In this document: one piece after another, positions 1 through 64,000 of the stretch
Layout: every line of letters starts with the position of its first letter
How positions within the stretch are numbered: the first letter of the stretch is position 1
Source: Candidatus Mediterraneibacter stercoripullorum
Lineage (GTDB): Bacteria > Bacillota > Clostridia > Lachnospirales > Lachnospiraceae
Length of the DNA: 64,000 bases
Direction: 5' to 3'
NCBI GenBank assembly: GCA_019115765.1
Contig: DXCZ01000036.1
Span: 1 to 64,000, forward strand
Translations under genes and position numbers: made by a program
The notes under the pieces: model-generated
Database searches by the model: none
Told to the model about the DNA's origin: nothing
What the model saw: the letters and a program-made list of their open reading frames with translations, nothing else

Positions 1-56
1 CATAATACATCTCCGAATCCCTGCGCAGCCTCGCGGAGCGTATATCAGATGGGGGA

Positions 57-632
57 TTGACACCCGCCACTGATACTGATTTGTCACTCACCGCCTATAG
101 AGGCGGGAGTCATCCCACATCTGATATAAATCACCGTATACTCTGCTTCTCTGATTCCGGATCTGATGATGACCATTATGTTGATCTGGACAACATGGAA
201 GAACTGGAACTCCCAACAGGATATGACGAAATAACCTATAAAACAGATACTCTGTTTCTCCTTAGAAACGAAAACGAATACACGATCTATGATGCATCCA
301 GTCAAGAAAAAGGGAGTGTATTCACATCCGAAGAAACTCCCTATACTATTTATGTTCTGGGTCTGGACACCTATGCCATTCAGAGTATGTCATCCAGCCT
401 GATCACGATCGACGGTTCGGAAACGCCTGTAGACTCTCCGGAAACTGTATTCGTAACCGACTGCGAATACCCGGTCGTAACCGTCGGTGAAGTGTTCGGG
501 ACTTCCAGCGGGTCTTATATCCTCGATCCCGAGGGAAGCCTGGTGCTGAAAGCCGATCAGGAGATCCTGTATGCCGACAGCTCCTGTTATATGTATTACA
601 ACAATGATCAGTTTTTTATACAGCCGTATTGA
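57..632 (+). CDS. Hypothetical protein, probably the 3' part of a longer gene
   Basis: I do not recognise this protein. It is 191 residues, acidic, rich in Ser/Thr/Asp/Tyr and apparently beta-strand rich, with no signal peptide or membrane segment in what is visible. The frame opens after a TAA at 3-5. The only initiators near the left edge are weak: the TTG at 57 has no convincing ribosome site. Residues coded just upstream of it look as protein-like as those after it. This suggests a gene whose 5' part was lost or lies in another frame beyond the window edge. It ends shortly before an orphan minus-strand regulatory region, so the locus looks rearranged. Confidence 0.4.
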   Translation: MTPATDTDLSLTAYRGGSHPTSDINHRILCFSDSGSDDDHYVDLDNMEELELPTGYDEITYKTDTLFLLRNENEYTIYDASSQEKGSVFTSEETPYTIYVLGLDTYAIQSMSSSLITIDGSETPVDSPETVFVTDCEYPVVTVGEVFGTSSGSYILDPEGSLVLKADQEILYADSSCYMYYNNDQFFIQPY

Positions 633-665
633 AACTGGCGCGGTCATACGCAAAACACTGTCAGT

Positions 666-719
666 TCAGTTGTTTCCGGGCTGTTTAGCAACTAACTTTT
701 TTGCATCCAATACCTTCAT
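666..719 (-). pseudogene. Orphan 17-codon gene start (truncated gene remnant)
   Basis: On the minus strand a strong AGGAGG (725-730) sits 5 bases before an ATG at 719. The frame gives only 17 residues (MKVLDAKKLVAKQPGNN) before TGA. A complete-looking promoter and operator-like inverted repeat lie upstream. Good expression signals leading to an ORF this short suggest the 5' end of a gene whose body was deleted, with the junction near 640-666. A genuine leader peptide or mini-protein is the alternative. The original product cannot be named. Confidence 0.4.
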
Positions 720-740
720 GTTTTCCTCCTTTTCCAACCA

Positions 741-845
741 AAACAAACATTATAATTTCTCGTATTATTTGTTTTATGTTTGTTTGAACTTATATTCATG
801 TTGTTTTTATTGGTTTTATTCTATCATATTCATGTGAAAATGCAA
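741..845 (-). promoter_or_regulatory. Promoter and operator-like inverted repeat for the orphan minus-strand start
   Basis: Reading the minus strand, TTGCAT (840-845) and TAGAAT (818-823) are separated by 16 bp. Downstream is a perfect 10-bp inverted repeat, AAACAAACAT at 741-750 with its complement at 776-785. This A-rich repeat style resembles DeoR-family operators, which is inference only. It precedes the orphan ATG at 719. Confidence 0.45.
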
Positions 846-891
846 TCCCATTTTCTTCTTTTGTTGATTTTTGTTGAATACTTACAAAACG

Positions 892-920
892 TTGCTTTTC
901 CCGCCCCACCGTTTTATACT
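892..920 (+). promoter_or_regulatory. Promoter of the ferritin gene
   Basis: TTGCTT (892-897) and TATACT (915-920) are spaced 17 bp, a good sigma-A-type promoter. It lies about 40 bp upstream of the ferritin start. No clear Fur box was recognised. Confidence 0.6.
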
Positions 921-962
921 ATAAAATGTAGCAGATAATTAATAAGAAAGGAGACTTGACAT

Positions 963-1475
963 ATGTTAAATGAAAAAGTTGCGGAACTCCTGAATACACA
1001 GATCAATAGAGAGTTTTATTCCGCCTATCTTTATCTGGCATTTGCCAATTATTTTTCTGAGGAAGGGCTGGATGGTTTTTCCAACTGGTATCAGATCCAG
1101 GCACAGGAGGAAAGAGATCATGCTCTTCTTTTCATCCAGTACATGCAGAATAATGACGCCAGGGTTACTTACGAAGCCATTGACAAGCCGGAATTCTCCG
1201 CGGAACAGCATATGGACGTTCTGGAAGCCGGACTGAAACATGAACGTTATGTCACAGGACTGATCAATACTATTTACGGTGCTGCCTATGAAGTCAGGGA
1301 TTTCCGTACCATGCAGTTCCTTGACTGGTTTGTAAAGGAACAGGGAGAAGAAGAAACCAATGCTTCCGACCTGATTAAAAAGATGAAACTGTTCGGAACA
1401 GATCCAAAGAGTCTGTATCTTCTGGATCAGGAGATGGCTGCACGCACTTACGCAGCTCCTACTCTCGTCCTCTGA
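963..1475 (+). CDS. ftnA: Non-heme ferritin
   Basis: This is a bacterial ferritin of 170 residues. It oxidises Fe2+ at a di-iron ferroxidase centre and stores it as a ferric mineral inside a cytoplasmic 24-mer. The ligands fall at the E. coli FtnA positions: E17, E50, H53, E94, Q127 and E130, with Y24 also conserved. Length and the four-helix pattern are complete. The ATG follows GAAAGGAG by about 8 bases, and a promoter is visible upstream. It appears monocistronic; the next gene begins 81 bp downstream. The function is established for the family. The gene symbol is by homology. Confidence 0.95.
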   Translation: MLNEKVAELLNTQINREFYSAYLYLAFANYFSEEGLDGFSNWYQIQAQEERDHALLFIQYMQNNDARVTYEAIDKPEFSAEQHMDVLEAGLKHERYVTGLINTIYGAAYEVRDFRTMQFLDWFVKEQGEEETNASDLIKKMKLFGTDPKSLYLLDQEMAARTYAAPTLVL

Positions 1476-1556
1476 TCATAAGATCAGTTCCATTGGCAGA
1501 AGGGGCCTGTCTTTGCAGATTGGCGCCTCTGATCTCAAATTCCGAATGAGGTATAT

Positions 1557-2273
1557 ATGATCCGAATAGCAATCGTAGAAGACGAAAAAGAACATATGGA
1601 CATTCTGACCGGTTATCTGAACCGGTATGAAAAGGAGAACGGGGTCTCCTTCCAGATCGTCACATTTACGGACGGTCTTGATATCGTCTCTGACTACAGC
1701 GCAGATTATGATATCATTCTGCTGGATATCCAGCTGAAGCACATGGACGGCATGACCGCCGCGGAGAAGATCCGGAAGCTGGATGAGGATGTGATCTTTA
1801 TCTTCATCACCTCCACTGTCCAGTTTGCAGTCCAGGGATATCTGGTGGACGCCCTGGGATACGTCCTCAAGCCGGTCCCCTATCTGGCATTTGCCCAGAT
1901 TCTGGGAAAAGCGGTAAAAAGATGCCAGATCCGGCAGAACAGACACTATCTCACAGTGGATACCACCGGAGGATTTCTGCGGCTGAGCACTGAGCAGATC
2001 TACTATGTGGAAAGCCAGCTGCACTCGGTGATTCTTCACACAGAGCGGGGGGAATACCGGACAGCAGGGCCGCTGAAGAAGCTGGAGGAGGAACTGGCTC
2101 CTTTCGGATTTTCCAAGTGCCATAATGCTTACTTGGTAAATCTGCAGCATGCCGGATCTGTCCTGTCCGGATCTGTACAGCTGACCAACGGGGAAGAGCT
2201 TCCCATCAGCCGGGCCAGGAAAAAGCCTTTTATGGACGCTCTGACAGACTATGTAGGAGGGATGCAGCGATGA
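1557..2273 (+). CDS. LytTR-family response regulator (AgrA/VirR-like)
   Basis: The 238-residue regulator has a receiver domain at about residues 1-120, with acidic pocket E8/D9 and phospho-acceptor D57 in the YDIILLDIQ context. A LytTR DNA-binding domain follows at about 135-235. It would bind direct repeats in target promoters when phosphorylated. The start has a GAGG ribosome site. The GHKL histidine kinase begins 40 bp downstream, so they form a two-component operon. No AgrB/AgrD-type pheromone genes are adjacent, so the signal and targets are unknown. Confidence 0.9.
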   Translation: MIRIAIVEDEKEHMDILTGYLNRYEKENGVSFQIVTFTDGLDIVSDYSADYDIILLDIQLKHMDGMTAAEKIRKLDEDVIFIFITSTVQFAVQGYLVDALGYVLKPVPYLAFAQILGKAVKRCQIRQNRHYLTVDTTGGFLRLSTEQIYYVESQLHSVILHTERGEYRTAGPLKKLEEELAPFGFSKCHNAYLVNLQHAGSVLSGSVQLTNGEELPISRARKKPFMDALTDYVGGMQR

Positions 2274-2313
2274 ATCACCCTGACTCCTCCTACCGGACAG
2301 GAGGGATGAAACA

Positions 2314-3645
2314 ATGAATCTTGCAGACCTTATGGACACCCCCCGGATCTGCACTGCTTTCGCGGAGTGGGGCGGCTGTCTCGTCTCGATCATGATGCTC
2401 CGGAGGAAGCTCTCCGGGATAAAACTTTATGCAGCTCTGGGCGGTATGCTTGCCTGGTTCCTCATATATCACAGTATTGCAGGCACGCTCCCGCTCTTTG
2501 TCTGGATTCCCGGGATGCTGGGTGCCATCGCCAGTATGTGGGTGTTTATCCGGCTGTTCTGCGATATATCCTGGAAGGACGCCGGATTCTGCTGTCTGCG
2601 CTCCTTTGTGCTGGCCGAACTGGCCGCTTCTCTGCAGTGGCAGATCTATGTCTGGTTCGTTATGTATACCGGATGGAGAGACTGGCGTATCCTTGCCGTC
2701 ATCATGACAGTCATATATATCACTCTCTTCACAGTATACTATTTTTACGAACGCAGCCATATTCCCAAAGACGAAAGCCTAGATATAAGCGGAAAGGAAC
2801 TTTTCGGAGCGGCTCTGATCGCTCTGGGAGCATTTCTCATCAGCAATCTGAGCTTCGTCCTGCCCAACACACCTTTCTCCACTGCCTCCAGTTCTATTCT
2901 GTATGTCAGGACTCTGGTTGACTTCGGAGGACTGGTCATGCTGATCGCACAGATGGAGAAACGTGAGGAACTCAGGGTAAAGAGTGAGAATCAGATCATG
3001 AACATCATGCTTCAGCGCCAGTATGATCAGTACAGACTCTCTATTGACAATATCGAGCTGCTGCGCAGGGAATATCATGATATGAAGCACTACATGGTAG
3101 CGATCCGTGCCGAAGAGAATCCGGAGATAAAGGCCCAGTACCTGGATGAGATGGAACATGCCATAGTCTCCCAGGAGGCGCTCATTGACACAGGAAACCA
3201 TGTACTGGATGTACTGCTCACGGCCAAGAACACCTACTGCCTGAAAAACAATATCACATTTACCTGCATGGCGGAAGGACGGCTCTTGTCATTTATGCAT
3301 GTAAAGGATATCTGCTCCATCTTCGGAAATGCTCTGGATAACGCTATCGAATGTGTATCCCAGTACAGCGATCCGGAGAAGCGGCTGATCACCCTCTCCA
3401 TGTATCAGAAGAACAAACTGCTCATGATCAAATGTGAAAACTACTCCGAAGCGCCCCTCATCCTCCGCTCTGACAATCTGCCAAGGACTACAAAGAGCGA
3501 CAGTGAGTATCATGGCTATGGGCTGAAAAGTATCAAGTCGGCAGCAGAAAAGTACGGAGGCTCCATGAATCTGCATTCAGAAAACAACTGGTTCACCCTG
3601 CAGGTATTGATCCCTGTTTCAGAATATGAACAATCTCCATCATAA
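2314..3645 (+). CDS. GHKL-domain sensor histidine kinase (AgrC-like)
   Basis: The 443-residue protein has an N-terminal half with about six hydrophobic segments (residues 15-215). A dimerisation/phosphorylation region follows with the YHDMKHY motif, where H255 is the likely phospho-acceptor. A C-terminal GHKL ATPase domain has its N-box near FGNALDNAIE and a Gly-rich GYGLKS motif. This layout is typical of kinases that signal to LytTR regulators, and that partner lies immediately upstream. AGGAGG precedes the ATG. A strong terminator follows at 3670. Confidence 0.9.
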   Translation: MNLADLMDTPRICTAFAEWGGCLVSIMMLRRKLSGIKLYAALGGMLAWFLIYHSIAGTLPLFVWIPGMLGAIASMWVFIRLFCDISWKDAGFCCLRSFVLAELAASLQWQIYVWFVMYTGWRDWRILAVIMTVIYITLFTVYYFYERSHIPKDESLDISGKELFGAALIALGAFLISNLSFVLPNTPFSTASSSILYVRTLVDFGGLVMLIAQMEKREELRVKSENQIMNIMLQRQYDQYRLSIDNIELLRREYHDMKHYMVAIRAEENPEIKAQYLDEMEHAIVSQEALIDTGNHVLDVLLTAKNTYCLKNNITFTCMAEGRLLSFMHVKDICSIFGNALDNAIECVSQYSDPEKRLITLSMYQKNKLLMIKCENYSEAPLILRSDNLPRTTKSDSEYHGYGLKSIKSAAEKYGGSMNLHSENNWFTLQVLIPVSEYEQSPS

Positions 3646-3669
3646 GATTAGCACTGTATTTTAAAGAGA

Positions 3670-3722
3670 AATCAGGCTTCCGGAAAGGAGAAAACTTCTT
3701 TCCGGAAGCCTGATTATTTCTT
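3670..3722 (+). terminator. Intrinsic terminator, probably bidirectional
   Basis: A perfect 18-bp stem (3670-3687 with 3698-3715) and a 10-nt loop are followed by a T-rich tract. It ends the kinase operon. It also lies just past the stop of the convergent GH3 remnant. Confidence 0.9.
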
Positions 3723-3769
3723 TTATTGTTTATCTGCAGACCTGCTCTTTATTACTGCGGCAAAAGCAT

Positions 3770-5533
3770 TTACGCTTTACGCCTTTTGCTGTAATTCTTA
3801 ACGGCAACTGCCTCAAGTGCGATGAGGATGACGCCTGCCACAACATCGATCGCAATTGCTGCGATCTGCCATGTCATAAGTCCTGTCTCCAGATTCTCCG
3901 GATCGTAGGCACGGCTGTTTACTACTGTGTAAAGGATGTTCTTACATGCCTGACGCATCGCCTGAACACCGGTCGCGCTTGTCTGATCCTTCACATGGTT
4001 TGTCTCTGTATCGTAGGCAACCAGCATACAATCTGTACCATTGCGGATCGCCTGGTCGGAGTTCATGTATCCGTATACACCGAAGTAATCTGTAAGAACA
4101 AATCCCTGGAATCCCCATTCATCGCGGAGAACTGTCTTAAGCAGTGCACTCGTTCCGCCTGCCCACTGTGTGCCGATGTAGTTGAAGGATGACATAACAG
4201 CACCTGTGCCGCCTTCCTTCACTGCCAGTTCGAAGGGCTTCAGATAGATTTCACGTATCGCCTGCTCATTAGACCATGTACAGAGCATACTCAAGCGGTT
4301 GGACTCCTGATCATTCAGTGCAAAATGCTTCATATAAGCATATACGCCATACTCTTTAGCGCCGAGAATCGCATTGGCAGCCATCTTTCCGGACAACAGA
4401 CCATCTTCTGAATAATACTCAAAGTTACGTCCTGCAAATGCTGTACGGTGTATGTTCATAGCCGGTGCATACCATCCGGATACTCCCATCTCATCCGCCA
4501 TCTTGCCGATACTCGCACCGAAAGCAGTTGCGATGTCTGTGTTCCATGTATTGGCGATCATCACTGCTGACGGGAAGCCGACAGAACCTGTACCTGTAAA
4601 GTTGTTGTTGATAGAAGCCGGGCCGTCACAGTCAATGGTCTGCACTTTTCCGATGCTGTCTACAGAGTTGGTCTGATATCCGCCGATTGCGATCAGAGCG
4701 TCCATATCCGATACTGTCATCTGATCCAGCAGGTCCGCCCACTTCTCATCGTCATAGTCAAGACCTCTGAACTCTGCAAGTGTAAGTCCGTTGTCCGCCC
4801 CTGTCGTCGGCATCTCGTCATCGGCATTGTTATAATCTTCCGGATTATAATTGCTGTTGTTGATAAAGGTTGCCTTCTGATCCTCCGGCATGGTATATGT
4901 AGCCGGAACAGCAGTTGCCTGATCATAATTTGCCAATCCGTCTGCACGGGAAAGATATGTCACTTCACCTGCCGCATAATCAAAAACATTTGTTGCAGTC
5001 TGTACGTCTGTGGAACGTCCGTTTTCTCCATTGTATGTAATGGTCTCAGGAACATTGTATGTACCGGAAGCGATCACATTATGGGAATCACTGTTAATGC
5101 TGATCACATAGTCTCCTGCCTCAAGCACGTATGCAGCTGCATTCTGATAATCGTAGGAAGCCATATCCTCAACGCTGAAGCTGATGGTAACAGTCTCGGA
5201 TGCGCCCGGCTCAAGGACGTCTGTCTTCTCAAATGCCACCAGGTTTGCAGTTGCCTTCTCAATGCCGCCGTTTGTATACGGAGGATTGTAATATACCTCA
5301 ACGGTATCCTTTCCTGCCGCATCTCCAGTGTTGGTCACAGTCACGTCAAAGGAAATTGTTCCATCGCTCTCTGTGATCGCACCCATCTCCTGAGTGAATG
5401 TAGTATAAGAAAGTCCGTATCCGAAAGGATAAACAACTGTCTCGTCATAATTGATCAGACCTTCTGCTGCGGCTGTCTCATAGAACTTATATCCGACATA
5501 GATACCTTCTACATATTCCTCCCAAAGTATAAG
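3770..5533 (-). pseudogene. 5'-truncated family 3 glycoside hydrolase (beta-glucosidase), reversed domain order
   Basis: The frame is open from just after TAA (5534-5536) to 3770, giving 587 codons, but an in-frame ATG with homology around it occurs only at 5386. Codons 5387-5533 still encode GH3 sequence (EGIYVGYKFYET, then FGYGLSYT), so the homology runs off the 5' end. Order seen: the tail of the alpha/beta sandwich domain, a fibronectin-III-like domain, then the TIM-barrel domain with the nucleophile Asp in VLTDYFG, then a C-terminal membrane helix and basic tail. GH3 enzymes with this reversed order are known from Butyrivibrio and Ruminococcus. Most of the sandwich domain, which normally carries the acid/base residue, is missing, so activity is doubtful. 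Confidence 0.75.
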
Positions 5534-5672
5534 TTAAGCAGGCCCGCTTATGTGCAAATTATACCACATCTTCTCTTTTATATATATTTTTTTGTGCGTT
5601 TTTATTTATAATATTCTTTTATAAACGATATAAAGTTTTTATGATACTTTGATCCTAAGACAATCACTGAGA

Positions 5673-6644
5673 CTACATTCCACATTCTTCCTGTTCTGCT
5701 GCAGCAGAACTGCTGAGTGAACATTCTTCAAACATTTCATCTATGATATTTTCATACACTCTGCACTTCTCACACTTCTTTATTTTCTTGGCGTATTTCC
5801 CGGAATCTGCAAAAACCGGCGCCAGATAGGACCACAGTTCCTTCATCTTATACAGGATCGTCCGGTCGCCCGACATCTCTTCACAGTATCCGGCATAGAC
5901 CAGATCATGGAATCTCCGCAGCTCTTTTTTCTCTGCGGCGGAGCCGCCTTTCAGTTCTCTTCCCAGAGCGGGATTCATGAGTACTCCTCTTCCGGCCATG
6001 ATCCGTTTGATCGATGGGAAACGATCTGTCAACTGCTTCATATCTTCCGCGGAACGGATATCCCCGTTATAGCAGAGAGGACTTTTCCCGTCGCGGACAG
6101 CCAGGGAAAAAGTATCAAGATCCGGCACATTTTTATAGTAATCGCTCTGCAGACGGGGATGGACGATCAGTTCCTCCATGGGATACCGGTTGTAAATCTC
6201 CAGCAGATGTCCGAATTCCTCCCGATCCTCCATCCCGATCCTTGTCTTCACCGAGATTTTTATACTGCATTTCTCAAATATCTCCTCAAGGAACCTGTCC
6301 AACCGGTCCGGATCCGCCAGGAATCCCGCTCCACGTCCCTTGGTAACCACTGTTTTCGACGGACAGCCAAGATTCAGATTGACCTCATTGTATCCATACT
6401 CTTCCAGCTTCTCTGCTGTTTTGATAAAGTCCTCCGCATTGTTTGTCAGGATCTGTGGCACCGCATACATTCCCCTGTTATGCTCAGCCATGATATCCTT
6501 CTTTTCCCTGGCACTAAAATGCCCTTTCTGATTGGGGCTGATAAATGGAATAAAATATTTGTCAAATCCGCCGAAACACTCATGCACTGCATTCCGGTAT
6601 ATCCACCCTGTTATCCCCTCGAGAGGGGCATGATATATCTTCAT
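5673..6644 (-). CDS. dus: tRNA-dihydrouridine synthase
   Basis: This 323-residue FMN enzyme reduces specific uridines in tRNA D-loops with NAD(P)H. It starts with the family motif APLEGIT, has the catalytic Cys94 in NLGCPSK and keeps the FMN phosphate-binding AGRG motif. Length is normal. A Cys-containing tail (KKCEKCRVYE) follows the helical domain. AGGAG lies 9 bases before the ATG. It is divergent from the ABC exporter gene and is followed by the GH3 remnant. Confidence 0.9.
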   Translation of the reverse strand: MKIYHAPLEGITGWIYRNAVHECFGGFDKYFIPFISPNQKGHFSAREKKDIMAEHNRGMYAVPQILTNNAEDFIKTAEKLEEYGYNEVNLNLGCPSKTVVTKGRGAGFLADPDRLDRFLEEIFEKCSIKISVKTRIGMEDREEFGHLLEIYNRYPMEELIVHPRLQSDYYKNVPDLDTFSLAVRDGKSPLCYNGDIRSAEDMKQLTDRFPSIKRIMAGRGVLMNPALGRELKGGSAAEKKELRRFHDLVYAGYCEEMSGDRTILYKMKELWSYLAPVFADSGKYAKKIKKCEKCRVYENIIDEMFEECSLSSSAAAEQEECGM

Positions 6645-6784
6645 CTTAATAAGCTCCTGTTTCTGTTATTGCATCGTTACTGTTTACTTGTCTCAGATAT
6701 CCGCCGTAACAGAGCCGGGTACTGAAATAGGTCTGAACGATAACGTTATTCTTTCGGATAAAACCATACAGAAAGCTTCCCTGC

Positions 6785-6813
6785 TTGTCAAGTAAAAAAG
6801 GGTGTGCTAAGAT
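6785..6813 (+). promoter_or_regulatory. Promoter of the ABC exporter gene
   Basis: TTGTCA (6785-6790) and TAAGAT (6808-6813) have a 17-bp spacer ending in TGTGC, giving an extended -10. The start codon lies 75 bp downstream. Confidence 0.55.
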
Positions 6814-6888
6814 TGAATGAGCCGGATTCTGTTGATGGGAATGATTATCAGAATCTGACAGACAAAAGAACAAAACGAGGAGGAAATC

Positions 6889-8610
6889 ATGGATACACTG
6901 AAGAAATTCATACGATATTACGGACCGTATAAGGCTGTCTTTTTCATAGATCTGATATGTGCAGCCTTTATCAGTCTTGTGGATCTGGCTTATCCGCAGA
7001 TCCTGAGGACCGCTACTTCCACACTTTTCACGGAGGACAGAGATACGATCCTGACTGCTCTCCCTCTGATCGCCGCCGGACTTCTGGTCATGTATATCAT
7101 CCAGAGCCTGTGCAAATATTATGTCAGCTACCAGGGACATATGATGGGCGCTCACATGGAGAGGGATATGCGCCAGCAGCTCTTTGATCATTATGAGAAG
7201 CTTTCCTTTTCCTATTACAGCAGGAATAATTCCGGACAGATGATGAGCAAGCTTGTCTCCGACCTGTTCGATATCGCGGAGTTTGCCCACCACGGACCGG
7301 AGAACCTGTTCATCTCCCTTGTAAAGATCATCGGCTCCTTCATCTTCCTGTTCCTGATCAACTGGAGACTCGCCATTCCGCTGGTCATCCTTGTGATCTG
7401 TATGTTCATCTTCTCCATGAGACAGAATACCAGGATGCAGGAGACATTTATGGAAAACCGCCGGAAAATAGGTGATGTGAACGCCAGCCTGCAGGATACT
7501 CTGGCCGGGATTCGTGTGGTCCAGTCCTTTGCTAACGAGGAGATTGAGAAAGAAAAGTTCCGCAAGAGCAATCACGCCTTCCTTATATCCAAAAAGAACA
7601 ATTATAACTGTATGGGGAACTTCATGGGATGGAACCTGTTCTTCCAGGGAATGATGTATCTGGTAACGCTGGTATACGGCGGATACCTGATCGCGGAAGG
7701 ACTGATGGTTCCCGGCGATCTGGCTATGTACGCCCTCTATATCGGTATCTTCATCAGTCCGATCCAGATCCTGGTTGAACTGATCGAGACGATCCAGAAA
7801 GGTCTCTCCGGTTTCCGCCGTTTCCTGGATGTTATGGAAACAGAGCCGGAAATCGAGGATGCGCCTGACGCGAAGGAACTGACCGACGTACACGGCAGAG
7901 TATGCTACGAAGATGTGTCCTTTCACTACAGCGACGATGATACACCGGTGCTCTCTCACGTATCCTTCGAGATCCCTGCTGGGAAATCCATCGCACTGGT
8001 GGGCCCGTCAGGCGGCGGAAAGACAACCATCTGCTCCCTGCTGCCACGATTCTATGATGTGACCGGCGGCCGGATCACCATCGATGGTCAGGATGTGCGC
8101 ACCCTGACACTGAAAAGCCTGAGAAGTCAGATCGGCATGGTCCAGCAGGACGTATATCTCTTCTGCGGCACCATCAGGGAGAATATTGCCTATGGAAAGC
8201 CGGGCGCATCCATGGAGGAAATCATCGAGGCTGCAAAACGTGCCAGCATCCATGAATTTATCGAAGAACTGCCCGACGGATACGATACCTATGTGGGAGA
8301 ACGGGGAACCAGACTTTCCGGAGGACAGAAACAGCGCATCTCCATCGCCCGCGTATTCCTGAAGAATCCGCCTATCCTGATCCTGGACGAGGCCACCAGC
8401 GCCCTGGACAACGAGAGTGAACGCTGGATCCAGCAGAGTCTGGAAGAACTGTCCAAAAACCGCACCACCATCACCATCGCCCACCGCCTTTCCACCATCC
8501 GCAATGCCGATGAGATCATCGTCATCACCGAAGACGGCATCGCCGAGCGCGGGACACACGAATCCCTGCTTGAAAAAGGAGGGCTGTACGCACACTACTA
8601 TAATATGTGA
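6889..8610 (+). CDS. ABC exporter half-transporter (fused permease and ATPase)
   Basis: The 573-residue protein has a type I exporter membrane domain (six helices, about residues 15-300) fused to an ATPase. Walker A is at about 372-379 (GPSGGGKT); the signature LSGGQKQR, Walker B (ILILDEATSALD) and the switch His region follow. It would act as a homodimer in the cytoplasmic membrane; the substrate cannot be read from sequence (lipid or drug export are typical). GAGGAGG precedes the ATG. The C-terminus ends abruptly at YYNM, and the TGA lies inside the inverted repeat of the downstream element, so a residue or two may have been lost. Confidence 0.9.
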   Translation: MDTLKKFIRYYGPYKAVFFIDLICAAFISLVDLAYPQILRTATSTLFTEDRDTILTALPLIAAGLLVMYIIQSLCKYYVSYQGHMMGAHMERDMRQQLFDHYEKLSFSYYSRNNSGQMMSKLVSDLFDIAEFAHHGPENLFISLVKIIGSFIFLFLINWRLAIPLVILVICMFIFSMRQNTRMQETFMENRRKIGDVNASLQDTLAGIRVVQSFANEEIEKEKFRKSNHAFLISKKNNYNCMGNFMGWNLFFQGMMYLVTLVYGGYLIAEGLMVPGDLAMYALYIGIFISPIQILVELIETIQKGLSGFRRFLDVMETEPEIEDAPDAKELTDVHGRVCYEDVSFHYSDDDTPVLSHVSFEIPAGKSIALVGPSGGGKTTICSLLPRFYDVTGGRITIDGQDVRTLTLKSLRSQIGMVQQDVYLFCGTIRENIAYGKPGASMEEIIEAAKRASIHEFIEELPDGYDTYVGERGTRLSGGQKQRISIARVFLKNPPILILDEATSALDNESERWIQQSLEELSKNRTTITIAHRLSTIRNADEIIVITEDGIAERGTHESLLEKGGLYAHYYNM

Positions 8611-9131
8611 TCTGGGGTTGGCACAGAGAACGGGCGGGCTTCAGTTTATATTCGTTGTCGAAACGTCTGGACGGGGCGGTCCGTCCGGGTGTATCGGCAC
8701 CAGATGGAAACGCGGCAGACGGCGATTCTCTGTGGAAACCCCAGGGATCAATGAGGGGATTCAAATCAGAAATACTATTATCTAAACGAATAAATGGACC
8801 AAAACATGAACTAGCGCGGCTTGGGGGACTTACCATTTGTAAGACTCCCAGGCCGCGCCTTTGGTTATTTGGGTTTATTACTGAGATAATGCCAAGCTGC
8901 CATCTAAATTTCCGGTGCCGGTCTGCCGGCAAGTCCGGGCTGTGTTGTCACGAAGGCCCGTAGTGGGGCGCCGGCACTTGGGCCGCGTCCTTTGCGGCTC
9001 TACGTGTCCGCTACGCTCCACTCCGAGCGAGAGCGCGGCCGCCGGGGCAATACAGCCCGGACCTGCCAGAAGACTGCCGCAAATATATCGTAAGCCCCTG
9101 ACGGCGTTATCTCTGTTTCAACCCCAGATCA
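8608..9131. repeat. GC-rich palindromic element with terminal inverted repeats (MITE-like), element 1
   Basis: This 524-bp stretch between convergent genes carries no convincing gene. Its ends are a perfect 13-bp inverted repeat, TGATCTGGGGTTG at 8608-8620 and the complement at 9119-9131; imperfect pairing extends to about 27 bp. Both TGA stop codons lie inside these repeats. Within it are a 20-bp stem with a 5-nt loop (8814-8833 with 8839-8858) and a 27-bp imperfect stem (8921-8947 with 9048-9074). It is visibly richer in G+C than its flanks. Possible natures are a non-autonomous transposable element, a structured RNA or a bidirectional terminator. The repeat ends resemble those of element 2 at 38711-39100. 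Confidence 0.7.
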
Positions 9132-10871
9132 GTTCACCGTTCGTTTCACATATGTAGTATGCAGGATATGATGCGCCTTCTCGCTTCCGGGGTGTCCCAG
9201 ATATTCATCATAAAGCTTCTTGATGGACGGATTCTCATGGGACTTCCGTACGCTCTTGGCTGCATCGTTGTCATACAGTGCTTTCGCGCGGATGGCACGT
9301 ACGTCCTCGAAGTTGCGCACGTCGGCGTGAACCTGCGGCTGACCGCCTCCGTTGACGCATCCGCCAGGACAGCACATAATCTCAACGAAATGATAATCTG
9401 CCTCGCCTGCACGGATCTTATCCATGATCGCTCTGGCATTGCTCAGTCCGGAAGCGACTGCAACCTTTACATCCATTCCGGCAACATTATATGTAGCCTC
9501 TTTGATGCCTTCTGTGCCGCGGACTTCAGCAAATTCTACTTTCTCCAGCTCTTTTCCGGTCAGTGTCTCCACTGCTGTACGGAGGGCTGCCTCCATAACT
9601 CCGCCGGTTGCCCCGAAGATAACGCCTGCTCCCGTGGACTCACCGAGAGGATCGTCGAATCCTTCATCCGGCAGAGAACGGAAATTAATGCCTACCTTGC
9701 GGATCAGTCTTGCCAGTTCCCTTGTAGTAAGAGAGATATCCACATCCGGCACTCCCGCTGCATACTGGTCGTCTCTCTGAAGCTCGAACTTCTTCGCTGT
9801 ACAGGGCATGACGCTGACGCACACGATATCTTCCGGAGCGATGCCCATCTTCTCCGCGTAATAAGTCTTTGTAATAGCTCCGAACATCTGCTGCGGTGAC
9901 TTGCAGCTGGACAGATGATCGATCTGATCCGGATAATAATGCTCACAGTACTTCACCCATCCCGGAGAACAGGACGTCATCATCGGAAGGACTCCTCCGT
10001 TCTGCACCCGGTCGATGAACTCATGAGCCTCTTCCATGATCGTCAGGTCAGCTCCGAAGTCTGTATCGAATACTTTATCAAATCCCACTCTTCTCAGAGC
10101 AGCAGCCATCTTGCCTTCCACATCTGTACCCATGGGGTATCCGAACTCTTCACCCAGAGCTGCCCGGACAGAAGGAGCAGTCTGTACCACTACATGCTTT
10201 GTCTCATCTGCAATTGCTTCCAGTACGTCATCCACATTATCCTTCTCATAGAGGGCACCTGTCGGACAGGCAGCGATACACTGGCCGCATCCCACACAGC
10301 TTGTGTCTCCCAGCCCCATATCGAAGGGTGAACCGATAAATGTAGCGAATCCACGGTTGTTCGGTCCGATCACGCCCACAGTCTGTACCTTTTCACAGAC
10401 AGCAGAACATCTCCGGCAGAGGATACATTTATTATTGTCACGGATCATGTGGACAGCACTGTTGTCCAGATCATAGTGAGTCATCTCTCCGGCAAAATAA
10501 TTCTCATCAGCCACTCCCAGTTCCTGACACAGCTCCTGCAGCTCGCAGTGTCCGCTTCTCACACAGGAGAGACATTTCTTATCATGATTGGAAAGAAGAA
10601 GCTGAAGCGTTCTCCGTCTGGAATCCAGCAGCTTCTTTGTATTTGTCTGCACCTCCATGCCCTCGGTGACCGGATAGACGCAGGCAGCTACCAGGCTTTT
10701 CGCCCCTTTTACTTCAACGACACACATCCGGCATGCGCCGATCTCATTGATCTCCTTCAGATAACAGAGCGTGGGGATACGGATCCCTGCCCCATGAGCC
10801 GCTTCCAGGATTGTAGAGCCTGCAGGTGCGGTAACATTCAGGCCATTAATCTTTAAATTAACATATTCCAT
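9129..10871 (-). CDS. hydA: [FeFe]-hydrogenase catalytic subunit, NADH/ferredoxin-linked type
   Basis: This is the 580-residue catalytic subunit of a multimeric cytoplasmic hydrogenase. An N-terminal [2Fe-2S] domain has C36, C47, C50 and C64. A His-Cys3 cluster site (H96, C100, C103, C109) and two [4Fe-4S] sites (C149-C159, C192-C202) follow. The H-cluster domain has TSCSPGW (299), MPCTAK (355) and a third motif with C501 and C505. Last in an operon with hydB and hydC homologues, it fits the group that couples NADH and reduced ferredoxin to H2 production. GGAGG lies 8 bases before the ATG. Bifurcation is inferred from subunit composition. Confidence 0.95.
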   Translation of the reverse strand: MEYVNLKINGLNVTAPAGSTILEAAHGAGIRIPTLCYLKEINEIGACRMCVVEVKGAKSLVAACVYPVTEGMEVQTNTKKLLDSRRRTLQLLLSNHDKKCLSCVRSGHCELQELCQELGVADENYFAGEMTHYDLDNSAVHMIRDNNKCILCRRCSAVCEKVQTVGVIGPNNRGFATFIGSPFDMGLGDTSCVGCGQCIAACPTGALYEKDNVDDVLEAIADETKHVVVQTAPSVRAALGEEFGYPMGTDVEGKMAAALRRVGFDKVFDTDFGADLTIMEEAHEFIDRVQNGGVLPMMTSCSPGWVKYCEHYYPDQIDHLSSCKSPQQMFGAITKTYYAEKMGIAPEDIVCVSVMPCTAKKFELQRDDQYAAGVPDVDISLTTRELARLIRKVGINFRSLPDEGFDDPLGESTGAGVIFGATGGVMEAALRTAVETLTGKELEKVEFAEVRGTEGIKEATYNVAGMDVKVAVASGLSNARAIMDKIRAGEADYHFVEIMCCPGGCVNGGGQPQVHADVRNFEDVRAIRAKALYDNDAAKSVRKSHENPSIKKLYDEYLGHPGSEKAHHILHTTYVKRTVN

Positions 10872-10886
10872 TCTCTCTACCCTCCA

Positions 10887-12674
10887 TTATTCTTTGTAAA
10901 TTGCGCCGAAACGGCATTTTTCCATGCAGGCGCCGCACTTCAGACATTTGTCCGGATTGATCATATGTACTTCCTTCACCTTGCCGATGATCGCATCAGC
11001 AGGGCAGGTCCTTGCACAGAGCGTACATCCCTTACATTTATCCGGATCGATCTTGTACTGCAGCAGAGCCTTACAGACTCCGGCCGGACATTTCTTATCC
11101 ACAATATGAGCAATATATTCATCCCTGAAATAACGCAGGGTTGAGAGCACCGGGTTGGGCGCCGTCTGTCCCAGAGCACAGAGAGAATTCTCCTTCAGGT
11201 GATAGCAGAGTTCTTCCAGCTTATTCAGGTCATCCATGGTCGCCTGCCCTTTCGTGATCTTGTCAAGGATCTCAAGCATACGCCGTGTTCCGATCCGGCA
11301 TGGCGTACATTTTCCACAGGACTCATCTACCGTGAACTCCAGAAAGAACTTTGCGATATCCACCATACAGGTATCTTCATCCATAATGATCAGTCCGCCG
11401 GATCCCATCATGGAACCGATGGCGATCAGGTTGTCATAATCGATGGGGACGTCCAGATGCTCCGCCGGGATACATCCTCCGGACGGGCCTCCGGTCTGGG
11501 CGGCCTTGAACTTCTTGCCGTTTGGCACACCTCCTCCGATCTCCTCAACGATCTCCCGAAGCGTAGTTCCCATTGGGATCTCAACAAGTCCGGTGTTATT
11601 GATCTTGCCGCCGAGAGCAAATACTTTGGTTCCCTTGGACTTCTCCGTCCCCATAGATGCAAACCATTCCGGGCCGTTAACGATGATCTGGGGAATGTTC
11701 GCGTAAGTCTCCACATTGTTCAGAATAGTCGGGCTCTGGAACAGTCCCTTCAGTGCCGGATAAGGCGGGCGGGGTCTCGGCTCTCCTCTGTTTCCTTCGA
11801 TGGACGTCATAAGGGCGGTCTCCTCGCCGCAGACAAAGGCTCCTGCGCCAAGTCTCAGTTCAATATCAAAGTCAAATCCCGAATCAAAGATATTCTTGCC
11901 CAGCAGGCCGTATTCCCTTGCCTGACCAATAGCAATCTCCAGACGCTTTACTGCGATGGGATACTCTGCACGGACATAAATATATCCCTGGGAAGCCCCG
12001 ATGGCGTATCCCGCGATGGCCATGGCCTCCAGCACTGCATGAGGATCTCCTTCCAGAATGGAACGGTCCATAAACGCGCCGGGATCTCCTTCATCTGCAT
12101 TACAGCAGACATATTTCTGATCCGCCTGGTTCTGAGCGGCAAACTTCCATTTCAGACCTGTTGGGAATCCGGCTCCGCCTCTTCCTCTCAGTCCGCTGTC
12201 CAGAAGGATCTGGATCACATCTTCAGGCTTCTTCTCCGTCAGCACAATGCCGAGAGCCTCATATCCTCCTGTACCGATGTATTCGTCAATATTCTCCGGG
12301 TTGATCACACCGCAGTTCCGCAGCGCCACCCTGTGCTGTTTCTTATAGAAATTCGTCTCATTAAGTGGAATGATCTTATCTGTCTTCGTGGTCTCATCGT
12401 AGAGAAGACGGGTAACAACCCTTCCTTTTAACAGATGTTCGGAGACGATCTCCGGGATATCATCCTCCTGCACCATAGAGTAGAATGTGCCCTCCGGATA
12501 AACGATCATGATCGGGCCCAGGGCGCAGAGGCCGAAGCATCCTGTCTTTACAACTCCTACTTCCTCGGTAAGTCCGTTTGCATCAATCTCTTTATGCAGT
12601 CTGTCGATGATCCGCTGGCTGCCCGAGGAGGTACATCCTGTTCCGCCGCAGACAAGTACATGTGAACGATACAT
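10887..12674 (-). CDS. hydB: Hydrogenase NADH-binding flavoprotein subunit (NuoF-like)
   Basis: The subunit is 595 residues from the ATG at 12674, chosen because AGGAGG lies 10 bases upstream; the in-frame TTG three codons earlier is too close. An N-terminal thioredoxin-like [2Fe-2S] domain (Cys near residues 9, 14, 46, 50) is followed by the NuoF core binding FMN and NAD(H) (GRGGAGFP motif). The [4Fe-4S] site SCGKCTPCR comes next. Two C-terminal ferredoxin motifs (CKGCTLCARTCP and CLKCGACMEKC) end the protein. It accepts electrons from NADH and is thought to host flavin-based bifurcation in HydABC complexes. It lies 15 bp upstream of hydA. Confidence 0.95.
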   Translation of the reverse strand: MYRSHVLVCGGTGCTSSGSQRIIDRLHKEIDANGLTEEVGVVKTGCFGLCALGPIMIVYPEGTFYSMVQEDDIPEIVSEHLLKGRVVTRLLYDETTKTDKIIPLNETNFYKKQHRVALRNCGVINPENIDEYIGTGGYEALGIVLTEKKPEDVIQILLDSGLRGRGGAGFPTGLKWKFAAQNQADQKYVCCNADEGDPGAFMDRSILEGDPHAVLEAMAIAGYAIGASQGYIYVRAEYPIAVKRLEIAIGQAREYGLLGKNIFDSGFDFDIELRLGAGAFVCGEETALMTSIEGNRGEPRPRPPYPALKGLFQSPTILNNVETYANIPQIIVNGPEWFASMGTEKSKGTKVFALGGKINNTGLVEIPMGTTLREIVEEIGGGVPNGKKFKAAQTGGPSGGCIPAEHLDVPIDYDNLIAIGSMMGSGGLIIMDEDTCMVDIAKFFLEFTVDESCGKCTPCRIGTRRMLEILDKITKGQATMDDLNKLEELCYHLKENSLCALGQTAPNPVLSTLRYFRDEYIAHIVDKKCPAGVCKALLQYKIDPDKCKGCTLCARTCPADAIIGKVKEVHMINPDKCLKCGACMEKCRFGAIYKE

Positions 12675-12693
12675 AGCTTTCAAGCCTCCTTTT

Positions 12694-13077
12694 CTATTCT
12701 GCCTTATTCTGTGCCGCGCTTAATGTATATTTAGCGACCACCTGGCCTCCCAGCAGATGAATGCGCAGCACTTCCATCGCCTTTTCCGGAGTCATCTTCA
12801 CGTAAGTCACCTTTTCCTTTCCAGGCTCCAGCACCTCTACGATAGGTTCATACTGACACAGCCCGATACATCCGGTCTGGGTCACGTTGATCTTATCCGT
12901 CAGGTTCTGCTCCTGAACCGCATCTGAAAGTGCGGTGAGGACAGGCCTTGCGCCGCTGGCGATCCCGCAGGTTGCCATTCCGACCACCACGCGGATCTGA
13001 TTCTCATTTTCTGCGCGCACGCCGACCTTTCCCTGCATCTTTGCTCTGATCGCACGTAATTCTTCCAGTGATTTCAT
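12694..13077 (-). CDS. Thioredoxin-like [2Fe-2S] ferredoxin of the hydrogenase operon
   Basis: The protein is 127 residues from the ATG at 13077, preceded by GGAGG with 7-base spacing; an upstream in-frame start lacks this. The fold pattern matches the NuoE/HydB N-terminal ferredoxin family. Only three cysteines are visible (ATCGIA, TGCIGLC), where four normally bind [2Fe-2S], so cluster binding needs another ligand or is impaired. Its place between the ATPase-like gene and hydB suggests an accessory electron-transfer or structural subunit of the hydrogenase. Confidence 0.85.
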   Translation of the reverse strand: MKSLEELRAIRAKMQGKVGVRAENENQIRVVVGMATCGIASGARPVLTALSDAVQEQNLTDKINVTQTGCIGLCQYEPIVEVLEPGKEKVTYVKMTPEKAMEVLRIHLLGGQVVAKYTLSAAQNKAE

Positions 13078-13160
13078 ATATAACCTCCATTTCTGTCTCA
13101 AATAACATCAGTTCCTCCGCAGCAGCCCGGATACATAAGATTCTTTCTGCTGCTCTGCGT

Positions 13161-13721
13161 TCAGATATCTGCGCCCCCGTCTGTCTCCTTCCTGTTCGTT
13201 TCCAGATATTCTTTAATAAAAGTGGACACCTCCGGCTCTGAGAATGAAATACCATCGCCCAGCATCTCTCTCATATCCCTGGTATCCAGAACAAAACTTC
13301 TTTCCCCGTACCTATATGTATATCTGAAATCGATGTGTTCGTTGAACACGATCAGAGTGTAGACTGTAGAGCTGATATCTCCAAGCGGCATCCTGTCAAT
13401 GTGCGACAGTCCGAATACCGCTGTGACCAAGGTCCCCCTGCCCTTTTCCGAATCAATCTGGAAACTGCCGTCCGTACTCTCCGCCGCCTGCTTGAAAAAC
13501 GGAACGCCAAGTCCCACTTTCCTCGTTGTCCGCGTGGTGAAAAACGGGTCCTGTACCTTCTCCACCTCTTCCGGAGTCATCCCGCATCCGTTGTCCCTGA
13601 TCGTGACAGTCAGGCAGTCTTCCTCAGGCTGCACGGAAACCGTGATCTCGATCAGTGTGGCACCTGCGCGCACAGAATTCTCCGCAATATCCAGAATATT
13701 CAGAGCAATTTCCGGCATCAT
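13161..13721 (-). CDS. HATPase-domain protein (histidine-kinase-like ATPase) in hydrogenase operon
   Basis: This 186-residue soluble protein has a GHKL-type ATP-binding fold: N-box (LDIAENSVRA), G1 box (DNGCGM), a GLGVPF G2-like motif and a final GRGTLV element. There is no His phospho-acceptor, sensor or membrane region, so it is an isolated ATPase domain like anti-sigma kinases. It starts 4 bp after the hydC stop, so the two are translationally coupled. ATPase genes in this operon position are a recurring feature of clostridial hyd operons. Its role (regulation, or folding/assembly) is unknown; a link to the divergent signalling cluster is inference. Confidence 0.85.
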   Translation of the reverse strand: MMPEIALNILDIAENSVRAGATLIEITVSVQPEEDCLTVTIRDNGCGMTPEEVEKVQDPFFTTRTTRKVGLGVPFFKQAAESTDGSFQIDSEKGRGTLVTAVFGLSHIDRMPLGDISSTVYTLIVFNEHIDFRYTYRYGERSFVLDTRDMREMLGDGISFSEPEVSTFIKEYLETNRKETDGGADI

Positions 13722-13725
13722 GGGC

Positions 13726-14220
13726 CTACTCGTATTTGGCCAGGATACCGTCGATATCGTCCACGGTCAGGCGGCCGTAAACCTCATCGTTGACCATCAT
13801 GACAGGAGCCAGTCCACAGGCTCCCACACAGCGGCACGCATCCAGAGAGAATTTCCCGTCAGGCGTACACTCGCCGCCGACGATGCCCAGCTTCTCCATC
13901 AGAGCATTGTAGATATCTCCCGATCCCTTTACATAGCATGCTGTGCCAAGACAGACAGAAATCCGGTATTTTCCCTTCGGATTCAGCGTAAACTGTGAAT
14001 AAAATGTCACAACGCCGTAGATCTTTTCCATGGGGATACCGGTTTCGTCTGAGATGATCTTCTGGACTTCTATGGGAAGATATCCATATATATCCTGTGC
14101 CTTCTGCAAGATCGGCATAAGGGCACCTTTTTCATCCTTGAGCTCATTAATAACTTTCAGCAGTGCCTCTTCCTGTTCTTTTGTTCCCGAGAACGGGACT
14201 TTTGATTTCTTTTCAGCCAT
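13726..14220 (-). CDS. hydC: Hydrogenase NuoE-like subunit
   Basis: The 164-residue protein matches the 24-kDa NuoE family. A helical N-terminal part is followed by a thioredoxin-like [2Fe-2S] domain. Its ligands lie in CLGTACY and in the CRCVGACG region. In HydABC complexes this subunit relays electrons between the flavoprotein and other clusters. It is first in the operon, with GGAGG 7 bases before the ATG. A 219-bp divergent region separates it from the plus-strand signalling cluster. Confidence 0.92.
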   Translation of the reverse strand: MAEKKSKVPFSGTKEQEEALLKVINELKDEKGALMPILQKAQDIYGYLPIEVQKIISDETGIPMEKIYGVVTFYSQFTLNPKGKYRISVCLGTACYVKGSGDIYNALMEKLGIVGGECTPDGKFSLDACRCVGACGLAPVMMVNDEVYGRLTVDDIDGILAKYE

Positions 14221-14354
14221 TCTTCAACCTCCATTTCTTGTATTTTAACGCTCATTGCTTACATGATATCACAGGAAAGATCAAAATTCCACTTGTTTGT
14301 CGTTATTTTTTTGTCTAGTTTTACCATCCTATTCTGTGCATCATTCTACCTTCA

Positions 14355-14383
14355 TTGCTTTTTGCACATTCTGATGCTATACT
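14355..14383 (+). promoter_or_regulatory. Promoter of the DRTGG/sensory hydrogenase cluster
   Basis: TTGCTT (14355-14360) and TATACT (14378-14383) are spaced 17 bp, with TG one base before the -10. The start codon is about 57 bp downstream. The opposite-strand promoter for hydC was not identified with confidence. Confidence 0.6.
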
Positions 14384-14439
14384 GGAAGAAACTTTTTGTA
14401 CCTAATAGTATATAAATTCTTTTATTTTCAGGAGGTCAT

Positions 14440-14784
14440 ATGACGATCAGAGAAATGCAGGAGGTCCTGGACGCCAGCTTTTTATATGGTGAAGAGCTGG
14501 CGGACCTGGACGTACAGTTTGTCTTTTCAGCCGACATGATGAGTGACGTTCTCGCTTACGGCGGCAAATGTTCCGTTCTCATCACGGGACTCTGCAATCC
14601 ACAGGTGGTCCGCACAGCCGAGATGCTTGATATCGTCTGTATTATTTTTGTTCGTGGGAAGATGCCGGACGAGAATATGCTGGCGCTGGCCGTGGGAAAG
14701 GGGATGGCGGTACTTGCCACCGACCACTATATGTTCACCACATGCGGCATGCTCTATGAACATGGACTTCGGGGAGGTGCTTGA
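14440..14784 (+). CDS. DRTGG-domain protein, first gene of hydrogenase-linked cluster
   Basis: This 114-residue soluble protein is a stand-alone DRTGG-type domain, a fold found fused to phosphotransacetylase and inorganic pyrophosphatases, where related parts bind nucleotides. A run typical of the domain (VLITGLCNPQVVRTAEML) lies at about residues 46-63. AGGAGG precedes the ATG. It starts a five-gene operon: DRTGG, ATPase, sensory hydrogenase, DRTGG, PHP. A ligand-binding signalling role is inferred from context; no catalytic residues are evident. Confidence 0.8.
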   Translation: MTIREMQEVLDASFLYGEELADLDVQFVFSADMMSDVLAYGGKCSVLITGLCNPQVVRTAEMLDIVCIIFVRGKMPDENMLALAVGKGMAVLATDHYMFTTCGMLYEHGLRGGA

Positions 14785-14790
14785 TGACAG

Positions 14791-15213
14791 ATGAGTGAAA
14801 CTCTGACATTTAATTATACGATAGACGGAGATGACTTTACCCGTGCCGGTGAGGCAAGCAGCTCTGTGAAGAACAAGCTGAAGCAGCTGGGACTGGACAG
14901 TGATGTAATCCGCAAAGTTGCCATTGCCATGTATGAAGGCGAGATCAATATGGTCATCCACGCGGACGGAGGCGCTATAACCGTCACCGTATCCGATACC
15001 GATATCACCATGGTCCTTGCAGACCACGGTCCCGGCATTCCGGACGTGGAAAAGGCCATGCAGGAAGGGTATTCCACTGCCAGGCCGGAAGTCCGTTCCC
15101 TTGGATTCGGAGCCGGGATGGGGCTGCCCAACATGAAGAAATATACGGACGAGATGCACATCGCCACTGTCATCGGCCAGGGAACAACAATCACAATGAA
15201 AGTACATATCTGA
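14791..15213 (+). CDS. RsbW-like anti-sigma/serine kinase-type ATPase
   Basis: The 140-residue protein is an isolated HATPase domain of the anti-sigma-factor class: N-box around AMYEGEINMVIHA, G1 box DHGPGIPD, G2 region GFGAGMGLPNMKK and a final GQGTTI. Such proteins bind partners or phosphorylate Ser/Thr of antagonists. Here the neighbours are redox and DRTGG proteins, not sigma factors. It begins 6 bp after the DRTGG gene. I infer that it relays the state of the neighbouring H-cluster protein; the partner is unknown. Confidence 0.85.
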   Translation: MSETLTFNYTIDGDDFTRAGEASSSVKNKLKQLGLDSDVIRKVAIAMYEGEINMVIHADGGAITVTVSDTDITMVLADHGPGIPDVEKAMQEGYSTARPEVRSLGFGAGMGLPNMKKYTDEMHIATVIGQGTTITMKVHI

Positions 15214-15231
15214 GGAGGTGACGCCTGATCC

Positions 15232-16683
15232 ATGAACACGTATAAATTCATGCGCTCCGTACGGCTGCGGGAATCGGCCTGCCAGGGATGCATCAACTGC
15301 ATCAAATACTGCCCCACTCAGGCCATCCGTGTGCACAACGGAAAGGCACACATCATCGACAAGTTCTGTATCGACTGCGGCAGATGCATCCGGTACTGCC
15401 CGCATCATGCCAAGATTGCTGTCTATGATCCCCTTTCCGTTATCAATAATTTCAAATACACCGTAGCGCTTCCTGCCCCTTCTCTCTACGCTCAGTACAA
15501 TAATCTGAACAATGTTGACATTGTGCTGAACGCACTGCTGAAGCTGGGATTTGACGACGTATATGAAGTAAGTGCCGCCGCAGAGCTTGTATCTGAGGCT
15601 TCCAGAGAATACATTAAGGAACATGCGGATGAAGCTCCATTTATCAGCTCCGCCTGTCCCTCTGTGATCCGGCTGATCCGGGTGAAATTCCCCTCTCTAA
15701 TCTCCAGGCTGCTGCCCATCAAGGCGCCTGTAGAAGTGGCCGCTGAGATCGCGCGGGCGCGTGCCATGCAGAAAACCGGGCTGAAACCGGAGGAGATCGG
15801 GATCATCTTCATCTCCCCCTGCCCGTCCAAGGTCTCCTATGCCAAGGCTCCTCTGGGCATTGAGAAGAGCAACATTGACAATGTGGTCGCCATCAAAGAC
15901 GTGTATCCTCTTCTCCTGCCCCATATGAAGCACGACGAGAGCCAGCTGAAACCCATCTCCTGTTCCGGCAGGATCGGCATCGGCTGGAGCAATGCAGGCG
16001 GCGAGGTCGGAGGACTGCTTATAGATAATTATCTGGCAGCTGACGGGATCGTCAATATCCTCCGCGTACTGGAAGAGTTGGAGGATGAGAAGCTGCATGG
16101 TCTGACCTTTGTGGAACTGAGCGCCTGCAACGGAGGATGCGTAGGCGGTACTCTCACTGTTGAAAATGCCTATATCGCCACGACCAAAACGAAACGTCTG
16201 GTGAAATACCAGCCCGTATCCAGGAATCACCTGTCGGACAATCCGGAACTGAAAAATATTTACTGGGCGGACAATGTAGAATACGAACCTGTCTTCCGTC
16301 TGGGCAATACATTTAAGGAAAGCCTGCAGATGATGGGAACCGTAGAAGAACTGACCGCCAGATTTCCGGGACTGGACTGCGGCTCCTGCGGCGCGCCCAC
16401 CTGCCAGACGCTGGCCGAGGATATCGTCCGGGGCGATGCCACTCCAAATGACTGCATCTATGTGCTTCGTTCCAACATCGCAGATCTGTCAAACAAGATC
16501 GGCCACCTGGCCGGAGACGGCGGTACGGATCAGGAATTGTCCGATGATGACAGACATCTGCTCCATCAGTATATCTGCGAACTGACTTCGGAACTGGCCT
16601 CCTTCGGAGTGCCGGAAATCCAGCGGAGTCACGAGCGGGGACAGGATCCGAAACTGGATCCGCTGAAACGTCCCTCTCATTAG
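15232..16683 (+). CDS. Putative sensory [FeFe]-hydrogenase with extra Fe-S domains
   Basis: Domains of this 483-residue protein: two [4Fe-4S] motifs (C17-C27, C46-C56), an H-cluster domain, then a four-Cys Fe-S domain (C383, C386, C391, C408) and a helical tail. The H-cluster cysteines are kept at C142, C197, C299 and C303. The motifs diverge from catalytic enzymes: SACPS instead of TSCxPxW, SPCPSK instead of MPCxxK, and a third motif ending GGT rather than GGGQP. An Ala before the first Cys-Pro matches reports that sensory HydS proteins replace the proton-relay Cys. No PAS domain is present, so output probably goes through the adjacent ATPase. Sensory function is inference. Confidence 0.85.
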   Translation: MNTYKFMRSVRLRESACQGCINCIKYCPTQAIRVHNGKAHIIDKFCIDCGRCIRYCPHHAKIAVYDPLSVINNFKYTVALPAPSLYAQYNNLNNVDIVLNALLKLGFDDVYEVSAAAELVSEASREYIKEHADEAPFISSACPSVIRLIRVKFPSLISRLLPIKAPVEVAAEIARARAMQKTGLKPEEIGIIFISPCPSKVSYAKAPLGIEKSNIDNVVAIKDVYPLLLPHMKHDESQLKPISCSGRIGIGWSNAGGEVGGLLIDNYLAADGIVNILRVLEELEDEKLHGLTFVELSACNGGCVGGTLTVENAYIATTKTKRLVKYQPVSRNHLSDNPELKNIYWADNVEYEPVFRLGNTFKESLQMMGTVEELTARFPGLDCGSCGAPTCQTLAEDIVRGDATPNDCIYVLRSNIADLSNKIGHLAGDGGTDQELSDDDRHLLHQYICELTSELASFGVPEIQRSHERGQDPKLDPLKRPSH

Positions 16684-16713
16684 GAACTCACAACAGAAAG
16701 GATTGACTGAATA

Positions 16714-17046
16714 ATGAAATTGAAAGACATTTATGAACTGCCGAACTGCAGATTTCTTGTCAAAGGAGATCCGGAGCGGGATATCTCTCGTATCTTCTGC
16801 TGTGATCTTCTCAGCATTGCCATGAGTAAAGCCCCTTCCGACGGCATCTGGGTAACTGTAATGGGGAATAAAAATACTCTTGCCGTAGCTTCTCTGACTG
16901 ATACTGCCTGCATTGTCCTGGCGGAGGGAGTCTCCCTGGACGACGGCACACTGGCTAAGGCGGAAGAGGAAGGCATTGCCGTTGCGGAGACGGAGCTTCC
17001 GGTATTTGACATGGCTCTTGAGATCCACACGGCAGGAAATCTATGA
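16714..17046 (+). CDS. Second DRTGG-domain protein of the cluster
   Basis: The 110-residue protein shows the DRTGG-like pattern (ISRIFCCDLLSIAM; later VMGNKNTLAVAS), related to but distinct from the first copy at 14440. A ribosome site, GAAAGGA, lies upstream. Its stop overlaps the PHP start (ATGA), indicating translational coupling. Two DRTGG proteins bracketing the ATPase and hydrogenase suggest ligand-sensing partners. That is inference. Confidence 0.8.
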   Translation: MKLKDIYELPNCRFLVKGDPERDISRIFCCDLLSIAMSKAPSDGIWVTVMGNKNTLAVASLTDTACIVLAEGVSLDDGTLAKAEEEGIAVAETELPVFDMALEIHTAGNL

Positions 17047-17771
17047 GTCCCCTCTTTTATGACCTGCATATCCATTCCTGCCTCTCCCCATGCGGGGATG
17101 ACGATATGACGCCGGCCAACATCGCGGGGATGGCTGCGGTAAAAGGGCTGGATGTGATCGCTCTCACAGACCACAACAGCTGCCGGAACTGCCCTGCCGC
17201 CATGTATCACGGTATCCAATACGGGGTCACTGTGATCCCCGGCATGGAGCTGACTACTCAGGAAGAGGTTCATGTAATCTGTCTCTTTCCGGATCTGGAG
17301 AACGCCCTGGCTTTTGATGACCTGGTATACGAGAAACTGATGCCGGTCCGGAACCGGGAAGACATCTTCGGGAAACAGCAGATCATGAACGAGAAGGATG
17401 AAGTGATCGGAACTGTGGAAAATCTGCTGATCAACGCTACATCCATCGGATTCGATGAGGTATTTTCCCTTGTCGGCTCCTTCCACGGAATAGCTTATCC
17501 GGCTCATGTGGACAAGTCCTCAACCAGCATCCTCTCCAACCTGGGTTTCGTTCCCCCGGAGAGCGCCTTTACCTGCGCAGAGTTTCACGATTTCAGGAAT
17601 CTGCACCGGATCCGGAAGGAACACCCCTATTTTGAAAAATGTAATGTGGTCTGCTGCTCCGACGCCCACTATCTGGAAGATATACATGAGCCGGAGTATC
17701 AGATCTGGACTAAGGGGCGGGATATTCCGGATATACTTGACGCATTGAAGAATGGCTGTTTTGTTCACTAG
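17043..17771 (+). CDS. PHP-domain metal-dependent phosphoesterase
   Basis: The 242-residue protein carries the PHP metal-site motifs in order: DLHIHSCLSP (7-16), ALTDHNS, PGMELTT, PAHVD and CSDAH. Family members hydrolyse phosphoesters such as histidinol phosphate, DNA ends or nucleotides in the cytoplasm; the substrate here is unknown. Being last in a sensory operon, it could degrade a small-molecule signal or phospho-ligand of the DRTGG proteins. Its C-terminal codons overlap a broken DUF2975 frame. Confidence 0.85.
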   Translation: MSPLFYDLHIHSCLSPCGDDDMTPANIAGMAAVKGLDVIALTDHNSCRNCPAAMYHGIQYGVTVIPGMELTTQEEVHVICLFPDLENALAFDDLVYEKLMPVRNREDIFGKQQIMNEKDEVIGTVENLLINATSIGFDEVFSLVGSFHGIAYPAHVDKSSTSILSNLGFVPPESAFTCAEFHDFRNLHRIRKEHPYFEKCNVVCCSDAHYLEDIHEPEYQIWTKGRDIPDILDALKNGCFVH

Positions 17772-18139
17772 CGTTTTCTCAGAAAGCATCCGGATCATTG
17801 CCGTTTTCCTTCTGATCAGTTCGGTTTTATTTCCAAGGCTTTCCGGCTTTGATACGAATTTTGAGATCTTCAGCTACGGTGGTTTTACATTGATCGACGG
17901 TAATTTTCTGGTGAGGGGAGTACTGCTTTTCATTTTCAGCATCATCCTTCATGAAGGATTTTCCATGCAGAAAGATCTCACTCAACGAGCTGTCGGCCAG
18001 AGTCGGGATATCAACTGTCAATCTGTCCAATTTAAAGACCGGGAAAGTAAAAGCAGTCCGCTTCTCCACACTGGACGCCATCTGCGATGTCCTGGACTGC
18101 CAGCCCGGAGATATCCTGGAATACCAGAGAAAAGAATAA
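17752..18139 (+). pseudogene. Collapsed DUF2975 membrane protein / XRE regulator pair
   Basis: Two broken frames overlap. One (from about 17763) encodes the C-terminal half of a DUF2975-type membrane protein: two hydrophobic helices around IIAVFLLISSVLF and GVLLFIFSIIL, with a FEIFSYGGFTL link. The second (from 17951) encodes most of a small YozG-like XRE regulator: ISLNELSARVGISTVNLSNL and the CQPGDILEY tail. Normally these are two intact adjacent genes. Here the DUF2975 N-terminus is missing. The XRE N-terminus is also missing and is joined out of frame near 17965-17975, consistent with an internal deletion. Confidence 0.7.
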
Positions 18140-18164
18140 TCACCAAGTTTCTTTGAACATAAGT

Positions 18165-18323
18165 AAAACTCCGATATAAATTGAAAATTTCCTATCTGAA
18201 CTCACAGCACGGATCCAGGTGTTGCTAACGGCGAATTAGAGCGAAGCGTCCTGAGCCGGGAGCAACACCTGGATCCGTGCGTCTGCACAGTCACATATAA
18301 TTTTCAATCTATATCAGAGTTTT
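18165..18323. repeat. Nested palindromic element of 159 bp
   Basis: Outer 25-bp arms (18165-18189 and 18299-18323) pair with two mismatches. An inner perfect 20-bp inverted repeat (18207-18226 with 18261-18280) encloses a 34-nt loop. It lies between the broken XRE gene and convergent corA. It could be a miniature inverted-repeat element or a bidirectional terminator. The sequence is not obviously related to elements 1 and 2. Confidence 0.75.
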
Positions 18324-18350
18324 CTCTATGTCAGAGAGGCTTTCCCGACA

Positions 18351-19262
18351 TCATATTATATGTTTCTTCTTAAAGATGATAAGACAGATCACGATGACCA
18401 CCACACTGAGCACGACCACCGCAGGATACCCGTTATCCAGGCCCGGCATATCTCGGAAGTTCATTCCGAACCACCCTGTGATCAAGGTCAGCGGAAAGAA
18501 GATGGTGGACAGCACGGTCAGGAACTGCATATTGCTGTTCTGGCGGGCATCGATCTGGGCTTGATAGGCTTCTTTTACCTGCTGGGCATATTCCAGAAGA
18601 TGATTTGTCCGGCTCATAAGCCGATCGGCACGGTCTGTCAGAGTGCCGAAATATTTCAACTGTTTCTTCAGGAAGAAGCCATTCTCATTTTCTTCCAGTT
18701 CCTTTGTAAAATCCATGATCTCATCATAATAACTCCGCAGGTTCAGAAGTTCTCTGCGGATCGGCATCAGCTTGGACTGAAAGTTTTCGATATGCTCCTG
18801 GCTGATGTCCTCTTCCATTCTAAGGAGTCGTCTCTCGTAAGCTACAAGCATCTCCAGATCGCGGCTGATAAATTCTGAAATATAGTTATAAATGAAACGT
18901 TCTTTTGTCTCGCCCTGATGTGTGCGCTTCTGCTGAATCCGCCGGATCAGGCGGGCAGAAAAGTCCTCATCGTCCACGATCACCACGTTGCTCCTGTTGA
19001 CGAAGAGATACATCCGGTACCTGCTTCCAAGCACATCCAGCAGCTTGGGAATACAGAGTGTTCCCACCACGCATTCCTGCTGGTTCTCCAGCCGGCAAAA
19101 TCCGATCTTCGCCAGCTGGATCTCATTTTCATAAACAATGCCTACCTTTGCCAGCATCTGATCCGCATTCCGGGAATTCGTCAGAAAAACCGCCGGTCCC
19201 GGATCGGCTTCCCACTCTTCCATTTCTACTGGAATCATCTGCTCGCCAAACCTGAATATCAT
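18351..19262 (-). CDS. corA: CorA-family divalent cation transporter
   Basis: The 303-residue protein has a large cytoplasmic N-terminal domain with long helices (about residues 110-240). Two C-terminal membrane helices follow, and the family pore motif appears as FGMNF at about 265. It forms a pentameric Mg2+/Co2+-type channel in the cytoplasmic membrane. It is shorter in the N-domain than E. coli CorA but normal for the clostridial branch. AAGGTG precedes the ATG. Substrate specificity is not determined by sequence. Confidence 0.9.
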   Translation of the reverse strand: MIFRFGEQMIPVEMEEWEADPGPAVFLTNSRNADQMLAKVGIVYENEIQLAKIGFCRLENQQECVVGTLCIPKLLDVLGSRYRMYLFVNRSNVVIVDDEDFSARLIRRIQQKRTHQGETKERFIYNYISEFISRDLEMLVAYERRLLRMEEDISQEHIENFQSKLMPIRRELLNLRSYYDEIMDFTKELEENENGFFLKKQLKYFGTLTDRADRLMSRTNHLLEYAQQVKEAYQAQIDARQNSNMQFLTVLSTIFFPLTLITGWFGMNFRDMPGLDNGYPAVVVLSVVVIVICLIIFKKKHII

Positions 19263-19310
19263 CCTATCACCTTACTGTTTTTATTTTTCCTCGTCCGCCC
19301 CTTCTCCGGT

Positions 19311-21371
19311 CTATCCCTGATTTCTCTGCGCAGCCCTGTCATATGCCTCCTGGTAAAGAACCTCCTGTGAATTGATGGGCTCTCCCTCGCATTTCACAAG
19401 GGTATATCTTCCGTCCGGTCCCTCCTGACGAGCCTTCTTGTTGTCGCTGAGCATCAGATCGAAAATTCCCTGGATCCGCTCCCTAATCGGCTGGTAATAG
19501 ACAGGTGCGGCAACCTCCACACGTTTTACCGTATTCCTTGTCATAAAGTCTGCGGATGAGATGTAGTATTTTCTTCTTTCTCCACATCCGAAGATATAGA
19601 TTCTGGAGTGCTCCAGGAACCTGCCTACAATGCTGATGATCCGGATATTCTCTGTCTCTCCAGGAATACCGGGGATCAGACAGCTGATACCGCGGACGAT
19701 CATGTCAATCTTCACACCTGCACAGGACGCCTCGGCAAGTTTATCAATGATTCTCTTATCAGTGAGTGAATTCAGCTTCAGTCCGATATATGCCTCTTCG
19801 CCATTTTTGCTCCGGACGATCTCTTCTTCGATCATATCGATCACATTCTGCTGCAGGCACTTGGGTGCCACAAGAAGATGATCAGACTCCTCAACAGTCT
19901 CTCCCTTTGCAAGAGCCTGGAACACTCTGGCCGCATCCATACCAATCTGCTCATTTGCGGTCATAAGGGAAAGGTCTGTATACAGACGTGCAGTCTTCTC
20001 ATTATAGTTTCCTGTTCCGATCTGAGTAATGTACTCGATACCATCCTCGCCTTTCCGGGTGATCAGGCAGAGCTTGGAGTGTACTTTATATCCCTCCAGT
20101 CCGTAAATGATCTGACATCCTGCCTTCTCGAGCATACGGGACCAGCGGATATTGTTTTCCTCGTCAAATCTGGCACGAAGCTCTACAAGCACGACTACTT
20201 CTTTTCCGTTCTCGGCAGCCTCGCAGAGTGCTTCTACAACCTTGCTCTGTTTTGCCAGGCGGTAAAGAGTCATCTTAATAGAGATCACACTGCTGTCCTC
20301 AGCCGCCTCATGCAGCATATTGAGGAAGGGACGGATAGACTCATATGGATAAGAAAGCAACTTGTCCTCTTCGCGAATCTGCTGCAGGATGCTCTCTCCG
20401 CTCCGGAAGGAAGCGGACTTCTGGGGAACACGTCTCTCATAGAAGAGCTCCGGATTCATGCGCAGAAGATCCTGGATCTTGTATACAAAGGAAAGATCAA
20501 GAGGAGCTTCACTGCGGAACACTCTCTCGGAAGAAACGTCCAGGTAACGGCAGAGAGACTCCACCACTGTCTCGTCGATCTCTCTGGACATATCCAGACG
20601 CACCGGAGAAAGTTTCTTTCTCTCCTTCATCAGGTCCGCCATAAACTCTCTGTAATCCAGATCCTCGTCATAGAGGGCGTCTGCATCAATATCAGCGTTT
20701 CTGACCACGCGGATCAGAGATTTTCCCTTTACTTTGTATCCTTTAAATACTTTTCCGATATAGTGAAGGATCAGATCCTCGGACAGCATATATCTGCCTT
20801 TTCCTCCCGGGATTTCGATCAGTCTCTCCAGCATGCTGTTAGTACACGGGATGATACCGATACGCTCCTTTCCGCTTCTCGTCTCGAGAACAACCACTGC
20901 ATATATCTCTTCGTTCTTAAGGAACGGGAATGGCTGTCTCTTTCCTACGATCGTGGGAGAACTTAAGGGCAGGATCTCATGATTAAAATACTGCTCCAGA
21001 TATTTTTTCTCTTCTGATTTTGCCATATTGAAATCGATCAGAGTGATCCCGTATTCTCTTACCTGCTCCATCACATCTTTGTAAGCGGCGTCTTTCTTCT
21101 TGTTCAGACGCCTTACTTCCTTCAGGATAGCCTTGATCTGTTCCTCAGACGTCATCTTCGTCTTATTATCTCTGATCTTCTTGTTCACCATCATCTGGTC
21201 CTGCAGAGATCCTACACGCACCATGAAAAATTCATCCAGATTGCTCTGGTAAATAGAAACGAAATTCATCCTCTCACAAAGAGGCACCTCCTTATTCTCC
21301 GCCTCTTCCAGAACTCTTTCGTTAAATTTCAGCCAGGACAGTTCCCTGTTCATATATATAGCTGTCATCAT
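19311..21371 (-). CDS. ppk1: Polyphosphate kinase 1
   Basis: The enzyme reversibly polymerises ATP gamma-phosphate into polyphosphate. The start is placed at the ATG pair (21371/21368) just after AGGAGG, giving about 686 residues; the frame extends further upstream into the HD gene without a ribosome site. All PPK1 domains are present: the N-terminal helical domain (NRELSWLKFNERVLEEA), head domain and two PLD-like catalytic domains, with the active-site region GYKVHSKLCLI and the FMTRN motif. It follows the HD-hydrolase gene at short distance and is probably cotranscribed with it. Confidence 0.95.
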   Translation of the reverse strand: MMTAIYMNRELSWLKFNERVLEEAENKEVPLCERMNFVSIYQSNLDEFFMVRVGSLQDQMMVNKKIRDNKTKMTSEEQIKAILKEVRRLNKKKDAAYKDVMEQVREYGITLIDFNMAKSEEKKYLEQYFNHEILPLSSPTIVGKRQPFPFLKNEEIYAVVVLETRSGKERIGIIPCTNSMLERLIEIPGGKGRYMLSEDLILHYIGKVFKGYKVKGKSLIRVVRNADIDADALYDEDLDYREFMADLMKERKKLSPVRLDMSREIDETVVESLCRYLDVSSERVFRSEAPLDLSFVYKIQDLLRMNPELFYERRVPQKSASFRSGESILQQIREEDKLLSYPYESIRPFLNMLHEAAEDSSVISIKMTLYRLAKQSKVVEALCEAAENGKEVVVLVELRARFDEENNIRWSRMLEKAGCQIIYGLEGYKVHSKLCLITRKGEDGIEYITQIGTGNYNEKTARLYTDLSLMTANEQIGMDAARVFQALAKGETVEESDHLLVAPKCLQQNVIDMIEEEIVRSKNGEEAYIGLKLNSLTDKRIIDKLAEASCAGVKIDMIVRGISCLIPGIPGETENIRIISIVGRFLEHSRIYIFGCGERRKYYISSADFMTRNTVKRVEVAAPVYYQPIRERIQGIFDLMLSDNKKARQEGPDGRYTLVKCEGEPINSQEVLYQEAYDRAAQRNQG

Positions 21372-21415
21372 ATTCCTCCTTCGTAAATTCCTTTTCTTTT
21401 GATTTTCTGATATTA

Positions 21416-22090
21416 TCAGCAAAGTTTGCTGCCGTTTGCCATCAGTTTAAACTTGCAGTCCAGACGCTCGGCAGCTCTCCTGCACATCATCATGCGCTTT
21501 AAAAATATTTCGAAATAATCCATCACTGTGCAGATGGAATCATCTAATTCAAGCTCCATTTGTATAATACGCTTTTCTTTGTGAATAATCAACTTCGAAC
21601 TTAAAGCCGCATAATTTACCCGGTCATGGATGTCAAAGGATGCCGGGTTCGGATTCTGTACGCGGTTCCGGCGCACATCTGTCTTATCCGCCAGGATCAG
21701 CGCCGCAGATACTTCATCCACCGCTGTTCCTGTAGCCTCATCATGGTGTCCGATGGCCGTGGACACCACGAGGATATCCTTAAGTGGCATATCCGTTTCC
21801 TTCAGGATCTGATACGCCAGGATAGCCCCGCTGTGTGCATGGTCATGCCGGTTGATACTGTTTCCGATGTCATGCATATATCCCGCGATCCTTGCAAGCT
21901 CGATCTTGTGATTGCCATATCCCAGCTCTTTCAGGATCTTTCCCGCTGTTTCCGCGGTTTTCGACGCATGTTTCCTGGAATGCTCCGTATACCCAAGCTC
22001 ATTGAGAGTGGCATTTCCCTTTTCGATCAGAAGATTGATCTCTTCATTTTCCCTGATCTGTTTATAGTCTGTCTTATATTCTGTCTTCAT
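21416..22090 (-). CDS. HD-domain phosphohydrolase
   Basis: The 224-residue protein has HD metal-site motifs: H40 region (HSRKHASKTAE), the HD pair in GYMHDIGN and later HHD (AIGHHDEATG) and DKTDVRR. Family members are metal-dependent phosphomonoesterases or phosphodiesterases acting on nucleotides. It starts after GGGAGG and lies between phoH and ppk1 on the same strand. A link with polyphosphate or nucleotide turnover is only suggested by this arrangement. Confidence 0.85.
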   Translation of the reverse strand: MKTEYKTDYKQIRENEEINLLIEKGNATLNELGYTEHSRKHASKTAETAGKILKELGYGNHKIELARIAGYMHDIGNSINRHDHAHSGAILAYQILKETDMPLKDILVVSTAIGHHDEATGTAVDEVSAALILADKTDVRRNRVQNPNPASFDIHDRVNYAALSSKLIIHKEKRIIQMELELDDSICTVMDYFEIFLKRMMMCRRAAERLDCKFKLMANGSKLC

Positions 22091-22117
22091 AAGGCCGCCT
22101 CCCGAATCTTAACTTTC

Positions 22118-23491
22118 TCACAGTCTCCTGACTGCCTCCATAGCCAGAGCAGATCTCTCGCACTCTCCGGTAGTCATGGTGATCTGCCAGCAGAGCGTAC
22201 TCCCTTTCATGTGTTCGGAAGCGTAGCTCAGCCCGTTGGTCCTCTCGTCCAGGAAAGGACGGTCGATCTGATTCGGATCTCCCAGAAGGATGATCTTCGT
22301 ATCCTTCCCCGCTCTGGTTATGATGCCCTTGATCTGATCCGGAGTTGTATTCTGCGCCTCGTCAATGATCAGGTATGTCTTAACGATGGAACGGCCCCGT
22401 ATGTAGTTGAGTGCCTCCGCCTGGATGATGCCCCTGCCGAAGATCTCGTCGATCTTGCCCTGCAGTTCCTCTTCATCCTCATAGCGTTCCTCTTCATTGG
22501 AGTCAATAAGCTGCTCAAGATTGTCAATAATGGGCCGCATGAGCGGGGATATTTTTTCCTGCTCATCCCCGGGAAGAAAACCGATATCATCATCGAACTG
22601 TGCATTTGGCCGGCAGACAAGGATCCTTCTGTACTCTCCGGTCGGATGGTTCAGCAGTTTTTCGAGCCCTACTGCCAGCGAATAGAATGTCTTGCTTGTG
22701 CCCGCCATGCCCTTCACAATGACCAGCGGCGCCTTGTCGGCGGGCTGCATCAATGCCTCTTGGAGAAAATACTGACCGGCATTTCTAGGTGAGATCCCGT
22801 AAGGAGAACTTTTACGGTACTCCAACTTGCGGATCACTCCGTTCTCTACTCTTCCAAGCTGTGTCTTTTTCGCTGACTGATCCGCCTTCAGTATCACGAA
22901 CTGATTTTCCTCAAGCTTCGGTACGTAGCTTTCCCCATGATCATCCAGCACATACACCTGATCCACAGGAACTCCCTTTTTCTTGAAGTTTTTGAACAGC
23001 TCTTCCGGCACGTACAGTTCACACCTTCCACTGTACTGGTTCTCATGTTCCAGAACCTGATCCCGGGTAAAGTCCTCGGCGCAGATTCCAAGGATCTGTG
23101 CCTTGATCCTCAGCAGGATATCTTTTGTCACCAGGATCACCTGCTCGCTGACAGTCCGGGACAGTCCCAGACATACTTTAAGAATCCGGTTATCCATCAC
23201 CTCTGCGGACAAGTCTTCGGGCAGAACCACATCGACAAAATTCTTCTCCACACGGAGAGTCCCTCCATTTTCAAGAGGCACTCCCTGGAGCATATCTCCT
23301 CTCTGCCGCAGCTGTTCCAGAAAGCGGATAACCTTCCGTGCATTTGCTCCGATCTCACCTTCCGCTTTCTTAAAATGATCCAGTTCTTCCAGGACCACCA
23401 TGGGAAGCACCACTTCATTGTCCTCAAAACTCTCGAGGGCATAAGGTGCCTGAAGAAGGATATTCGTATCAACAACGTAAATTTTAACCAT
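22118..23491 (-). CDS. PhoH-like ATPase with N-terminal PIN domain
   Basis: The 457-residue protein starts at the ATG at 23491, preceded by GAGAGG; an ATG five codons earlier has no ribosome site. An N-terminal PIN nuclease-like domain (VVDTNILLQ, later acidic residues) is joined to a PhoH P-loop ATPase (about 230-457) with Walker B YLIIDEAQNT. PhoH2-type PIN-PhoH proteins are ATP-dependent RNA helicase/RNases. The P-loop reads GMAGTSKT, with Ser where the usual Gly precedes Lys. Confidence 0.9.
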   Translation of the reverse strand: MVKIYVVDTNILLQAPYALESFEDNEVVLPMVVLEELDHFKKAEGEIGANARKVIRFLEQLRQRGDMLQGVPLENGGTLRVEKNFVDVVLPEDLSAEVMDNRILKVCLGLSRTVSEQVILVTKDILLRIKAQILGICAEDFTRDQVLEHENQYSGRCELYVPEELFKNFKKKGVPVDQVYVLDDHGESYVPKLEENQFVILKADQSAKKTQLGRVENGVIRKLEYRKSSPYGISPRNAGQYFLQEALMQPADKAPLVIVKGMAGTSKTFYSLAVGLEKLLNHPTGEYRRILVCRPNAQFDDDIGFLPGDEQEKISPLMRPIIDNLEQLIDSNEEERYEDEEELQGKIDEIFGRGIIQAEALNYIRGRSIVKTYLIIDEAQNTTPDQIKGIITRAGKDTKIILLGDPNQIDRPFLDERTNGLSYASEHMKGSTLCWQITMTTGECERSALAMEAVRRL

Positions 23492-23632
23492 ACAGATTCC
23501 TCTCATCAGATTATTATAATTCGTTAACTATTTTATAATAAAGTGGCAGGCGATGGGGTAAGAGAAATGTTAAATCTGTGTTAAAACAGCTGTTGTCTAA
23601 AAGAAAGCCGCCTCATCCGGCAGAATAGAAAC

Positions 23633-23663
23633 AGAAAATCCTCAGACAGTTTCCTGCTGAGGA
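23633..23663 (-). terminator. Terminator of tRNA-Ser
   Basis: Read on the minus strand, a 7-bp stem (TCCTCAG with CTGAGGA) and an 11-nt loop are followed by TTTTCTGTTT. It lies just past the tRNA 3' end. Confidence 0.7.
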
Positions 23664-23676
23664 CTCCTTCTCTGAG

Positions 23677-23762
23677 CGGAGACGGAGGGATTCGAACCCT
23701 CGTGCCCCGGAGGGCAAACGCATTTCGAGTGCGCCCCGTTATGACCACTTCGATACGTCTCC
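23677..23762 (-). tRNA. tRNA-Ser (anticodon CGA)
   Basis: An 86-nt tRNA has a perfect 7-bp acceptor stem (GGAGACG/CGTCTCC) and discriminator G. The anticodon loop CTCGAAA reads CGA, for UCG codons. A long variable arm (GCCC..GGGC) typical of serine tRNAs and a T-arm GAGGGTTCGAATCCCTC follow. CCA is not encoded. It has its own terminator. Confidence 0.95.
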
Positions 23763-23867
23763 ATACTATGTTGTGTGTCTGAAGAACAGCTCTTCGCGAC
23801 AGCTTATTTATTATATCAGATAACAGACAAAAAGAAAAGAGCAAAATTTCTGTTTAGCGCACTAACT

Positions 23868-24335
23868 TCAGTGATTGATCTTCTGGGGTGTCGTCATCGC
23901 CGGGATGCTGAATGTGGTGTTTGTATAATAGACCAGAAGCTCGGTTCCCTCCGGACTGCATGTATAGGGCTGACCATTCAGTGTGACCACGTTGGTCATG
24001 GGGCCGACATTGAGCTGCAGAGAATTGTCTTCTGACGTCAGATTTTCATCAAAATATCCCAGCACAACCTGCTGCCCTCTTCTGAGGGATGTGATGATCT
24101 CTGCCCGGTACTGAGGCGGATAGACCGCAGGCACAGGCAGGTTCGCATCATAGAATACAGCCACGCGCAGTCCTGCCCGAAGACGAACATTATCTATCAC
24201 AGTTGTATCGCCAGAAACTATTACATTCACAATGTTGGAATTACTGATCACGGAGAGCATCATGGAACAACAGGAATCTCCCCGGTTCACACTCTGGATC
24301 ACTCCCTCGATCTTCTCAAACGTCTCATAAGCCAT
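23868..24335 (-). CDS. Conserved-looking hypothetical protein
   Basis: I do not recognise this 155-residue soluble protein. It has no signal peptide or membrane helix, many beta-branched residues, two adjacent cysteines near residue 22 (DSCCSMM) and a PxPxxYPPQYR segment at about 87-97. The beta-rich pattern resembles small barrel/OB-like folds, but no family can be named. The ribosome site is weak (AAAAGG about 12 bases upstream). Coding potential is supported by an uninterrupted frame with natural composition. It is isolated between tRNA-Ser and a phosphatase gene. Confidence 0.7.
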   Translation of the reverse strand: MAYETFEKIEGVIQSVNRGDSCCSMMLSVISNSNIVNVIVSGDTTVIDNVRLRAGLRVAVFYDANLPVPAVYPPQYRAEIITSLRRGQQVVLGYFDENLTSEDNSLQLNVGPMTNVVTLNGQPYTCSPEGTELLVYYTNTTFSIPAMTTPQKINH

Positions 24336-24443
24336 AATATAAAAAAACCTTTTTTCTTTATATTATGACACTGCAGGAGAAAGGTGTTTGCCGTTTCCTA
24401 CTGTATTCCTCAAACATCTGTTACCTGCTGAAAAAGAGAGCCG

Positions 24444-25217
24444 TCAGTGCCTGTGCTCCATATCGTCATAGACCTCAGCGAACCTGGCTGCAAAAGAGGC
24501 AGGCTCTCCTCCTGCGTACAGATGGGAAACATCTCCCAGTCTGAGTCCCCGAAAATAAGCGGTTCCTCGTTGGCGCTCCTCTGTCACTATCTCTGTGACA
24601 GAAGTCGGGGCAAGAGCGAGGCTGTGCCACAGAACAAAGGGAGATACATTCCACAGCCTTGACAGGAGCACGCAGGTAATGCCAAAATGACAGAAGAAAG
24701 TTACCGTATCTGTAGAAGCTCTCTCCACCCGATAGTGATCCTGCTCTCTGACATATCCGCGATCTGCCAGGAAATCATCAAAAGCCTGGATAACACTGTC
24801 ATAACACTGTACCATATCAGAGCATCGTGCCGCCTCAGAATCTCTCCACCTGTCCCGGTCAAAATACTCCGGATGCTCCGTCCAATATGCAGGGACCATA
24901 TCCCATACTACACGGGGAACATACTTTCCATCTTTCATTCTTACATTCTGATAGGCATCTGAGAATCCAGGGTGTTCGTTCAGGTCCACCCGTGCCGGGA
25001 ACTCCTCCAGCCAGTCCAGAGTTTCCGCCGTAAGACCTGTCTTATCAAGACTGTACGCGGCAGTATCCTGTGCACGCCCAAGAGGAGACACAAAGCAGGT
25101 ACCCAGATTCATATCTGGAGCTGCCTCAGCCAGAAGTGCCGCCTCCCTGTGCCCCTTTTCCGTCAAAGTATCGTTCACGTAGTCCGGATCTCCATGTCTG
25201 ATCAATAATATCCTCAT
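24444..25217 (-). CDS. Histidine phosphatase family protein (phosphoglycerate-mutase-like)
   Basis: The 257-residue protein starts at the ATG at 25217, which follows GGGAG; it then opens directly with the catalytic motif LLIRHGDPD, where His is the phospho-acceptor. A second His region (FFCHFGITCVLL) is consistent with the superfamily. Acting on small phospho-compounds in the cytoplasm is likely; the substrate is unknown. It lies downstream of the alpha/beta hydrolase gene on the same strand and may be cotranscribed. Confidence 0.85.
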   Translation of the reverse strand: MRILLIRHGDPDYVNDTLTEKGHREAALLAEAAPDMNLGTCFVSPLGRAQDTAAYSLDKTGLTAETLDWLEEFPARVDLNEHPGFSDAYQNVRMKDGKYVPRVVWDMVPAYWTEHPEYFDRDRWRDSEAARCSDMVQCYDSVIQAFDDFLADRGYVREQDHYRVERASTDTVTFFCHFGITCVLLSRLWNVSPFVLWHSLALAPTSVTEIVTEERQRGTAYFRGLRLGDVSHLYAGGEPASFAARFAEVYDDMEHRH

Positions 25218-25310
25218 ACTTTTCTCCCGTATCATTTATCCGGCAGAATCATAACAGACTCTGCCCTTTCATTATCTCTTTCTGCATTGATTCCTTATGC
25301 CGGCTTGCTC

Positions 25311-26315
25311 TCAGTGGATATCGCAGATATCCAGCTGTCTCTCCAGCCATCTTCCTGCCATCTCGGGCCACATCCCGACTTCCGGGAAGATCCTTCGCAG
25401 GACTTTCTTCATCTCTGCCGTCCATTTCTCAGGTTTCTGCTCTGTAAGTCCATACTGACGCAGAATCTCCTCCCCCTTATCTACAGGATAAGACGTTCTT
25501 CCTTCCTTTATGGCATTGCCCAGCAAACGGATCTGCTCCAGAGTATAGGGCTCCCAGTATCTGCATTCCATCCAGTCCTCATCTGCAACGGACATCCCGT
25601 GCACCCCCTCTGTAAATACATGATGGGCAAAGGGAACTTGTGCCTTTCTGCATGCTTCGGCAAACAGATAGCTGTTCTCCACAGGAACTGTATCATCCGA
25701 AGCTGTCTGCCACAGGAAACAGGGCGGCGTATCCGGTGCCACATGCTTTTCAAGTGACATATATTCCAGTTCTTCCTCTGACGGCTCCTCCCCGAACAGT
25801 GCAGTAAAAGAATCTCTGTGAGCGTACTCTCCGGATGTGATCACAGGATAGGCAAGTATAGCGGCATCAGGGCGATTGGAAATCCGGTCATACTCCGGTC
25901 TTGGATCCTTAATATCTTCACAGTGGACACACAGACTGGCACACAGATGGCCTCCTGCTGAAAAGCCACACACCACAAGCTTCTCCGGATCGATCCTGCA
26001 CATTTCCGCATGTCTGCGGATGAGGCGTACCGCTCTGGAAATATCATGCAGCGGCTGAAGCTTCGCAGGCGTATCCAGCACATTTATGGTATATGCAAGC
26101 ACAAATACGTTATATCCCATACTGTAAAATCTGCGGGCAACTATATCCCCCTCTGACACAGACACATGTCTGTATCCGCCGCCGGGAACTACAAGCATGC
26201 AGGGACGTATCTTCTGATCCTCATGAATATAGCTGACCATAAGCGGAATAAATCCATATGCCGCCGGATATGAATATTCTTCTGACTTCCAGATCTCTAT
26301 TCTCTGTCCAATCAT
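25311..26315 (-). CDS. Alpha/beta hydrolase (acetyl-esterase/lipase-like)
   Basis: The 334-residue cytoplasmic hydrolase has the oxyanion motif VVPGGGYRHV, nucleophile Ser in CGFSAGGH, Asp in ASDDTVPV and His in EGVHGMS, the BD-FAE/acetyl-xylan-esterase-like pattern. It is likely to remove acetyl or other acyl groups from carbohydrates or small esters. A C-terminal extension of about 60 residues follows the catalytic His. The ATG at 26315 has GGAGG 8 bases upstream. Confidence 0.88.
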   Translation of the reverse strand: MIGQRIEIWKSEEYSYPAAYGFIPLMVSYIHEDQKIRPCMLVVPGGGYRHVSVSEGDIVARRFYSMGYNVFVLAYTINVLDTPAKLQPLHDISRAVRLIRRHAEMCRIDPEKLVVCGFSAGGHLCASLCVHCEDIKDPRPEYDRISNRPDAAILAYPVITSGEYAHRDSFTALFGEEPSEEELEYMSLEKHVAPDTPPCFLWQTASDDTVPVENSYLFAEACRKAQVPFAHHVFTEGVHGMSVADEDWMECRYWEPYTLEQIRLLGNAIKEGRTSYPVDKGEEILRQYGLTEQKPEKWTAEMKKVLRRIFPEVGMWPEMAGRWLERQLDICDIH

Positions 26316-26450
26316 CACTCATTCCTCCATAGATAATTTTCTTAAGTTCTTAAGAACAAAGCGGAGCGTAGACCTAATACCCCGATGTTTGCATCGTTTC
26401 TCGTTTGATGCCTCGTATGCTTGCATCGGGCTCTTTGAATTACTTTGACT

Positions 26451-26483
26451 GTAAAAGGCTCCTGCCATATCCGGCAGAAGCCT
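26451..26483 (-). terminator. Terminator of the Mrp ATPase gene
   Basis: On the minus strand an 11-bp near-perfect stem (26473-26483 with 26456-26466) and 6-nt loop are followed by TTTTAC. It lies 18 bp past the stop codon. Confidence 0.7.
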
Positions 26484-26500
26484 GTCTGTTTCAGTATTGC

Positions 26501-27358
26501 TCAGTGCTTTGCATTTTCAAAGCAGGGAACGATCTTTTCCGCGTCCAGATAGGAGTTCTCCGCCTCATAAAATTTTTCATTTTCCACAGCTTCCGCAAGG
26601 CTGACATCGATAGGCATCTTGCCAAGTACTGGAAGGTCCAGCCCCTCCGCGACCTCATCGATATGGCTCTCGCCGAAGATCCGGATCTCCTTTCTGCAGT
26701 CCGGACATTTCACATAACTGTAATTCTCCACAATTCCAAGCACCGGTATGTTCATCTGTTTTGCCATGTTATAGGCCTTTTTCACGATCATCTGAACCAG
26801 ATCCTGAGGAGATGTGACGATCACAACTCCATCCACCGGGAGGGACTGGAACACTGTCAGCGGAACATCTCCTGTTCCAGGAGGCATGTCCACGAACAGA
26901 TAATCAATGTCTCCCCACATCACGTCAGTCCAGAACTGCTTTACCACTCCCGCGATAATAGGTCCTCTCCAGATCACCGGAGCATCTTCGTCCTCCAGAA
27001 GGAGATTGACGGACATAATCCTTGTCTCATCCTTTGCGATGCAGGGCAGAATGCTGTCCTCTGTTCCTCTTGCTTTCTCATGAATCCCGTACATCTTCGG
27101 AATGGACGGGCCTGTGATATCCGCATCCAGGATACCTACTGTATATCCTTTCTCCCGCATCATTCTTGCAAGAGACGCTGTGACAAGGGATTTTCCCACG
27201 CCGCCCTTGCCGCTGACCACACCGATCACTCTCTTGATCGATGAGTACTGATTTGCAGGCTCACGGAAATCTTCTTTCTTGCTGCTGCATGAATCTGCAT
27301 GGGCACAGCCCGCGCATGACTCCTGGGTGCAGCCTCCGTTGTTCTGCTCTTCTGTCAT
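26501..27358 (-). CDS. Mrp/NBP35-type Fe-S carrier ATPase
   Basis: The 285-residue P-loop ATPase of the ApbC/Nbp35 family carries the deviant Walker A KGGVGKS at about residue 50 and the conserved CPDC pair that holds a bridging [4Fe-4S] cluster in dimers. It has a Cys-rich N-terminus (four Cys in the first 25 residues), similar to the NBP35 class. It is believed to deliver Fe-S clusters to apoproteins, fitting a genome rich in Fe-S hydrogenases. AAGG lies upstream of the ATG; it appears monocistronic. Confidence 0.9.
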   Translation of the reverse strand: MTEEQNNGGCTQESCAGCAHADSCSSKKEDFREPANQYSSIKRVIGVVSGKGGVGKSLVTASLARMMREKGYTVGILDADITGPSIPKMYGIHEKARGTEDSILPCIAKDETRIMSVNLLLEDEDAPVIWRGPIIAGVVKQFWTDVMWGDIDYLFVDMPPGTGDVPLTVFQSLPVDGVVIVTSPQDLVQMIVKKAYNMAKQMNIPVLGIVENYSYVKCPDCRKEIRIFGESHIDEVAEGLDLPVLGKMPIDVSLAEAVENEKFYEAENSYLDAEKIVPCFENAKH

Positions 27359-27493
27359 AACCTGATACCTTCTCTCTTATATGATCCGATCCCACAGGCA
27401 CTCCATGAGTAACTGCTTCCAGCGTCCGAAATGTCCTGCAGTCAGTCCGTTCACAGTATATCACACTTTGTGATTGAATTGTATATATTTTTA

Positions 27494-29254
27494 TCAGAGC
27501 TGCATCTGCGCGGCACTGCTCTCCAGCTGTGACTTCGTGGTGCGCATCTCTTCCACTTCCTCCTCTGTGACCTTATCCAGCCGGCACTTTGTGACCAGCT
27601 TCCTAAGCCGGGTGATATCCGTCTTCACTTGTTTCTTCACGGATTTGTCCAGCTGTTTTCCCGCATTCTTCAGAGCCTGTTCTGTCTTCGCCAGCAGACT
27701 CTGGGAATCGTTCAGCACTTCCATGGCTTCCCGCCGGATCTGATCCTGCCCGGCGTAATTGGCAGCATCAGCCATAGCCTGACGGATCTCCTCCTCAGAC
27801 ATCCTGTCATTGGCTGTGATGGTGATGGACTGTTCCTTCCCTGTATCCAGATCCCTGGCAGATACTTTCAGGATACCATTGGCGTCGATATCAAATGTCA
27901 CCTCAATCTGAGGCACCCCTGCCGGAGCCGCCTTGATACCCTTGAGGCGGAACTTTCCGATAGTCTTGTTGTCCCTTGCCATGGGGCGCTCCCCCTGGAG
28001 CACATGGATCTCCACGGTACGCTGATAAGGAGCGGCGGTAGAGAAGATCCTGGAATACCGGGTAGGGAGAGTGGTGTTTCTGTCTACAAGCTTTGTCGCA
28101 ACGCCTCCGACGGTCTCGATGGAAAGACTCATCGGCGTCACATCCAGAAGGAGCAGATCCTTTCCCGTATCCGCCGCCACGATTGCATTACCCTGAAGAG
28201 TGCTGCCAAGGATAGCAGCTCCTTTTGCCACACATTCGTCCGGATTGATATTCTTGGAAGGTTCCTTCCCCGTCATCTGGCGTACCTTTTCCTGGATCGC
28301 AGGAATCCTGGTGGAACCCCCTACCAGCAGGACTCTCCCCAGCTGAGACGGCGTGATCCTGGCATCATTAAGAGCATTCCTCACCGGATCCGCTGTCCGC
28401 TCGATCAGGTCGCTGACCAGTTCCTCGAACTTTGCCCTGGTCAGAGTCAGGTCCAGATGGACCGGCTCGCCCTTCACCTGAGTCAGATATGGAAGAACGA
28501 TATGGGAACTTCCCGAAGAAGACAGTTCCTTCTTCGTCCGCTCCGCTGCGTCACGCACCCGCTGCATGGCAGCAAAATCCCGGCTCAGGTCTGTATGATG
28601 CTCTGCCTTGAAACTATTTACGATCCACTGAGCGATCCGGTCGTCAAAGTCATCTCCGCCCAGATGGTTATCTCCCGCTGTAGCCAGTACTTCTACTACA
28701 CCGTCTCCGATCTCGATGATAGAAACGTCAAATGTACCGCCGCCCAGATCGTATACCATTACCTTCTGAGCCACTCCGTGGTTCAGTCCATAGGAAAGGG
28801 CCGCACTGGTAGGCTCGTTGATGATGCGGAGTACATTAAGGCCCGCGATCCTGCCCGCGTCCTTCGTCGCCTGTCTCTGTATATCATTAAAGTAAGCGGG
28901 AACTGTGATGACCGCATCGGTCACTGCCTCCCCCAGGAATTCCTCCGCGTCCTTCTTCAGCTGCCGGAGGATCATAGCGCTGATCGTCTGCGGCTTGTAT
29001 TCCTTGCCGTCGATCTTCACGCTCCAGTTTGTTCCCATATGACGCTTCACCGAGCTGATGGTCCGGTCCGGATTAGTCACTGCCTGTCTTCTGGCACTCT
29101 CCCCTACCAGCTGCTCTCCTTTCTTCGTAAACGCCACTACACTGGGCGTGGTCATGCTGCCGGATGTTCCCGGTATAATGACCGGCATATTATTCTCGAT
29201 CACAGAGACACAGCTGTTTGTCGTTCCCAGATCGATCCCGATTACTTTTCCCAT
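27494..29254 (-). CDS. Second DnaK/Hsp70-family chaperone
   Basis: The 586-residue Hsp70 starts at [13 protein letters not shown]. The nucleotide-binding domain (to about 360) is complete, with DLGGGTFD and GGSTRIP, followed by a substrate-binding domain. The lid is shorter than in the operon DnaK at 41376, and the Gly/Ala-rich tail with its acidic end is missing. It has its own promoter and no DnaJ/GrpE partner or CIRCE element nearby, so it may be constitutive or specialised like HscC. AAGGAG lies 11 bases before the ATG. Confidence 0.9.
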
Positions 29255-29357
29255 TTTATCTGCTGCTCCTTCCTGTTGCATGACTGTAAGCCGGACTGCC
29301 CAGGACTGCTGTACTCCGGCTGTCCCGGGCAGTTTAGAGTCATTGCCCTGATATTAA

Positions 29358-29385
29358 ATTTTACTATAAAACACGGCTCAGTCAA
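29358..29385 (-). promoter_or_regulatory. Promoter of the second dnaK
   Basis: Minus-strand TTGACT (29380-29385) and TAAAAT (29358-29363) are spaced 16 bp. A GC-rich imperfect hairpin lies between the promoter and the start codon (about 29291-29335) in the mRNA leader. Confidence 0.5.
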
Positions 29386-29508
29386 TAGAATTCACAGTTC
29401 TTTTAGAAGGGTTTAGAAATGTTTCATAAAATTTACCGGATTATGCCCTGTAACCTTTCCCACATCCGTCTGTTCTGCTGTCAGAAAAAGGATGCCGTTC
29501 CTTATCCG

Positions 29509-29630
29509 TCACTCGCCCCCCAGCTCTTTTACTGCATCAAAGATCTTTTTCATGGAAACCTTCATCTCATCCCTGAAGATTCCCACCGGCACCTCGTTTC
29601 TTTGTAATATATGAGCATTGAAAGATCCAT
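29509..29630 (-). pseudogene. Frameshifted small gene remnant
   Basis: GGAGGG (29637-29642) lies 6 bases before an ATG at 29630, but that frame stops after 22 codons. The overlapping frame ends with natural-looking sequence (VPVGIFRDEMK, then KKIFDAVKELGGE). Removing one AT from the ATATAT run near 29610 would join the two into a 39-residue protein. The product is unknown. It may be a decayed remnant or a real small gene with a slip-prone site. Confidence 0.35.
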
Positions 29631-29642
29631 TATCATCCCTCC

Positions 29643-29695
29643 AAAAAAATAGTTGAAAAGCAGTTTTCTCTTCTTGAGAATACCGGTTTTCAACT
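29643..29695 (-). terminator. Terminator of the PurF-like gene
   Basis: On the minus strand a long interrupted stem (AGTTGAAAA with TTTTCAACT plus TTCTC with GAGAA) is followed by seven T. It lies 45 bp past the stop codon. Confidence 0.85.
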
Positions 29696-29740
29696 ATTCC
29701 TGTCAATATGTATGAATGTTCAATTGTTCTCGTAGGTCCC

Positions 29741-31153
29741 TCACTCTTTCCCACTGAAGCAGTACGTACACACTTTGCATGGCTCCAGTCCGATGGAAGC
29801 CAGAAGATCATCCAGTCTGTGATACCTCAGTGTGGTGAAGTTCTGCTGTCTGCGGATGCCCTCGATCATCTTCGCATAGCGGCAGCTGTCCGGATCTGTG
29901 TATTCCTCCAGCACCTCTTCCTTACACTCAGCTCCTTCTATCTCACTGATCACACGTCTGGTGATCAGCTCCATCTCTGAGTTGGATCTGGAGAAGTTCA
30001 GATATTTGCATCCATATACAAGAGGCGGGCAGGCAGGACGCACATGCACTTCCTTTGCTCCGCTCTGATAGAGGAATTCCGTAGTCTCACGAAGCTGGGT
30101 TCCCCGGACAATGGAATCGTCAATGAGGAGCAGACTCTTATCCTCGATCAGCGCCTGCACCGGGATCAGCTTCATCCTGGCGATCAGATTTCTCTGGCTC
30201 TGATTAGTGGGCATGAAGGATCTGGGCCAGGTCGGTGTGTATTTGATAAATGGTCTTGCGAATGGGATGCCTGATTCATTGGAATAGCCGATGGCATGGG
30301 CAGTCCCGGAGTCTGGAACTCCTGCCACGATATCCGGATGTACAGAGTCTCCGTCCCGTTTCGCCAGCATGCTTCCGCAGCGATAGCGCATCTCCTCCAC
30401 ATTGATTCCTTCATAAGAAGACGTGGAGTAGCCATAATATACCCACAGGAAGGAACAGATACGCATTTCTTCTCTGGCCGGAGACAAGGTCTCCACGCCC
30501 TCCGGCGTTACATAGACGATCTCTCCGGGCCCCAGCTCCTTGCAGTGGCTGTAGCCAAGATTCAGATAGGCGAAATTCTCAAATGAAACGCAATAAGCTC
30601 CTTCTTTCTTTCCGATCACCACCGGTGTCCTTCCCCAGCGGTCTCTGGCAGCGTAGATTCCGTCCTTCGTCATGATCAGAAGTGACATGGATCCGTCCAC
30701 GATTTCCTGCACATAGCGGATTCCTTCCACAATGGAGTCCTTCCTGCAGATCAGAGAGCCCACCAGCTCTGTAGAGTTGATCTGTCCTCCGCTCATCTCC
30801 AGGAAATGAGAATGTCCATCTTTGTACGCTTTCTCAAGGAGCTCTGGCTGATTGTTGATCTTTCCTATCGTAGTGATGGCAAAGCTTCCAAGATGAGACT
30901 GTAGAAGCAGCGGCTGTGGCTCATAGTCTGAGATACACCCGATTCCCAGATTGCCATTCAGCTCTTCCACATCCCTCTCAAACTTAGTCCGGAACGGGGA
31001 ATTCTCAATATTATGTATGGCGCGGTTGAATCCTCCCGCTCCATACACAGCCATCCCACCTCTTCTTGTTCCCAGATGAGAATGATAATCTACTCCGTAA
31101 AACAGCTCCAGTACGCAGTCAGTTTTTGACGCCACTCCAAAAAAACCACCCAT
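29741..31153 (-). CDS. PurF-like amidophosphoribosyltransferase homologue lacking the glutaminase cysteine
   Basis: The 470-residue protein starts at ATG 31153 with GAGGAGG 9 bases upstream. It has the full PurF layout: N-terminal glutaminase-like domain, phosphoribosyltransferase domain with PRPP loop LLLIDDSIVRGTQ, and a C-terminal CxxC-type end (CKVCTYCFSGKE) as in Fe-S-containing PurFs. True PurF starts M-C-G; this one starts M-G-G-F-F-G, so the catalytic Cys is Gly. Glutamine hydrolysis should be lost. It may use ammonia or be a regulatory paralogue. It stands alone, away from other purine genes. Confidence 0.85.
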   Translation of the reverse strand: MGGFFGVASKTDCVLELFYGVDYHSHLGTRRGGMAVYGAGGFNRAIHNIENSPFRTKFERDVEELNGNLGIGCISDYEPQPLLLQSHLGSFAITTIGKINNQPELLEKAYKDGHSHFLEMSGGQINSTELVGSLICRKDSIVEGIRYVQEIVDGSMSLLIMTKDGIYAARDRWGRTPVVIGKKEGAYCVSFENFAYLNLGYSHCKELGPGEIVYVTPEGVETLSPAREEMRICSFLWVYYGYSTSSYEGINVEEMRYRCGSMLAKRDGDSVHPDIVAGVPDSGTAHAIGYSNESGIPFARPFIKYTPTWPRSFMPTNQSQRNLIARMKLIPVQALIEDKSLLLIDDSIVRGTQLRETTEFLYQSGAKEVHVRPACPPLVYGCKYLNFSRSNSEMELITRRVISEIEGAECKEEVLEEYTDPDSCRYAKMIEGIRRQQNFTTLRYHRLDDLLASIGLEPCKVCTYCFSGKE

Positions 31154-31353
31154 TAAACATGTCCTCCTCTTCATCTTGCAGATTTGATATGATATATTTG
31201 CGCTTAACAACGACAGGGCTTTCCCCAAGCCCTGCCGTAATAAAACCAAACTATAAATTGCTGCCGGGATCCTGTTGTCCTGCCCGGCACTTGTCTGATA
31301 TTTGCGAACAACTTATCAGTTACAGAATAAAGGAAAACCCCGCCGCAAGTCAA
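31154..31353 (-). promoter_or_regulatory. Promoter and structured leader of the PurF-like gene
   Basis: On the minus strand TTGACT (31348-31353) and TATTCT (31324-31329) are spaced 18 bp. The leader of about 165 nt contains two hairpins: a GCCGGG/CCCGGC stem (about 31258-31290) and a 10-bp stem with GGGGA loop (about 31210-31236). It does not match a riboswitch class I can name; regulatory function is possible but unproven. Confidence 0.45.
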
Positions 31354-31394
31354 GTATTCCCTTCTGTGTTTTTACATTTTCTTTTCTGATGTAA

Positions 31395-32546
31395 TTACTG
31401 CCCCTTCCTGTTCTTCTCTCCTGCAGCCGCCAGTGTCAGGCACACAAACACCGCCGCAAAAACCAGCTGGATCCCGATGCCTCCCAGCACTTCCATCCTG
31501 ACGTTTCCCCCGATGTTCCCGTGTTCTGTCAGAATGATGTTGACGTTTTCATACCAGTATACAGGCAGGAACTGAGCTGCCCGCCGGACGCCGCTGCTCA
31601 GCAGATCCATATCCACGAACACGCCGCAGATGAAACACATTCCAAGCCCAAGAAGATTCGTGATGCCGTTCAGCGCATTGGAAGACTTCACCAGGCTTCC
31701 CACCAGAAAAGCAAGGGACAGAGCGCACAGCAGCATAACAAAGGAATTCAGCAGATACCAGCCGCTCCTTCCGTTTCCAAGGAAATCACTGCCATACAGG
31801 AACACCACGGCCACACTGCATATCCCCCAAAGCCCCAGCGCCAGAACTCCGGCAGCTCCCAGCCCCTGAAGGGTCTGTACACGGGCCGGCATGGCGGACG
31901 CCTTCATCCGCCTGGGCAGGCTTCCTCTCCTGAAGCCCATGAGGATATACCCAAGCACATAGCAGAGCACGCTCAGGAACAGATAAGGAAGATACCGGTA
32001 GAAGTAGGCATAGGCAGGAGTCCTTCCCGCATTTCCGCTGAAATCAACCAGTTCCACTTCCGCGGTTTCCCGCTCACTCATGGCCTCCCCGATCTCATCT
32101 TCACTAAACCCTGCCGCCCCGTAAGTGCGGGCGAAGTTCAGAAAATTATTCATCTGCTGCTCTACATAATATCCGGTATAGGATCCGGGTACAGCTGTGA
32201 CCTGTACTTTGTCATCTCCCAGGATACATTTCTCCATAAACTGTTCCGGAATCCGTATGATATAATCCACATTTCGGTAGAACAGATCCTCCTGGAGAGC
32301 TTCCCTGTCCTCTTCCAGCATAACAACTTTGTTGGTCCTTCCGATATAAGCGGCAAGACTCCTGGCCGCCGTACCGCCGTCTTTATCCACGATTCCCACA
32401 GGTATGCTCTCCGCCGCATAGTTTTCCACATCCTGCCTGGCAAACTGCTGGAACATGACCGTAATGCCGAAAAAGATCACCAGATACATAAGGATCACCC
32501 ACATATTTTTCTTCGCGATCTTCATGTATATCCTAAATACTGTCAT
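31395..32546 (-). CDS. ABC-2 type transporter permease
   Basis: The 383-residue membrane protein has one helix near residues 15-32, an extracellular domain of about 130 residues and five or more C-terminal helices (from about 190), the pattern of ABC-2 exporters of the YhgE/LinD type. AGGAGG lies 7 bases before the ATG. It overlaps the end of the preceding permease gene by 14 bp, so translation is coupled. With its partner permease and the ATPase it forms an exporter, probably for a peptide, antibiotic or lipid-like compound. The substrate is not evident. Confidence 0.88.
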   Translation of the reverse strand: MTVFRIYMKIAKKNMWVILMYLVIFFGITVMFQQFARQDVENYAAESIPVGIVDKDGGTAARSLAAYIGRTNKVVMLEEDREALQEDLFYRNVDYIIRIPEQFMEKCILGDDKVQVTAVPGSYTGYYVEQQMNNFLNFARTYGAAGFSEDEIGEAMSERETAEVELVDFSGNAGRTPAYAYFYRYLPYLFLSVLCYVLGYILMGFRRGSLPRRMKASAMPARVQTLQGLGAAGVLALGLWGICSVAVVFLYGSDFLGNGRSGWYLLNSFVMLLCALSLAFLVGSLVKSSNALNGITNLLGLGMCFICGVFVDMDLLSSGVRRAAQFLPVYWYENVNIILTEHGNIGGNVRMEVLGGIGIQLVFAAVFVCLTLAAAGEKNRKGQ

Positions 32547-33657
32547 AGCGCTTCCTCCTTATGATCATGAATGTTCCGGCTGCCAGCAGCACGCACAGTC
32601 CTCCGAGGAGCAGCATATCCTGGGCATAGCGCTCCGGAGAATCGTATACATTGATACAATACATAGCATCCGAGATAAGAGCCGCCGGATTGATCCGGTT
32701 AAGCAGCGGGAAATTCCGGTCGACCATATTTTTCATATACTCGTTCATGAGCCCTGCCATAAAGCTCATGACCATGGATACACCGACCATGATCCCGATC
32801 TTCACTCCTTCTCCCATCCTGCCAATGCTGGTGATAAATATCCCCATGGTTACTCCGATCATACTTCCAATGAAAAGCACAGGAAGCATTTCCACGAAGG
32901 AGCCGCCGAACTCCAGCCTGAGAATGTATTTCATATATGCCAGCAGGATCACCATATTTATAAAATGCAGAGCAAAGGATACCAGGATCTCTGTCAGGAT
33001 CATCCCCAGCCTGCTGACCGGACCGGCGCATCTCCTGGCCGCAAGAGGCGTCAGATTTGCCTGCAGCCCCATGGCGGACCCATATCCGATAAAGCATCCG
33101 TACAGGCAGGCCATTCCCATCATAGCATAGAAGAACTGAGCCGTACTGTCCGTTGTCCTTCCGCCCAGAGAGATCTGTTCCACAGTATCCCCATAGCTTT
33201 CCATAGACGCCAGCGCCGCATCCATCCCCTCCGGATGGAACTGTGCAACATCCTCCAGAGTCTCCTTTCCTTCTGTATAGCTCTCCAGAACCATCTGAAG
33301 GATAGTCTGGGGGAACCCGCTGCCTCCAACTGTAAGGGACGGTTCCGCCCCGGCATAAAATATACCGCTGATGCTGCCCTCTTCCAGCGCATCCTCTGCA
33401 TCTTGTTCCGACATTTCCTCTGTCGCAAGCAGATCCGAATCCTGCTCCATGGAGTCCAGGAACAGGCGGAATGGCTCCTCCTTCTCCTCCGCCGGGGATA
33501 CAACCGCCGCTCTCACTGTCTCAAAGTCTGCCTCCTCGATCTGACCGATGGATAAATACATCGCTGTCGTCAGTACAAGAGGGAAGACCAGGGGCCAGAA
33601 TAGCATCGTTACATTCTTAATCTTTGTCAGAAAACTGTACCATATCATTGTCCACAT
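32533..33657 (-). CDS. ABC-2 type transporter permease (partner)
   Basis: The 374-residue permease starts at the ATG at 33657 (AGGAGG 7 bases upstream); the longer frame upstream lacks a ribosome site. Layout: N-terminal helix, large acidic extracellular domain (about 45-180), then six helices. It is paralogous in design to the downstream permease, suggesting a heterodimeric channel. It lies between the ATPase gene and the second permease. Confidence 0.88.
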   Translation of the reverse strand: MWTMIWYSFLTKIKNVTMLFWPLVFPLVLTTAMYLSIGQIEEADFETVRAAVVSPAEEKEEPFRLFLDSMEQDSDLLATEEMSEQDAEDALEEGSISGIFYAGAEPSLTVGGSGFPQTILQMVLESYTEGKETLEDVAQFHPEGMDAALASMESYGDTVEQISLGGRTTDSTAQFFYAMMGMACLYGCFIGYGSAMGLQANLTPLAARRCAGPVSRLGMILTEILVSFALHFINMVILLAYMKYILRLEFGGSFVEMLPVLFIGSMIGVTMGIFITSIGRMGEGVKIGIMVGVSMVMSFMAGLMNEYMKNMVDRNFPLLNRINPAALISDAMYCINVYDSPERYAQDMLLLGGLCVLLAAGTFMIIRRKRYDSI

Positions 33658-33697
33658 ATCTGTTCCTCCTGCTTTCCGTTTCGTTCCGTCAGATACC

Positions 33698-34630
33698 TCA
33701 GTCCCTGAGCTGCTTGCCTGTGATCTCAAGGAATACGTCATTGAGAGTGGGAAGCTCGGAGAACACTCTGCCGAAGGGGATATCCTTTTCCTGCAGATAG
33801 CTCAGGATCCGGATCAGATTATGCTTCGCCCCGGTGCACTTTGCCACCAGTTTCTGATCCTCATAGCGCACGTCAAACACATGGGGAAGTTCCCGGATCT
33901 CCGCCAGATCATCCGCTCCCAGTATGACCGCCTCTATGGTCACCGTCTCCCCTGTCTTGATCATACTCTTCAACTCTTCCTTGGTCCCTACGGCGATGCT
34001 CCTGCCGTGATCCATGATGGCAATCCGCGTACAGATCTGTTCCACTTCCTCCATATAATGGGAGGTGTACACAATGGTAGACCCCTGCCGGTTCAGTTCG
34101 CAGATTCCCTCCAGGATCCGGTTCCTGCTCTGTGGATCCACCGCTACAGTCGGCTCATCCAGAATGATCAGCTTCGGCCTGTGTGCGATCCCGCATGCAA
34201 TATTCAGTCTCCGGAGCAGACCTCCGGACAGTTTCTTCGGGTAGGACTTCCTGTACTCCTCCAGTCCGGCGAAGCGGATGGCGTCCTCGACCAGTTCCCT
34301 TCTCTTCTTCCGGTCTCTCACATACAGACTGCAGAAACAGTCGATATTATCATAAACATTCAGTTCTTCAAATACCGCCACATCCTGCATGACGATCCCG
34401 ATCTGGCTCTTCACCCGGTAATTGTCCGGCGACATCTCCTCCCCCATGATCCGGATGCTGCCCCGGTCATATTTCAGAAGGGCAAGCATACAGTTGATGG
34501 CCGTACTCTTTCCGCTTCCGTTTGGCCCCAGCAGGCCAAATATCTCCCCCTCCTTTACATCCAGATTAAAATGATCCAGAGCCAGTGTATTTCCGTATCG
34601 TTTCACAAGATTTTCTATTTTTATCATCAT
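33698..34630 (-). CDS. ABC transporter ATP-binding protein
   Basis: The 310-residue ATPase has Walker A GPNGSGKST at about 36-44, signature LSGGLLRRLN, Walker B KLIILDEPT and a DrrA/CcmA-like C-terminal extension of about 90 residues. It powers the two permeases encoded downstream. GGAG precedes an ATG-ATG start. The operon diverges from the histidine kinase/regulator pair, a common arrangement in which the two-component system controls the exporter. Confidence 0.92.
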   Translation of the reverse strand: MMIKIENLVKRYGNTLALDHFNLDVKEGEIFGLLGPNGSGKSTAINCMLALLKYDRGSIRIMGEEMSPDNYRVKSQIGIVMQDVAVFEELNVYDNIDCFCSLYVRDRKKRRELVEDAIRFAGLEEYRKSYPKKLSGGLLRRLNIACGIAHRPKLIILDEPTVAVDPQSRNRILEGICELNRQGSTIVYTSHYMEEVEQICTRIAIMDHGRSIAVGTKEELKSMIKTGETVTIEAVILGADDLAEIRELPHVFDVRYEDQKLVAKCTGAKHNLIRILSYLQEKDIPFGRVFSELPTLNDVFLEITGKQLRD

Positions 34631-34746
34631 ATCCGCACTCCTCCCGGCTGTTTTCTATATTCATATCATATCTTTCATCCCGGAAATATCACAGTGTATC
34701 GTGTCACAAAGGGGCATGACAAATGTCATATCCTCGTTCTTTTTCT

Positions 34747-34774
34747 TTGCTTTCTTCCTTTTATAGGATATAAT
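34747..34774 (+). promoter_or_regulatory. Promoter of the NarX/NarL-type two-component operon
   Basis: TTGCTT (34747-34752) and a consensus TATAAT (34769-34774) are spaced 16 bp. The kinase start is about 88 bp downstream. Confidence 0.6.
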
Positions 34775-34861
34775 GATATCATATAGATCATATGAGACGG
34801 GATCTGCTTCTGATCATGCAGATCTCTTCGGAAAGGAGCGGACCTTCCGTCCGTATATGCT

Positions 34862-35950
34862 ATGAGAAATGTAAGGAACATGGCGGCACTGATGCTTTTA
34901 TGTATGTTCTCCCTGTTTTTCATTCAGCCGGATATGGCATACATCCTGGCATTCCTGCTGGGTCTTGCTGTCTGCTGCGGAGACAGGTTTCTGGAAGCTG
35001 ACCGGGTATTCGGAACTCTATGTGTCTGTTTCTGCGCTGCCGGACTACTGATTCCTGCGCTGGCACTTTATTTTCCTGCAGCGGGATACGGACTGTTCCG
35101 CCGCCGGATCTATTTCCCTGCGGCAGCATTTATCGTGGTATTCTGTATCCGGACCGCCGGTGTCCTGCCGCTGCCACTTCTCTGTCTTGAGCTTTTTGGT
35201 TTCCTGATTTCCTTTTTCTTTGCAGTGGAGGAAGCGGAGCTGGAACAGCTGGAAAAGACATTGCAGCGGACACAGGATGACAGCACGGAACGCGACCTCC
35301 TCCTGACAGAGAAAAACCGGTCTATCCAGGAAAAGCAGGACCATGAAATCTACACAGCTACCTTGCAGGAACGGAACCGGATCGCAAGGGAGATCCACGA
35401 CAATGTTGGACACCTGCTCTCCCGTTCGATTCTGCTCGTAGGCGCCATAAAGGCTGTCAGCCGGGAGCAGGCACTTGCTCCTACACTAGATTCTCTGGAC
35501 TCTACACTGAACTCTGCCATGGACAGCATCCGGGCAAGTGTCCACGATCTGCGGGATGAGGCGGTCAATCTAAACGAAGCACTCACCTCCCTTACCCGAG
35601 AGTTCACCTACTGTCCTGTAGACTATCAGTACGATGCAGGAAGGGACGTGCCCAGAGATGTGAAATACAGCTTTATCAGTATTTCCAGAGAAGCGCTGTC
35701 CAATATCATGCGTCACAGCGACGCTACAAAGGCTTCTCTCACGGTGCGGGAGCACCCGGCTCTGTATCAGCTCTGCATCGAGGACAACGGCACCCGGATC
35801 CGGCAGAGCGAGGGCGGTATGGGCCTTACCAACATGCGGGACAGAACGGAAAAGCTTGGCGGCAGCATTCATATTTCCACGGAAAACGGATTCCGTATCC
35901 TGATCACAGTACCGAAAAGGAGGCAGAATGATGAAACTGATATTGATTGA
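34862..35950 (+). CDS. NarX/DesK-type sensor histidine kinase
   Basis: The 362-residue kinase has four to five N-terminal membrane helices (about 5-125), a coiled-coil linker (125-165), a HisKA_3 domain with phospho-acceptor His in RIAREIHDNVGH, and a HATPase domain (EALSNIMRHS, GGMGLTNMRDR). No extracellular sensor domain is seen, so it may sense the membrane or its exporter. The ribosome site is poor, so the exact start is uncertain. It overlaps the regulator gene by 23 bp. Confidence 0.88.
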   Translation: MRNVRNMAALMLLCMFSLFFIQPDMAYILAFLLGLAVCCGDRFLEADRVFGTLCVCFCAAGLLIPALALYFPAAGYGLFRRRIYFPAAAFIVVFCIRTAGVLPLPLLCLELFGFLISFFFAVEEAELEQLEKTLQRTQDDSTERDLLLTEKNRSIQEKQDHEIYTATLQERNRIAREIHDNVGHLLSRSILLVGAIKAVSREQALAPTLDSLDSTLNSAMDSIRASVHDLRDEAVNLNEALTSLTREFTYCPVDYQYDAGRDVPRDVKYSFISISREALSNIMRHSDATKASLTVREHPALYQLCIEDNGTRIRQSEGGMGLTNMRDRTEKLGGSIHISTENGFRILITVPKRRQNDETDID

Positions 35951-36554
35951 CGACGACTGCCTCGTCGTAAGCGCACTGAAAATGATACTGGAAGCGCAGC
36001 CTGATTTCCAGGTTGCAGCCACTGCTTCCGACGGAAAGGACGCACTTTCCCTTTTCCGGGAACACCGGCCGGATGTGCTGCTCATGGACATCCGTATGAA
36101 AGAGACGGACGGTCTGAAGGCCGCTGAGGATATCCTGAAGGAATTTCCCTCTGCCAGGATTCTTCTGCTCACAACCTTCTCTGATGACGAATATATTATT
36201 AGGGCTCTGAAGCTTGGCGCAGCAGGATACCTTCTGAAACAGGACTACCAGAATATCGTTCCCGCGATCCGTGCCGCTGCTGCCGGACAGACCGTATTCG
36301 GTGATGAGATCGTCTCCCGGATTCCCGGGCTGATGGCACATTCCCGGCCGGCCTATGACTATGGATCTCACGGCATCAGTGAACGAGAGCTGGATGTGAT
36401 CCGCCTGATTGCCGAAGGCCTGAGCAACAAAGAGATAGCAGCCCGCCTGTATCTGAGCGAAGGAACTGTGAGAAACTATTTAAGTATGATCCTTGATAAA
36501 CTTGATCTGAGGGACCGCACCCAGGTTGCAGTATTTTATCTTGAGAGAAAATGA
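35928..36554 (+). CDS. NarL/LuxR-type response regulator
   Basis: The 208-residue protein has a receiver domain with acidic DDD near residue 9 and phospho-acceptor Asp in VLLMDIRM (about 54). A C-terminal LuxR-type HTH (SEREL, then GLSNKEIAARLYLSEGTVRNY) follows. GGAGG precedes the ATG pair inside the kinase gene's end. It is the partner of the upstream kinase and likely regulates the divergent ABC exporter. Its stop overlaps the start of the long glgX frame, though the probable glgX start is 42 bp further. Confidence 0.92.
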   Translation: MMKLILIDDDCLVVSALKMILEAQPDFQVAATASDGKDALSLFREHRPDVLLMDIRMKETDGLKAAEDILKEFPSARILLLTTFSDDEYIIRALKLGAAGYLLKQDYQNIVPAIRAAAAGQTVFGDEIVSRIPGLMAHSRPAYDYGSHGISERELDVIRLIAEGLSNKEIAARLYLSEGTVRNYLSMILDKLDLRDRTQVAVFYLERK

Positions 36555-36595
36555 CCCGATTATTGACCGCTTATTATGAAAAGGAGATGACAGCT

Positions 36596-38707
36596 ATGTC
36601 ACTGCACACATCAGATCTGGTGCTCGTCCCGGGACGCCAGCTAAAACCACTTGACACTATATCCGGATTCCAGGTACGTCCAGGATTCTTTCGTTTCTTC
36701 GGAGCTACTATCATTCCCGGAGGAGTTAATTTCGCCATCCAGTCCCACGGAGCCACTTCCTGCGAACTTCTGCTCTTCCACAGAGAAGCCGAAGAGCCTT
36801 TTGCTGCCCTGAAATTCCCCGAGAATTACAAGATTGGCTTCGTATACTCCATGATCGTCTTCGGACTGGATGTGGAGGAGTTTGAATATGCCTACCGCCT
36901 GGACGGCCCCTATGATGAGGAGAATGGCCTGCGCTTTGATAAGACAAAGATCCTGCTGGATCCCTACGCCCGTGCTGTCACTGGTCAGAGCCGCTGGGGA
37001 TGCAAGAATAATACCAGCCACAGTTACCGTGCACGGGTGGTACACAATAACTTTGACTGGGGACTTGAACGCACCGATCCAATCCCTATGGAGGATCTGG
37101 TCATCTACGAGCTTCACGTCCGTGGTTTTACCAAGTCTCCCTCCTCAAATGTGGCCTGTCCCGGCACATTCCGGGGCCTGGAAGAGAAGATCCCGTACCT
37201 GAAACATCTTGGTGTGAACGCCGTAGAACTGATGCCGGTATTTGAATTTGATGAAATGCGGGATGAACGGTTCGTAGACGGAAAACAATTACTGGATTAC
37301 TGGGGCTATAATCCGGTCAGTTTCTTCTCACCTAACACCAGTTATTCATACCAGATCGAATACAACCGGGAAGGAATGGAACTGAAACGGATGATCAAGG
37401 CTCTCCATGATAACGGCATCGACGTGATCCTGGACGTAGTGTTCAACCACACAGCGGAAGGGAATGAAAACGGCTCCTCCTTCTGTTTCAAAGGCTTTGA
37501 TAACAACATTTATTATATGCTCACCCCCGACGGGAAGTATTACAACTTCAGCGGATGCGGCAATACGCTGAACTGTAACCATCCGGTGGTTCAGGAACTG
37601 ATCCTGGACTGCCTGCGGTACTGGGTCACGGACTACCGGGTAGACGGGTTCCGTTTCGACCTTGCTTCCATCCTGGGGCGCAGCGAGAACGGTACGCCCC
37701 TGAACCAGCCGCCCCTCCTGAGAAGTCTGGCCTTTGACCCTATCCTGGGAAATGTAAAGCTCATTGCTGAGGCCTGGGATGCAGGCGGCCTCTATCAGGT
37801 CGGTTCCTTCCCGTCCTGGAAGCGCTGGGCGGAATGGAACGGCCGCTACCGGGATGACATGCGCTGCTTCCTGAAAGGTGACCCCGGCATGGCCGGCATC
37901 GCGGCTCAGAGAATGACCGGATCTCCTGACCTGTACGACCCCGTTTACCGGGGAGGCAACGCATCTGTCAACTTCCTTACCTGCCATGACGGATTCACAC
38001 TGAACGATCTGTACAGCTACAACCAGAAGCACAATGAGGCAAACGGCTGGGACAACACAGATGGATTCGACGACAATAACAGTTGGAACTGCGGTGTGGA
38101 AGGCGATACAGATGATCCCTCCGTCCTGGCACTCCGCACCCGGATGATGAAAAATGCCTGTGCAGTACTCATGTGCAGCCGGGGAACGCCCATGTTTCTC
38201 TCTGGCGACGAATTCTGCGATACCCGCTTCGGCAACAACAACCCTTACTGCCAGGATAATGAAATCTCCTGGCTGAACTGGACTCTGCTGGATAAGAACA
38301 GCGACATGTTTGAATTCTTCCGCTACCTGATTGCATTCCGTATGGAACACGCTGCTATCCGCAAAGATCTGGAGCCAAGCTATATCGGCTTTCCGTCCAT
38401 GAGTATCCACGGACTGATCCCCTGGGAGCCGGAAGCCCCCGAAAGTTCTTACGCTGCCTGCGTCCTCTTCTCCGGCTACGATGAGGAAAATGACAGAGAA
38501 GATCTGGTATATGTCGCTGTCAATGCCCACTGGGAAAGTGCACACCTGACCCTGCCGGATCTGCCGGAAGAATACTGCTGGAAGATAGCCGTCAACACCG
38601 GAGATCCAAAACAGCAGACCTTCACCGAAGCAGAAATGCCCACTGCGGAAAAGACATTGCTGCTGGGAGAACGGTCTGTGATCATATTCACCGGAGTGCG
38701 GAAGTAG
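36596..38707 (+). CDS. glgX: Glycogen debranching enzyme / isoamylase-type GH13
   Basis: The 703-residue enzyme starts at the ATG at 36596 (AAGGAG 9 bases upstream). An N-terminal CBM48-like domain (PGGVNFAIQSHGATSCELLLF) is followed by a GH13 barrel: YELHVRGFT, DVVFNHTAEG, GFRFDLAS with the nucleophile Asp, LIAEAWDAGG with the acid Glu, and FLTCHDGFT. It hydrolyses alpha-1,6 branch points of glycogen or limit dextrins in the cytoplasm; no signal peptide is seen. It follows the regulator without a terminator, so cotranscription is possible. Debranching versus pullulanase-like specificity is not certain. Confidence 0.92.
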   Translation: MSLHTSDLVLVPGRQLKPLDTISGFQVRPGFFRFFGATIIPGGVNFAIQSHGATSCELLLFHREAEEPFAALKFPENYKIGFVYSMIVFGLDVEEFEYAYRLDGPYDEENGLRFDKTKILLDPYARAVTGQSRWGCKNNTSHSYRARVVHNNFDWGLERTDPIPMEDLVIYELHVRGFTKSPSSNVACPGTFRGLEEKIPYLKHLGVNAVELMPVFEFDEMRDERFVDGKQLLDYWGYNPVSFFSPNTSYSYQIEYNREGMELKRMIKALHDNGIDVILDVVFNHTAEGNENGSSFCFKGFDNNIYYMLTPDGKYYNFSGCGNTLNCNHPVVQELILDCLRYWVTDYRVDGFRFDLASILGRSENGTPLNQPPLLRSLAFDPILGNVKLIAEAWDAGGLYQVGSFPSWKRWAEWNGRYRDDMRCFLKGDPGMAGIAAQRMTGSPDLYDPVYRGGNASVNFLTCHDGFTLNDLYSYNQKHNEANGWDNTDGFDDNNSWNCGVEGDTDDPSVLALRTRMMKNACAVLMCSRGTPMFLSGDEFCDTRFGNNNPYCQDNEISWLNWTLLDKNSDMFEFFRYLIAFRMEHAAIRKDLEPSYIGFPSMSIHGLIPWEPEAPESSYAACVLFSGYDEENDREDLVYVAVNAHWESAHLTLPDLPEEYCWKIAVNTGDPKQQTFTEAEMPTAEKTLLLGERSVIIFTGVRK

Positions 38708-38710
38708 AGG

Positions 38711-39100
38711 AATCCGGGTTTGTCACAGAGATAACGGAATCCGCAGGAAGAAGTTTTAGCTGTAATCAGCCGCGGCCTCCTGTTTCAAACGGGTTTGGGT
38801 TTGGAGACATTGTTGAAAATGAAACAGAAATTGCAAGTAAGATCAATGTAAGCGGGAGGGCAGATGTATTGCGGAAGGATGCGTTAAGCAGGAGCAGACG
38901 AAGACATTCAGCCCGGATTGTTAGAAAGAGAAGACAGGAGTCCCTCTGGACGAGTGTCTTCTCTTTCGTTATAATCCGTCTGAATGGCTGAGGAAGCGGG
39001 CGCCGCATCCTGAAGCAATACATCCGCCCTCCCGCGTCCCTTAGTCTATATACAGTTTCTGTTTTAATTTCATCCCCTGTCTCTGTGACAAACCCGGATT
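38711..39100. repeat. Long palindromic element with 21-bp terminal inverted repeats (MITE-like), element 2
   Basis: This 390-bp non-coding stretch is bounded by perfect 21-bp inverted repeats (38711-38731 and 39080-39100). Two further pairs nest inside: 38852-38883 with 39004-39035, and 38905-38936 with 38955-38986, each about 85 percent paired. Much of the RNA or single strand would fold into one long hairpin. It begins 4 bp after the glgX stop, and its right end touches the stop of the convergent gene. Its terminal motif (GGGTTTG, then CACAGAGATAACGG) is shared with element 1. Confidence 0.8.
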
Positions 39101-39552
39101 TATCTGCTGTAGAAGAGATAGGATCCGGTCTTGAGAAGAACCGCAGCAATCAGTATGGTCAGAGCTGTGTAGAATGCGGCCATATTGAAAAGGGACGCTG
39201 TCACTGTTACCAAAAGCAGGATCAGCATCAGAATGTCCATAACAGTTCCGCCACTTTTGTCATGGAGGTATTGGTTTCTCTCGTCCTGTTCTGAAAGATG
39301 TTGTTCTTTGAGAAGCATCCTGTTTTTCAGAAGTTTCCTGTTATGAATAATCCTGGAAATGACATAAATGATCCCACCGAAGAAAATGATGTCTCCAACC
39401 ATATCTGCTAGATCCGTAACAATTCTGGAATCCCCTCCTCCCAGCTCGGCAACAACAATCATATAAATGATCATAAGGATCAGGATCATCCACGATATGC
39501 GAATCCGCCATCTGATCTTTTCCGAATAATTCTGTGTTTTATAATTCTTCAT
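39100..39552 (-). CDS. Small membrane protein paired with XRE regulator
   Basis: The 150-residue protein has four predicted membrane helices (about 18-36, 52-68, 103-120 and 122-142) and a charged middle loop (KNRMLLKEQHLSEQDERNQYLHDK region). I cannot name the function. Its start overlaps the XRE gene's end by 14 bp, so the two are coupled. Small membrane protein plus XRE regulator pairs of this kind are common in Firmicutes. The stop codon abuts element 2. Confidence 0.8.
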   Translation of the reverse strand: MKNYKTQNYSEKIRWRIRISWMILILMIIYMIVVAELGGGDSRIVTDLADMVGDIIFFGGIIYVISRIIHNRKLLKNRMLLKEQHLSEQDERNQYLHDKSGGTVMDILMLILLLVTVTASLFNMAAFYTALTILIAAVLLKTGSYLFYSR

Positions 39553-39769
39553 ACTTCCTGTCCTCCTGTTCCTTGTTCTCCTTCAGGCAGCACAACTCTT
39601 CCACACTTACTCCAAACACCTGTGCCATACGGTAGGCCAGCATAAGAGAAGGACTGTACTGCTCTTTCTCGATAGAGATAATAGTCCTGTTCGACACATG
39701 AACCAGTTCCGCCAGCTGCTGCTGAGTCATTCCGGCAGCAAGCCGCATTTCCCTTATTTTCGTTTTCAA
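39539..39769 (-). CDS. XRE-family transcriptional regulator
   Basis: The 76-residue protein is almost entirely a Cro/CI-type HTH: MTQQQLAELVHVSNRTIISIEK, then SPSLMLAYRMAQVFGVSVEEL. It is followed by a charged tail. It likely represses its own operon: two palindromes overlap the promoter just upstream. GGAGG lies before the ATG (AAGGAGGGAGGCTGAGATTTG context). Confidence 0.9.
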   Translation of the reverse strand: MKTKIREMRLAAGMTQQQLAELVHVSNRTIISIEKEQYSPSLMLAYRMAQVFGVSVEELCCLKENKEQEDRKYEEL

Positions 39770-39827
39770 ATCTCAGCCTCCCTCCTTATAGATCCCCTGC
39801 TTTTTAAGCATAAAACATTTGTATATA

Positions 39828-39885
39828 TGAAGCTTACTTCATGTGAAGTTAACTTCATTATAGCATGCTTCTGAGAAATATACAA
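39828..39885 (-). promoter_or_regulatory. Promoter with tandem palindromic operators for the XRE operon
   Basis: Minus-strand TTGTAT (39880-39885) and consensus TATAAT (39857-39862) are spaced 17 bp. Immediately downstream lie two 14-bp sites, a perfect palindrome TGAAGTTAACTTCA (39844-39857) and a near copy TGAAGTAAGCTTCA (39828-39841), 16 bp centre to centre. The placement over the transcription start suggests autorepression by the XRE protein. Confidence 0.7.
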
Positions 39886-39969
39886 CAGATTGGGGAAAAT
39901 TGATAATAAAACAATCGAAGGAAATGGAGATATCAGCAGAACAAAAACAGAACAGGGAAGGAATCGAAC

Positions 39970-40012
39970 AAAATACAAAAAAGAATGGCACCTGAAATCA
40001 CAGGCACCATTC
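39970..40012 (-). terminator. Terminator of the heat-shock operon
   Basis: On the minus strand a 12-bp stem (GAATGGTGCCTG with CAGGTGCCATTC, one wobble) and 6-nt loop are followed by six T. It lies just past the dnaJ stop. Confidence 0.9.
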
Positions 40013-40017
40013 ACAGA

Positions 40018-41208
40018 TCATTCCTCAAAGGCTTCTTTCATTTTCTCCATGAAGCCTTTCTTTTTCTTTTTTTCTCCTTTATCATTCCGCTCACCATCCT
40101 CGGCCTGATTAAGGGTATTTCCTGTCAGTGCATCGAACTTGCGTAGTGCTTCCTTTGCCTCCTGACTGAGCTTCTCCGGGGTCTGAATCACAAGGGTGAC
40201 ATAGTGATCGCCCCGAACCTGAGAATTTCTCAGAGATGGAACGCCTTTTCCTTTCAGACGAACTTTTGTATCTGTCTTTGTTCCCGGCTGAACCTTATAG
40301 AGCACATCGCCGTCCACAGTCTTGATACGGATATCGCCTCCCAGAGCTGCAACCGCAAATGAGATCGGAACAGTGGAAAAGATATGCACATCCTGTCTCT
40401 GGAAGATGGGATGTCTTGACACATTGACTTCCACCAGCAGATCGCCACGGGGTCCGCCGTTGATTCCCGGTTCCCCTTTGTCACGGATACGTACACTCTG
40501 ACCGTTATCGATACCGGCCGGTATCTTGACCTGAATTTTCTTTCTGCTGGATGTATAGCCGGTTCCCGCACAGTCCGGACACTTTTCCTTAATGATCTTT
40601 CCAGATCCGTTACAATTCGGACATGTCTGTACGTTCTGGACAGTGCCGAAGAAGGACTGAGAAGTGTATACAACCTGACCCTTTCCTCCGCACTTCGGAC
40701 ATGTTTCCGGAGAAGTTCCCGGCTTGGCTCCTGTTCCGTGGCAAGAACTGCAGGGATCCTTCAGTACGAGATCCAGTTCTTTCTCGCATCCGAAGACAGC
40801 CTCCTCAAATGTGATCCGAATACTCTTTCTGATATTAGCACCCTTCATGGGACCGTTGCTGCGACCTCTCCGTGCGCCGCTTCCGAACAAATCTCCAAAA
40901 ATATCTCCAAAAATATCACTGAAATCAGCGCCGCTGAAATCAAAACCGCCGAATCCGCCGGCTCCACCGGCCCCTCCTTCGAAGGCGGCATGGCCGAACT
41001 GATCATACTGACGACGTTTTTCGGCGTCACTTAGGACAGCATAGGCCTCGGAAGCTTCCTTGAACTTTTTCTCAGCCTCTTTATCCCCGGGATTCATATC
41101 CGGATGATATTTTTTGGCAAGCGCGCGGTATGCTTTTTTGATCGTTGCTTCGTCAGCATCTCTGCTTACGCCGAGCACCTCATAGTAATCTCTCTTTGAC
41201 TCTGCCAT
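40018..41208 (-). CDS. dnaJ: Chaperone DnaJ
   Basis: The 396-residue type I Hsp40 has a J-domain with HPD ([11 protein letters not shown]) at about 35, a Gly/Phe-rich linker and four CxxCxGxG zinc motifs ([32 protein letters not shown]). C-terminal substrate-binding domains follow. It stimulates the DnaK ATPase and delivers unfolded clients. It is last gene of the hrcA-grpE-dnaK-dnaJ operon. The C-terminus has a Lys-rich run (KGEKKKKKG) that is longer than usual. Confidence 0.97.
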
Positions 41209-41294
41209 AACACGAATACTCTACCTTTCATTATCAGTAAAAAATCTACGCAGCCGTTTTGATGCGGTTCCGTAGAGTCTTATGTTACAGGCCC

Positions 41295-41319
41295 GCCGCC
41301 GGAGATGATCTCCGGCGGC
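41295..41319 (-). other. GC-rich hairpin between dnaK and dnaJ
   Basis: A perfect 11-bp stem GCCGCCGGAGA/TCTCCGGCGGC with a 3-nt loop lies in the 167-bp dnaK-dnaJ spacer. No T-run follows on the minus strand, so it is more likely an mRNA processing or stability element than a terminator. Confidence 0.5.
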
Positions 41320-41375
41320 AGGAACCGTCCGTAACTTTATACGTTCCAGTCTGCGCTGTAACCTTTTATATGATC

Positions 41376-43280
<1,905 letters not shown>

Positions 43281-43303
43281 TTATGCTGAATATAGTTAAT
43301 ACC

Positions 43304-43488
43304 TGCTTTGATGTTCGGCTCGCTAGGCTCGAAAGAACCTCGCCAATCTTCCCGAACGACTTTCGCACTAGATTCGAAAGGACCTCATCAAGTGCTGCCT
43401 GGATGTTCGGCTCGCTAGGCTCGAAAACACCTCGCCAACCTCCCCGAACGACTTTCGCACTAGATTCGAAAGGACCTCATCAAGTGCT
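43304..43488. repeat. Two tandem 92-bp repeats between grpE and dnaK
   Basis: Units begin near 43304 and 43396 and are nearly identical (a few substitutions in the first half). Each contains GTTCGG and CCGAAC, which can pair, plus two TTCGAAA motifs. They fill most of the 240-bp grpE-dnaK spacer. They could shape mRNA processing between the two genes or be a recent duplication of a small repeat. Confidence 0.85.
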
Positions 43489-43493
43489 CAATG

Positions 43494-44204
43494 TCAGTTT
43501 GCTACCTTTACCATGCTGTGTCTTACGACGCTGTCACGATATGTGTAGCCTTTCTGGAATTCCTCGGCTATGATATTCTCGCCAAGTTCCTCGTCCTCCA
43601 CATGCATCACTGCATTATGGAAATCCGGATTGAACTCCTTGCCCACAGCTTCGATCGGCTTGACTCCGATGGAATCCAGCGTGGTCATCAGCTGTTTATA
43701 GATCTTTTCCATCCCTTCTGCAAAAGGTGTGGATCGCTCATCCTCCGGCATGGACGCAAGTCCGCGTTCGAAATTATCGACCACTGGAAGGATCTTTTCT
43801 ATGATATCTTTCGCGCCTATCTCGTACATCTGAGACTTCTCCTTTTCTGTACGCTTGCGGAAGTTATCAAACTCTGCCATCTGGCGGGTGAGCCGATCGG
43901 TCAATTCGTCAATCTTCTCATCTTTCTTATCCTTTTTATTCTTCTTCCCGAAGAATTTCTTCTTCTCACCTTTGGCTTCTTCCTTGTTTACGGATTCCTC
44001 AGACTTCTGTCCGGAATCATCACAGCTCTCCTGAGCCTCTTCCGTTTCTCCGGCCGCATCCTGCGCATCTGTATTGTCCGCGCTCTCCACGTTTTCATCC
44101 GTCTTACCAGAAGCCTGCTCTGTCTGAGCTTCCTCAGCCGCTTTAGCCTTAGCCTCTTCCACGGCCTCTTTTACCATATCTTCCTTACTCATGTTCTCTG
44201 TCAC
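43494..44204 (-). CDS. grpE: Nucleotide exchange factor GrpE
   Basis: The 236-residue protein has an acidic, Ala/Glu-rich disordered N-terminus (about 1-85), a long coiled coil with DNFRKRTEKEK, and a C-terminal beta domain (VGKEFNPDFHNAVMHVEDEELGENIIAEE region). It releases ADP from DnaK. The GTG at 44204 is favoured over an ATG four codons later because AAGG lies upstream. It starts 15 bp after hrcA. Confidence 0.95.
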   Translation of the reverse strand: MTENMSKEDMVKEAVEEAKAKAAEEAQTEQASGKTDENVESADNTDAQDAAGETEEAQESCDDSGQKSEESVNKEEAKGEKKKFFGKKNKKDKKDEKIDELTDRLTRQMAEFDNFRKRTEKEKSQMYEIGAKDIIEKILPVVDNFERGLASMPEDERSTPFAEGMEKIYKQLMTTLDSIGVKPIEAVGKEFNPDFHNAVMHVEDEELGENIIAEEFQKGYTYRDSVVRHSMVKVAN

Positions 44205-44219
44205 CAGCTTTCCACCTTC

Positions 44220-45269
44220 CTATTCTTTGGGATCTTTATTATAAATCGCATCCAACTCATTCTGAAGAGTCTTCAGCGTCTTCATGACATGTTCATAGTC
44301 CATTCGTTTCGGACCGATGATACCGATCGTTCCCTTCATGCCCTCACCCAGTTCGTAAGTAGCTGTCACGACACTGCAGTCCTTCATGGTCTTCACAGGT
44401 GCCTCGTCTCCGATATAAACCTGAATCCCGTGACTGTTCTCACTTGCCAGTGTCTCTGTGACAAGATCAGCAAGCTGCTGTTTTTCCTCAAATGCACTGA
44501 TGATCTCCTGGGCGCTCTGCTTGTCGCTCAGTTCCGGATATTTGAAAATATTCGTCGCGCCGCTGGTATAGATCTGCATGTCATCTTCCACATGTATGAT
44601 CTCTGCCACTGCGTCAAGCACATGTCCCACCACCTCGCTGTGTATCCCGGCCTGTTCCTTCAGGCGGGCGATCAATCCGAGAGTGATCTGATCAATGGAC
44701 ATACCGTTCAGCGTTGTATTGAGAAGCATATTCAGCTTCAGCAGCGTCTCATTGCTTAGTGTTTCACCAACTTCGATTATTTTATTCTTGATCACATTGC
44801 CGCCGAGAACGATAACTGCCACAATCTGTTCCTCATCCACCTGAGACAGCTGAATGAACTTCAGTGTGTTGCGGTTGTTGATCGGAGAAGAAACCATTGT
44901 GGCATAATTGGTATTTGCAGCCAGGACTCTTGCGGCCTGCTTCAGGACCTGTTCCACTTTGTCGGTCTTCTCCAGAAGTCCATTCTCACGCTCTGTGATC
45001 TCCTGTTCCTTTTCCTCCATCAGCATATCAACATAAAGCCGATACCCTTTATCAGAAGGAATCCGTCCCGCTGATGTATGGGGCTGAAAAATATATCCCA
45101 GATCCTCCAGATCCGCCATCTCGTTACGGATCGTCGCGGAACTCAGGTTCAGATCCGTGTACTTCGTAAGGGTACGGGATCCGACCGGTTCTCCCGTCTC
45201 AAGGTAGTTCTGTATGATAGCCTTTAATATGATAAGCTTTCTATCGCTTAACGTATTATCTGCCGCCAC
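44220..45269 (-). CDS. hrcA: Heat-inducible transcription repressor HrcA
   Basis: The 349-residue repressor starts at GTG 45269, chosen because GGGAGG lies 7 bases upstream and the protein then opens with the family's LSDRKLIILKAIIQNYLETGEPVGS-type winged helix. A GAF-like domain and dimerisation region follow. It represses this operon by binding CIRCE; GroE supports its folding in known systems. The operator lies 86 bp upstream. Confidence 0.95.
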   Translation of the reverse strand: MAADNTLSDRKLIILKAIIQNYLETGEPVGSRTLTKYTDLNLSSATIRNEMADLEDLGYIFQPHTSAGRIPSDKGYRLYVDMLMEEKEQEITERENGLLEKTDKVEQVLKQAARVLAANTNYATMVSSPINNRNTLKFIQLSQVDEEQIVAVIVLGGNVIKNKIIEVGETLSNETLLKLNMLLNTTLNGMSIDQITLGLIARLKEQAGIHSEVVGHVLDAVAEIIHVEDDMQIYTSGATNIFKYPELSDKQSAQEIISAFEEKQQLADLVTETLASENSHGIQVYIGDEAPVKTMKDCSVVTATYELGEGMKGTIGIIGPKRMDYEHVMKTLKTLQNELDAIYNKDPKE

Positions 45270-45354
45270 GTCACTGCCTCCCTTCTTCTGTCCGATCTGA
45301 ATCGTAATACGTCGGTGTCCTTCCGGAAGGGATCCTGTCAGGATCATTTTGTTA

Positions 45355-45381
45355 TTAGCACTCTTTTCGTTTGAGTGCTAA
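45355..45381 (-). promoter_or_regulatory. CIRCE operator
   Basis: A perfect consensus inverted repeat TTAGCACTC-N9-GAGTGCTAA. It lies between the promoter and the hrcA GTG start. It is the HrcA binding site controlling the heat-shock operon. Confidence 0.97.
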
Positions 45382-45396
45382 CACCTTCCGTATATT

Positions 45397-45425
45397 AAGA
45401 TAGCACCCTGTTTTCGGTTTGTCAA
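45397..45425 (-). promoter_or_regulatory. Promoter of the hrcA-grpE-dnaK-dnaJ operon
   Basis: Minus-strand TTGACA (45420-45425) and TATCTT (45397-45402) are spaced 17 bp. CIRCE lies immediately downstream, as expected for HrcA control. Confidence 0.8.
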
Positions 45426-45516
45426 CACTGTTTATGGATTTTTTATGGAAAATCGGCAGAGTCAGGCTGCTGTTCATTCGTTTTCAAACGTCCGCCGTAA
45501 CGGAGCTGTGTTATCC

Positions 45517-45561
45517 CGTTATGGCTGGAAGTCGAAAGACGTCTGAACATTATCCTAAAAG
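45517..45561. repeat. Dispersed short repeat, copy B
   Basis: CGTTATGGCTGGAAGTCG-type sequence through the GTCTGAACATTATCC region closely resembles 49751-49796. The adjoining TCCGCCGTAACGGAGC (45490-45505) resembles 6699-6714. It lies downstream of hemW. Function unknown. Confidence 0.5.
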
Positions 45562-45573
45562 TCAAAGCAACCG

Positions 45574-46806
45574 TCAGAACATGAATTCTACAAAAACGAG
45601 GTTGCTAACATCTGTTCCTCTCTCTGTCAGAAGGATCCGTTCTCCATTCAGAAGGATCAGTCCTTCTTTTTCCAGCTTTTTCAGTTGGAGACCATAGATT
45701 TCATTGATATCACTGTGAAAGGCATGGGCAAAGTCCGTGCGGGATATCCCGTCCGTCTTTCGAAGGCCCAGGAACATGAACTCTTCCATGCAGTCTTGAA
45801 TGGACAGTTTTTCCACATCTTCATATATATTTATGTCAGATCTTTCTGTGCGGAATGCTTTCATATATATATCTATATCCGCAGTGTTGTGAAATCTCCG
45901 GCTGTTTACAAGGGATGAAGCGCCAAGCCCAAGGCCGAGGTATTCTTTTCTATCCCAGTAGCCAAGATTATGCCTGCACTCATAGCCCGGCCTGGCGTAA
46001 TTGGATATTTCATACCGGCGATACCCCCGTTCCTCGAGAAAGCTTTTCGTTCTCTTATAGATCCGGCGCTCCTCATCTTCATCCGGAAGAGGCGGCCAGG
46101 CATTTCCGTCATTATTCTGGTGCCCGTATCTGTCGTAAAATGGAGTTCCCTCTTCCACGATCAGACTATAGGCGGAGATATGCTCCGGCCCCAGGTCGGC
46201 TGTCTTTGTCAGAGTTGTCTCCCAGCTCTGTACCGTCTGGCCGGGTATAGCAGAGATCAGGTCAATATTAATATTCTGAAATCCGGCTCTTCTGGCCTGC
46301 TCATACGTTTCCAGGAATTCCTTATAAGTATGGATCCGCCCCAGCAGACGGAGTTCCCGGTCATCCGCAGACTGCAGGCCGATGCTCAGACGATTGACCC
46401 CCACCTCTTTCCAGACGGCCAGCTTCTCCTCCGTGACAGTCCCCGGATTGACTTCCATAGTAATCTCCGCATCATCCCGGATCCGGAAGCTTTCGTAAAG
46501 AGCAGCAAAAATCCGGGCGGTGTCATCCCCGTCCAGAATCGATGGAGTTCCCCCGCCCACAAAAACCGTGCTTACACAGTATTCTTTATACTCTTCTTTC
46601 TTTCCCCTGATCTCCGTTTCCAGTGCACGGACATAGGCCTTTCTGGTCTCTTCGTCCGTCGGACCAGAGAGAAAATCGCAGTATGCGCATTTTCTCGCAC
46701 AGAATGGAATATGCACATACAGCTCCAGCTCTTTCTCCCCCTTTACATGGGTCCCTGATCCATTCTCTCCATTTTCAGAGATCTTCTGCCTTTTCTCAGT
46801 CATCAT
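45574..46806 (-). CDS. hemW: Radical SAM protein HemW (coproporphyrinogen oxidase-like)
   Basis: The 410-residue radical SAM enzyme has the CxxxCxxC cluster motif ([10 protein letters not shown]) near residue 36 and the GGGTPS motif. The C-terminal HemN-like domain follows. HemW proteins are heme chaperones rather than true oxygen-independent coproporphyrinogen oxidases, and annotation often confuses the two. The start overlaps the lepA end by 11 bp, the frequent lepA-hemW arrangement that in many Firmicutes precedes hrcA-dnaK; here that block lies just downstream. Confidence 0.92.
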
Positions 46807-48610
46807 CCAGTTTCAGCACGCTCATAAATGCCTTCTGCGGGATTTCTACGTTTCCCACCTGGCGCATGCGCTTCTTTCCTTCCTTCTGCTTTTCCAGCAG
46901 TTTCTTCTTACGCGAAATGTCACCGCCGTAACACTTTGCAAGTACATCTTTTCTCATTGCCTTCACAGTCTCCCGGGCAATAATCTTGCTTCCGATGGCA
47001 GCCTGGATCGGGATCTCGAACAGCTGTCTCGGAATCTCGGCTTTCAGCTTCTCGCACATCTTTCTGCCTCGTTCATAGGCGCTTCCTTCAAAGACAATAA
47101 AGGAAAGGGCGTCCACCTCTTCCTTGTTGATCAGGATATCCAGCTTCACCAGCTCGGATCTCTGATAGCCAAGCATCTCGTAGTCAAAGGACGCATACCC
47201 TCTGGAACGGGATTTCAGAGCGTCAAAAAAGTCATAAATAATCTCGTTGAGAGGCAGATGGTAGTGAAGCACCGCACGCTTCTCTTCGATATATTCCATG
47301 CCCTGATATATACCTCTGCGCTCCTGGCACAGATCCATGATTGCTCCGATATACTCAGAGGTGACCATGATCTCCGCCTTTACCATAGGTTCTTCCATAT
47401 ATTCGATCTCAGAAGGATCCGGCATGTTGGTGGGATTGGTCAGATCCATGATCTCCCCGTTGGTCTTGTGCACCTTGTAGATAACGCTGGGCGCGGTAGT
47501 GACCAGATCCAGGCCATACTCTCTCTCCAGTCTTTCCTGGATGATCTCCAGATGGAGCAGACCCAGGAATCCGCAGCGGAAACCAAATCCCAGCGCCGCT
47601 GACGTCTCCGGCTCAAACTGAAGCGCCGCGTCATTGAGCTGCAGCTTCTCCAGAGCATCTCTCAGATCCGGGTATTTTGCCCCGTCTGACGGGTACATAC
47701 CGCAGTAAACCATGGGGTTGACCTTCTTGTATCCCGGAAGGGGCTCGTCACAGGGACGCTCTGCATTGGTGATCGTATCGCCCACCCGGGTCTCATGTAC
47801 ATTTTTCAGGCTGGCAGTGATGTATCCTACCATACCTGCACTCAATTCATCGCAGGGGATGAACTGTCCCGCGCCAAAGGTCCCTACCTCTACAACATCA
47901 GCCTGGGCCCCCGTAGCCATCATAAGCATGGGAGTTCCCTTTTTCACCGTTCCTTCCTTGATCCTGCAGAACACGATAACTCCCTTATAGGAATCATAGA
48001 CCGAATCAAAGATCAATGCCTTCAGTGGAGCATCCGGATCTCCCTCGGGAGCCGGTATTTTCTTTACGATCTGTTCCAGGACTTCGTGTACATTCTGTCC
48101 GGTCTTAGCCGAGATCAGTGGTGCATCCTCCGCATCAATGCCGATCACATCCTCGATCTCCTCCTTCACCCTCTCCGGATCCGCGCTGGGCAGGTCGATC
48201 TTGTTGATGACCGGCATCACATCCAGATCGTGGTCCAGTGCCAGGTAAACATTTGCCAGAGTCTGTGCCTCCACGCCCTGGGCCGCATCCACCACCAGGA
48301 TGGCTCCGTCGCAGGCTGCAAGACTCCGGGAAACCTCATAGTTAAAGTCAACATGCCCCGGAGTGTCGATCAGGTTGAACATATATTCCTCCCCGTCGTC
48401 CGCCTTGTATATGGTACGCACGGCCTGGGCCTTGATGGTGATCCCTCTCTCCCGCTCCAGATCCATATTGTCCAGCACCTGGGACTGCATCTCCCTGCTG
48501 GTCAGAAGCCCGGTCATCTCAATGATGCGATCCGCCAGGGTAGATTTCCCATGGTCGATATGGGCGATAATACAAAAATTTCTGATTTTTTTCTGATCTA
48601 TAACTGACAA
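46796..48610 (-). CDS. lepA: Elongation factor 4 (LepA)
   Basis: The 604-residue translational GTPase starts at TTG 48610: GGAGG lies 7 bases upstream and the protein then begins [19 protein letters not shown], as in the family. An upstream ATG frame would place the ribosome site inside the gene. Motifs: AHIDHGKST (P-loop), DTPGHVDF and [10 protein letters not shown], then the LepA C-terminal domain with GYASFDYE. It back-translocates or remodels stalled ribosomes. It is coupled to hemW. Confidence 0.95.
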
Positions 48611-48654
48611 TTCGATTCCTCCAATACTCATATCCCATGTCAGTCCGCACATGG

Positions 48655-49653
48655 TCAGCGCGGATCTGAACTGTCGCCTGAATGTTTCACGATAAAAAGC
48701 TCCACTGCAAGATTATCGCTCAGAAGTCCGGTCTTGACTCTCTGTTCTGTCTCAGCTCCGTCCTCCATAACCGCTCGAAGCTGCCCCATCCGAAACCTCT
48801 TTGCCTGCTCCATATACTTTCCCGCTGCAAATGGATGAAGGCCTGCCTTGGATGCAATGTCCTTCCTGCCGTATCCCTGAGCTGCAAGAGCCTTTACCTG
48901 GAACAGCATCCGGTACTGGCGGATCATAAGGAACAGGATCCGCATGGGCGGTTCTTTCAGCGCCAGCAGCTCGTAATAGAGATCCAGCGCCCTCCGTCGG
49001 TTTCCGTCCGCCACAGCATTCACCATATCAAAGATATGATTGGTGATCTGGGTCACGCATACGGCGTCAATATCTTCCCGGATAATCTGTTCCCGGTCCA
49101 GGGCGTAGCATACCACTTTCTCCAGCTCCCGCTGGATATTCTCCATATCGGTCCCCACCTTTTCCAGGAAATAGCGGATATCCGGATCTGACATCTGTTT
49201 CTGTTCCCTGCGGAGAAGAGAAGCCACCCACCGCTTCAGCGTCGTCTCGTCCTGGGTGGTCAGCTCCACAATATGTCCCTTCGCCTTCACAGCCTTATAG
49301 AGCTTGCTCCGCTTATCCACTTCACTCTCAATAAAAATGAAATATGTGGTGTCCGGCATATCCTTGATATAGTCCGCCAGCTCCGCTCCTCCTGCGCTTT
49401 TGAAATATCCGGTGTTCTCAAACAGGATCAGCCGCCGCTCCGCGAAAAAGGGAAGGGTCTCAGCCAGATCGATGACCTCTTTGACATCCGTATTTTTTCC
49501 TTCGTAATAGGCATAGTTCATAGTATCTCCCTCAGGGAGCATAGCTTTGATAAACCGTTGTTTATACTGTTTTTTCAGATATCCTTCATCTCCGTACAGG
49601 AGATAGACCTGTTTAAAATTACCTGTCTTTAAATCTTCATTCAAGCTTTTCAT
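48655..49653 (-). CDS. holA: DNA polymerase III delta subunit
   Basis: The 332-residue clamp-loader subunit opens with the typical [10 protein letters not shown] segment and has the HolA three-domain pattern, including [14 protein letters not shown] and the C-terminal helical collar. It opens the beta clamp for loading at the replication fork. The ATG at 49653 was chosen by homology; the ribosome site is weak. It lies between comEC and lepA on the same strand. Confidence 0.92.
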
Positions 49654-49750
49654 AACTCTTGTATTATAAAGGAAAGGGGGCCCTTTTGACAAGAGCATGG
49701 ATACAGAGTTTTTCAGCCGGCGTTCAAAAAGTTGTTTATTCTCAGATGTC

Positions 49751-49796
49751 CGTTATGGCTGGATATCGAGATATGGCTGAACACTAATCCAAAAAG
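49751..49796. repeat. Dispersed short repeat, copy C
   Basis: It shares about 75 percent identity over 45 bp with 45517-45561. Its preceding TCTCAGATGTCCG matches 6690-6702 upstream of dus. It lies between comEC and holA. Function unknown. Confidence 0.5.
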
Positions 49797-52300
49797 CCGG
49801 TAATCTTCACTTTTTCTCCGTTACTTCTCACTGTGATGGTTCCGTGATCCTGAGTAGAGTATATAGTGCATCCGATTTCTTCCAGCCTTTCCAGGGTCTC
49901 TTTGTGGGGATGGCCGTATCGGTTGTCTGCTCCTGCGGAGATGATGGCGGCGGAGGGCTGTACGGTGCGGAGGAAATCTTCGGAACCGGAATTTTTTGAT
50001 CCGTGATGAGCGGCCTTAAGAATGTCCGTGCTTTCAAGCCTGCCGCTCCTGATCAGAGATTTTTCGCCCTCTCCTTCCACGTCGCCGGTAAGGAGCATAT
50101 CGAAGTCTCCAAAACGAAGCGCAAGGACAAGGGATGCCTGGTTGCCCGGTTCGATCCCGGCCCCGGTCTCCGGCGCCAGACAGGTGACTGTCATCACCTT
50201 ATCCTGTTTTCCGGCTGATACCGCCATCCCATTTGTTCCGTCATTTTCTCCGGTTCTGTCCACTCCAATCTCTCCATCTGCGAGCTGCTGTCCTGCTTCC
50301 ATGACTACGGTCCGTGTACCATTCCTGCGGGCAGTCTCAATCAGGTTGATCAGTTTCTCATCCAGATATTCTTCCGGAGGGAAGACAAGATTTCGGATCC
50401 GTACTCCCAGATTCTGATCCTCCAGCAGTTCCGCGATTCCGGAAATATGGTCTTCGTCCCCATGAGTGATAAACACATAGGAAATAGTGTCAATCCCATT
50501 GGCCAGAAGATACGGCTCGATCCGATAAGTTCCGGGCGAGGACACATCACTGCTTCCGCCGTCCACCATCCATGTTTCTCCTGATGTTCCCCGGATCACG
50601 ATACAATCTCCCTGGCCCACATCCAGCACCGTTGCTGTAACACTTCCGATCTCCCGGTTTCCCATCCTGCACGCCAGGACCATCACCCCCGCAAACAGAA
50701 GCAGCCACGCTCCCGGCAGTCTGACCTGCCAGTCCGGGAACTTCACCTCTTTCCGTTCCGCTGTCGAAACCGGAATTCTGCCCTGCAATGATCCCTGCCG
50801 CCAGTCCTCTTCCTGAAGATTTCTCAGCTCCATGAGGTCCTCCGCCTGCTCCCTTTTCCTGAGAAGCAGCACAAAGGCAGCTGTTCCCATGGATATACCG
50901 GCATAATATACTATGATCCACAGAATCTCCGGCCTGCCTGTCACGATCCTGCTGCCCGGCAGTCCCCCTGCCGCCCCGCAGGCCAGATCATATCCCCGGA
51001 GTAACAGCCCTGCTATCTGCAGTATAGCTCCTCCCACAGGCCCGGAAATCAATGTAAGGGCGGAGCCTGCAAGCCCTGCCCCCATGACAAGAGGCATGAC
51101 CGGTATCACGAACAGGTTCAGTATCACGGACCAGGGTGGAAGTTCATAGTAAAAATACAGCAGTGGTCCCAGAAGGAGCAGGTTTACAGCCATACTGGAA
51201 GCCAGCCCCTCCAGGATTCCCAGCAGGAAACGCCGGATATGAGGATTCATCTTCCGCCGGATTCTCCCCCTGCTTCCTGACGGAGCCCGCTTTTCCTTTC
51301 TTTCCAGTTCCCTGTGCCGTCTTCTGAATATTCCACATCCCAGCAGTTCTCCCATCACCGGATTCAGCACCACGATGCCGAGAAGGGCTCCGAAAGAAAG
51401 CTGAAATCCGGCGTCCAAAAGATACAGCGGCTGGCGGGCGCACAGGATCGCCGCTGACAGGGCAAGGCTGGTCGGAAGATCATAGTCCCGTCCCGTTATA
51501 TCTGCGCCCACCCGCACCAGGAACATGATCAGCGCTCTGGCAGCGGACACGCCGGCACCGATCATCAGCGTATACAACACCAGAATCATTCCTCCTATGA
51601 TCCCTGCCCCCAGAAAAGATAGCCCTGCCCGACGCAACAGGCTGTAGATCCCCATGCCGATAAAGGACATATGAAGGCCCGAAATAGCCAGAATATGGCT
51701 GATCCCGTTTTTCTGATATATCTTTTTCATCTCCGGATCCAGCCCGCTCTTCTCTCCCAGCAGGATCGCGCTCATAGTATTGCCGTAATATTCTCCCAGA
51801 TGCGAGACCAGTGTCTCTTTCCAGGCGCTCCGGAGTCTGGCCAGAGCCTCTGCCGGCCGGTTCGTCTCTTTTGATTCTACCCGGATACTTTCCGCCCAGA
51901 CAAGGACATGAAGTCCCTGGATCCGGTAATAGGATCTCTGGTCAAAGTTTCCCGGATTTCTGGCTTCCTCAAAGGGCGCCGCCTCACCGGCAACACTGAC
52001 GATATTTCCGATTTTTATTGTTTCTTCCAGCTGTTCCGGCCTGATATAGACCAGCAGATTTTCTTCTCTGACGCTGCGTTCTGCAACAGAAACGATACAG
52101 TCCTCGAGACGGACTGCCCTGACTTGTGTCTTCTCCTCAATCTCTGCCACTCTTCCCGACAGGGAGACGGCGGAGTCAACAGAAACCGCCTGTTCGAGAG
52201 GAGAAGGATTCAGATCCTCCGCCTGGCCGAACAGGCATACTCTCACCGCCTGTACAATGAGAAACAGTACACATATGGTACATAAAGGCCGTTTTATCAT
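49784..52300 (-). CDS. comEC: ComEC/Rec2-family DNA uptake channel
   Basis: The 838-residue protein has an N-terminal DUF4131/OB-like extracellular domain (about 20-170), a Competence membrane domain with many helices (about 200-510) containing the NGISHILAISGLHMSF segment, and a C-terminal metallo-beta-lactamase domain with THGDEDHISG. It forms the inner-membrane channel and putative nuclease for single-strand DNA import. A ComEA-like gene lies about 3 kb upstream (55405). No other competence genes are in view. Its start overlaps the stop of the GerMN gene. Confidence 0.92.
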   Translation of the reverse strand: MIKRPLCTICVLFLIVQAVRVCLFGQAEDLNPSPLEQAVSVDSAVSLSGRVAEIEEKTQVRAVRLEDCIVSVAERSVREENLLVYIRPEQLEETIKIGNIVSVAGEAAPFEEARNPGNFDQRSYYRIQGLHVLVWAESIRVESKETNRPAEALARLRSAWKETLVSHLGEYYGNTMSAILLGEKSGLDPEMKKIYQKNGISHILAISGLHMSFIGMGIYSLLRRAGLSFLGAGIIGGMILVLYTLMIGAGVSAARALIMFLVRVGADITGRDYDLPTSLALSAAILCARQPLYLLDAGFQLSFGALLGIVVLNPVMGELLGCGIFRRRHRELERKEKRAPSGSRGRIRRKMNPHIRRFLLGILEGLASSMAVNLLLLGPLLYFYYELPPWSVILNLFVIPVMPLVMGAGLAGSALTLISGPVGGAILQIAGLLLRGYDLACGAAGGLPGSRIVTGRPEILWIIVYYAGISMGTAAFVLLLRKREQAEDLMELRNLQEEDWRQGSLQGRIPVSTAERKEVKFPDWQVRLPGAWLLLFAGVMVLACRMGNREIGSVTATVLDVGQGDCIVIRGTSGETWMVDGGSSDVSSPGTYRIEPYLLANGIDTISYVFITHGDEDHISGIAELLEDQNLGVRIRNLVFPPEEYLDEKLINLIETARRNGTRTVVMEAGQQLADGEIGVDRTGENDGTNGMAVSAGKQDKVMTVTCLAPETGAGIEPGNQASLVLALRFGDFDMLLTGDVEGEGEKSLIRSGRLESTDILKAAHHGSKNSGSEDFLRTVQPSAAIISAGADNRYGHPHKETLERLEEIGCTIYSTQDHGTITVRSNGEKVKITGFLD

Positions 52301-53250
52301 TCTTCATCTTCAACTGCGACCCAATTCATATCTTCCGGGAGAGGACGGGAGAGATCGACAGCCCCCATATATACTGCGCTCGTCTCCCCGTTGATGGTGA
52401 TCTGCACCATCTCTGCGTCCGTTCCATCTACAAGTGAATTAACAAGAGAATAAATGGTGATCTCCGGCAGGACATCATAGGTTCCTGTCAGAAATGTATC
52501 ATCAAAATTCACATAACATATCCCGTCTTTGCTTGATACTCCGAGCAGGTTTGTCTGCGGATTGATCGTCGGAAATGCCCCTGATCCTGCAGGCCCCTGC
52601 ACCATTTTTTCCACGATCAGCTTTTCCTTCGACACATTGCTGCTGTGCCTTACATCCACCGTCTGCTTTACCAGCGCATCTCCGCTTTCATTAGCAAAAT
52701 ACAGAACAAGTGTATCTGTCTGATAGGAACTGGGTGAGGACACTGTATTCTCAACGAAATCATCTCCGTTCATCAGCCCGATCACATTACCATCCTCATC
52801 TTTCAGCGGCTCCCCATCCACAGTAAAAGCCACTGCATTGATTCCCTCAATACGGACAAGAGACTGAACGACTGCCGCCCGTACCAGTTTCTCTTCAATC
52901 CGGTCCAGGGAAAGATACTGACTGTTAAAATCCACATAGAAAATGCTTCCCGACAGTTCACAGGACTGAACTTCCACATCATCCGGGATCGCCTGTGTAT
53001 ATTCGATCTCCATTGAAGGAGTTTTCAGTTCATCAAGGACTGCTCCGGCAGCTTCCCCGGTATCTCCTGACGGGATATCATAGGAAACCTTCACCAGCCC
53101 GGTTCTGTCCGCATTCAGGCAGACAATATAGGAATCTCCGTCTGCCACATCCGTGCGCTTACTGCAGGCGCACACAGAAAAGATCAGACCGATCAGCAGT
53201 ATAGCTGCAGGAAGGATCCGGCAGATAGATGCTGTCACTTTCTTAATCAT
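52297..53250 (-). CDS. GerMN-domain lipoprotein
   Basis: The 317-residue protein has a lipoprotein signal peptide (hydrophobic 13-28, lipobox ending in Cys near residue 29) followed by two GerMN domains (about 60-165 and 195-305). GerMN domains occur in spore germination protein GerM and in LpqB-like partners of sensor kinases. It follows the histidine kinase gene by 3 bp and overlaps comEC (ATGA), so an extracytoplasmic accessory role for the kinase is likely, as with MtrB-LpqB. That role is inference. Confidence 0.88.
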   Translation of the reverse strand: MIKKVTASICRILPAAILLIGLIFSVCACSKRTDVADGDSYIVCLNADRTGLVKVSYDIPSGDTGEAAGAVLDELKTPSMEIEYTQAIPDDVEVQSCELSGSIFYVDFNSQYLSLDRIEEKLVRAAVVQSLVRIEGINAVAFTVDGEPLKDEDGNVIGLMNGDDFVENTVSSPSSYQTDTLVLYFANESGDALVKQTVDVRHSSNVSKEKLIVEKMVQGPAGSGAFPTINPQTNLLGVSSKDGICYVNFDDTFLTGTYDVLPEITIYSLVNSLVDGTDAEMVQITINGETSAVYMGAVDLSRPLPEDMNWVAVEDEE

Positions 53251-53252
53251 TT

Positions 53253-54749
53253 TTATCCCTCCAGTGATGCCGCATAGATCAGCGGAATGCGGACTGTAAA
53301 AGTCGTGCCCTCGCCTTCCACGCTGTAGACCTTGATGGAGCCCCGGTGCACGATCACCGCACTTCTTGCGATAGCAAGCCCCAGACCGGTTCCACCGATT
53401 TCTCTCGAATGTGACTTGTCCACGCGATAGAAACGCTCAAAAATATGAGCCTGATCCTTTTCCGGAATGCCAATCCCCGAATCTTCCACCTTAATGTAAA
53501 AATATTTGTGATCTGCATTCAGCGATACATGGACCCATCCATTGTCACGGTTGTACTTAATAGCGTTTTCAACAAGGTTCGAAACGGCAAGTGAGAATTT
53601 TGTCTCGTCGATTTCCGCAGATACGGGCCGGAAACTCTCCATGACCATCTCTACGTTTTTCTTTTCCGCGATCGGACGGAGTCTCTTCATGATCTGCTCA
53701 AGAAGTTCATTGATATTGACAGACCGGATATTCATATTCTGGCCGGTCTTATCCATCTTCACAAGTGACAGCAGATCCATAATGATCTGATTCTCACGGT
53801 CAATCTCTTTTGCAATATCCCCCATAAACTCCTGATACATCTCTACAGGCACATTTTCCTGCTCAAGAAGGGAGTCTGCCAGCACTTTCATGGATGTCAT
53901 CGGAGTCTTGAGCTCATGGGACACATTGGAGACAAATTCCTCTCTGGACTCATCCAGCAGTTTCAGCCTTCCAAGCATCTTGTTAAACGCCTCGCTCATC
54001 TGCTTTGTCTCTGTAAATGTATCTACATGGAGCACATCATCTGTATACCCTTCCGTAACATTTTCGATCGCTCCCGTAATCCTGTGAAGCGGACGCACTA
54101 CACGATCAGCGAAAAAGACGCTTGCGATTCCAAGCAGGATCATGGCGATGCAGATGATCCCGCTTCCCTGTGCATAAAGAATAGAAACCGTATCCTCTAT
54201 AGTATCACTTGATACACTGGCAAGCAGCACTCCATCAACCTGATCTCCGCCGTTCTCCATGATCGGGGATGCAACTTCAATGTATCTGTTTTCTCTGTCA
54301 TAAACATTGGTAGATTCTCCCTGCATACAGCGGATCACATTTTCTGAAACATCTGTCTTACCTTCATCCAGACTGTATGTATCCTTTATAACTTCCAGAT
54401 TTTCATCTATGATCATGACCCTTCCGCTGTAAATATTGGTCAGCTGCGTCAGATTTGCATTGATGACATCTGAAGAAGGATTTTCTAAATACCGGTAGCT
54501 TTTGAGCTGATTGCTCAAGATCGTACACTGATTCTGAATCTCCGCTGTCCGCAATGAGACGGCCCGCGCCTCATAAAAATGCACAAGCCCGAGCAGCGCT
54601 GCCACGCAGGGCAGGAACCCTGCGAGCATTGAAATAACGATCACGCGGAAACGGAGATTCCGAAAGATCTTATCTTTGAATTTAAACTGAATCTTACCCC
54701 TGGAAATAATAACCCACTCCCCACTTCGTATGTACAAATTTCGGCTCAC
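53253..54749 (-). CDS. Sensor histidine kinase (PhoR/WalK-like)
   Basis: The 498-residue kinase has two membrane helices (about 35-57 and 195-215) flanking an extracellular PAS-like domain, a HAMP region, HisKA with the H-box VSNVSHELKTPMTSMK, and HATPase (NLVENAIKYN, GIGIPEKDQ, GGTGLGLAIA). GTG at 54749 is supported by GAGG 9 bases upstream, giving a 56-bp overlap with the regulator gene. Output is the OmpR-type partner; the GerMN lipoprotein downstream may modulate it. Confidence 0.9.
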   Translation of the reverse strand: MSRNLYIRSGEWVIISRGKIQFKFKDKIFRNLRFRVIVISMLAGFLPCVAALLGLVHFYEARAVSLRTAEIQNQCTILSNQLKSYRYLENPSSDVINANLTQLTNIYSGRVMIIDENLEVIKDTYSLDEGKTDVSENVIRCMQGESTNVYDRENRYIEVASPIMENGGDQVDGVLLASVSSDTIEDTVSILYAQGSGIICIAMILLGIASVFFADRVVRPLHRITGAIENVTEGYTDDVLHVDTFTETKQMSEAFNKMLGRLKLLDESREEFVSNVSHELKTPMTSMKVLADSLLEQENVPVEMYQEFMGDIAKEIDRENQIIMDLLSLVKMDKTGQNMNIRSVNINELLEQIMKRLRPIAEKKNVEMVMESFRPVSAEIDETKFSLAVSNLVENAIKYNRDNGWVHVSLNADHKYFYIKVEDSGIGIPEKDQAHIFERFYRVDKSHSREIGGTGLGLAIARSAVIVHRGSIKVYSVEGEGTTFTVRIPLIYAASLEG

Positions 54750-55380
54750 TGGGATTTACCTCGATCTTCTCTCTCAGACGCCGGATATGTACATCAACTG
54801 TCCTTGCATCTCCGGGATAATCATATCCCCATACAAGATTCAGAAGGTTTTCTCTGCTGTAAACCTTATTCGGATTCATCGCCAGCAGCTCAAGGACATC
54901 GAATTCCTTTGCCGTCAGATTGATCTCCCTGTCGCCGATAAACACTCTTCTGCTCTCACAGTCAATCTTCATGTTGCCCTTTACCAGAACCGGACTGGCC
55001 GCAGGCTCCTTCCGTTTTGACGTTCTCCTCATGATTGCCTTGATACGGGCCTTCACTTCAAGAATATTAAAAGGCTTCGTAATGTAATCATCGGCCCCAT
55101 ATTCCAGTCCAAGTATCTTATCCATATCCTCGCTCTTTGCCGTCAGCATAACGATCGGCATGTCTGAAAATTCACGGATCTGCTGGCAGACCTGAAATCC
55201 ATCCAGCTTCGGAAGCATCACATCCAGAAGCACCAGATCATACTCGCAGCTTTTCGCATATTCCAGTGCTTCCTCGCCGTCATAGGCGCAGTCCACCTCC
55301 ATGCCCTCCTGCTCCAGACTGAAACGGATTCCTTTCACGATCAGCTTTTCATCATCTACAACCAAAATTTTCTTACTCAT
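54694..55380 (-). CDS. OmpR/PhoB-family response regulator
   Basis: The 228-residue regulator has a receiver domain with D9, D10 and phospho-acceptor D53 (LLDVMLPKLDG) and a winged-helix DNA-binding domain (EFDVLELLAMNPNKVYSREN, then DVHIRRLREKIE). It closely resembles WalR/PhoP-type Firmicute regulators. It is followed by its kinase. No target boxes were identified. Confidence 0.92.
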   Translation of the reverse strand: MSKKILVVDDEKLIVKGIRFSLEQEGMEVDCAYDGEEALEYAKSCEYDLVLLDVMLPKLDGFQVCQQIREFSDMPIVMLTAKSEDMDKILGLEYGADDYITKPFNILEVKARIKAIMRRTSKRKEPAASPVLVKGNMKIDCESRRVFIGDREINLTAKEFDVLELLAMNPNKVYSRENLLNLVWGYDYPGDARTVDVHIRRLREKIEVNPSEPKFVHTKWGVGYYFQG

Positions 55381-55404
55381 ACTTCTGTTTCCCGACTTCC
55401 TGTT

Positions 55405-56148
55405 CTATATTGTTATCTCATCTTTGATTTTATTAAAAACGCCTTCTTTGATCCCACTGATCTCCATTAGTTCCTCCGTGCTCTGAAATTCTCCATGTTC
55501 ATCCCTGTAATCAAGAATGCTCTGAGCTTTGGCCTCACCAATCCCGGTCAGTGTCATAAGTTCCTCTTTACCGGCCGTATTAATATTTACCTTTTCTTTG
55601 CCGCCTCCATCAGATATCAGACCGCTGCCGCTCTGCCCATCGTGCAAGTTTCTCTCATACTCTCCGGCTTCCTCTTCTGTGGGCATGTAGATCGTCTCTC
55701 CATCCGTCACCGTCCGCGCCTGGTCAAGTATCTCCTGAGCGGCATCTTCTGTCGCTCCTCCGGCAAGCTCTACTGCCTCAAAAACCCGAGCCCCCTTTTC
55801 AAGTTCATAGACCCCCGGTTCCTTAACAGCTCCGCACACATACACAAAAACAGACGCTCCCGTCTCTTCAGAAGTCCCTGCCTTCACAGGACTGCTTTCC
55901 GGATCGTCGGGCCAGTTCTTCTCCTCTCCGGCATCTCCTCCGTTTTCATCTCCGGACGTGTCTCCTCCGGTGTCTGTCCCGACCGCATCTGGGGCCTCCG
56001 CACCGCTGTCGGCAGTGTCGTCCTCAGAAACAGAAATCTCCTGAAGCACGTCATCATGTTCGACTCCGCAGCCTGCAAGAGATAAGACCGTCACAAAAAC
56101 TGTTATAATGATAAGGCGGATTTTCCATTTTCCATATTTATTCAACAT
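55405..56148 (-). CDS. ComEA-like helix-hairpin-helix lipoprotein
   Basis: The 247-residue protein has a lipoprotein signal (lipobox LAGC near residue 27), an acidic low-complexity spacer (about 30-85), an SLBB-like domain (VFVYVCGAVKEPGVYEL) and a C-terminal helix-hairpin-helix pair (VNINTAGKEELMTLTGIG, then ILDYRDEHGEF). ComEA binds double-strand DNA at the cell surface for transformation. The lipid anchor replaces the membrane helix of B. subtilis ComEA. GTGAGG precedes the ATG. It lies upstream of the regulator operon that leads to comEC. Confidence 0.85.
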   Translation of the reverse strand: MLNKYGKWKIRLIIITVFVTVLSLAGCGVEHDDVLQEISVSEDDTADSGAEAPDAVGTDTGGDTSGDENGGDAGEEKNWPDDPESSPVKAGTSEETGASVFVYVCGAVKEPGVYELEKGARVFEAVELAGGATEDAAQEILDQARTVTDGETIYMPTEEEAGEYERNLHDGQSGSGLISDGGGKEKVNINTAGKEELMTLTGIGEAKAQSILDYRDEHGEFQSTEELMEISGIKEGVFNKIKDEITI

Positions 56149-56305
56149 ATATTCCTCACAGTTCTCAGGCTGTGAGAATTACCCCTTTATGTCAGACATT
56201 AGTATTGTATCGAATTTTAAATAAAATTACAATAGACATTTAAATATTTGTTACAGGATCAGACTATTGTTACATTTTTATTACAATTTCTATTCCCAAC
56301 ATTTA

Positions 56306-56740
56306 TTATTCCCATTGAAAAATGGTAATTCCTATGACAGCAAGAATAAGTCCTCCCAGTTTTCTCAGCTCAAATGGCTGCCTATCCATCCCAAAGAGAC
56401 CGAACAGTTCGATCAGATAAGACACCGCAAGTTGGGCGATCACGATCAGGAGAGCCGACTTCGCAGGGCCCAGCGCCTCGATGCTCTTGATCACTGTCCA
56501 TGTGATCCCGGCACCGATCACGCCACCCAGCAGCATATATTTCGGCTCTACTTTTCCGATGGCCGCTATACTCTGCCTTCCTGTGAAAAGCCATGCCGCA
56601 AGACAGACCACAAATGCCGTAATCTGAACCCAGCCGTTGCTGACCCACACTCCTGTAGTCTTTGTTACCTGCGTATTAAATACTCCCTGAACGCTCATAA
56701 GCGCGCCTGACAAAAGGGCAATAAAAAAACCGATCATCAT
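56306..56740 (-). CDS. DMT-superfamily transporter (YdcZ/DUF606-like)
   Basis: The 144-residue integral membrane protein has five hydrophobic helices, an early QGVFNTQVTK motif and a mid GGVIGAGITW motif typical of the DUF606 half-size family. It probably works as a dimer; the substrate is unknown. GGGAGG precedes an ATG pair. Flanking gaps (56149-56305 and 56741-56880) hold only promoter-like AT-rich sequence. Confidence 0.85.
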   Translation of the reverse strand: MMIGFFIALLSGALMSVQGVFNTQVTKTTGVWVSNGWVQITAFVVCLAAWLFTGRQSIAAIGKVEPKYMLLGGVIGAGITWTVIKSIEALGPAKSALLIVIAQLAVSYLIELFGLFGMDRQPFELRKLGGLILAVIGITIFQWE

Positions 56741-56880
56741 ACATACCTCCCTGCATTTTATGTCTGCTTTCCGGATAGTATGTCCGATGTCCGGTTTTTT
56801 ATTCTGTTATCTCTGTATATAAGCTGCTTTTACAGATTGTAGAGTCCTGAACGGCCGGTGGACATTCGCCTAAAGTGCCG

Positions 56881-58074
56881 CTATGATGAAATGAGAGACA
56901 AAACGTGGCGCAGCTTCTCTGTCATCTCATCAACATGCTTCTCTTCAATGATAAGGGGCGGTACCATACGAAGCACATTTCCCTGGGCTGAAATGACCAG
57001 AAGTCCATTCTCAATGGCGGACTGGATCACTTCACCGACAGGAACAGAAAGCACAAGTCCCTGCATCAGACCTTTTCCTTTTCTCCCAGTAACACAGTCA
57101 AACTCATTTACCAGCTCATCCAGTCTGGCTGTCAGGTAAGGAGCGATCCGGTTCACATGCCCCACGATATCCTCTTTCTCATAGATTTCGATCACTGTTT
57201 TCACAGCTGTACATGCCAACGGATTCCCGCCGTATGTCGCGCCATGGTCCCCGGGCTGCAGAGAATACTGGGCCACTTGTTCCGTCATGGCAAAGGCTCC
57301 TACCGGGATCCCGTTTCCTATAGCTTTCGCCATTGTCATGATATCCGGCTTCACACCAAATCCCTGCCATGCGAACATACTGCCGGTCCTTCCCATGCCG
57401 CACTGAACCTCGTCGCAGATCATCAGGATGTCATTCTCGTCGCAGATCCTGCGGACACCTTCCATGAATTCCTGTGTGGCAAGATTCATTCCGCCCTCTC
57501 CCTGAAGAGGCTCCAGCATGATCGCGCATGTTTTATCATTTACAAGTGCTTTTACGCTGTCAAGATTATTGAACTCTGCAAATTTCACTCCCGGGAGTAC
57601 CGGCTCAAAAGGGGTTCTGTACTCCTTATGGCCTGTGACAGAAACAGCGCCGAAGCTTCTTCCGTGGAAAGAATCTTCCATGGCAATAAACTCATAGCGG
57701 CCGCTCTGTTTCGTATAAGCGTACTTTCTCGCCGCTTTCAGTGCTCCTTCGTTCGCCTCGGTTCCGCTGTTTGTAAAGAAGACACGGTCCATCCCCGAGA
57801 TCCTGTTCAACGCCTCAGCAGCCTGCCCGCATTTCTCGTGATAGTATAAATTAGATGTGTGGCAAAGCTTTTCAATCTGGTCTTTCAGAGCCTGATTTAA
57901 CTCCCTGTTATTATATCCCAGTCCGCATACAGCAATCCCGGCCGCAAAATCAAGATACTGTTTCCCTTCCGTATCATAGAGATATACACCCTCTCCGTGA
58001 TCAAGGGCAACGGGAAACCGGTTATATACATGGACCAGATTCTGGTCCGCTTCCTGTATTTTTTCATTCACCAT
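56881..58074 (-). CDS. argD: Acetylornithine aminotransferase
   Basis: The 397-residue PLP enzyme converts N-acetylglutamate semialdehyde to N-acetylornithine. Motifs: [14 protein letters not shown], the [16 protein letters not shown] cofactor-binding region, [12 protein letters not shown] and the Schiff-base Lys in [10 protein letters not shown]. The start at 58074 overlaps the argB end by 11 bp; an earlier in-frame ATG lies further inside argB. It is last gene of the arginine operon. Confidence 0.95.
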
Positions 58075-58963
58075 GATAATACCTGCTTTCTTCATGATTC
58101 AGTATTGCTGTTCCGATTCCTTTGTTGGTAAAGATCTCAAGGAGAAGACAATGGGGGATCCTTCCATCCAGGATATGTACTCGTGATACTCCATTTTCAA
58201 TGGCATCAATACAGTTGGTCAGTTTGGGGAGCATGCCGCCGCCGATATATCCGTCTTCCATCAGCTTTCTCGCCTCGTCAACTCTAAGCTCAGAGATTAA
58301 AGTCTTCGGATCTCCCGGATCCTTATATACACCTTCAATGTCTGTCAGGAATGCAAGCTTCTCCGCCTTCACTGCACGCGCAATAGCGCATGCCGCGTCA
58401 TCAGCATTGATATTGTATGTATTATAATCGTCATCCAGGCCTACCGGGCATACGATCGGAAGGAAATCCTTCTCCAGCAGATCATAGAGGATCGGCGCGT
58501 TGACCTCCTTGATCTCGCCCACATATCCGATGTCTTTGCCGTCGGAATACTTCTTCTCCACTTTCAGAAGAGCGCCGTCCTTGCCGCTGATGCCAATGGC
58601 CCGGACACCCAGACTCTCCACCAGCTGTACCAGACTTTTATTTACCTTTCCCAGCACCATCTCTGCAATTTCCATGGTATCGGCGTCCGTCACACGAAGA
58701 CCATTGATAAAGCGGGGTTCCATCCCCACTTTTCCGACCCATCTGCTGATCTCCTTACCGCCGCCGTGTACAATGATCGGCTTGAAGCCGACCAGCTTCA
58801 AAAGAGTCACATCCTCTATCACCCGCTTCTTCAGGTCTTCATCCACCATGGCGCTGCCGCCGTATTTCACAACGATGATCTTGCGGTTGAAACGCTGGAT
58901 GTAGGGGAGCGCTTCGATCAGCACCTGCGCTTTATCAAGATATTGCTGCATGTTGTCGTTCAT
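58064..58963 (-). CDS. argB: Acetylglutamate kinase
   Basis: The 299-residue kinase phosphorylates N-acetylglutamate. Motifs: KYGGSAM, the VHGGGKEIS nucleotide/substrate loop and [20 protein letters not shown] 58963 has AAGGAGG 6 bases upstream. A repeat hairpin (58977-59011) lies directly before this ribosome site and could influence translation. It is often feedback-inhibited by arginine in the cyclic pathway, consistent with argJ nearby. Confidence 0.96.
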
Positions 58964-58976
58964 ACTTACCTCCTTC

Positions 58977-59054
58977 GGGGACGTAGTCAAATTCAATTTT
59001 GCTACGTCCCCAATTGAAATTCAGGGTGTCCCAAATTGAATTTTGCCCTGTCCC
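58977..59054 (-). repeat. 22-bp-period repeat with terminal hairpin, copy 1 (minus orientation)
   Basis: Read on the minus strand, GGGACA/GGGACG motifs recur at an exact 22-bp period (59054, 59032, 59010). The last unit forms a hairpin GGGGACGTAG/CTACGTCCCC (58977-59011, 15-nt loop). The same design in plus orientation is at 60883-61005. The hairpin abuts the argB ribosome site. Confidence 0.85.
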
Positions 59055-59105
59055 TTTTTGAACATTATTTTTTCAGACGATTCGTATTCTCAATTTTCCG
59101 CCGGA

Positions 59106-60329
59106 TCAGCTTCTATAATCTGCATTGATATCAATATATCCATGGGTCAGATCGCACCCCCATGCTGTTGCTTCTTCCTGTCCCTGTTTAATATCTGCAA
59201 TTGCAGTGATCTCCGGCTGAGAGAGGATTTCTGTAGCTTTTTCCTCACTGTAGTCTGTCGCTGTTCCGTTCTCGATGATCTGCAGTTTTCCTGCTTTGCT
59301 CTCGAAATAAAGATCTACTTTTTCCGGATCGAAATCCGCACCGGAGTACCCCATAGCGCAGAGGATACGCCCCCAATTGGCATCATGTCCTGCAATTGCT
59401 GCTTTGGTCAGATTTGAGCAAACAACAGATTTTGCCAGAGTTTTTGCCTGTTTCTTTGTAGCGGCGCCCTGTACTTTTACTTCAAATAGAGCTGTCGCGC
59501 CTTCGCCGTCGCCAGCCATCATCTTTGCAAGATTTTCATTTACATAATGAAGGGCTTCTTTAAAAAGGAAATATTCCGGGGTATTGATCCGGATCTTCTT
59601 ATTTCCGGCCATTCCGTTTGCCAGAAGGAGTACAGTATCATTTGTTGAAGTATCCCCGTCTACTGAGATCATATTGTAGGTATCTTCCACATCCGCGCTC
59701 AGCGCTGCCTGAAGAGCCTTTTTTGTTATTTTTGCGTCTGTAGTGATAAATGCAAGCATTGTGCACATATTGGGATGGATCATTCCGGAACCTTTCGCCA
59801 TACCGCCAATGGTAATCGTCTTGCCGCCGATTTCCAGTCTGACAGCGATTTCTTTCTTCCTGGTATCCGTGGTCATAATAGCCCTAGCCGCTTCCGTACC
59901 ACTGGCAATCCCAGGCTTTTTTGCAGCTGCAAGCTCTATGACTCCGGCCTTTACTCGCTCCATCGGAAGCTGCATTCCGATCACTCCCGTAGAGCCCACC
60001 AGAACGCCTTCCGCATCGATACCGAAAACACGTGCTGCTTCTTCTGCTGTCTCACGGCAGTATTTCATTCCTTCTTCCCCCGTACATGCATTAGCAATAC
60101 CAGAGTTAACAATGACCGCATGAGACTTTATCCCGCTATGCACTACTGCCCTGTCCCATTGGACCGGTGCAGCTTTCACTACATTTGTAGTAAATGTTCC
60201 CGCTGTTTTACACGGCTTTTCACTGTACACCAGAGCCATATCCGTCCGGCCCTGATATTTAATCCCCGCTGCAGCTGCAGCCGCCTGAAATCCTTTTGCC
60301 GCGGTGACGCCGCCTTCGATTATTTCCAT
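59106..60329 (-). CDS. argJ: Glutamate N-acetyltransferase (ornithine acetyltransferase)
   Basis: The 407-residue self-processing enzyme recycles the acetyl group from acetylornithine to glutamate. Its GGVTAAKGF start, GSTGVIG and the autocleavage region MIHPNMCTML are visible; Thr would be the new N-terminal nucleophile. Cys replaces the commoner Ala before it, which occurs in some clostridia. ATG 60329 follows AAGGAAG. It is bracketed with the GNAT gene by inverted repeat copies. Confidence 0.95.
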   Translation of the reverse strand: MEIIEGGVTAAKGFQAAAAAAGIKYQGRTDMALVYSEKPCKTAGTFTTNVVKAAPVQWDRAVVHSGIKSHAVIVNSGIANACTGEEGMKYCRETAEEAARVFGIDAEGVLVGSTGVIGMQLPMERVKAGVIELAAAKKPGIASGTEAARAIMTTDTRKKEIAVRLEIGGKTITIGGMAKGSGMIHPNMCTMLAFITTDAKITKKALQAALSADVEDTYNMISVDGDTSTNDTVLLLANGMAGNKKIRINTPEYFLFKEALHYVNENLAKMMAGDGEGATALFEVKVQGAATKKQAKTLAKSVVCSNLTKAAIAGHDANWGRILCAMGYSGADFDPEKVDLYFESKAGKLQIIENGTATDYSEEKATEILSQPEITAIADIKQGQEEATAWGCDLTHGYIDINADYRS

Positions 60330-60380
60330 TTTTCTCTTCCTTTCCACGTATATCCTTATCAGCTTTCTACTTATCTCCAT

Positions 60381-60827
60381 CTACTGCTCGTTGAATGCTG
60401 TTATATTTTCCTCATTCAATGTAAAATCATAATAGTTCAAATCCAGACGCTCCGTCCATCCGATGGTATTCCAGAATGCATTTCCAATATCGTTTTTCGT
60501 AAATGCGATCAGGGAAACCTTATTGATATGTTCCGCCTTCAGAGCCTTCATGGCATGAACTACCATATCCTTTCCAATTCCGTGGCGTCTGTATTTTTCA
60601 TCCACACATACATGATAGAGGCAGCCCCGTCTTCCGTCGTGCCCGCAGAGGATGCTCCCCACGATTTTCCCATCCTTCACCGCCACAACACTTGTAGTGG
60701 GATTCCGTTTAAGGAACCGCTCCACACCCTCTCTGGAATCATCAATACTCCTGATGCCGAAGCCTTTGATCTTCTTCCATAAGGCAAACACCTGATCATA
60801 GTCTTCTATCGTCATAACACGTATCAT
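60381..60827 (-). CDS. GNAT N-acetyltransferase in the arginine operon
   Basis: The 148-residue acetyltransferase starts at ATG 60827 (GGAG 6 bases upstream). The acetyl-CoA motif CVDEKYRRHGIGKDMV fits the GNAT RxxGxG/A rule. Placed between argC and argJ, it could acetylate glutamate as an alternative first step (N-acetylglutamate synthase) or be an unrelated acquisition. Position supports, but does not prove, the former. Confidence 0.85.
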   Translation of the reverse strand: MIRVMTIEDYDQVFALWKKIKGFGIRSIDDSREGVERFLKRNPTTSVVAVKDGKIVGSILCGHDGRRGCLYHVCVDEKYRRHGIGKDMVVHAMKALKAEHINKVSLIAFTKNDIGNAFWNTIGWTERLDLNYYDFTLNEENITAFNEQ

Positions 60828-60882
60828 AACATACTCCATTCCGCTGGAATCCTCCAGCATATAAATGCATTTTTGTCCGCTT

Positions 60883-61005
60883 GGGGACACACTGAATCTC
60901 AATCTGGGACACAGCAAATCTCATTTTGGGACACACTGAATTCCAATTTGGGACACACTGAATCTCAATTGGGGACGTAGTGAAATCCGATTTTACTACG
61001 TCCCC
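60883..61005 (+). repeat. 22-bp-period repeat with terminal hairpin, copy 2 (plus orientation)
   Basis: Five GGGAC units start at 60884, 60906, 60928, 60950 and 60972, an exact 22-bp period. The last unit forms an 11-bp stem GGGGACGTAGT/ACTACGTCCCC (60971-61005, 13-nt loop). Four preceding units read GGGACACA.. with AATCTCAATT-like ends. It lies between argC and the GNAT gene. Confidence 0.9.
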
Positions 61006-61013
61006 AAACGGGG

Positions 61014-62054
61014 TCAGGGAAACACCGGGACCAGGTCAAGGCCTTCGCTCTCCTCAATCCCAAACATCAGGTTCATGTTCTGCACTGCCTGTCCAGCCGC
61101 GCCTTTTACCAGATTGTCGATGGCTCCCATCATGATGATTCTTCCGGTGCGGGGATCGATCTTGAAATTAATATCCACATAGTTGCTGCCCTCTACCCAT
61201 CTGGTCTCCGGGCACACGTCCTTTTCCAGCACCCGTATGAACTTCTCATTGCCGTAATATTTGTCGTATACAGCTTTTACTTCTTCATAGCTGACATCCT
61301 TTTTCAGCTTTGCGTACTCTGTAGCAAGGATGCCGCGGTTCATGGGAACCAGGTGAGGGGTGAAGTTCAGCACCACCTTTTCTCCGGCCGCATAGCCCAG
61401 CTGTTCTTCGATCTCGGGGGTGTGCCGGTGGGTTGCTACTCCGTATGCTTTTATGTTCTCATTAACTTCGCAGAACAGATTTGCAACCTTGGCTCCTCTG
61501 CCGGCTCCGGACGTACCGGACTTTGCGTCGATGATCAGGGTGCTCATGTCGATCAGGCCCTCTTTTGCAAGGGGATAAGCCGTCAGGATGGAACATGTGG
61601 TATAGCATCCGGGATTTGCCACCAGCCTGGCCTTTTTCACATCTTCCCGGTTGATCTCGCAGAGTCCGTAGACCGCTTCATCCAGAAACCGTGGGGCTTT
61701 GTGCTCGATCTTGTACCATTCTTCATATACTTTTACATCCTTCAAGCGGAAATCCGCACTAAGATCAATGATCTTTGTCTTCGAAAGAATCTCTTCGTTT
61801 ACAAGAGATGCACAGAGTCCCTGAGGTGTAGCTGTGAAAATAACATCTACCTGGGACGCAAGTTCTTCCATATTATCATCCATACAGACCGCATCTACGA
61901 TCTGGAACATATTCTGGTAGACATCCGCATATTTTTTATCTATGTAACTTCTGGAGCCGAACCATTTGATCTCGGCATCTTTATGCCCGGTCAGGATTCT
62001 TACCAGTTCTCCGCCGGCATATCCGGTTGCTCCGATGATTCCAACTTTTATCAT
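61014..62054 (-). CDS. argC: N-acetyl-gamma-glutamyl-phosphate reductase
   Basis: The 346-residue NADPH-dependent reductase has the GATGYAGGELVRIL nucleotide-binding start and the active-site Cys in VANPGCYTT. It is first gene of the arginine operon. ATG 62054 follows AAAGGG; a TTG two codons earlier is less likely. An 8-bp hairpin (about 62094-62117) lies in the leader. Transcription appears to come from 62319. Confidence 0.96.
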   Translation of the reverse strand: MIKVGIIGATGYAGGELVRILTGHKDAEIKWFGSRSYIDKKYADVYQNMFQIVDAVCMDDNMEELASQVDVIFTATPQGLCASLVNEEILSKTKIIDLSADFRLKDVKVYEEWYKIEHKAPRFLDEAVYGLCEINREDVKKARLVANPGCYTTCSILTAYPLAKEGLIDMSTLIIDAKSGTSGAGRGAKVANLFCEVNENIKAYGVATHRHTPEIEEQLGYAAGEKVVLNFTPHLVPMNRGILATEYAKLKKDVSYEEVKAVYDKYYGNEKFIRVLEKDVCPETRWVEGSNYVDINFKIDPRTGRIIMMGAIDNLVKGAAGQAVQNMNLMFGIEESEGLDLVPVFP

Positions 62055-62285
62055 GATCAAAATCCCTTTCTTCTGTGATCGTTATGAGCATACAGGGTGG
62101 ATTTCTACGCCCTGTCCCTCCGATAACCGCAATTCTGTCAGATAACTTTGTTCTCTGATAACTGCATTTTCTTATGATAAACCACATTTATCAGGAAGTA
62201 AAGCATTTCTGCAAGACATCCTCCAGTACGCTATTACAGATACTGTTTATTTGTCCTCAAATATCTGTATTATCCGCACATAGTG

Positions 62286-62385
62286 TACTTGCATAATAAT
62301 ACATCTTTTCTGAATAATATGCAAGTACTTTTTAATATTTATGCATTTCATTTTATATCTATGCATTCATATGTATAATCCTGGA
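62286..62385 (-). promoter_or_regulatory. Arginine operon promoter with possible ARG boxes
   Basis: Minus-strand TTGCAT (62319-62324) and TATTAT (62296-62301) are spaced 17 bp. AT-rich ATGCAT-containing half sites recur around it (near 62293, 62319, 62341 and 62361), reminiscent of ArgR operators. No site matches the consensus cleanly, so the operator call is tentative. Confidence 0.45.
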
Positions 62386-62401
62386 TCAAAGTCCCAGTTG
62401 T

Positions 62402-62610
62402 AAGCACGGCAGTCGCTTGCCGGGTTTATCAATCGGATAGGGGAAGATTCACTCCCCCTATCCGCCGCGATACCACAGCCAGTTCGCAGCTTTGCTGCTC
62501 ACTGTCCGTTGCCCGGCAAATGCCTGCTCGTGCAAGCACGGCAGTCGCTTGCCGGGTTTATCGCACAAATGAGGGACGTTATGAGCATCTCATGTCACAA
62601 CGTCCCTCAT
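62402..62610. repeat. Repeat and hairpin cluster between argC and proA
   Basis: A perfect 29-bp direct repeat occurs at 62402-62430 and 62534-62562. Three hairpins are present: 62435-62462 (GGATAGGGG stem), 62511-62556 (imperfect, CCCGGCAA/TTGCCGGG ends) and 62569-62610 (11-bp TGAGGGACGTT stem). The last lies downstream of proA and may end its transcript. No gene was found between 62061 and 62675. Confidence 0.75.
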
Positions 62611-62675
62611 CGGAACAACTTCCTTTTCTAATCCTCTTATCAATTTCCCGACCGGTTTCTTCCGGCAGGCACAGC

Positions 62676-63929
62676 CTACTTTCTGATCTGTCCGTTTCCG
62701 AAAATAATATATTTTGTCGTAGTCAATGCTTCAAGTCCCATAGGGCCTCTTGCGTGAAGCTTCTGTGTGCTGATTCCGATCTCAGCGCCGAAACCAAACT
62801 CAAACCCGTCCGTGAACCGGGTAGACGCATTCACATATACCGCCGCCGCGTCTATCTCGTCCTGGAATTTCAGAGCATTTGCATAATCCTTTGTAATAAT
62901 GGACTCAGAATGGCCTGTGTTATACTTATTGATATGAGCAATAGCCTCGTCAATAGAATCTACTGTCTTCACTGAGATAATCGCATCCAGATACTCCGTT
63001 CCCCAGTCCTCCCCGGACGCAGGAATAATCTCCGGACTTACCGCCATCGCCCTTTCATCTCCACGGATCTCTACATCATGATTCTTCAGCTTTCTGACAA
63101 TCATAGGAAGTGTCTGCTCAAGGGCACCGGAGTGAATCACCAGAGATTCGCAGGCATTACAGACGCCAAGTCTCTGTGTCTTTGCATTCTCGATAATTTC
63201 GGCCGCCATTCCCGGATCTGCCGACTCGTCCACATAGACATGGCAGTTACCTGTACCGGTCTCGATCACAGGTACTGTACTGTTGGCCACCACATTTGCG
63301 ATCAGGCCCGCTCCTCCTCTGGGAATCAGAACATCGATCAGACCATGCATCTTCATCATCTCATTTACCACATCTCTGCTGGTATCCTCTACGAGAAGGA
63401 TCAGATCCTGGCAAAGCTTTGCCTTGCGCAGCCCTGCCTTGATCGCACGGACAATGGCCTGATTGGAGCATATTGCGTCGCTGCCGCCCCGGAGGAGCGC
63501 CGCATTGCCGGTTTTAAAACAGAGTGCGAAAGCATCCGCCGTCACATTCGGTCTTGACTCATAAATGATTCCCACTACGCCCAACGGAACTCTCTTCTTT
63601 CCGATGCGCAGCCCGTTTGGGCGCGTCTTCATCCCCAGCACTTCACCGATGGGATCTTCCAGTCCAGCCACCTGCCGGATGCCTTCTGCCATATCGGCAA
63701 TCCGTTTTTCCGTCAGAGAAAGACGGTCGATCAGCGACTGCTTCGTTCCCTTTGCCTGAGCTGCTTCTACATCTCTGCGGTTTTCTGCTAGGATCATCTC
63801 CTTCTGAGCTTCCAGTTCGTCAGCTACAGCCATCAGGCCTCTGTTCTTCGCATCCGTCCCCAGCTTTGCTGCTTCTCTTGACGCTGCTTTTGCAAGTCCT
63901 GCAAGTCTTTCCATATACGTTTCCATCAC
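62676..63929 (-). CDS. proA: Gamma-glutamyl phosphate reductase
   Basis: The 417-residue aldehyde-dehydrogenase-like enzyme of proline synthesis reduces glutamyl-5-phosphate to the semialdehyde. The catalytic Cys lies in [12 protein letters not shown] and the NADPH region in [17 protein letters not shown] precedes the ATG pair. proB would be expected upstream on the minus strand, beyond the window; the final 71 bases show no gene. Confidence 0.95.
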
Positions 63930-64000
63930 TTACACCTCCGCATATTAAGAATTGTTGGAATCTTTCATTCGTTGGGTCTTTCAAATCCCTGGATTTTCAG

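What the first reader, a model, noticed from the sequence alone, without database searches (positions are those of the whole stretch)
14440..17771. Candidate H2/redox signalling module: DRTGG, RsbW-like ATPase, sensory-type [FeFe]-hydrogenase, DRTGG, PHP
Five tightly packed plus-strand genes face the hydrogenase operon. The central protein keeps all four H-cluster cysteines but has sensory-type motif changes and no PAS domain. A stand-alone anti-sigma-like ATPase and two small DRTGG proteins, plus a PHP phosphoesterase, could replace the PAS output. Group C sensory hydrogenases are known; this five-protein organisation, with ligand-domain proteins and a phosphoesterase, is to my knowledge not functionally described.
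Basis: partly seen in the sequence, partly recalled or inferred. Interest (0 to 1): 0.8.

Follow-up and report, generated by a model that had tools for sequence, protein, structure and literature searches.

The report
Hydrogen-sensor module controlling a hydrogenase
Many Clostridia carry the same set of five small genes built around a slow, sensor-type hydrogenase, together with two extra genes in the neighbouring hydrogen-making operon; this looks like a dedicated control unit for hydrogen metabolism whose workings appear unstudied.

Summary
D1 (DRTGG), W (SpoIIAB-like ATPase), S (PAS-less [FeFe] hydrogenase), D2 (DRTGG) and P (PHP phosphoesterase) stand in uninterrupted order in 146 of 161 loci holding S; of the 15 others, 5 are cut by contig ends and 4 have two of the genes fused. 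S is not group C: it fits published group D (M2e, HydS), already proposed as an H2 sensor near a kinase-like ATPase and a bifurcating hydrogenase; how it signals is an open question there. New here: (1) D1 tracks S over 391 genomes (phi 0.96). (2) K and T, two genes inside the hydrogenase operon, go with S: both are in 112 of 112 S-positive loci showing E, F and A, against K 0 and T 1 of 15 uncut operons of S-negative genomes. (3) Natural fusions D1-W, W-S, S-D2, P-K. (4) No other neighbour family exceeds 15 of 161 loci. Best reading: a dedicated H2/redox control unit acting, through K and T, on the E-K-T-F-A type hydrogenase, probably post-translationally by kinase/phosphatase switching of DRTGG proteins. 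That chemistry is inferred, not shown.

The parts
14440..14784 (+). D1, stand-alone DRTGG-domain protein (114 aa)
   Evidence: Pfam DRTGG 30.8 bits, cut-off 25.2; AF2 model pLDDT 87.7 matches DRTGG structure 2ioj, E 5.4e-7; D-x-M-S-D and TGLxN conserved at 95% or more in 156 aligned D1 proteins
14791..15213 (+). W, SpoIIAB/RsbW-like GHKL ATPase (140 aa)
   Evidence: HATPase_c_2 E 2.2e-12; aligns over residues 30-140 with anti-sigma F factor 1til, E 8.6e-10; E49, N53 and the glycine boxes invariant in 28 aligned
15232..16683 (+). S, PAS-less group D (M2e) sensory-type [FeFe] hydrogenase (483 aa)
15655..15657 (+). codon of C142, first H-cluster ligand of S; Ala141 before it fills the proton-transfer Cys slot
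   Evidence: C142 in 161 of 161, Ala at 141 in 145 of 161
16378..16455 (+). C-terminal Cx2Cx4Cx16C [4Fe-4S] motif of S (C383-C408)
   Evidence: four Cys each in 159 of 161; Pfam FeS E 1.5e-12
16714..17046 (+). D2, second DRTGG-type protein (110 aa)
   Evidence: window copy below the Pfam cut-off; 9 of 11 scanned hit DRTGG; D1 and D2 separate in a tree with support 0.999
17043..17771 (+). P, PHP phosphoesterase (242 aa)
   Evidence: Pfam PHP E 2.1e-8; AF2 pLDDT 96.5, closest PHP enzymes EndoQ, 3o0f, TM0559, RNase AM; H9, H11, D43, H44, E69, H77, H155, D207, H209 invariant in 36 aligned
13161..13721 (-). K, second HATPase, inside the hydrogenase operon; co-occurs with the module
   Evidence: HATPase_c E 2.5e-17; phi with S 0.89 over 391 genomes; within-family test; P-K fusion in L203
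12694..13101 (-). T, small thioredoxin-like ferredoxin with three conserved Cys (C45, C78, C82)
   Evidence: 2Fe-2S_thioredx 25.2 bits, cut-off 24.8; alignment A9; phi with S 0.80 at E <= 1e-40 over 128 genomes; in 1 of 15 uncut operons of S-negative genomes
13726..14220 (-). E, NuoE-like subunit of the hydrogenase
   Evidence: 2Fe-2S_thioredx E 5.3e-52
10887..12683 (-). F, NuoF-like subunit of the hydrogenase
   Evidence: ORF of 598 aa, named from its sequence and place; not scanned against Pfam; its relatives were found by profile
9129..10871 (-). A, HydA, NADH-dependent [FeFe] hydrogenase group A6
   Evidence: NF040763 928.9 bits, cut-off 765
14221..14439 (.). divergent intergenic region between the two operons
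   Evidence: read; no sigma-70-type or Rex-like match in it

Best explanation
D1-W-S-D2-P plus K and T form one dedicated H2/redox control unit for the E-K-T-F-A type of electron-bifurcating hydrogenase. S, a hydrogenase with three accessory [4Fe-4S] cluster motifs and no usual proton path, reads H2 or redox state. Its C-terminal cluster domain passes the state to a complex holding the SpoIIAB-like ATPase W and the two DRTGG proteins D1 and D2. W (kinase) and P (phosphoesterase) set opposite states of a shared target, most likely D1/D2 or K. K and the three-cysteine ferredoxin T, encoded between the hydrogenase subunits, carry the output to the hydrogenase itself. Shown by sequence: gene content, order, co-occurrence of K and T with the module, fusions, kept catalytic residues, no other widely conserved neighbour. 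Inferred: H2 as the signal, phosphorylation as the chemistry, and post-translational output.
For: Order D1-W-S-D2-P intact in 146 of 161 loci and 59 of 61 in the first set. S and D1 co-occur 180/4/4/203 (both/S only/D1 only/neither), S and K 178/6/16/191, S and HydA-A6 171/13/154/53. Inside 22 families that hold both S+ and S- genomes with A6: K in 89 of 92 S+ and 14 of 78 S-, stratified p 2.8e-16. Of 161 loci, 112 show E, F and A; all 112 also hold K and T. 17 operons of S-negative genomes, 2 of them cut: K in none, T in one. Fusions D1-W (two genomes of one family, one a single-contig genome), W-S, S-D2, P-K. P is followed directly by K in 12 loci; in L089, L096 and L097 with no T, and no F or A above 300 bits, in view. 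S keeps 8 N-terminal, 4 H-cluster and 4 C-terminal Cys, each in at least 159 of 161. W keeps the E-x3-N box and glycine boxes; P keeps the His/Asp/Glu set. No other neighbour family exceeds 15 of 161 loci. Published: TamHydS has low activity, and a structural change under H2 is reported (passages).
Against: No experiment on D1, W, D2, P, K or T was found in the papers searched. K is found without S in 16 of 391 genomes, some of them single-contig (G042, G136, G201), so K and T can exist without the sensor. In 26 of 161 loci no hydrogenase gene is in view, 17 of these with at least 6 kb on both sides of S, so the target may be elsewhere in those genomes. D1-W occurs once without S (L179), so the pair may have another job. 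PHP enzymes closest in structure act on nucleic acids or nucleotides (names of entries), not phosphoproteins. The near-invariant Ser of D1 lies where the solved DRTGG protein AF1212 also has a Ser nearby (alignment), so it is no proof of a phospho-site. The W-S, S-D2 and P-K fusions are single cases.
Confidence: 0.5

Rival explanations
1. Transcriptional output: W is a true anti-sigma factor; S and D1/D2 decide whether W holds or frees an unlinked sigma factor that drives the hyd operon.
For: The only solved relatives of W found by sequence are anti-sigma F factors (4 of 4 hits at E <= 0.001); the two operons are divergent in the window and in at least 52 of 161 loci.
Against: Far below the anti-sigma equivalog cut-offs; no sigma or STAS family among the commonest neighbours (response regulators in 9 of 161); in 39 of 161 loci the ten genes D1-W-S-D2-P-E-K-T-F-A run on one strand, where a divergent promoter is absent; it gives K and T no role.
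Confidence: 0.2
2. Nucleotide-messenger variant: P makes or destroys a small nucleotide signal which D1/D2 bind; W and K are nucleotide-gated; S sets P or W activity.
For: P's closest solved relatives include nucleases and a nucleotide phosphoesterase; DRTGG occurs beside AMP/Ap4A-binding CBS domains in a pyrophosphatase (fold match 3l2b).
Against: In that pyrophosphatase the nucleotide sits, as I recall, in the CBS and not the DRTGG domain; no nucleotide-making family was seen among the commonest neighbours.
Confidence: 0.2
3. Assembly or repair module: the ATPases and DRTGG proteins help mature or protect the E-K-T-F-A hydrogenase, and S is a scaffold or donor.
For: K and T are co-encoded with the hydrogenase (112 of 112); GHKL ATPases include chaperones (recalled).
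Against: 154 of 325 A6-positive genomes lack S, so A6 enzymes as such do not need it; S keeps all 16 cysteines in at least 159 of 161 each; published TamHydS turns over H2 (passages).
Confidence: 0.1

Closest known systems
Group D (M2e) putative sensory [FeFe] hydrogenase, TamHydS of Thermoanaerobacter mathranii (PMC8163306, PMC10407848, PMC13104023, PMC6984386; passages read)
   Same: [quoted passage not shown] Window E258 and E295 have the spacing of TamHydS E252 and E289.
   Different: The passages I saw mention neither DRTGG nor PHP genes, nor a link to K and T. The window has Ser at the M497 slot where TamHydS has Leu.
Group C HydS/HfsB with PAS domain and an adjacent serine phosphatase (T. 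saccharolyticum hfsBC, PMC5707799, PMC11837493; passages read)
   Same: Sensor-type hydrogenase paired with phosphorylation-type proteins; the window's own genome has one too (L178: PAS E 2.7e-6, then SpoIIE E 5.2e-16).
   Different: PAS fused to the sensor and a PP2C-type phosphatase; here no PAS, a PHP enzyme, two DRTGG proteins and a SpoIIAB-like ATPase.
SpoIIAA-SpoIIAB / RsbV-RsbW partner switching (recalled)
   Same: Small partner gene directly before, and often overlapping, the ATPase gene (D1-W median gap -4 in 61 loci); ATPase of the same fold with E and N of the N-box kept.
   Different: DRTGG protein instead of STAS, no linked sigma factor, PHP instead of PP2C phosphatase.
Regulatory [NiFe] hydrogenase HoxBC with HoxJ kinase and HoxA (as summarised in PMC5707799 and PMC8163306, passages)
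   Same: Hydrogenase used as H2 receptor feeding a kinase.
   Different: Different enzyme class, PAS-type histidine kinase and a response regulator; a response regulator is near S in only 9 of 161 loci.

Membership tests
Group D / M2e [FeFe] hydrogenase | Two N-terminal [4Fe-4S] motifs and four H-cluster Cys | tested here: met
   12 Cys present in the window, each in at least 160 of 161
Group D / M2e [FeFe] hydrogenase | Proton-transfer Cys (C299 CpI) absent | tested here: met
   Ala141 in the window; Ala in 145 of 161, Cys in none of the counted letters
Group D / M2e [FeFe] hydrogenase | C-terminal Cx2Cx4Cx16C and no PAS domain | tested here: met
   C383, C386, C391, C408; no PAS in Pfam scan
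Group D / M2e [FeFe] hydrogenase | Proton-pathway glutamates E252 and E289 of TamHydS | tested here: met
   E258 and E295, same spacing of 37, kept in 156 and 160 of 161; mapped by spacing, TamHydS itself was not aligned
Group D / M2e [FeFe] hydrogenase | M353 to Ser and M497 to Leu as in TamHydS | tested here: inconclusive
   Ser at the M353 slot (S 110, T 50, A 1 of 161); Ser at the M497 slot, where the family varies (N 89, L 32, Q 10, S 9 and others of 161)
Group D / M2e [FeFe] hydrogenase | Groups with a named M2e protein apart from group C | tested here: met
   With L147 (L. phytofermentans; Cphy_3798 is listed D M2e in PMC3561251) in a 52-row clade, support 99/99; the group C protein of the same genome lies outside. 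L147 is another strain of that species and was not compared with Cphy_3798 itself.
Group D / M2e [FeFe] hydrogenase | Low activity and response to H2 | not testable with these tools
   needs protein
Group C sensory [FeFe] hydrogenase | C-terminal PAS domain | tested here: not met
   contrast L178 with PAS
Anti-sigma factor SpoIIAB/RsbW | Equivalog score | tested here: not met
   59.2 bits against 135 for spIIAB; 19.5 against 145 for RsbW
Anti-sigma factor SpoIIAB/RsbW | GHKL fold with E-x3-N box | tested here: met
   role of E and N recalled
Anti-sigma factor SpoIIAB/RsbW | Linked STAS and sigma genes | tested here: not met
   none among the 40 commonest neighbour families printed, 10 of them Pfam-scanned; genes under 70 aa were not looked at
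DRTGG domain | Pfam PF07085 above cut-off (D1) | tested here: met
   30.8 against 25.2 bits; fold match 2ioj
DRTGG domain (D2) | Pfam PF07085 above cut-off | tested here: not met
   18.9 against 25.2 bits for the window copy; other members reach 1.9e-9, 9 of 11 at E <= 0.01
PHP phosphoesterase | PHP fold and metal-binding His/Asp/Glu set | tested here: met
   role of the residues recalled
Partner-switching signalling | Kinase phosphorylates a partner that a phosphatase restores | not testable with these tools
   needs biochemistry

The most novel reading that the evidence does not exclude
A new signalling principle: partner switching in which paired DRTGG proteins take the place of STAS proteins, a PHP enzyme takes the place of the PP2C phosphatase, and a nearly silent hydrogenase is the receptor. 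Its output is the bifurcating hydrogenase enzyme itself, reached through an ATPase (K) and a three-cysteine ferredoxin (T) built into that operon, so that group A6 hydrogenases exist as an unregulated E-F-A form and an H2-governed E-K-T-F-A form.
Probability: 0.3. Interest if true: 0.85.

Novelty: new variant of a known kind. Interest (0 to 1): 0.66.

Why it matters
Group D hydrogenases have been studied as isolated proteins, and the paper that proposed TamHydS as a sensor says its lack of a PAS domain raises the question of how the signal is passed on (PMC8163306, passages). This work names a concrete, highly conserved set of partners (D1, W, D2, P, K, T) and likely contacts (fusions), which makes the question testable with purified proteins and gene removals. 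If right, it would explain how H2 back-pressure could govern a hydrogen-making enzyme in gut, rumen and biofuel Clostridia. It also suggests that K and T are control parts rather than ordinary parts of the enzyme.

Tried and rejected
Rex-like operator: searched with up to 2 mismatches; 4 hits in the window, none in the divergent region, 6 of 100 shuffles reach 4. Sigma-70-type scan of 14150-14500: none found, 0.9 expected. Two terminator-like matches at 14171-14199 lie inside the coding start of E and are not taken as real. No terminator-like site in 17650-18000, after P.

A dedicated output gene: all-against-all blastp clustering of 1180 other ORFs (70 aa or more) within 8 kb of S in 161 loci; the largest family is in 15 loci. 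Only the 40 commonest families were printed; representatives of 10 of them were Pfam-scanned: ABC transporter (15 loci), response regulator (9), polysaccharide deacetylase (9), RF3 (8), SPOR (8), MatE (7), short-chain dehydrogenase (7), TM1266-like 'iron-only hydrogenase system regulator, putative' (6), sirohaem synthase type (6), deaminase (6). None is general. Shorter genes and families too diverged for blastp at 1e-8 would be missed. The small HTH gene at 17951-18139 (62 aa) is below that size limit, so its conservation was not tested.

K as an ordinary hydrogenase-operon gene: rejected, since it does not follow HydA. Worry that K was merely too divergent in S-negative genomes: 17 of the 154 A6-positive S-negative genomes were fetched and scanned at E 10; one hit of 13 bits outside the operon, none inside. 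Two of the 17 (L227, L235) are cut at a contig end; one (L231, G040) is one of the two weak-S genomes that I counted as S-negative.

Exceptions checked: of 4 genomes with strong D1 but no S, G132 and G334 end at or just after W; G196 is a D1-W pair without S; G355 was not examined. All 6 S-positive genomes without K were looked at: in five S lies on a contig under 11 kb, one of these (G215) with a cut K at its edge; in G341 no hydrogenase gene is seen in the 14 kb fetched. The 15 loci without uninterrupted order: 5 cut by contig ends (L130, L146, L158, L167, L177), 4 with fused genes (L188, L189, L200, L202), 6 with genes missing, turned or not found (L072, L087, L108, L118, L150, L157). L200 also shows no P.

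A first within-family test had 19 families; on re-reading the tables I had missed three mixed families, and one search gives the corrected 22.

Complexes could not be predicted (single chains only). The natural D1-W fusions come from loci outside the list allowed for structure prediction, so I did not hand them in.

Limits: the 391 genomes are one even draw from the class; genome handles, and the family of each genome in the within-family test, were typed by hand from the tables. The threshold for A6 is E <= 1e-150 (325 of 391); 293 pass the curated cut-off. D1 'strong' was split by eye: the weak ones are 6.4e-20 or worse, the strong ones 1.7e-32 or better. S is counted without G040 and G283, whose hits (7e-44, 3.4e-41) stand far below the next (2.4e-81). 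The hydrogenase tree used the first 440 residues.

Papers: passages or listings only, none read whole. PMC4248817 is not held, so the R. albus HydS work is known only through other papers.


Full report
What is there. D1 is a DRTGG-domain protein, W a SpoIIAB-like GHKL ATPase, S an [FeFe] hydrogenase-like protein with a C-terminal Fe-S motif and no PAS, D2 a weaker DRTGG protein, P a PHP phosphoesterase. They diverge from a hydrogenase operon that in transcription order reads E (NuoE-like), K (a second HATPase), T (small thioredoxin-like ferredoxin), F (NuoF-like), A (HydA, group A6 by NCBIfam, 928.9 bits against a cut-off of 765).

What S is. The genome also holds a group C sensor with PAS and a SpoIIE-type phosphatase gene beside it (L178). 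In a 60-row maximum-likelihood tree S falls in a 52-row clade (99/99) with the Lachnoclostridium phytofermentans protein, while six group C-type proteins form another clade (96/99). PMC3561251 Table 6 (passages) lists Cphy_3798 as D M2e. S keeps eight N-terminal, four H-cluster and four C-terminal cysteines, each in at least 159 of 161 aligned. It has Ala at the proton-transfer Cys slot (145 of 161), and glutamates with the spacing of TamHydS E252/E289 in 156 and 160 of 161 (TamHydS residues from passages). So S is group D/M2e, published as putatively sensory, PAS-less, of low activity, and encoded upstream of a bifurcating hydrogenase (passages). [quoted passage not shown]

Conservation of the set. 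S is found at E <= 1e-40 in 186 of 391 genomes of the class. In 61 loci (the window plus 60 of those genomes, mostly chosen for long contigs) 59 have D1-W-S-D2-P in order (D1 and D2 were called by one merged profile there). In 161 loci (those 61, the best 80 named contigs, and 20 from the wider phylum) 146 have the uninterrupted order; each gene as its own ORF: D1 156, W 159, D2 154, P 153. The 15 others: 5 cut by contig ends, 4 with fused genes, 6 with genes missing, turned or not found (named under Tried and rejected). Median gaps in the 61 set are -4, 17, 2 and -4 bases (longest-ORF starts, so indicative). Published gene numbers agree with the order: Cthe_0335 with Cthe_0340-0342 and Cphy_3798 with Cphy_3803-3805, and Tmath_0862 with Tmath_0865-0869 (PMC3608648, passages), leave exactly the gene slots that this order needs. 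That is inference from numbering.

K and T co-occur with the module. Over the same 391 genomes S and D1 give 180 both, 4 S only, 4 D1 only, 203 neither (phi 0.96). S and K: 178, 6, 16, 191 (phi 0.89). S and HydA-A6: 171, 13, 154, 53 (phi 0.25) (S counted without two weak hits). To reduce the effect of shared ancestry I compared S+ and S- genomes inside 22 families, all with A6: K in 89 of 92 S+ and 14 of 78 S-, stratified p 2.8e-16. Among the 161 S loci, 112 show E, F and A, and all 112 also hold K and T. In 17 A6 operons fetched from S-negative genomes (17 of 154, picked from the listed places), K is in none and T in one; 15 are uncut and 14 of these read E-F-A. T over 128 genomes: 59, 6, 7, 56 at E <= 1e-40 (phi 0.80) and 62, 3, 16, 47 at 1e-20 (phi 0.72); part of the T hits lie inside longer frames of about 580-760 aa, likely flavin subunits. 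T keeps three cysteines; position 50, five after C45, is Gly in all 13 aligned.

Physical links. Open frames with no internal stop join D1-W in L188 and L189 (two genomes of one family, the second a single-contig genome), W-S in L200, S-D2 in L202 and P-K in L203. The last three are single cases and could be assembly errors; D1-W, seen twice, is less likely to be. P is followed directly by K in 12 loci. L207, from the window's own family, shows no D1, W, S or P in its 18 kb but a D2, and beside its A-F-T-K-E operon lie a PAS-bearing group C sensor and a SpoIIE-type phosphatase gene. That is one case, but it suggests that K may serve either sensor type.

Against. K is present without S in 16 of 391 genomes, some of them single-contig (G042, G136, G201). 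In 26 of 161 loci no hydrogenase gene is in view, 17 of these with 6 kb or more on both sides of S. One genome, G196, has D1-W without S, with a diverged W (121 bits). Nothing here shows phosphorylation, H2 sensing or contact with the hydrogenase.

Fold evidence. D1 models at pLDDT 87.7 and matches DRTGG proteins 2ioj and 3l2b and, weakly, HPr kinase/phosphatases. The conserved D32-x-M34-S35-D36 run lies in the poorly predicted stretch (residues 31-40 mean 54, 35-37 under 50), which could mean a partner- or ligand-dependent loop. P models at 96.5 and is nearest to EndoQ, the putative phosphoesterase 3o0f/3e0f, TM0559 and RNase AM. W aligns with SpoIIAB over residues 30-140.

How it most likely works. 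S reports H2/redox state through its C-terminal cluster to W and the DRTGG pair. W and P push a shared target in opposite directions. K and T bring the result to the hydrogenase. The order D1-W, with small overlap, mirrors spoIIAA-spoIIAB (recalled), so D1 may stand where a STAS protein stands. I put 0.5 on the unit acting on the hydrogenase in broadly this way and 0.3 on DRTGG partner switching as such.

Novelty. Known: group D enzyme, its nearness to a kinase-like ATPase and a bifurcating hydrogenase, its proposed sensory role. Not found in print: DRTGG and PHP partners, the co-occurrence of K and T with the sensor, the two architectures of the A6 operon, the fusions. 'DRTGG' with 'hydrogenase' gave one paper, where the two words are unrelated; other searches are. 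The library holds open-access papers only and supplements were not read, so a subscription paper or a supplementary table could describe the cluster.

Noticed in passing
L219-L235: S-negative genomes carry a bare E-F-A group A6 hydrogenase operon: of 15 uncut, K in none and T in one, against K and T in 112 of 112 S-positive loci with E, F and A.
   Followed up: yes
window 12694-13101: T keeps only three conserved cysteines (C45, C78, C82); position 50 is Gly in all 13 aligned. That a fourth Cys is usual in this fold is recalled.
   Followed up: partly
L178 6723-9610: The same genome has a group C PAS-type sensor hydrogenase followed directly by a SpoIIE-type phosphatase gene.
   Followed up: partly
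L207 17-10303: A relative without D1, W, S and P in view has a PAS-type group C sensor and a SpoIIE-type phosphatase beside its A-F-T-K-E operon, and a lone D2.
   Followed up: partly
L179 3458-6921: Isolated D1-W pair without S, beside a valyl-tRNA synthetase gene.
   Followed up: no
L153 14614-14868: A TM1266-like 'iron-only hydrogenase system regulator, putative' (Pfam E 1.4e-30) lies within 8 kb of S in 6 of 161 loci.
   Followed up: no
window 17951-18139: Small HTH_26 (Cro/C1-type) gene downstream of P; conservation not tested.
   Followed up: no
L149: Contig labelled Anaerolineaceae (Chloroflexota) holds a module whose S groups among Bacillota: mislabelled bin or transfer.
   Followed up: no
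L205, L206, L208: In three genomes of one genus without S, the E-K-T-F-A operon is preceded by a 676-aa gene, in L205 a dCache chemoreceptor-type protein.
   Followed up: partly
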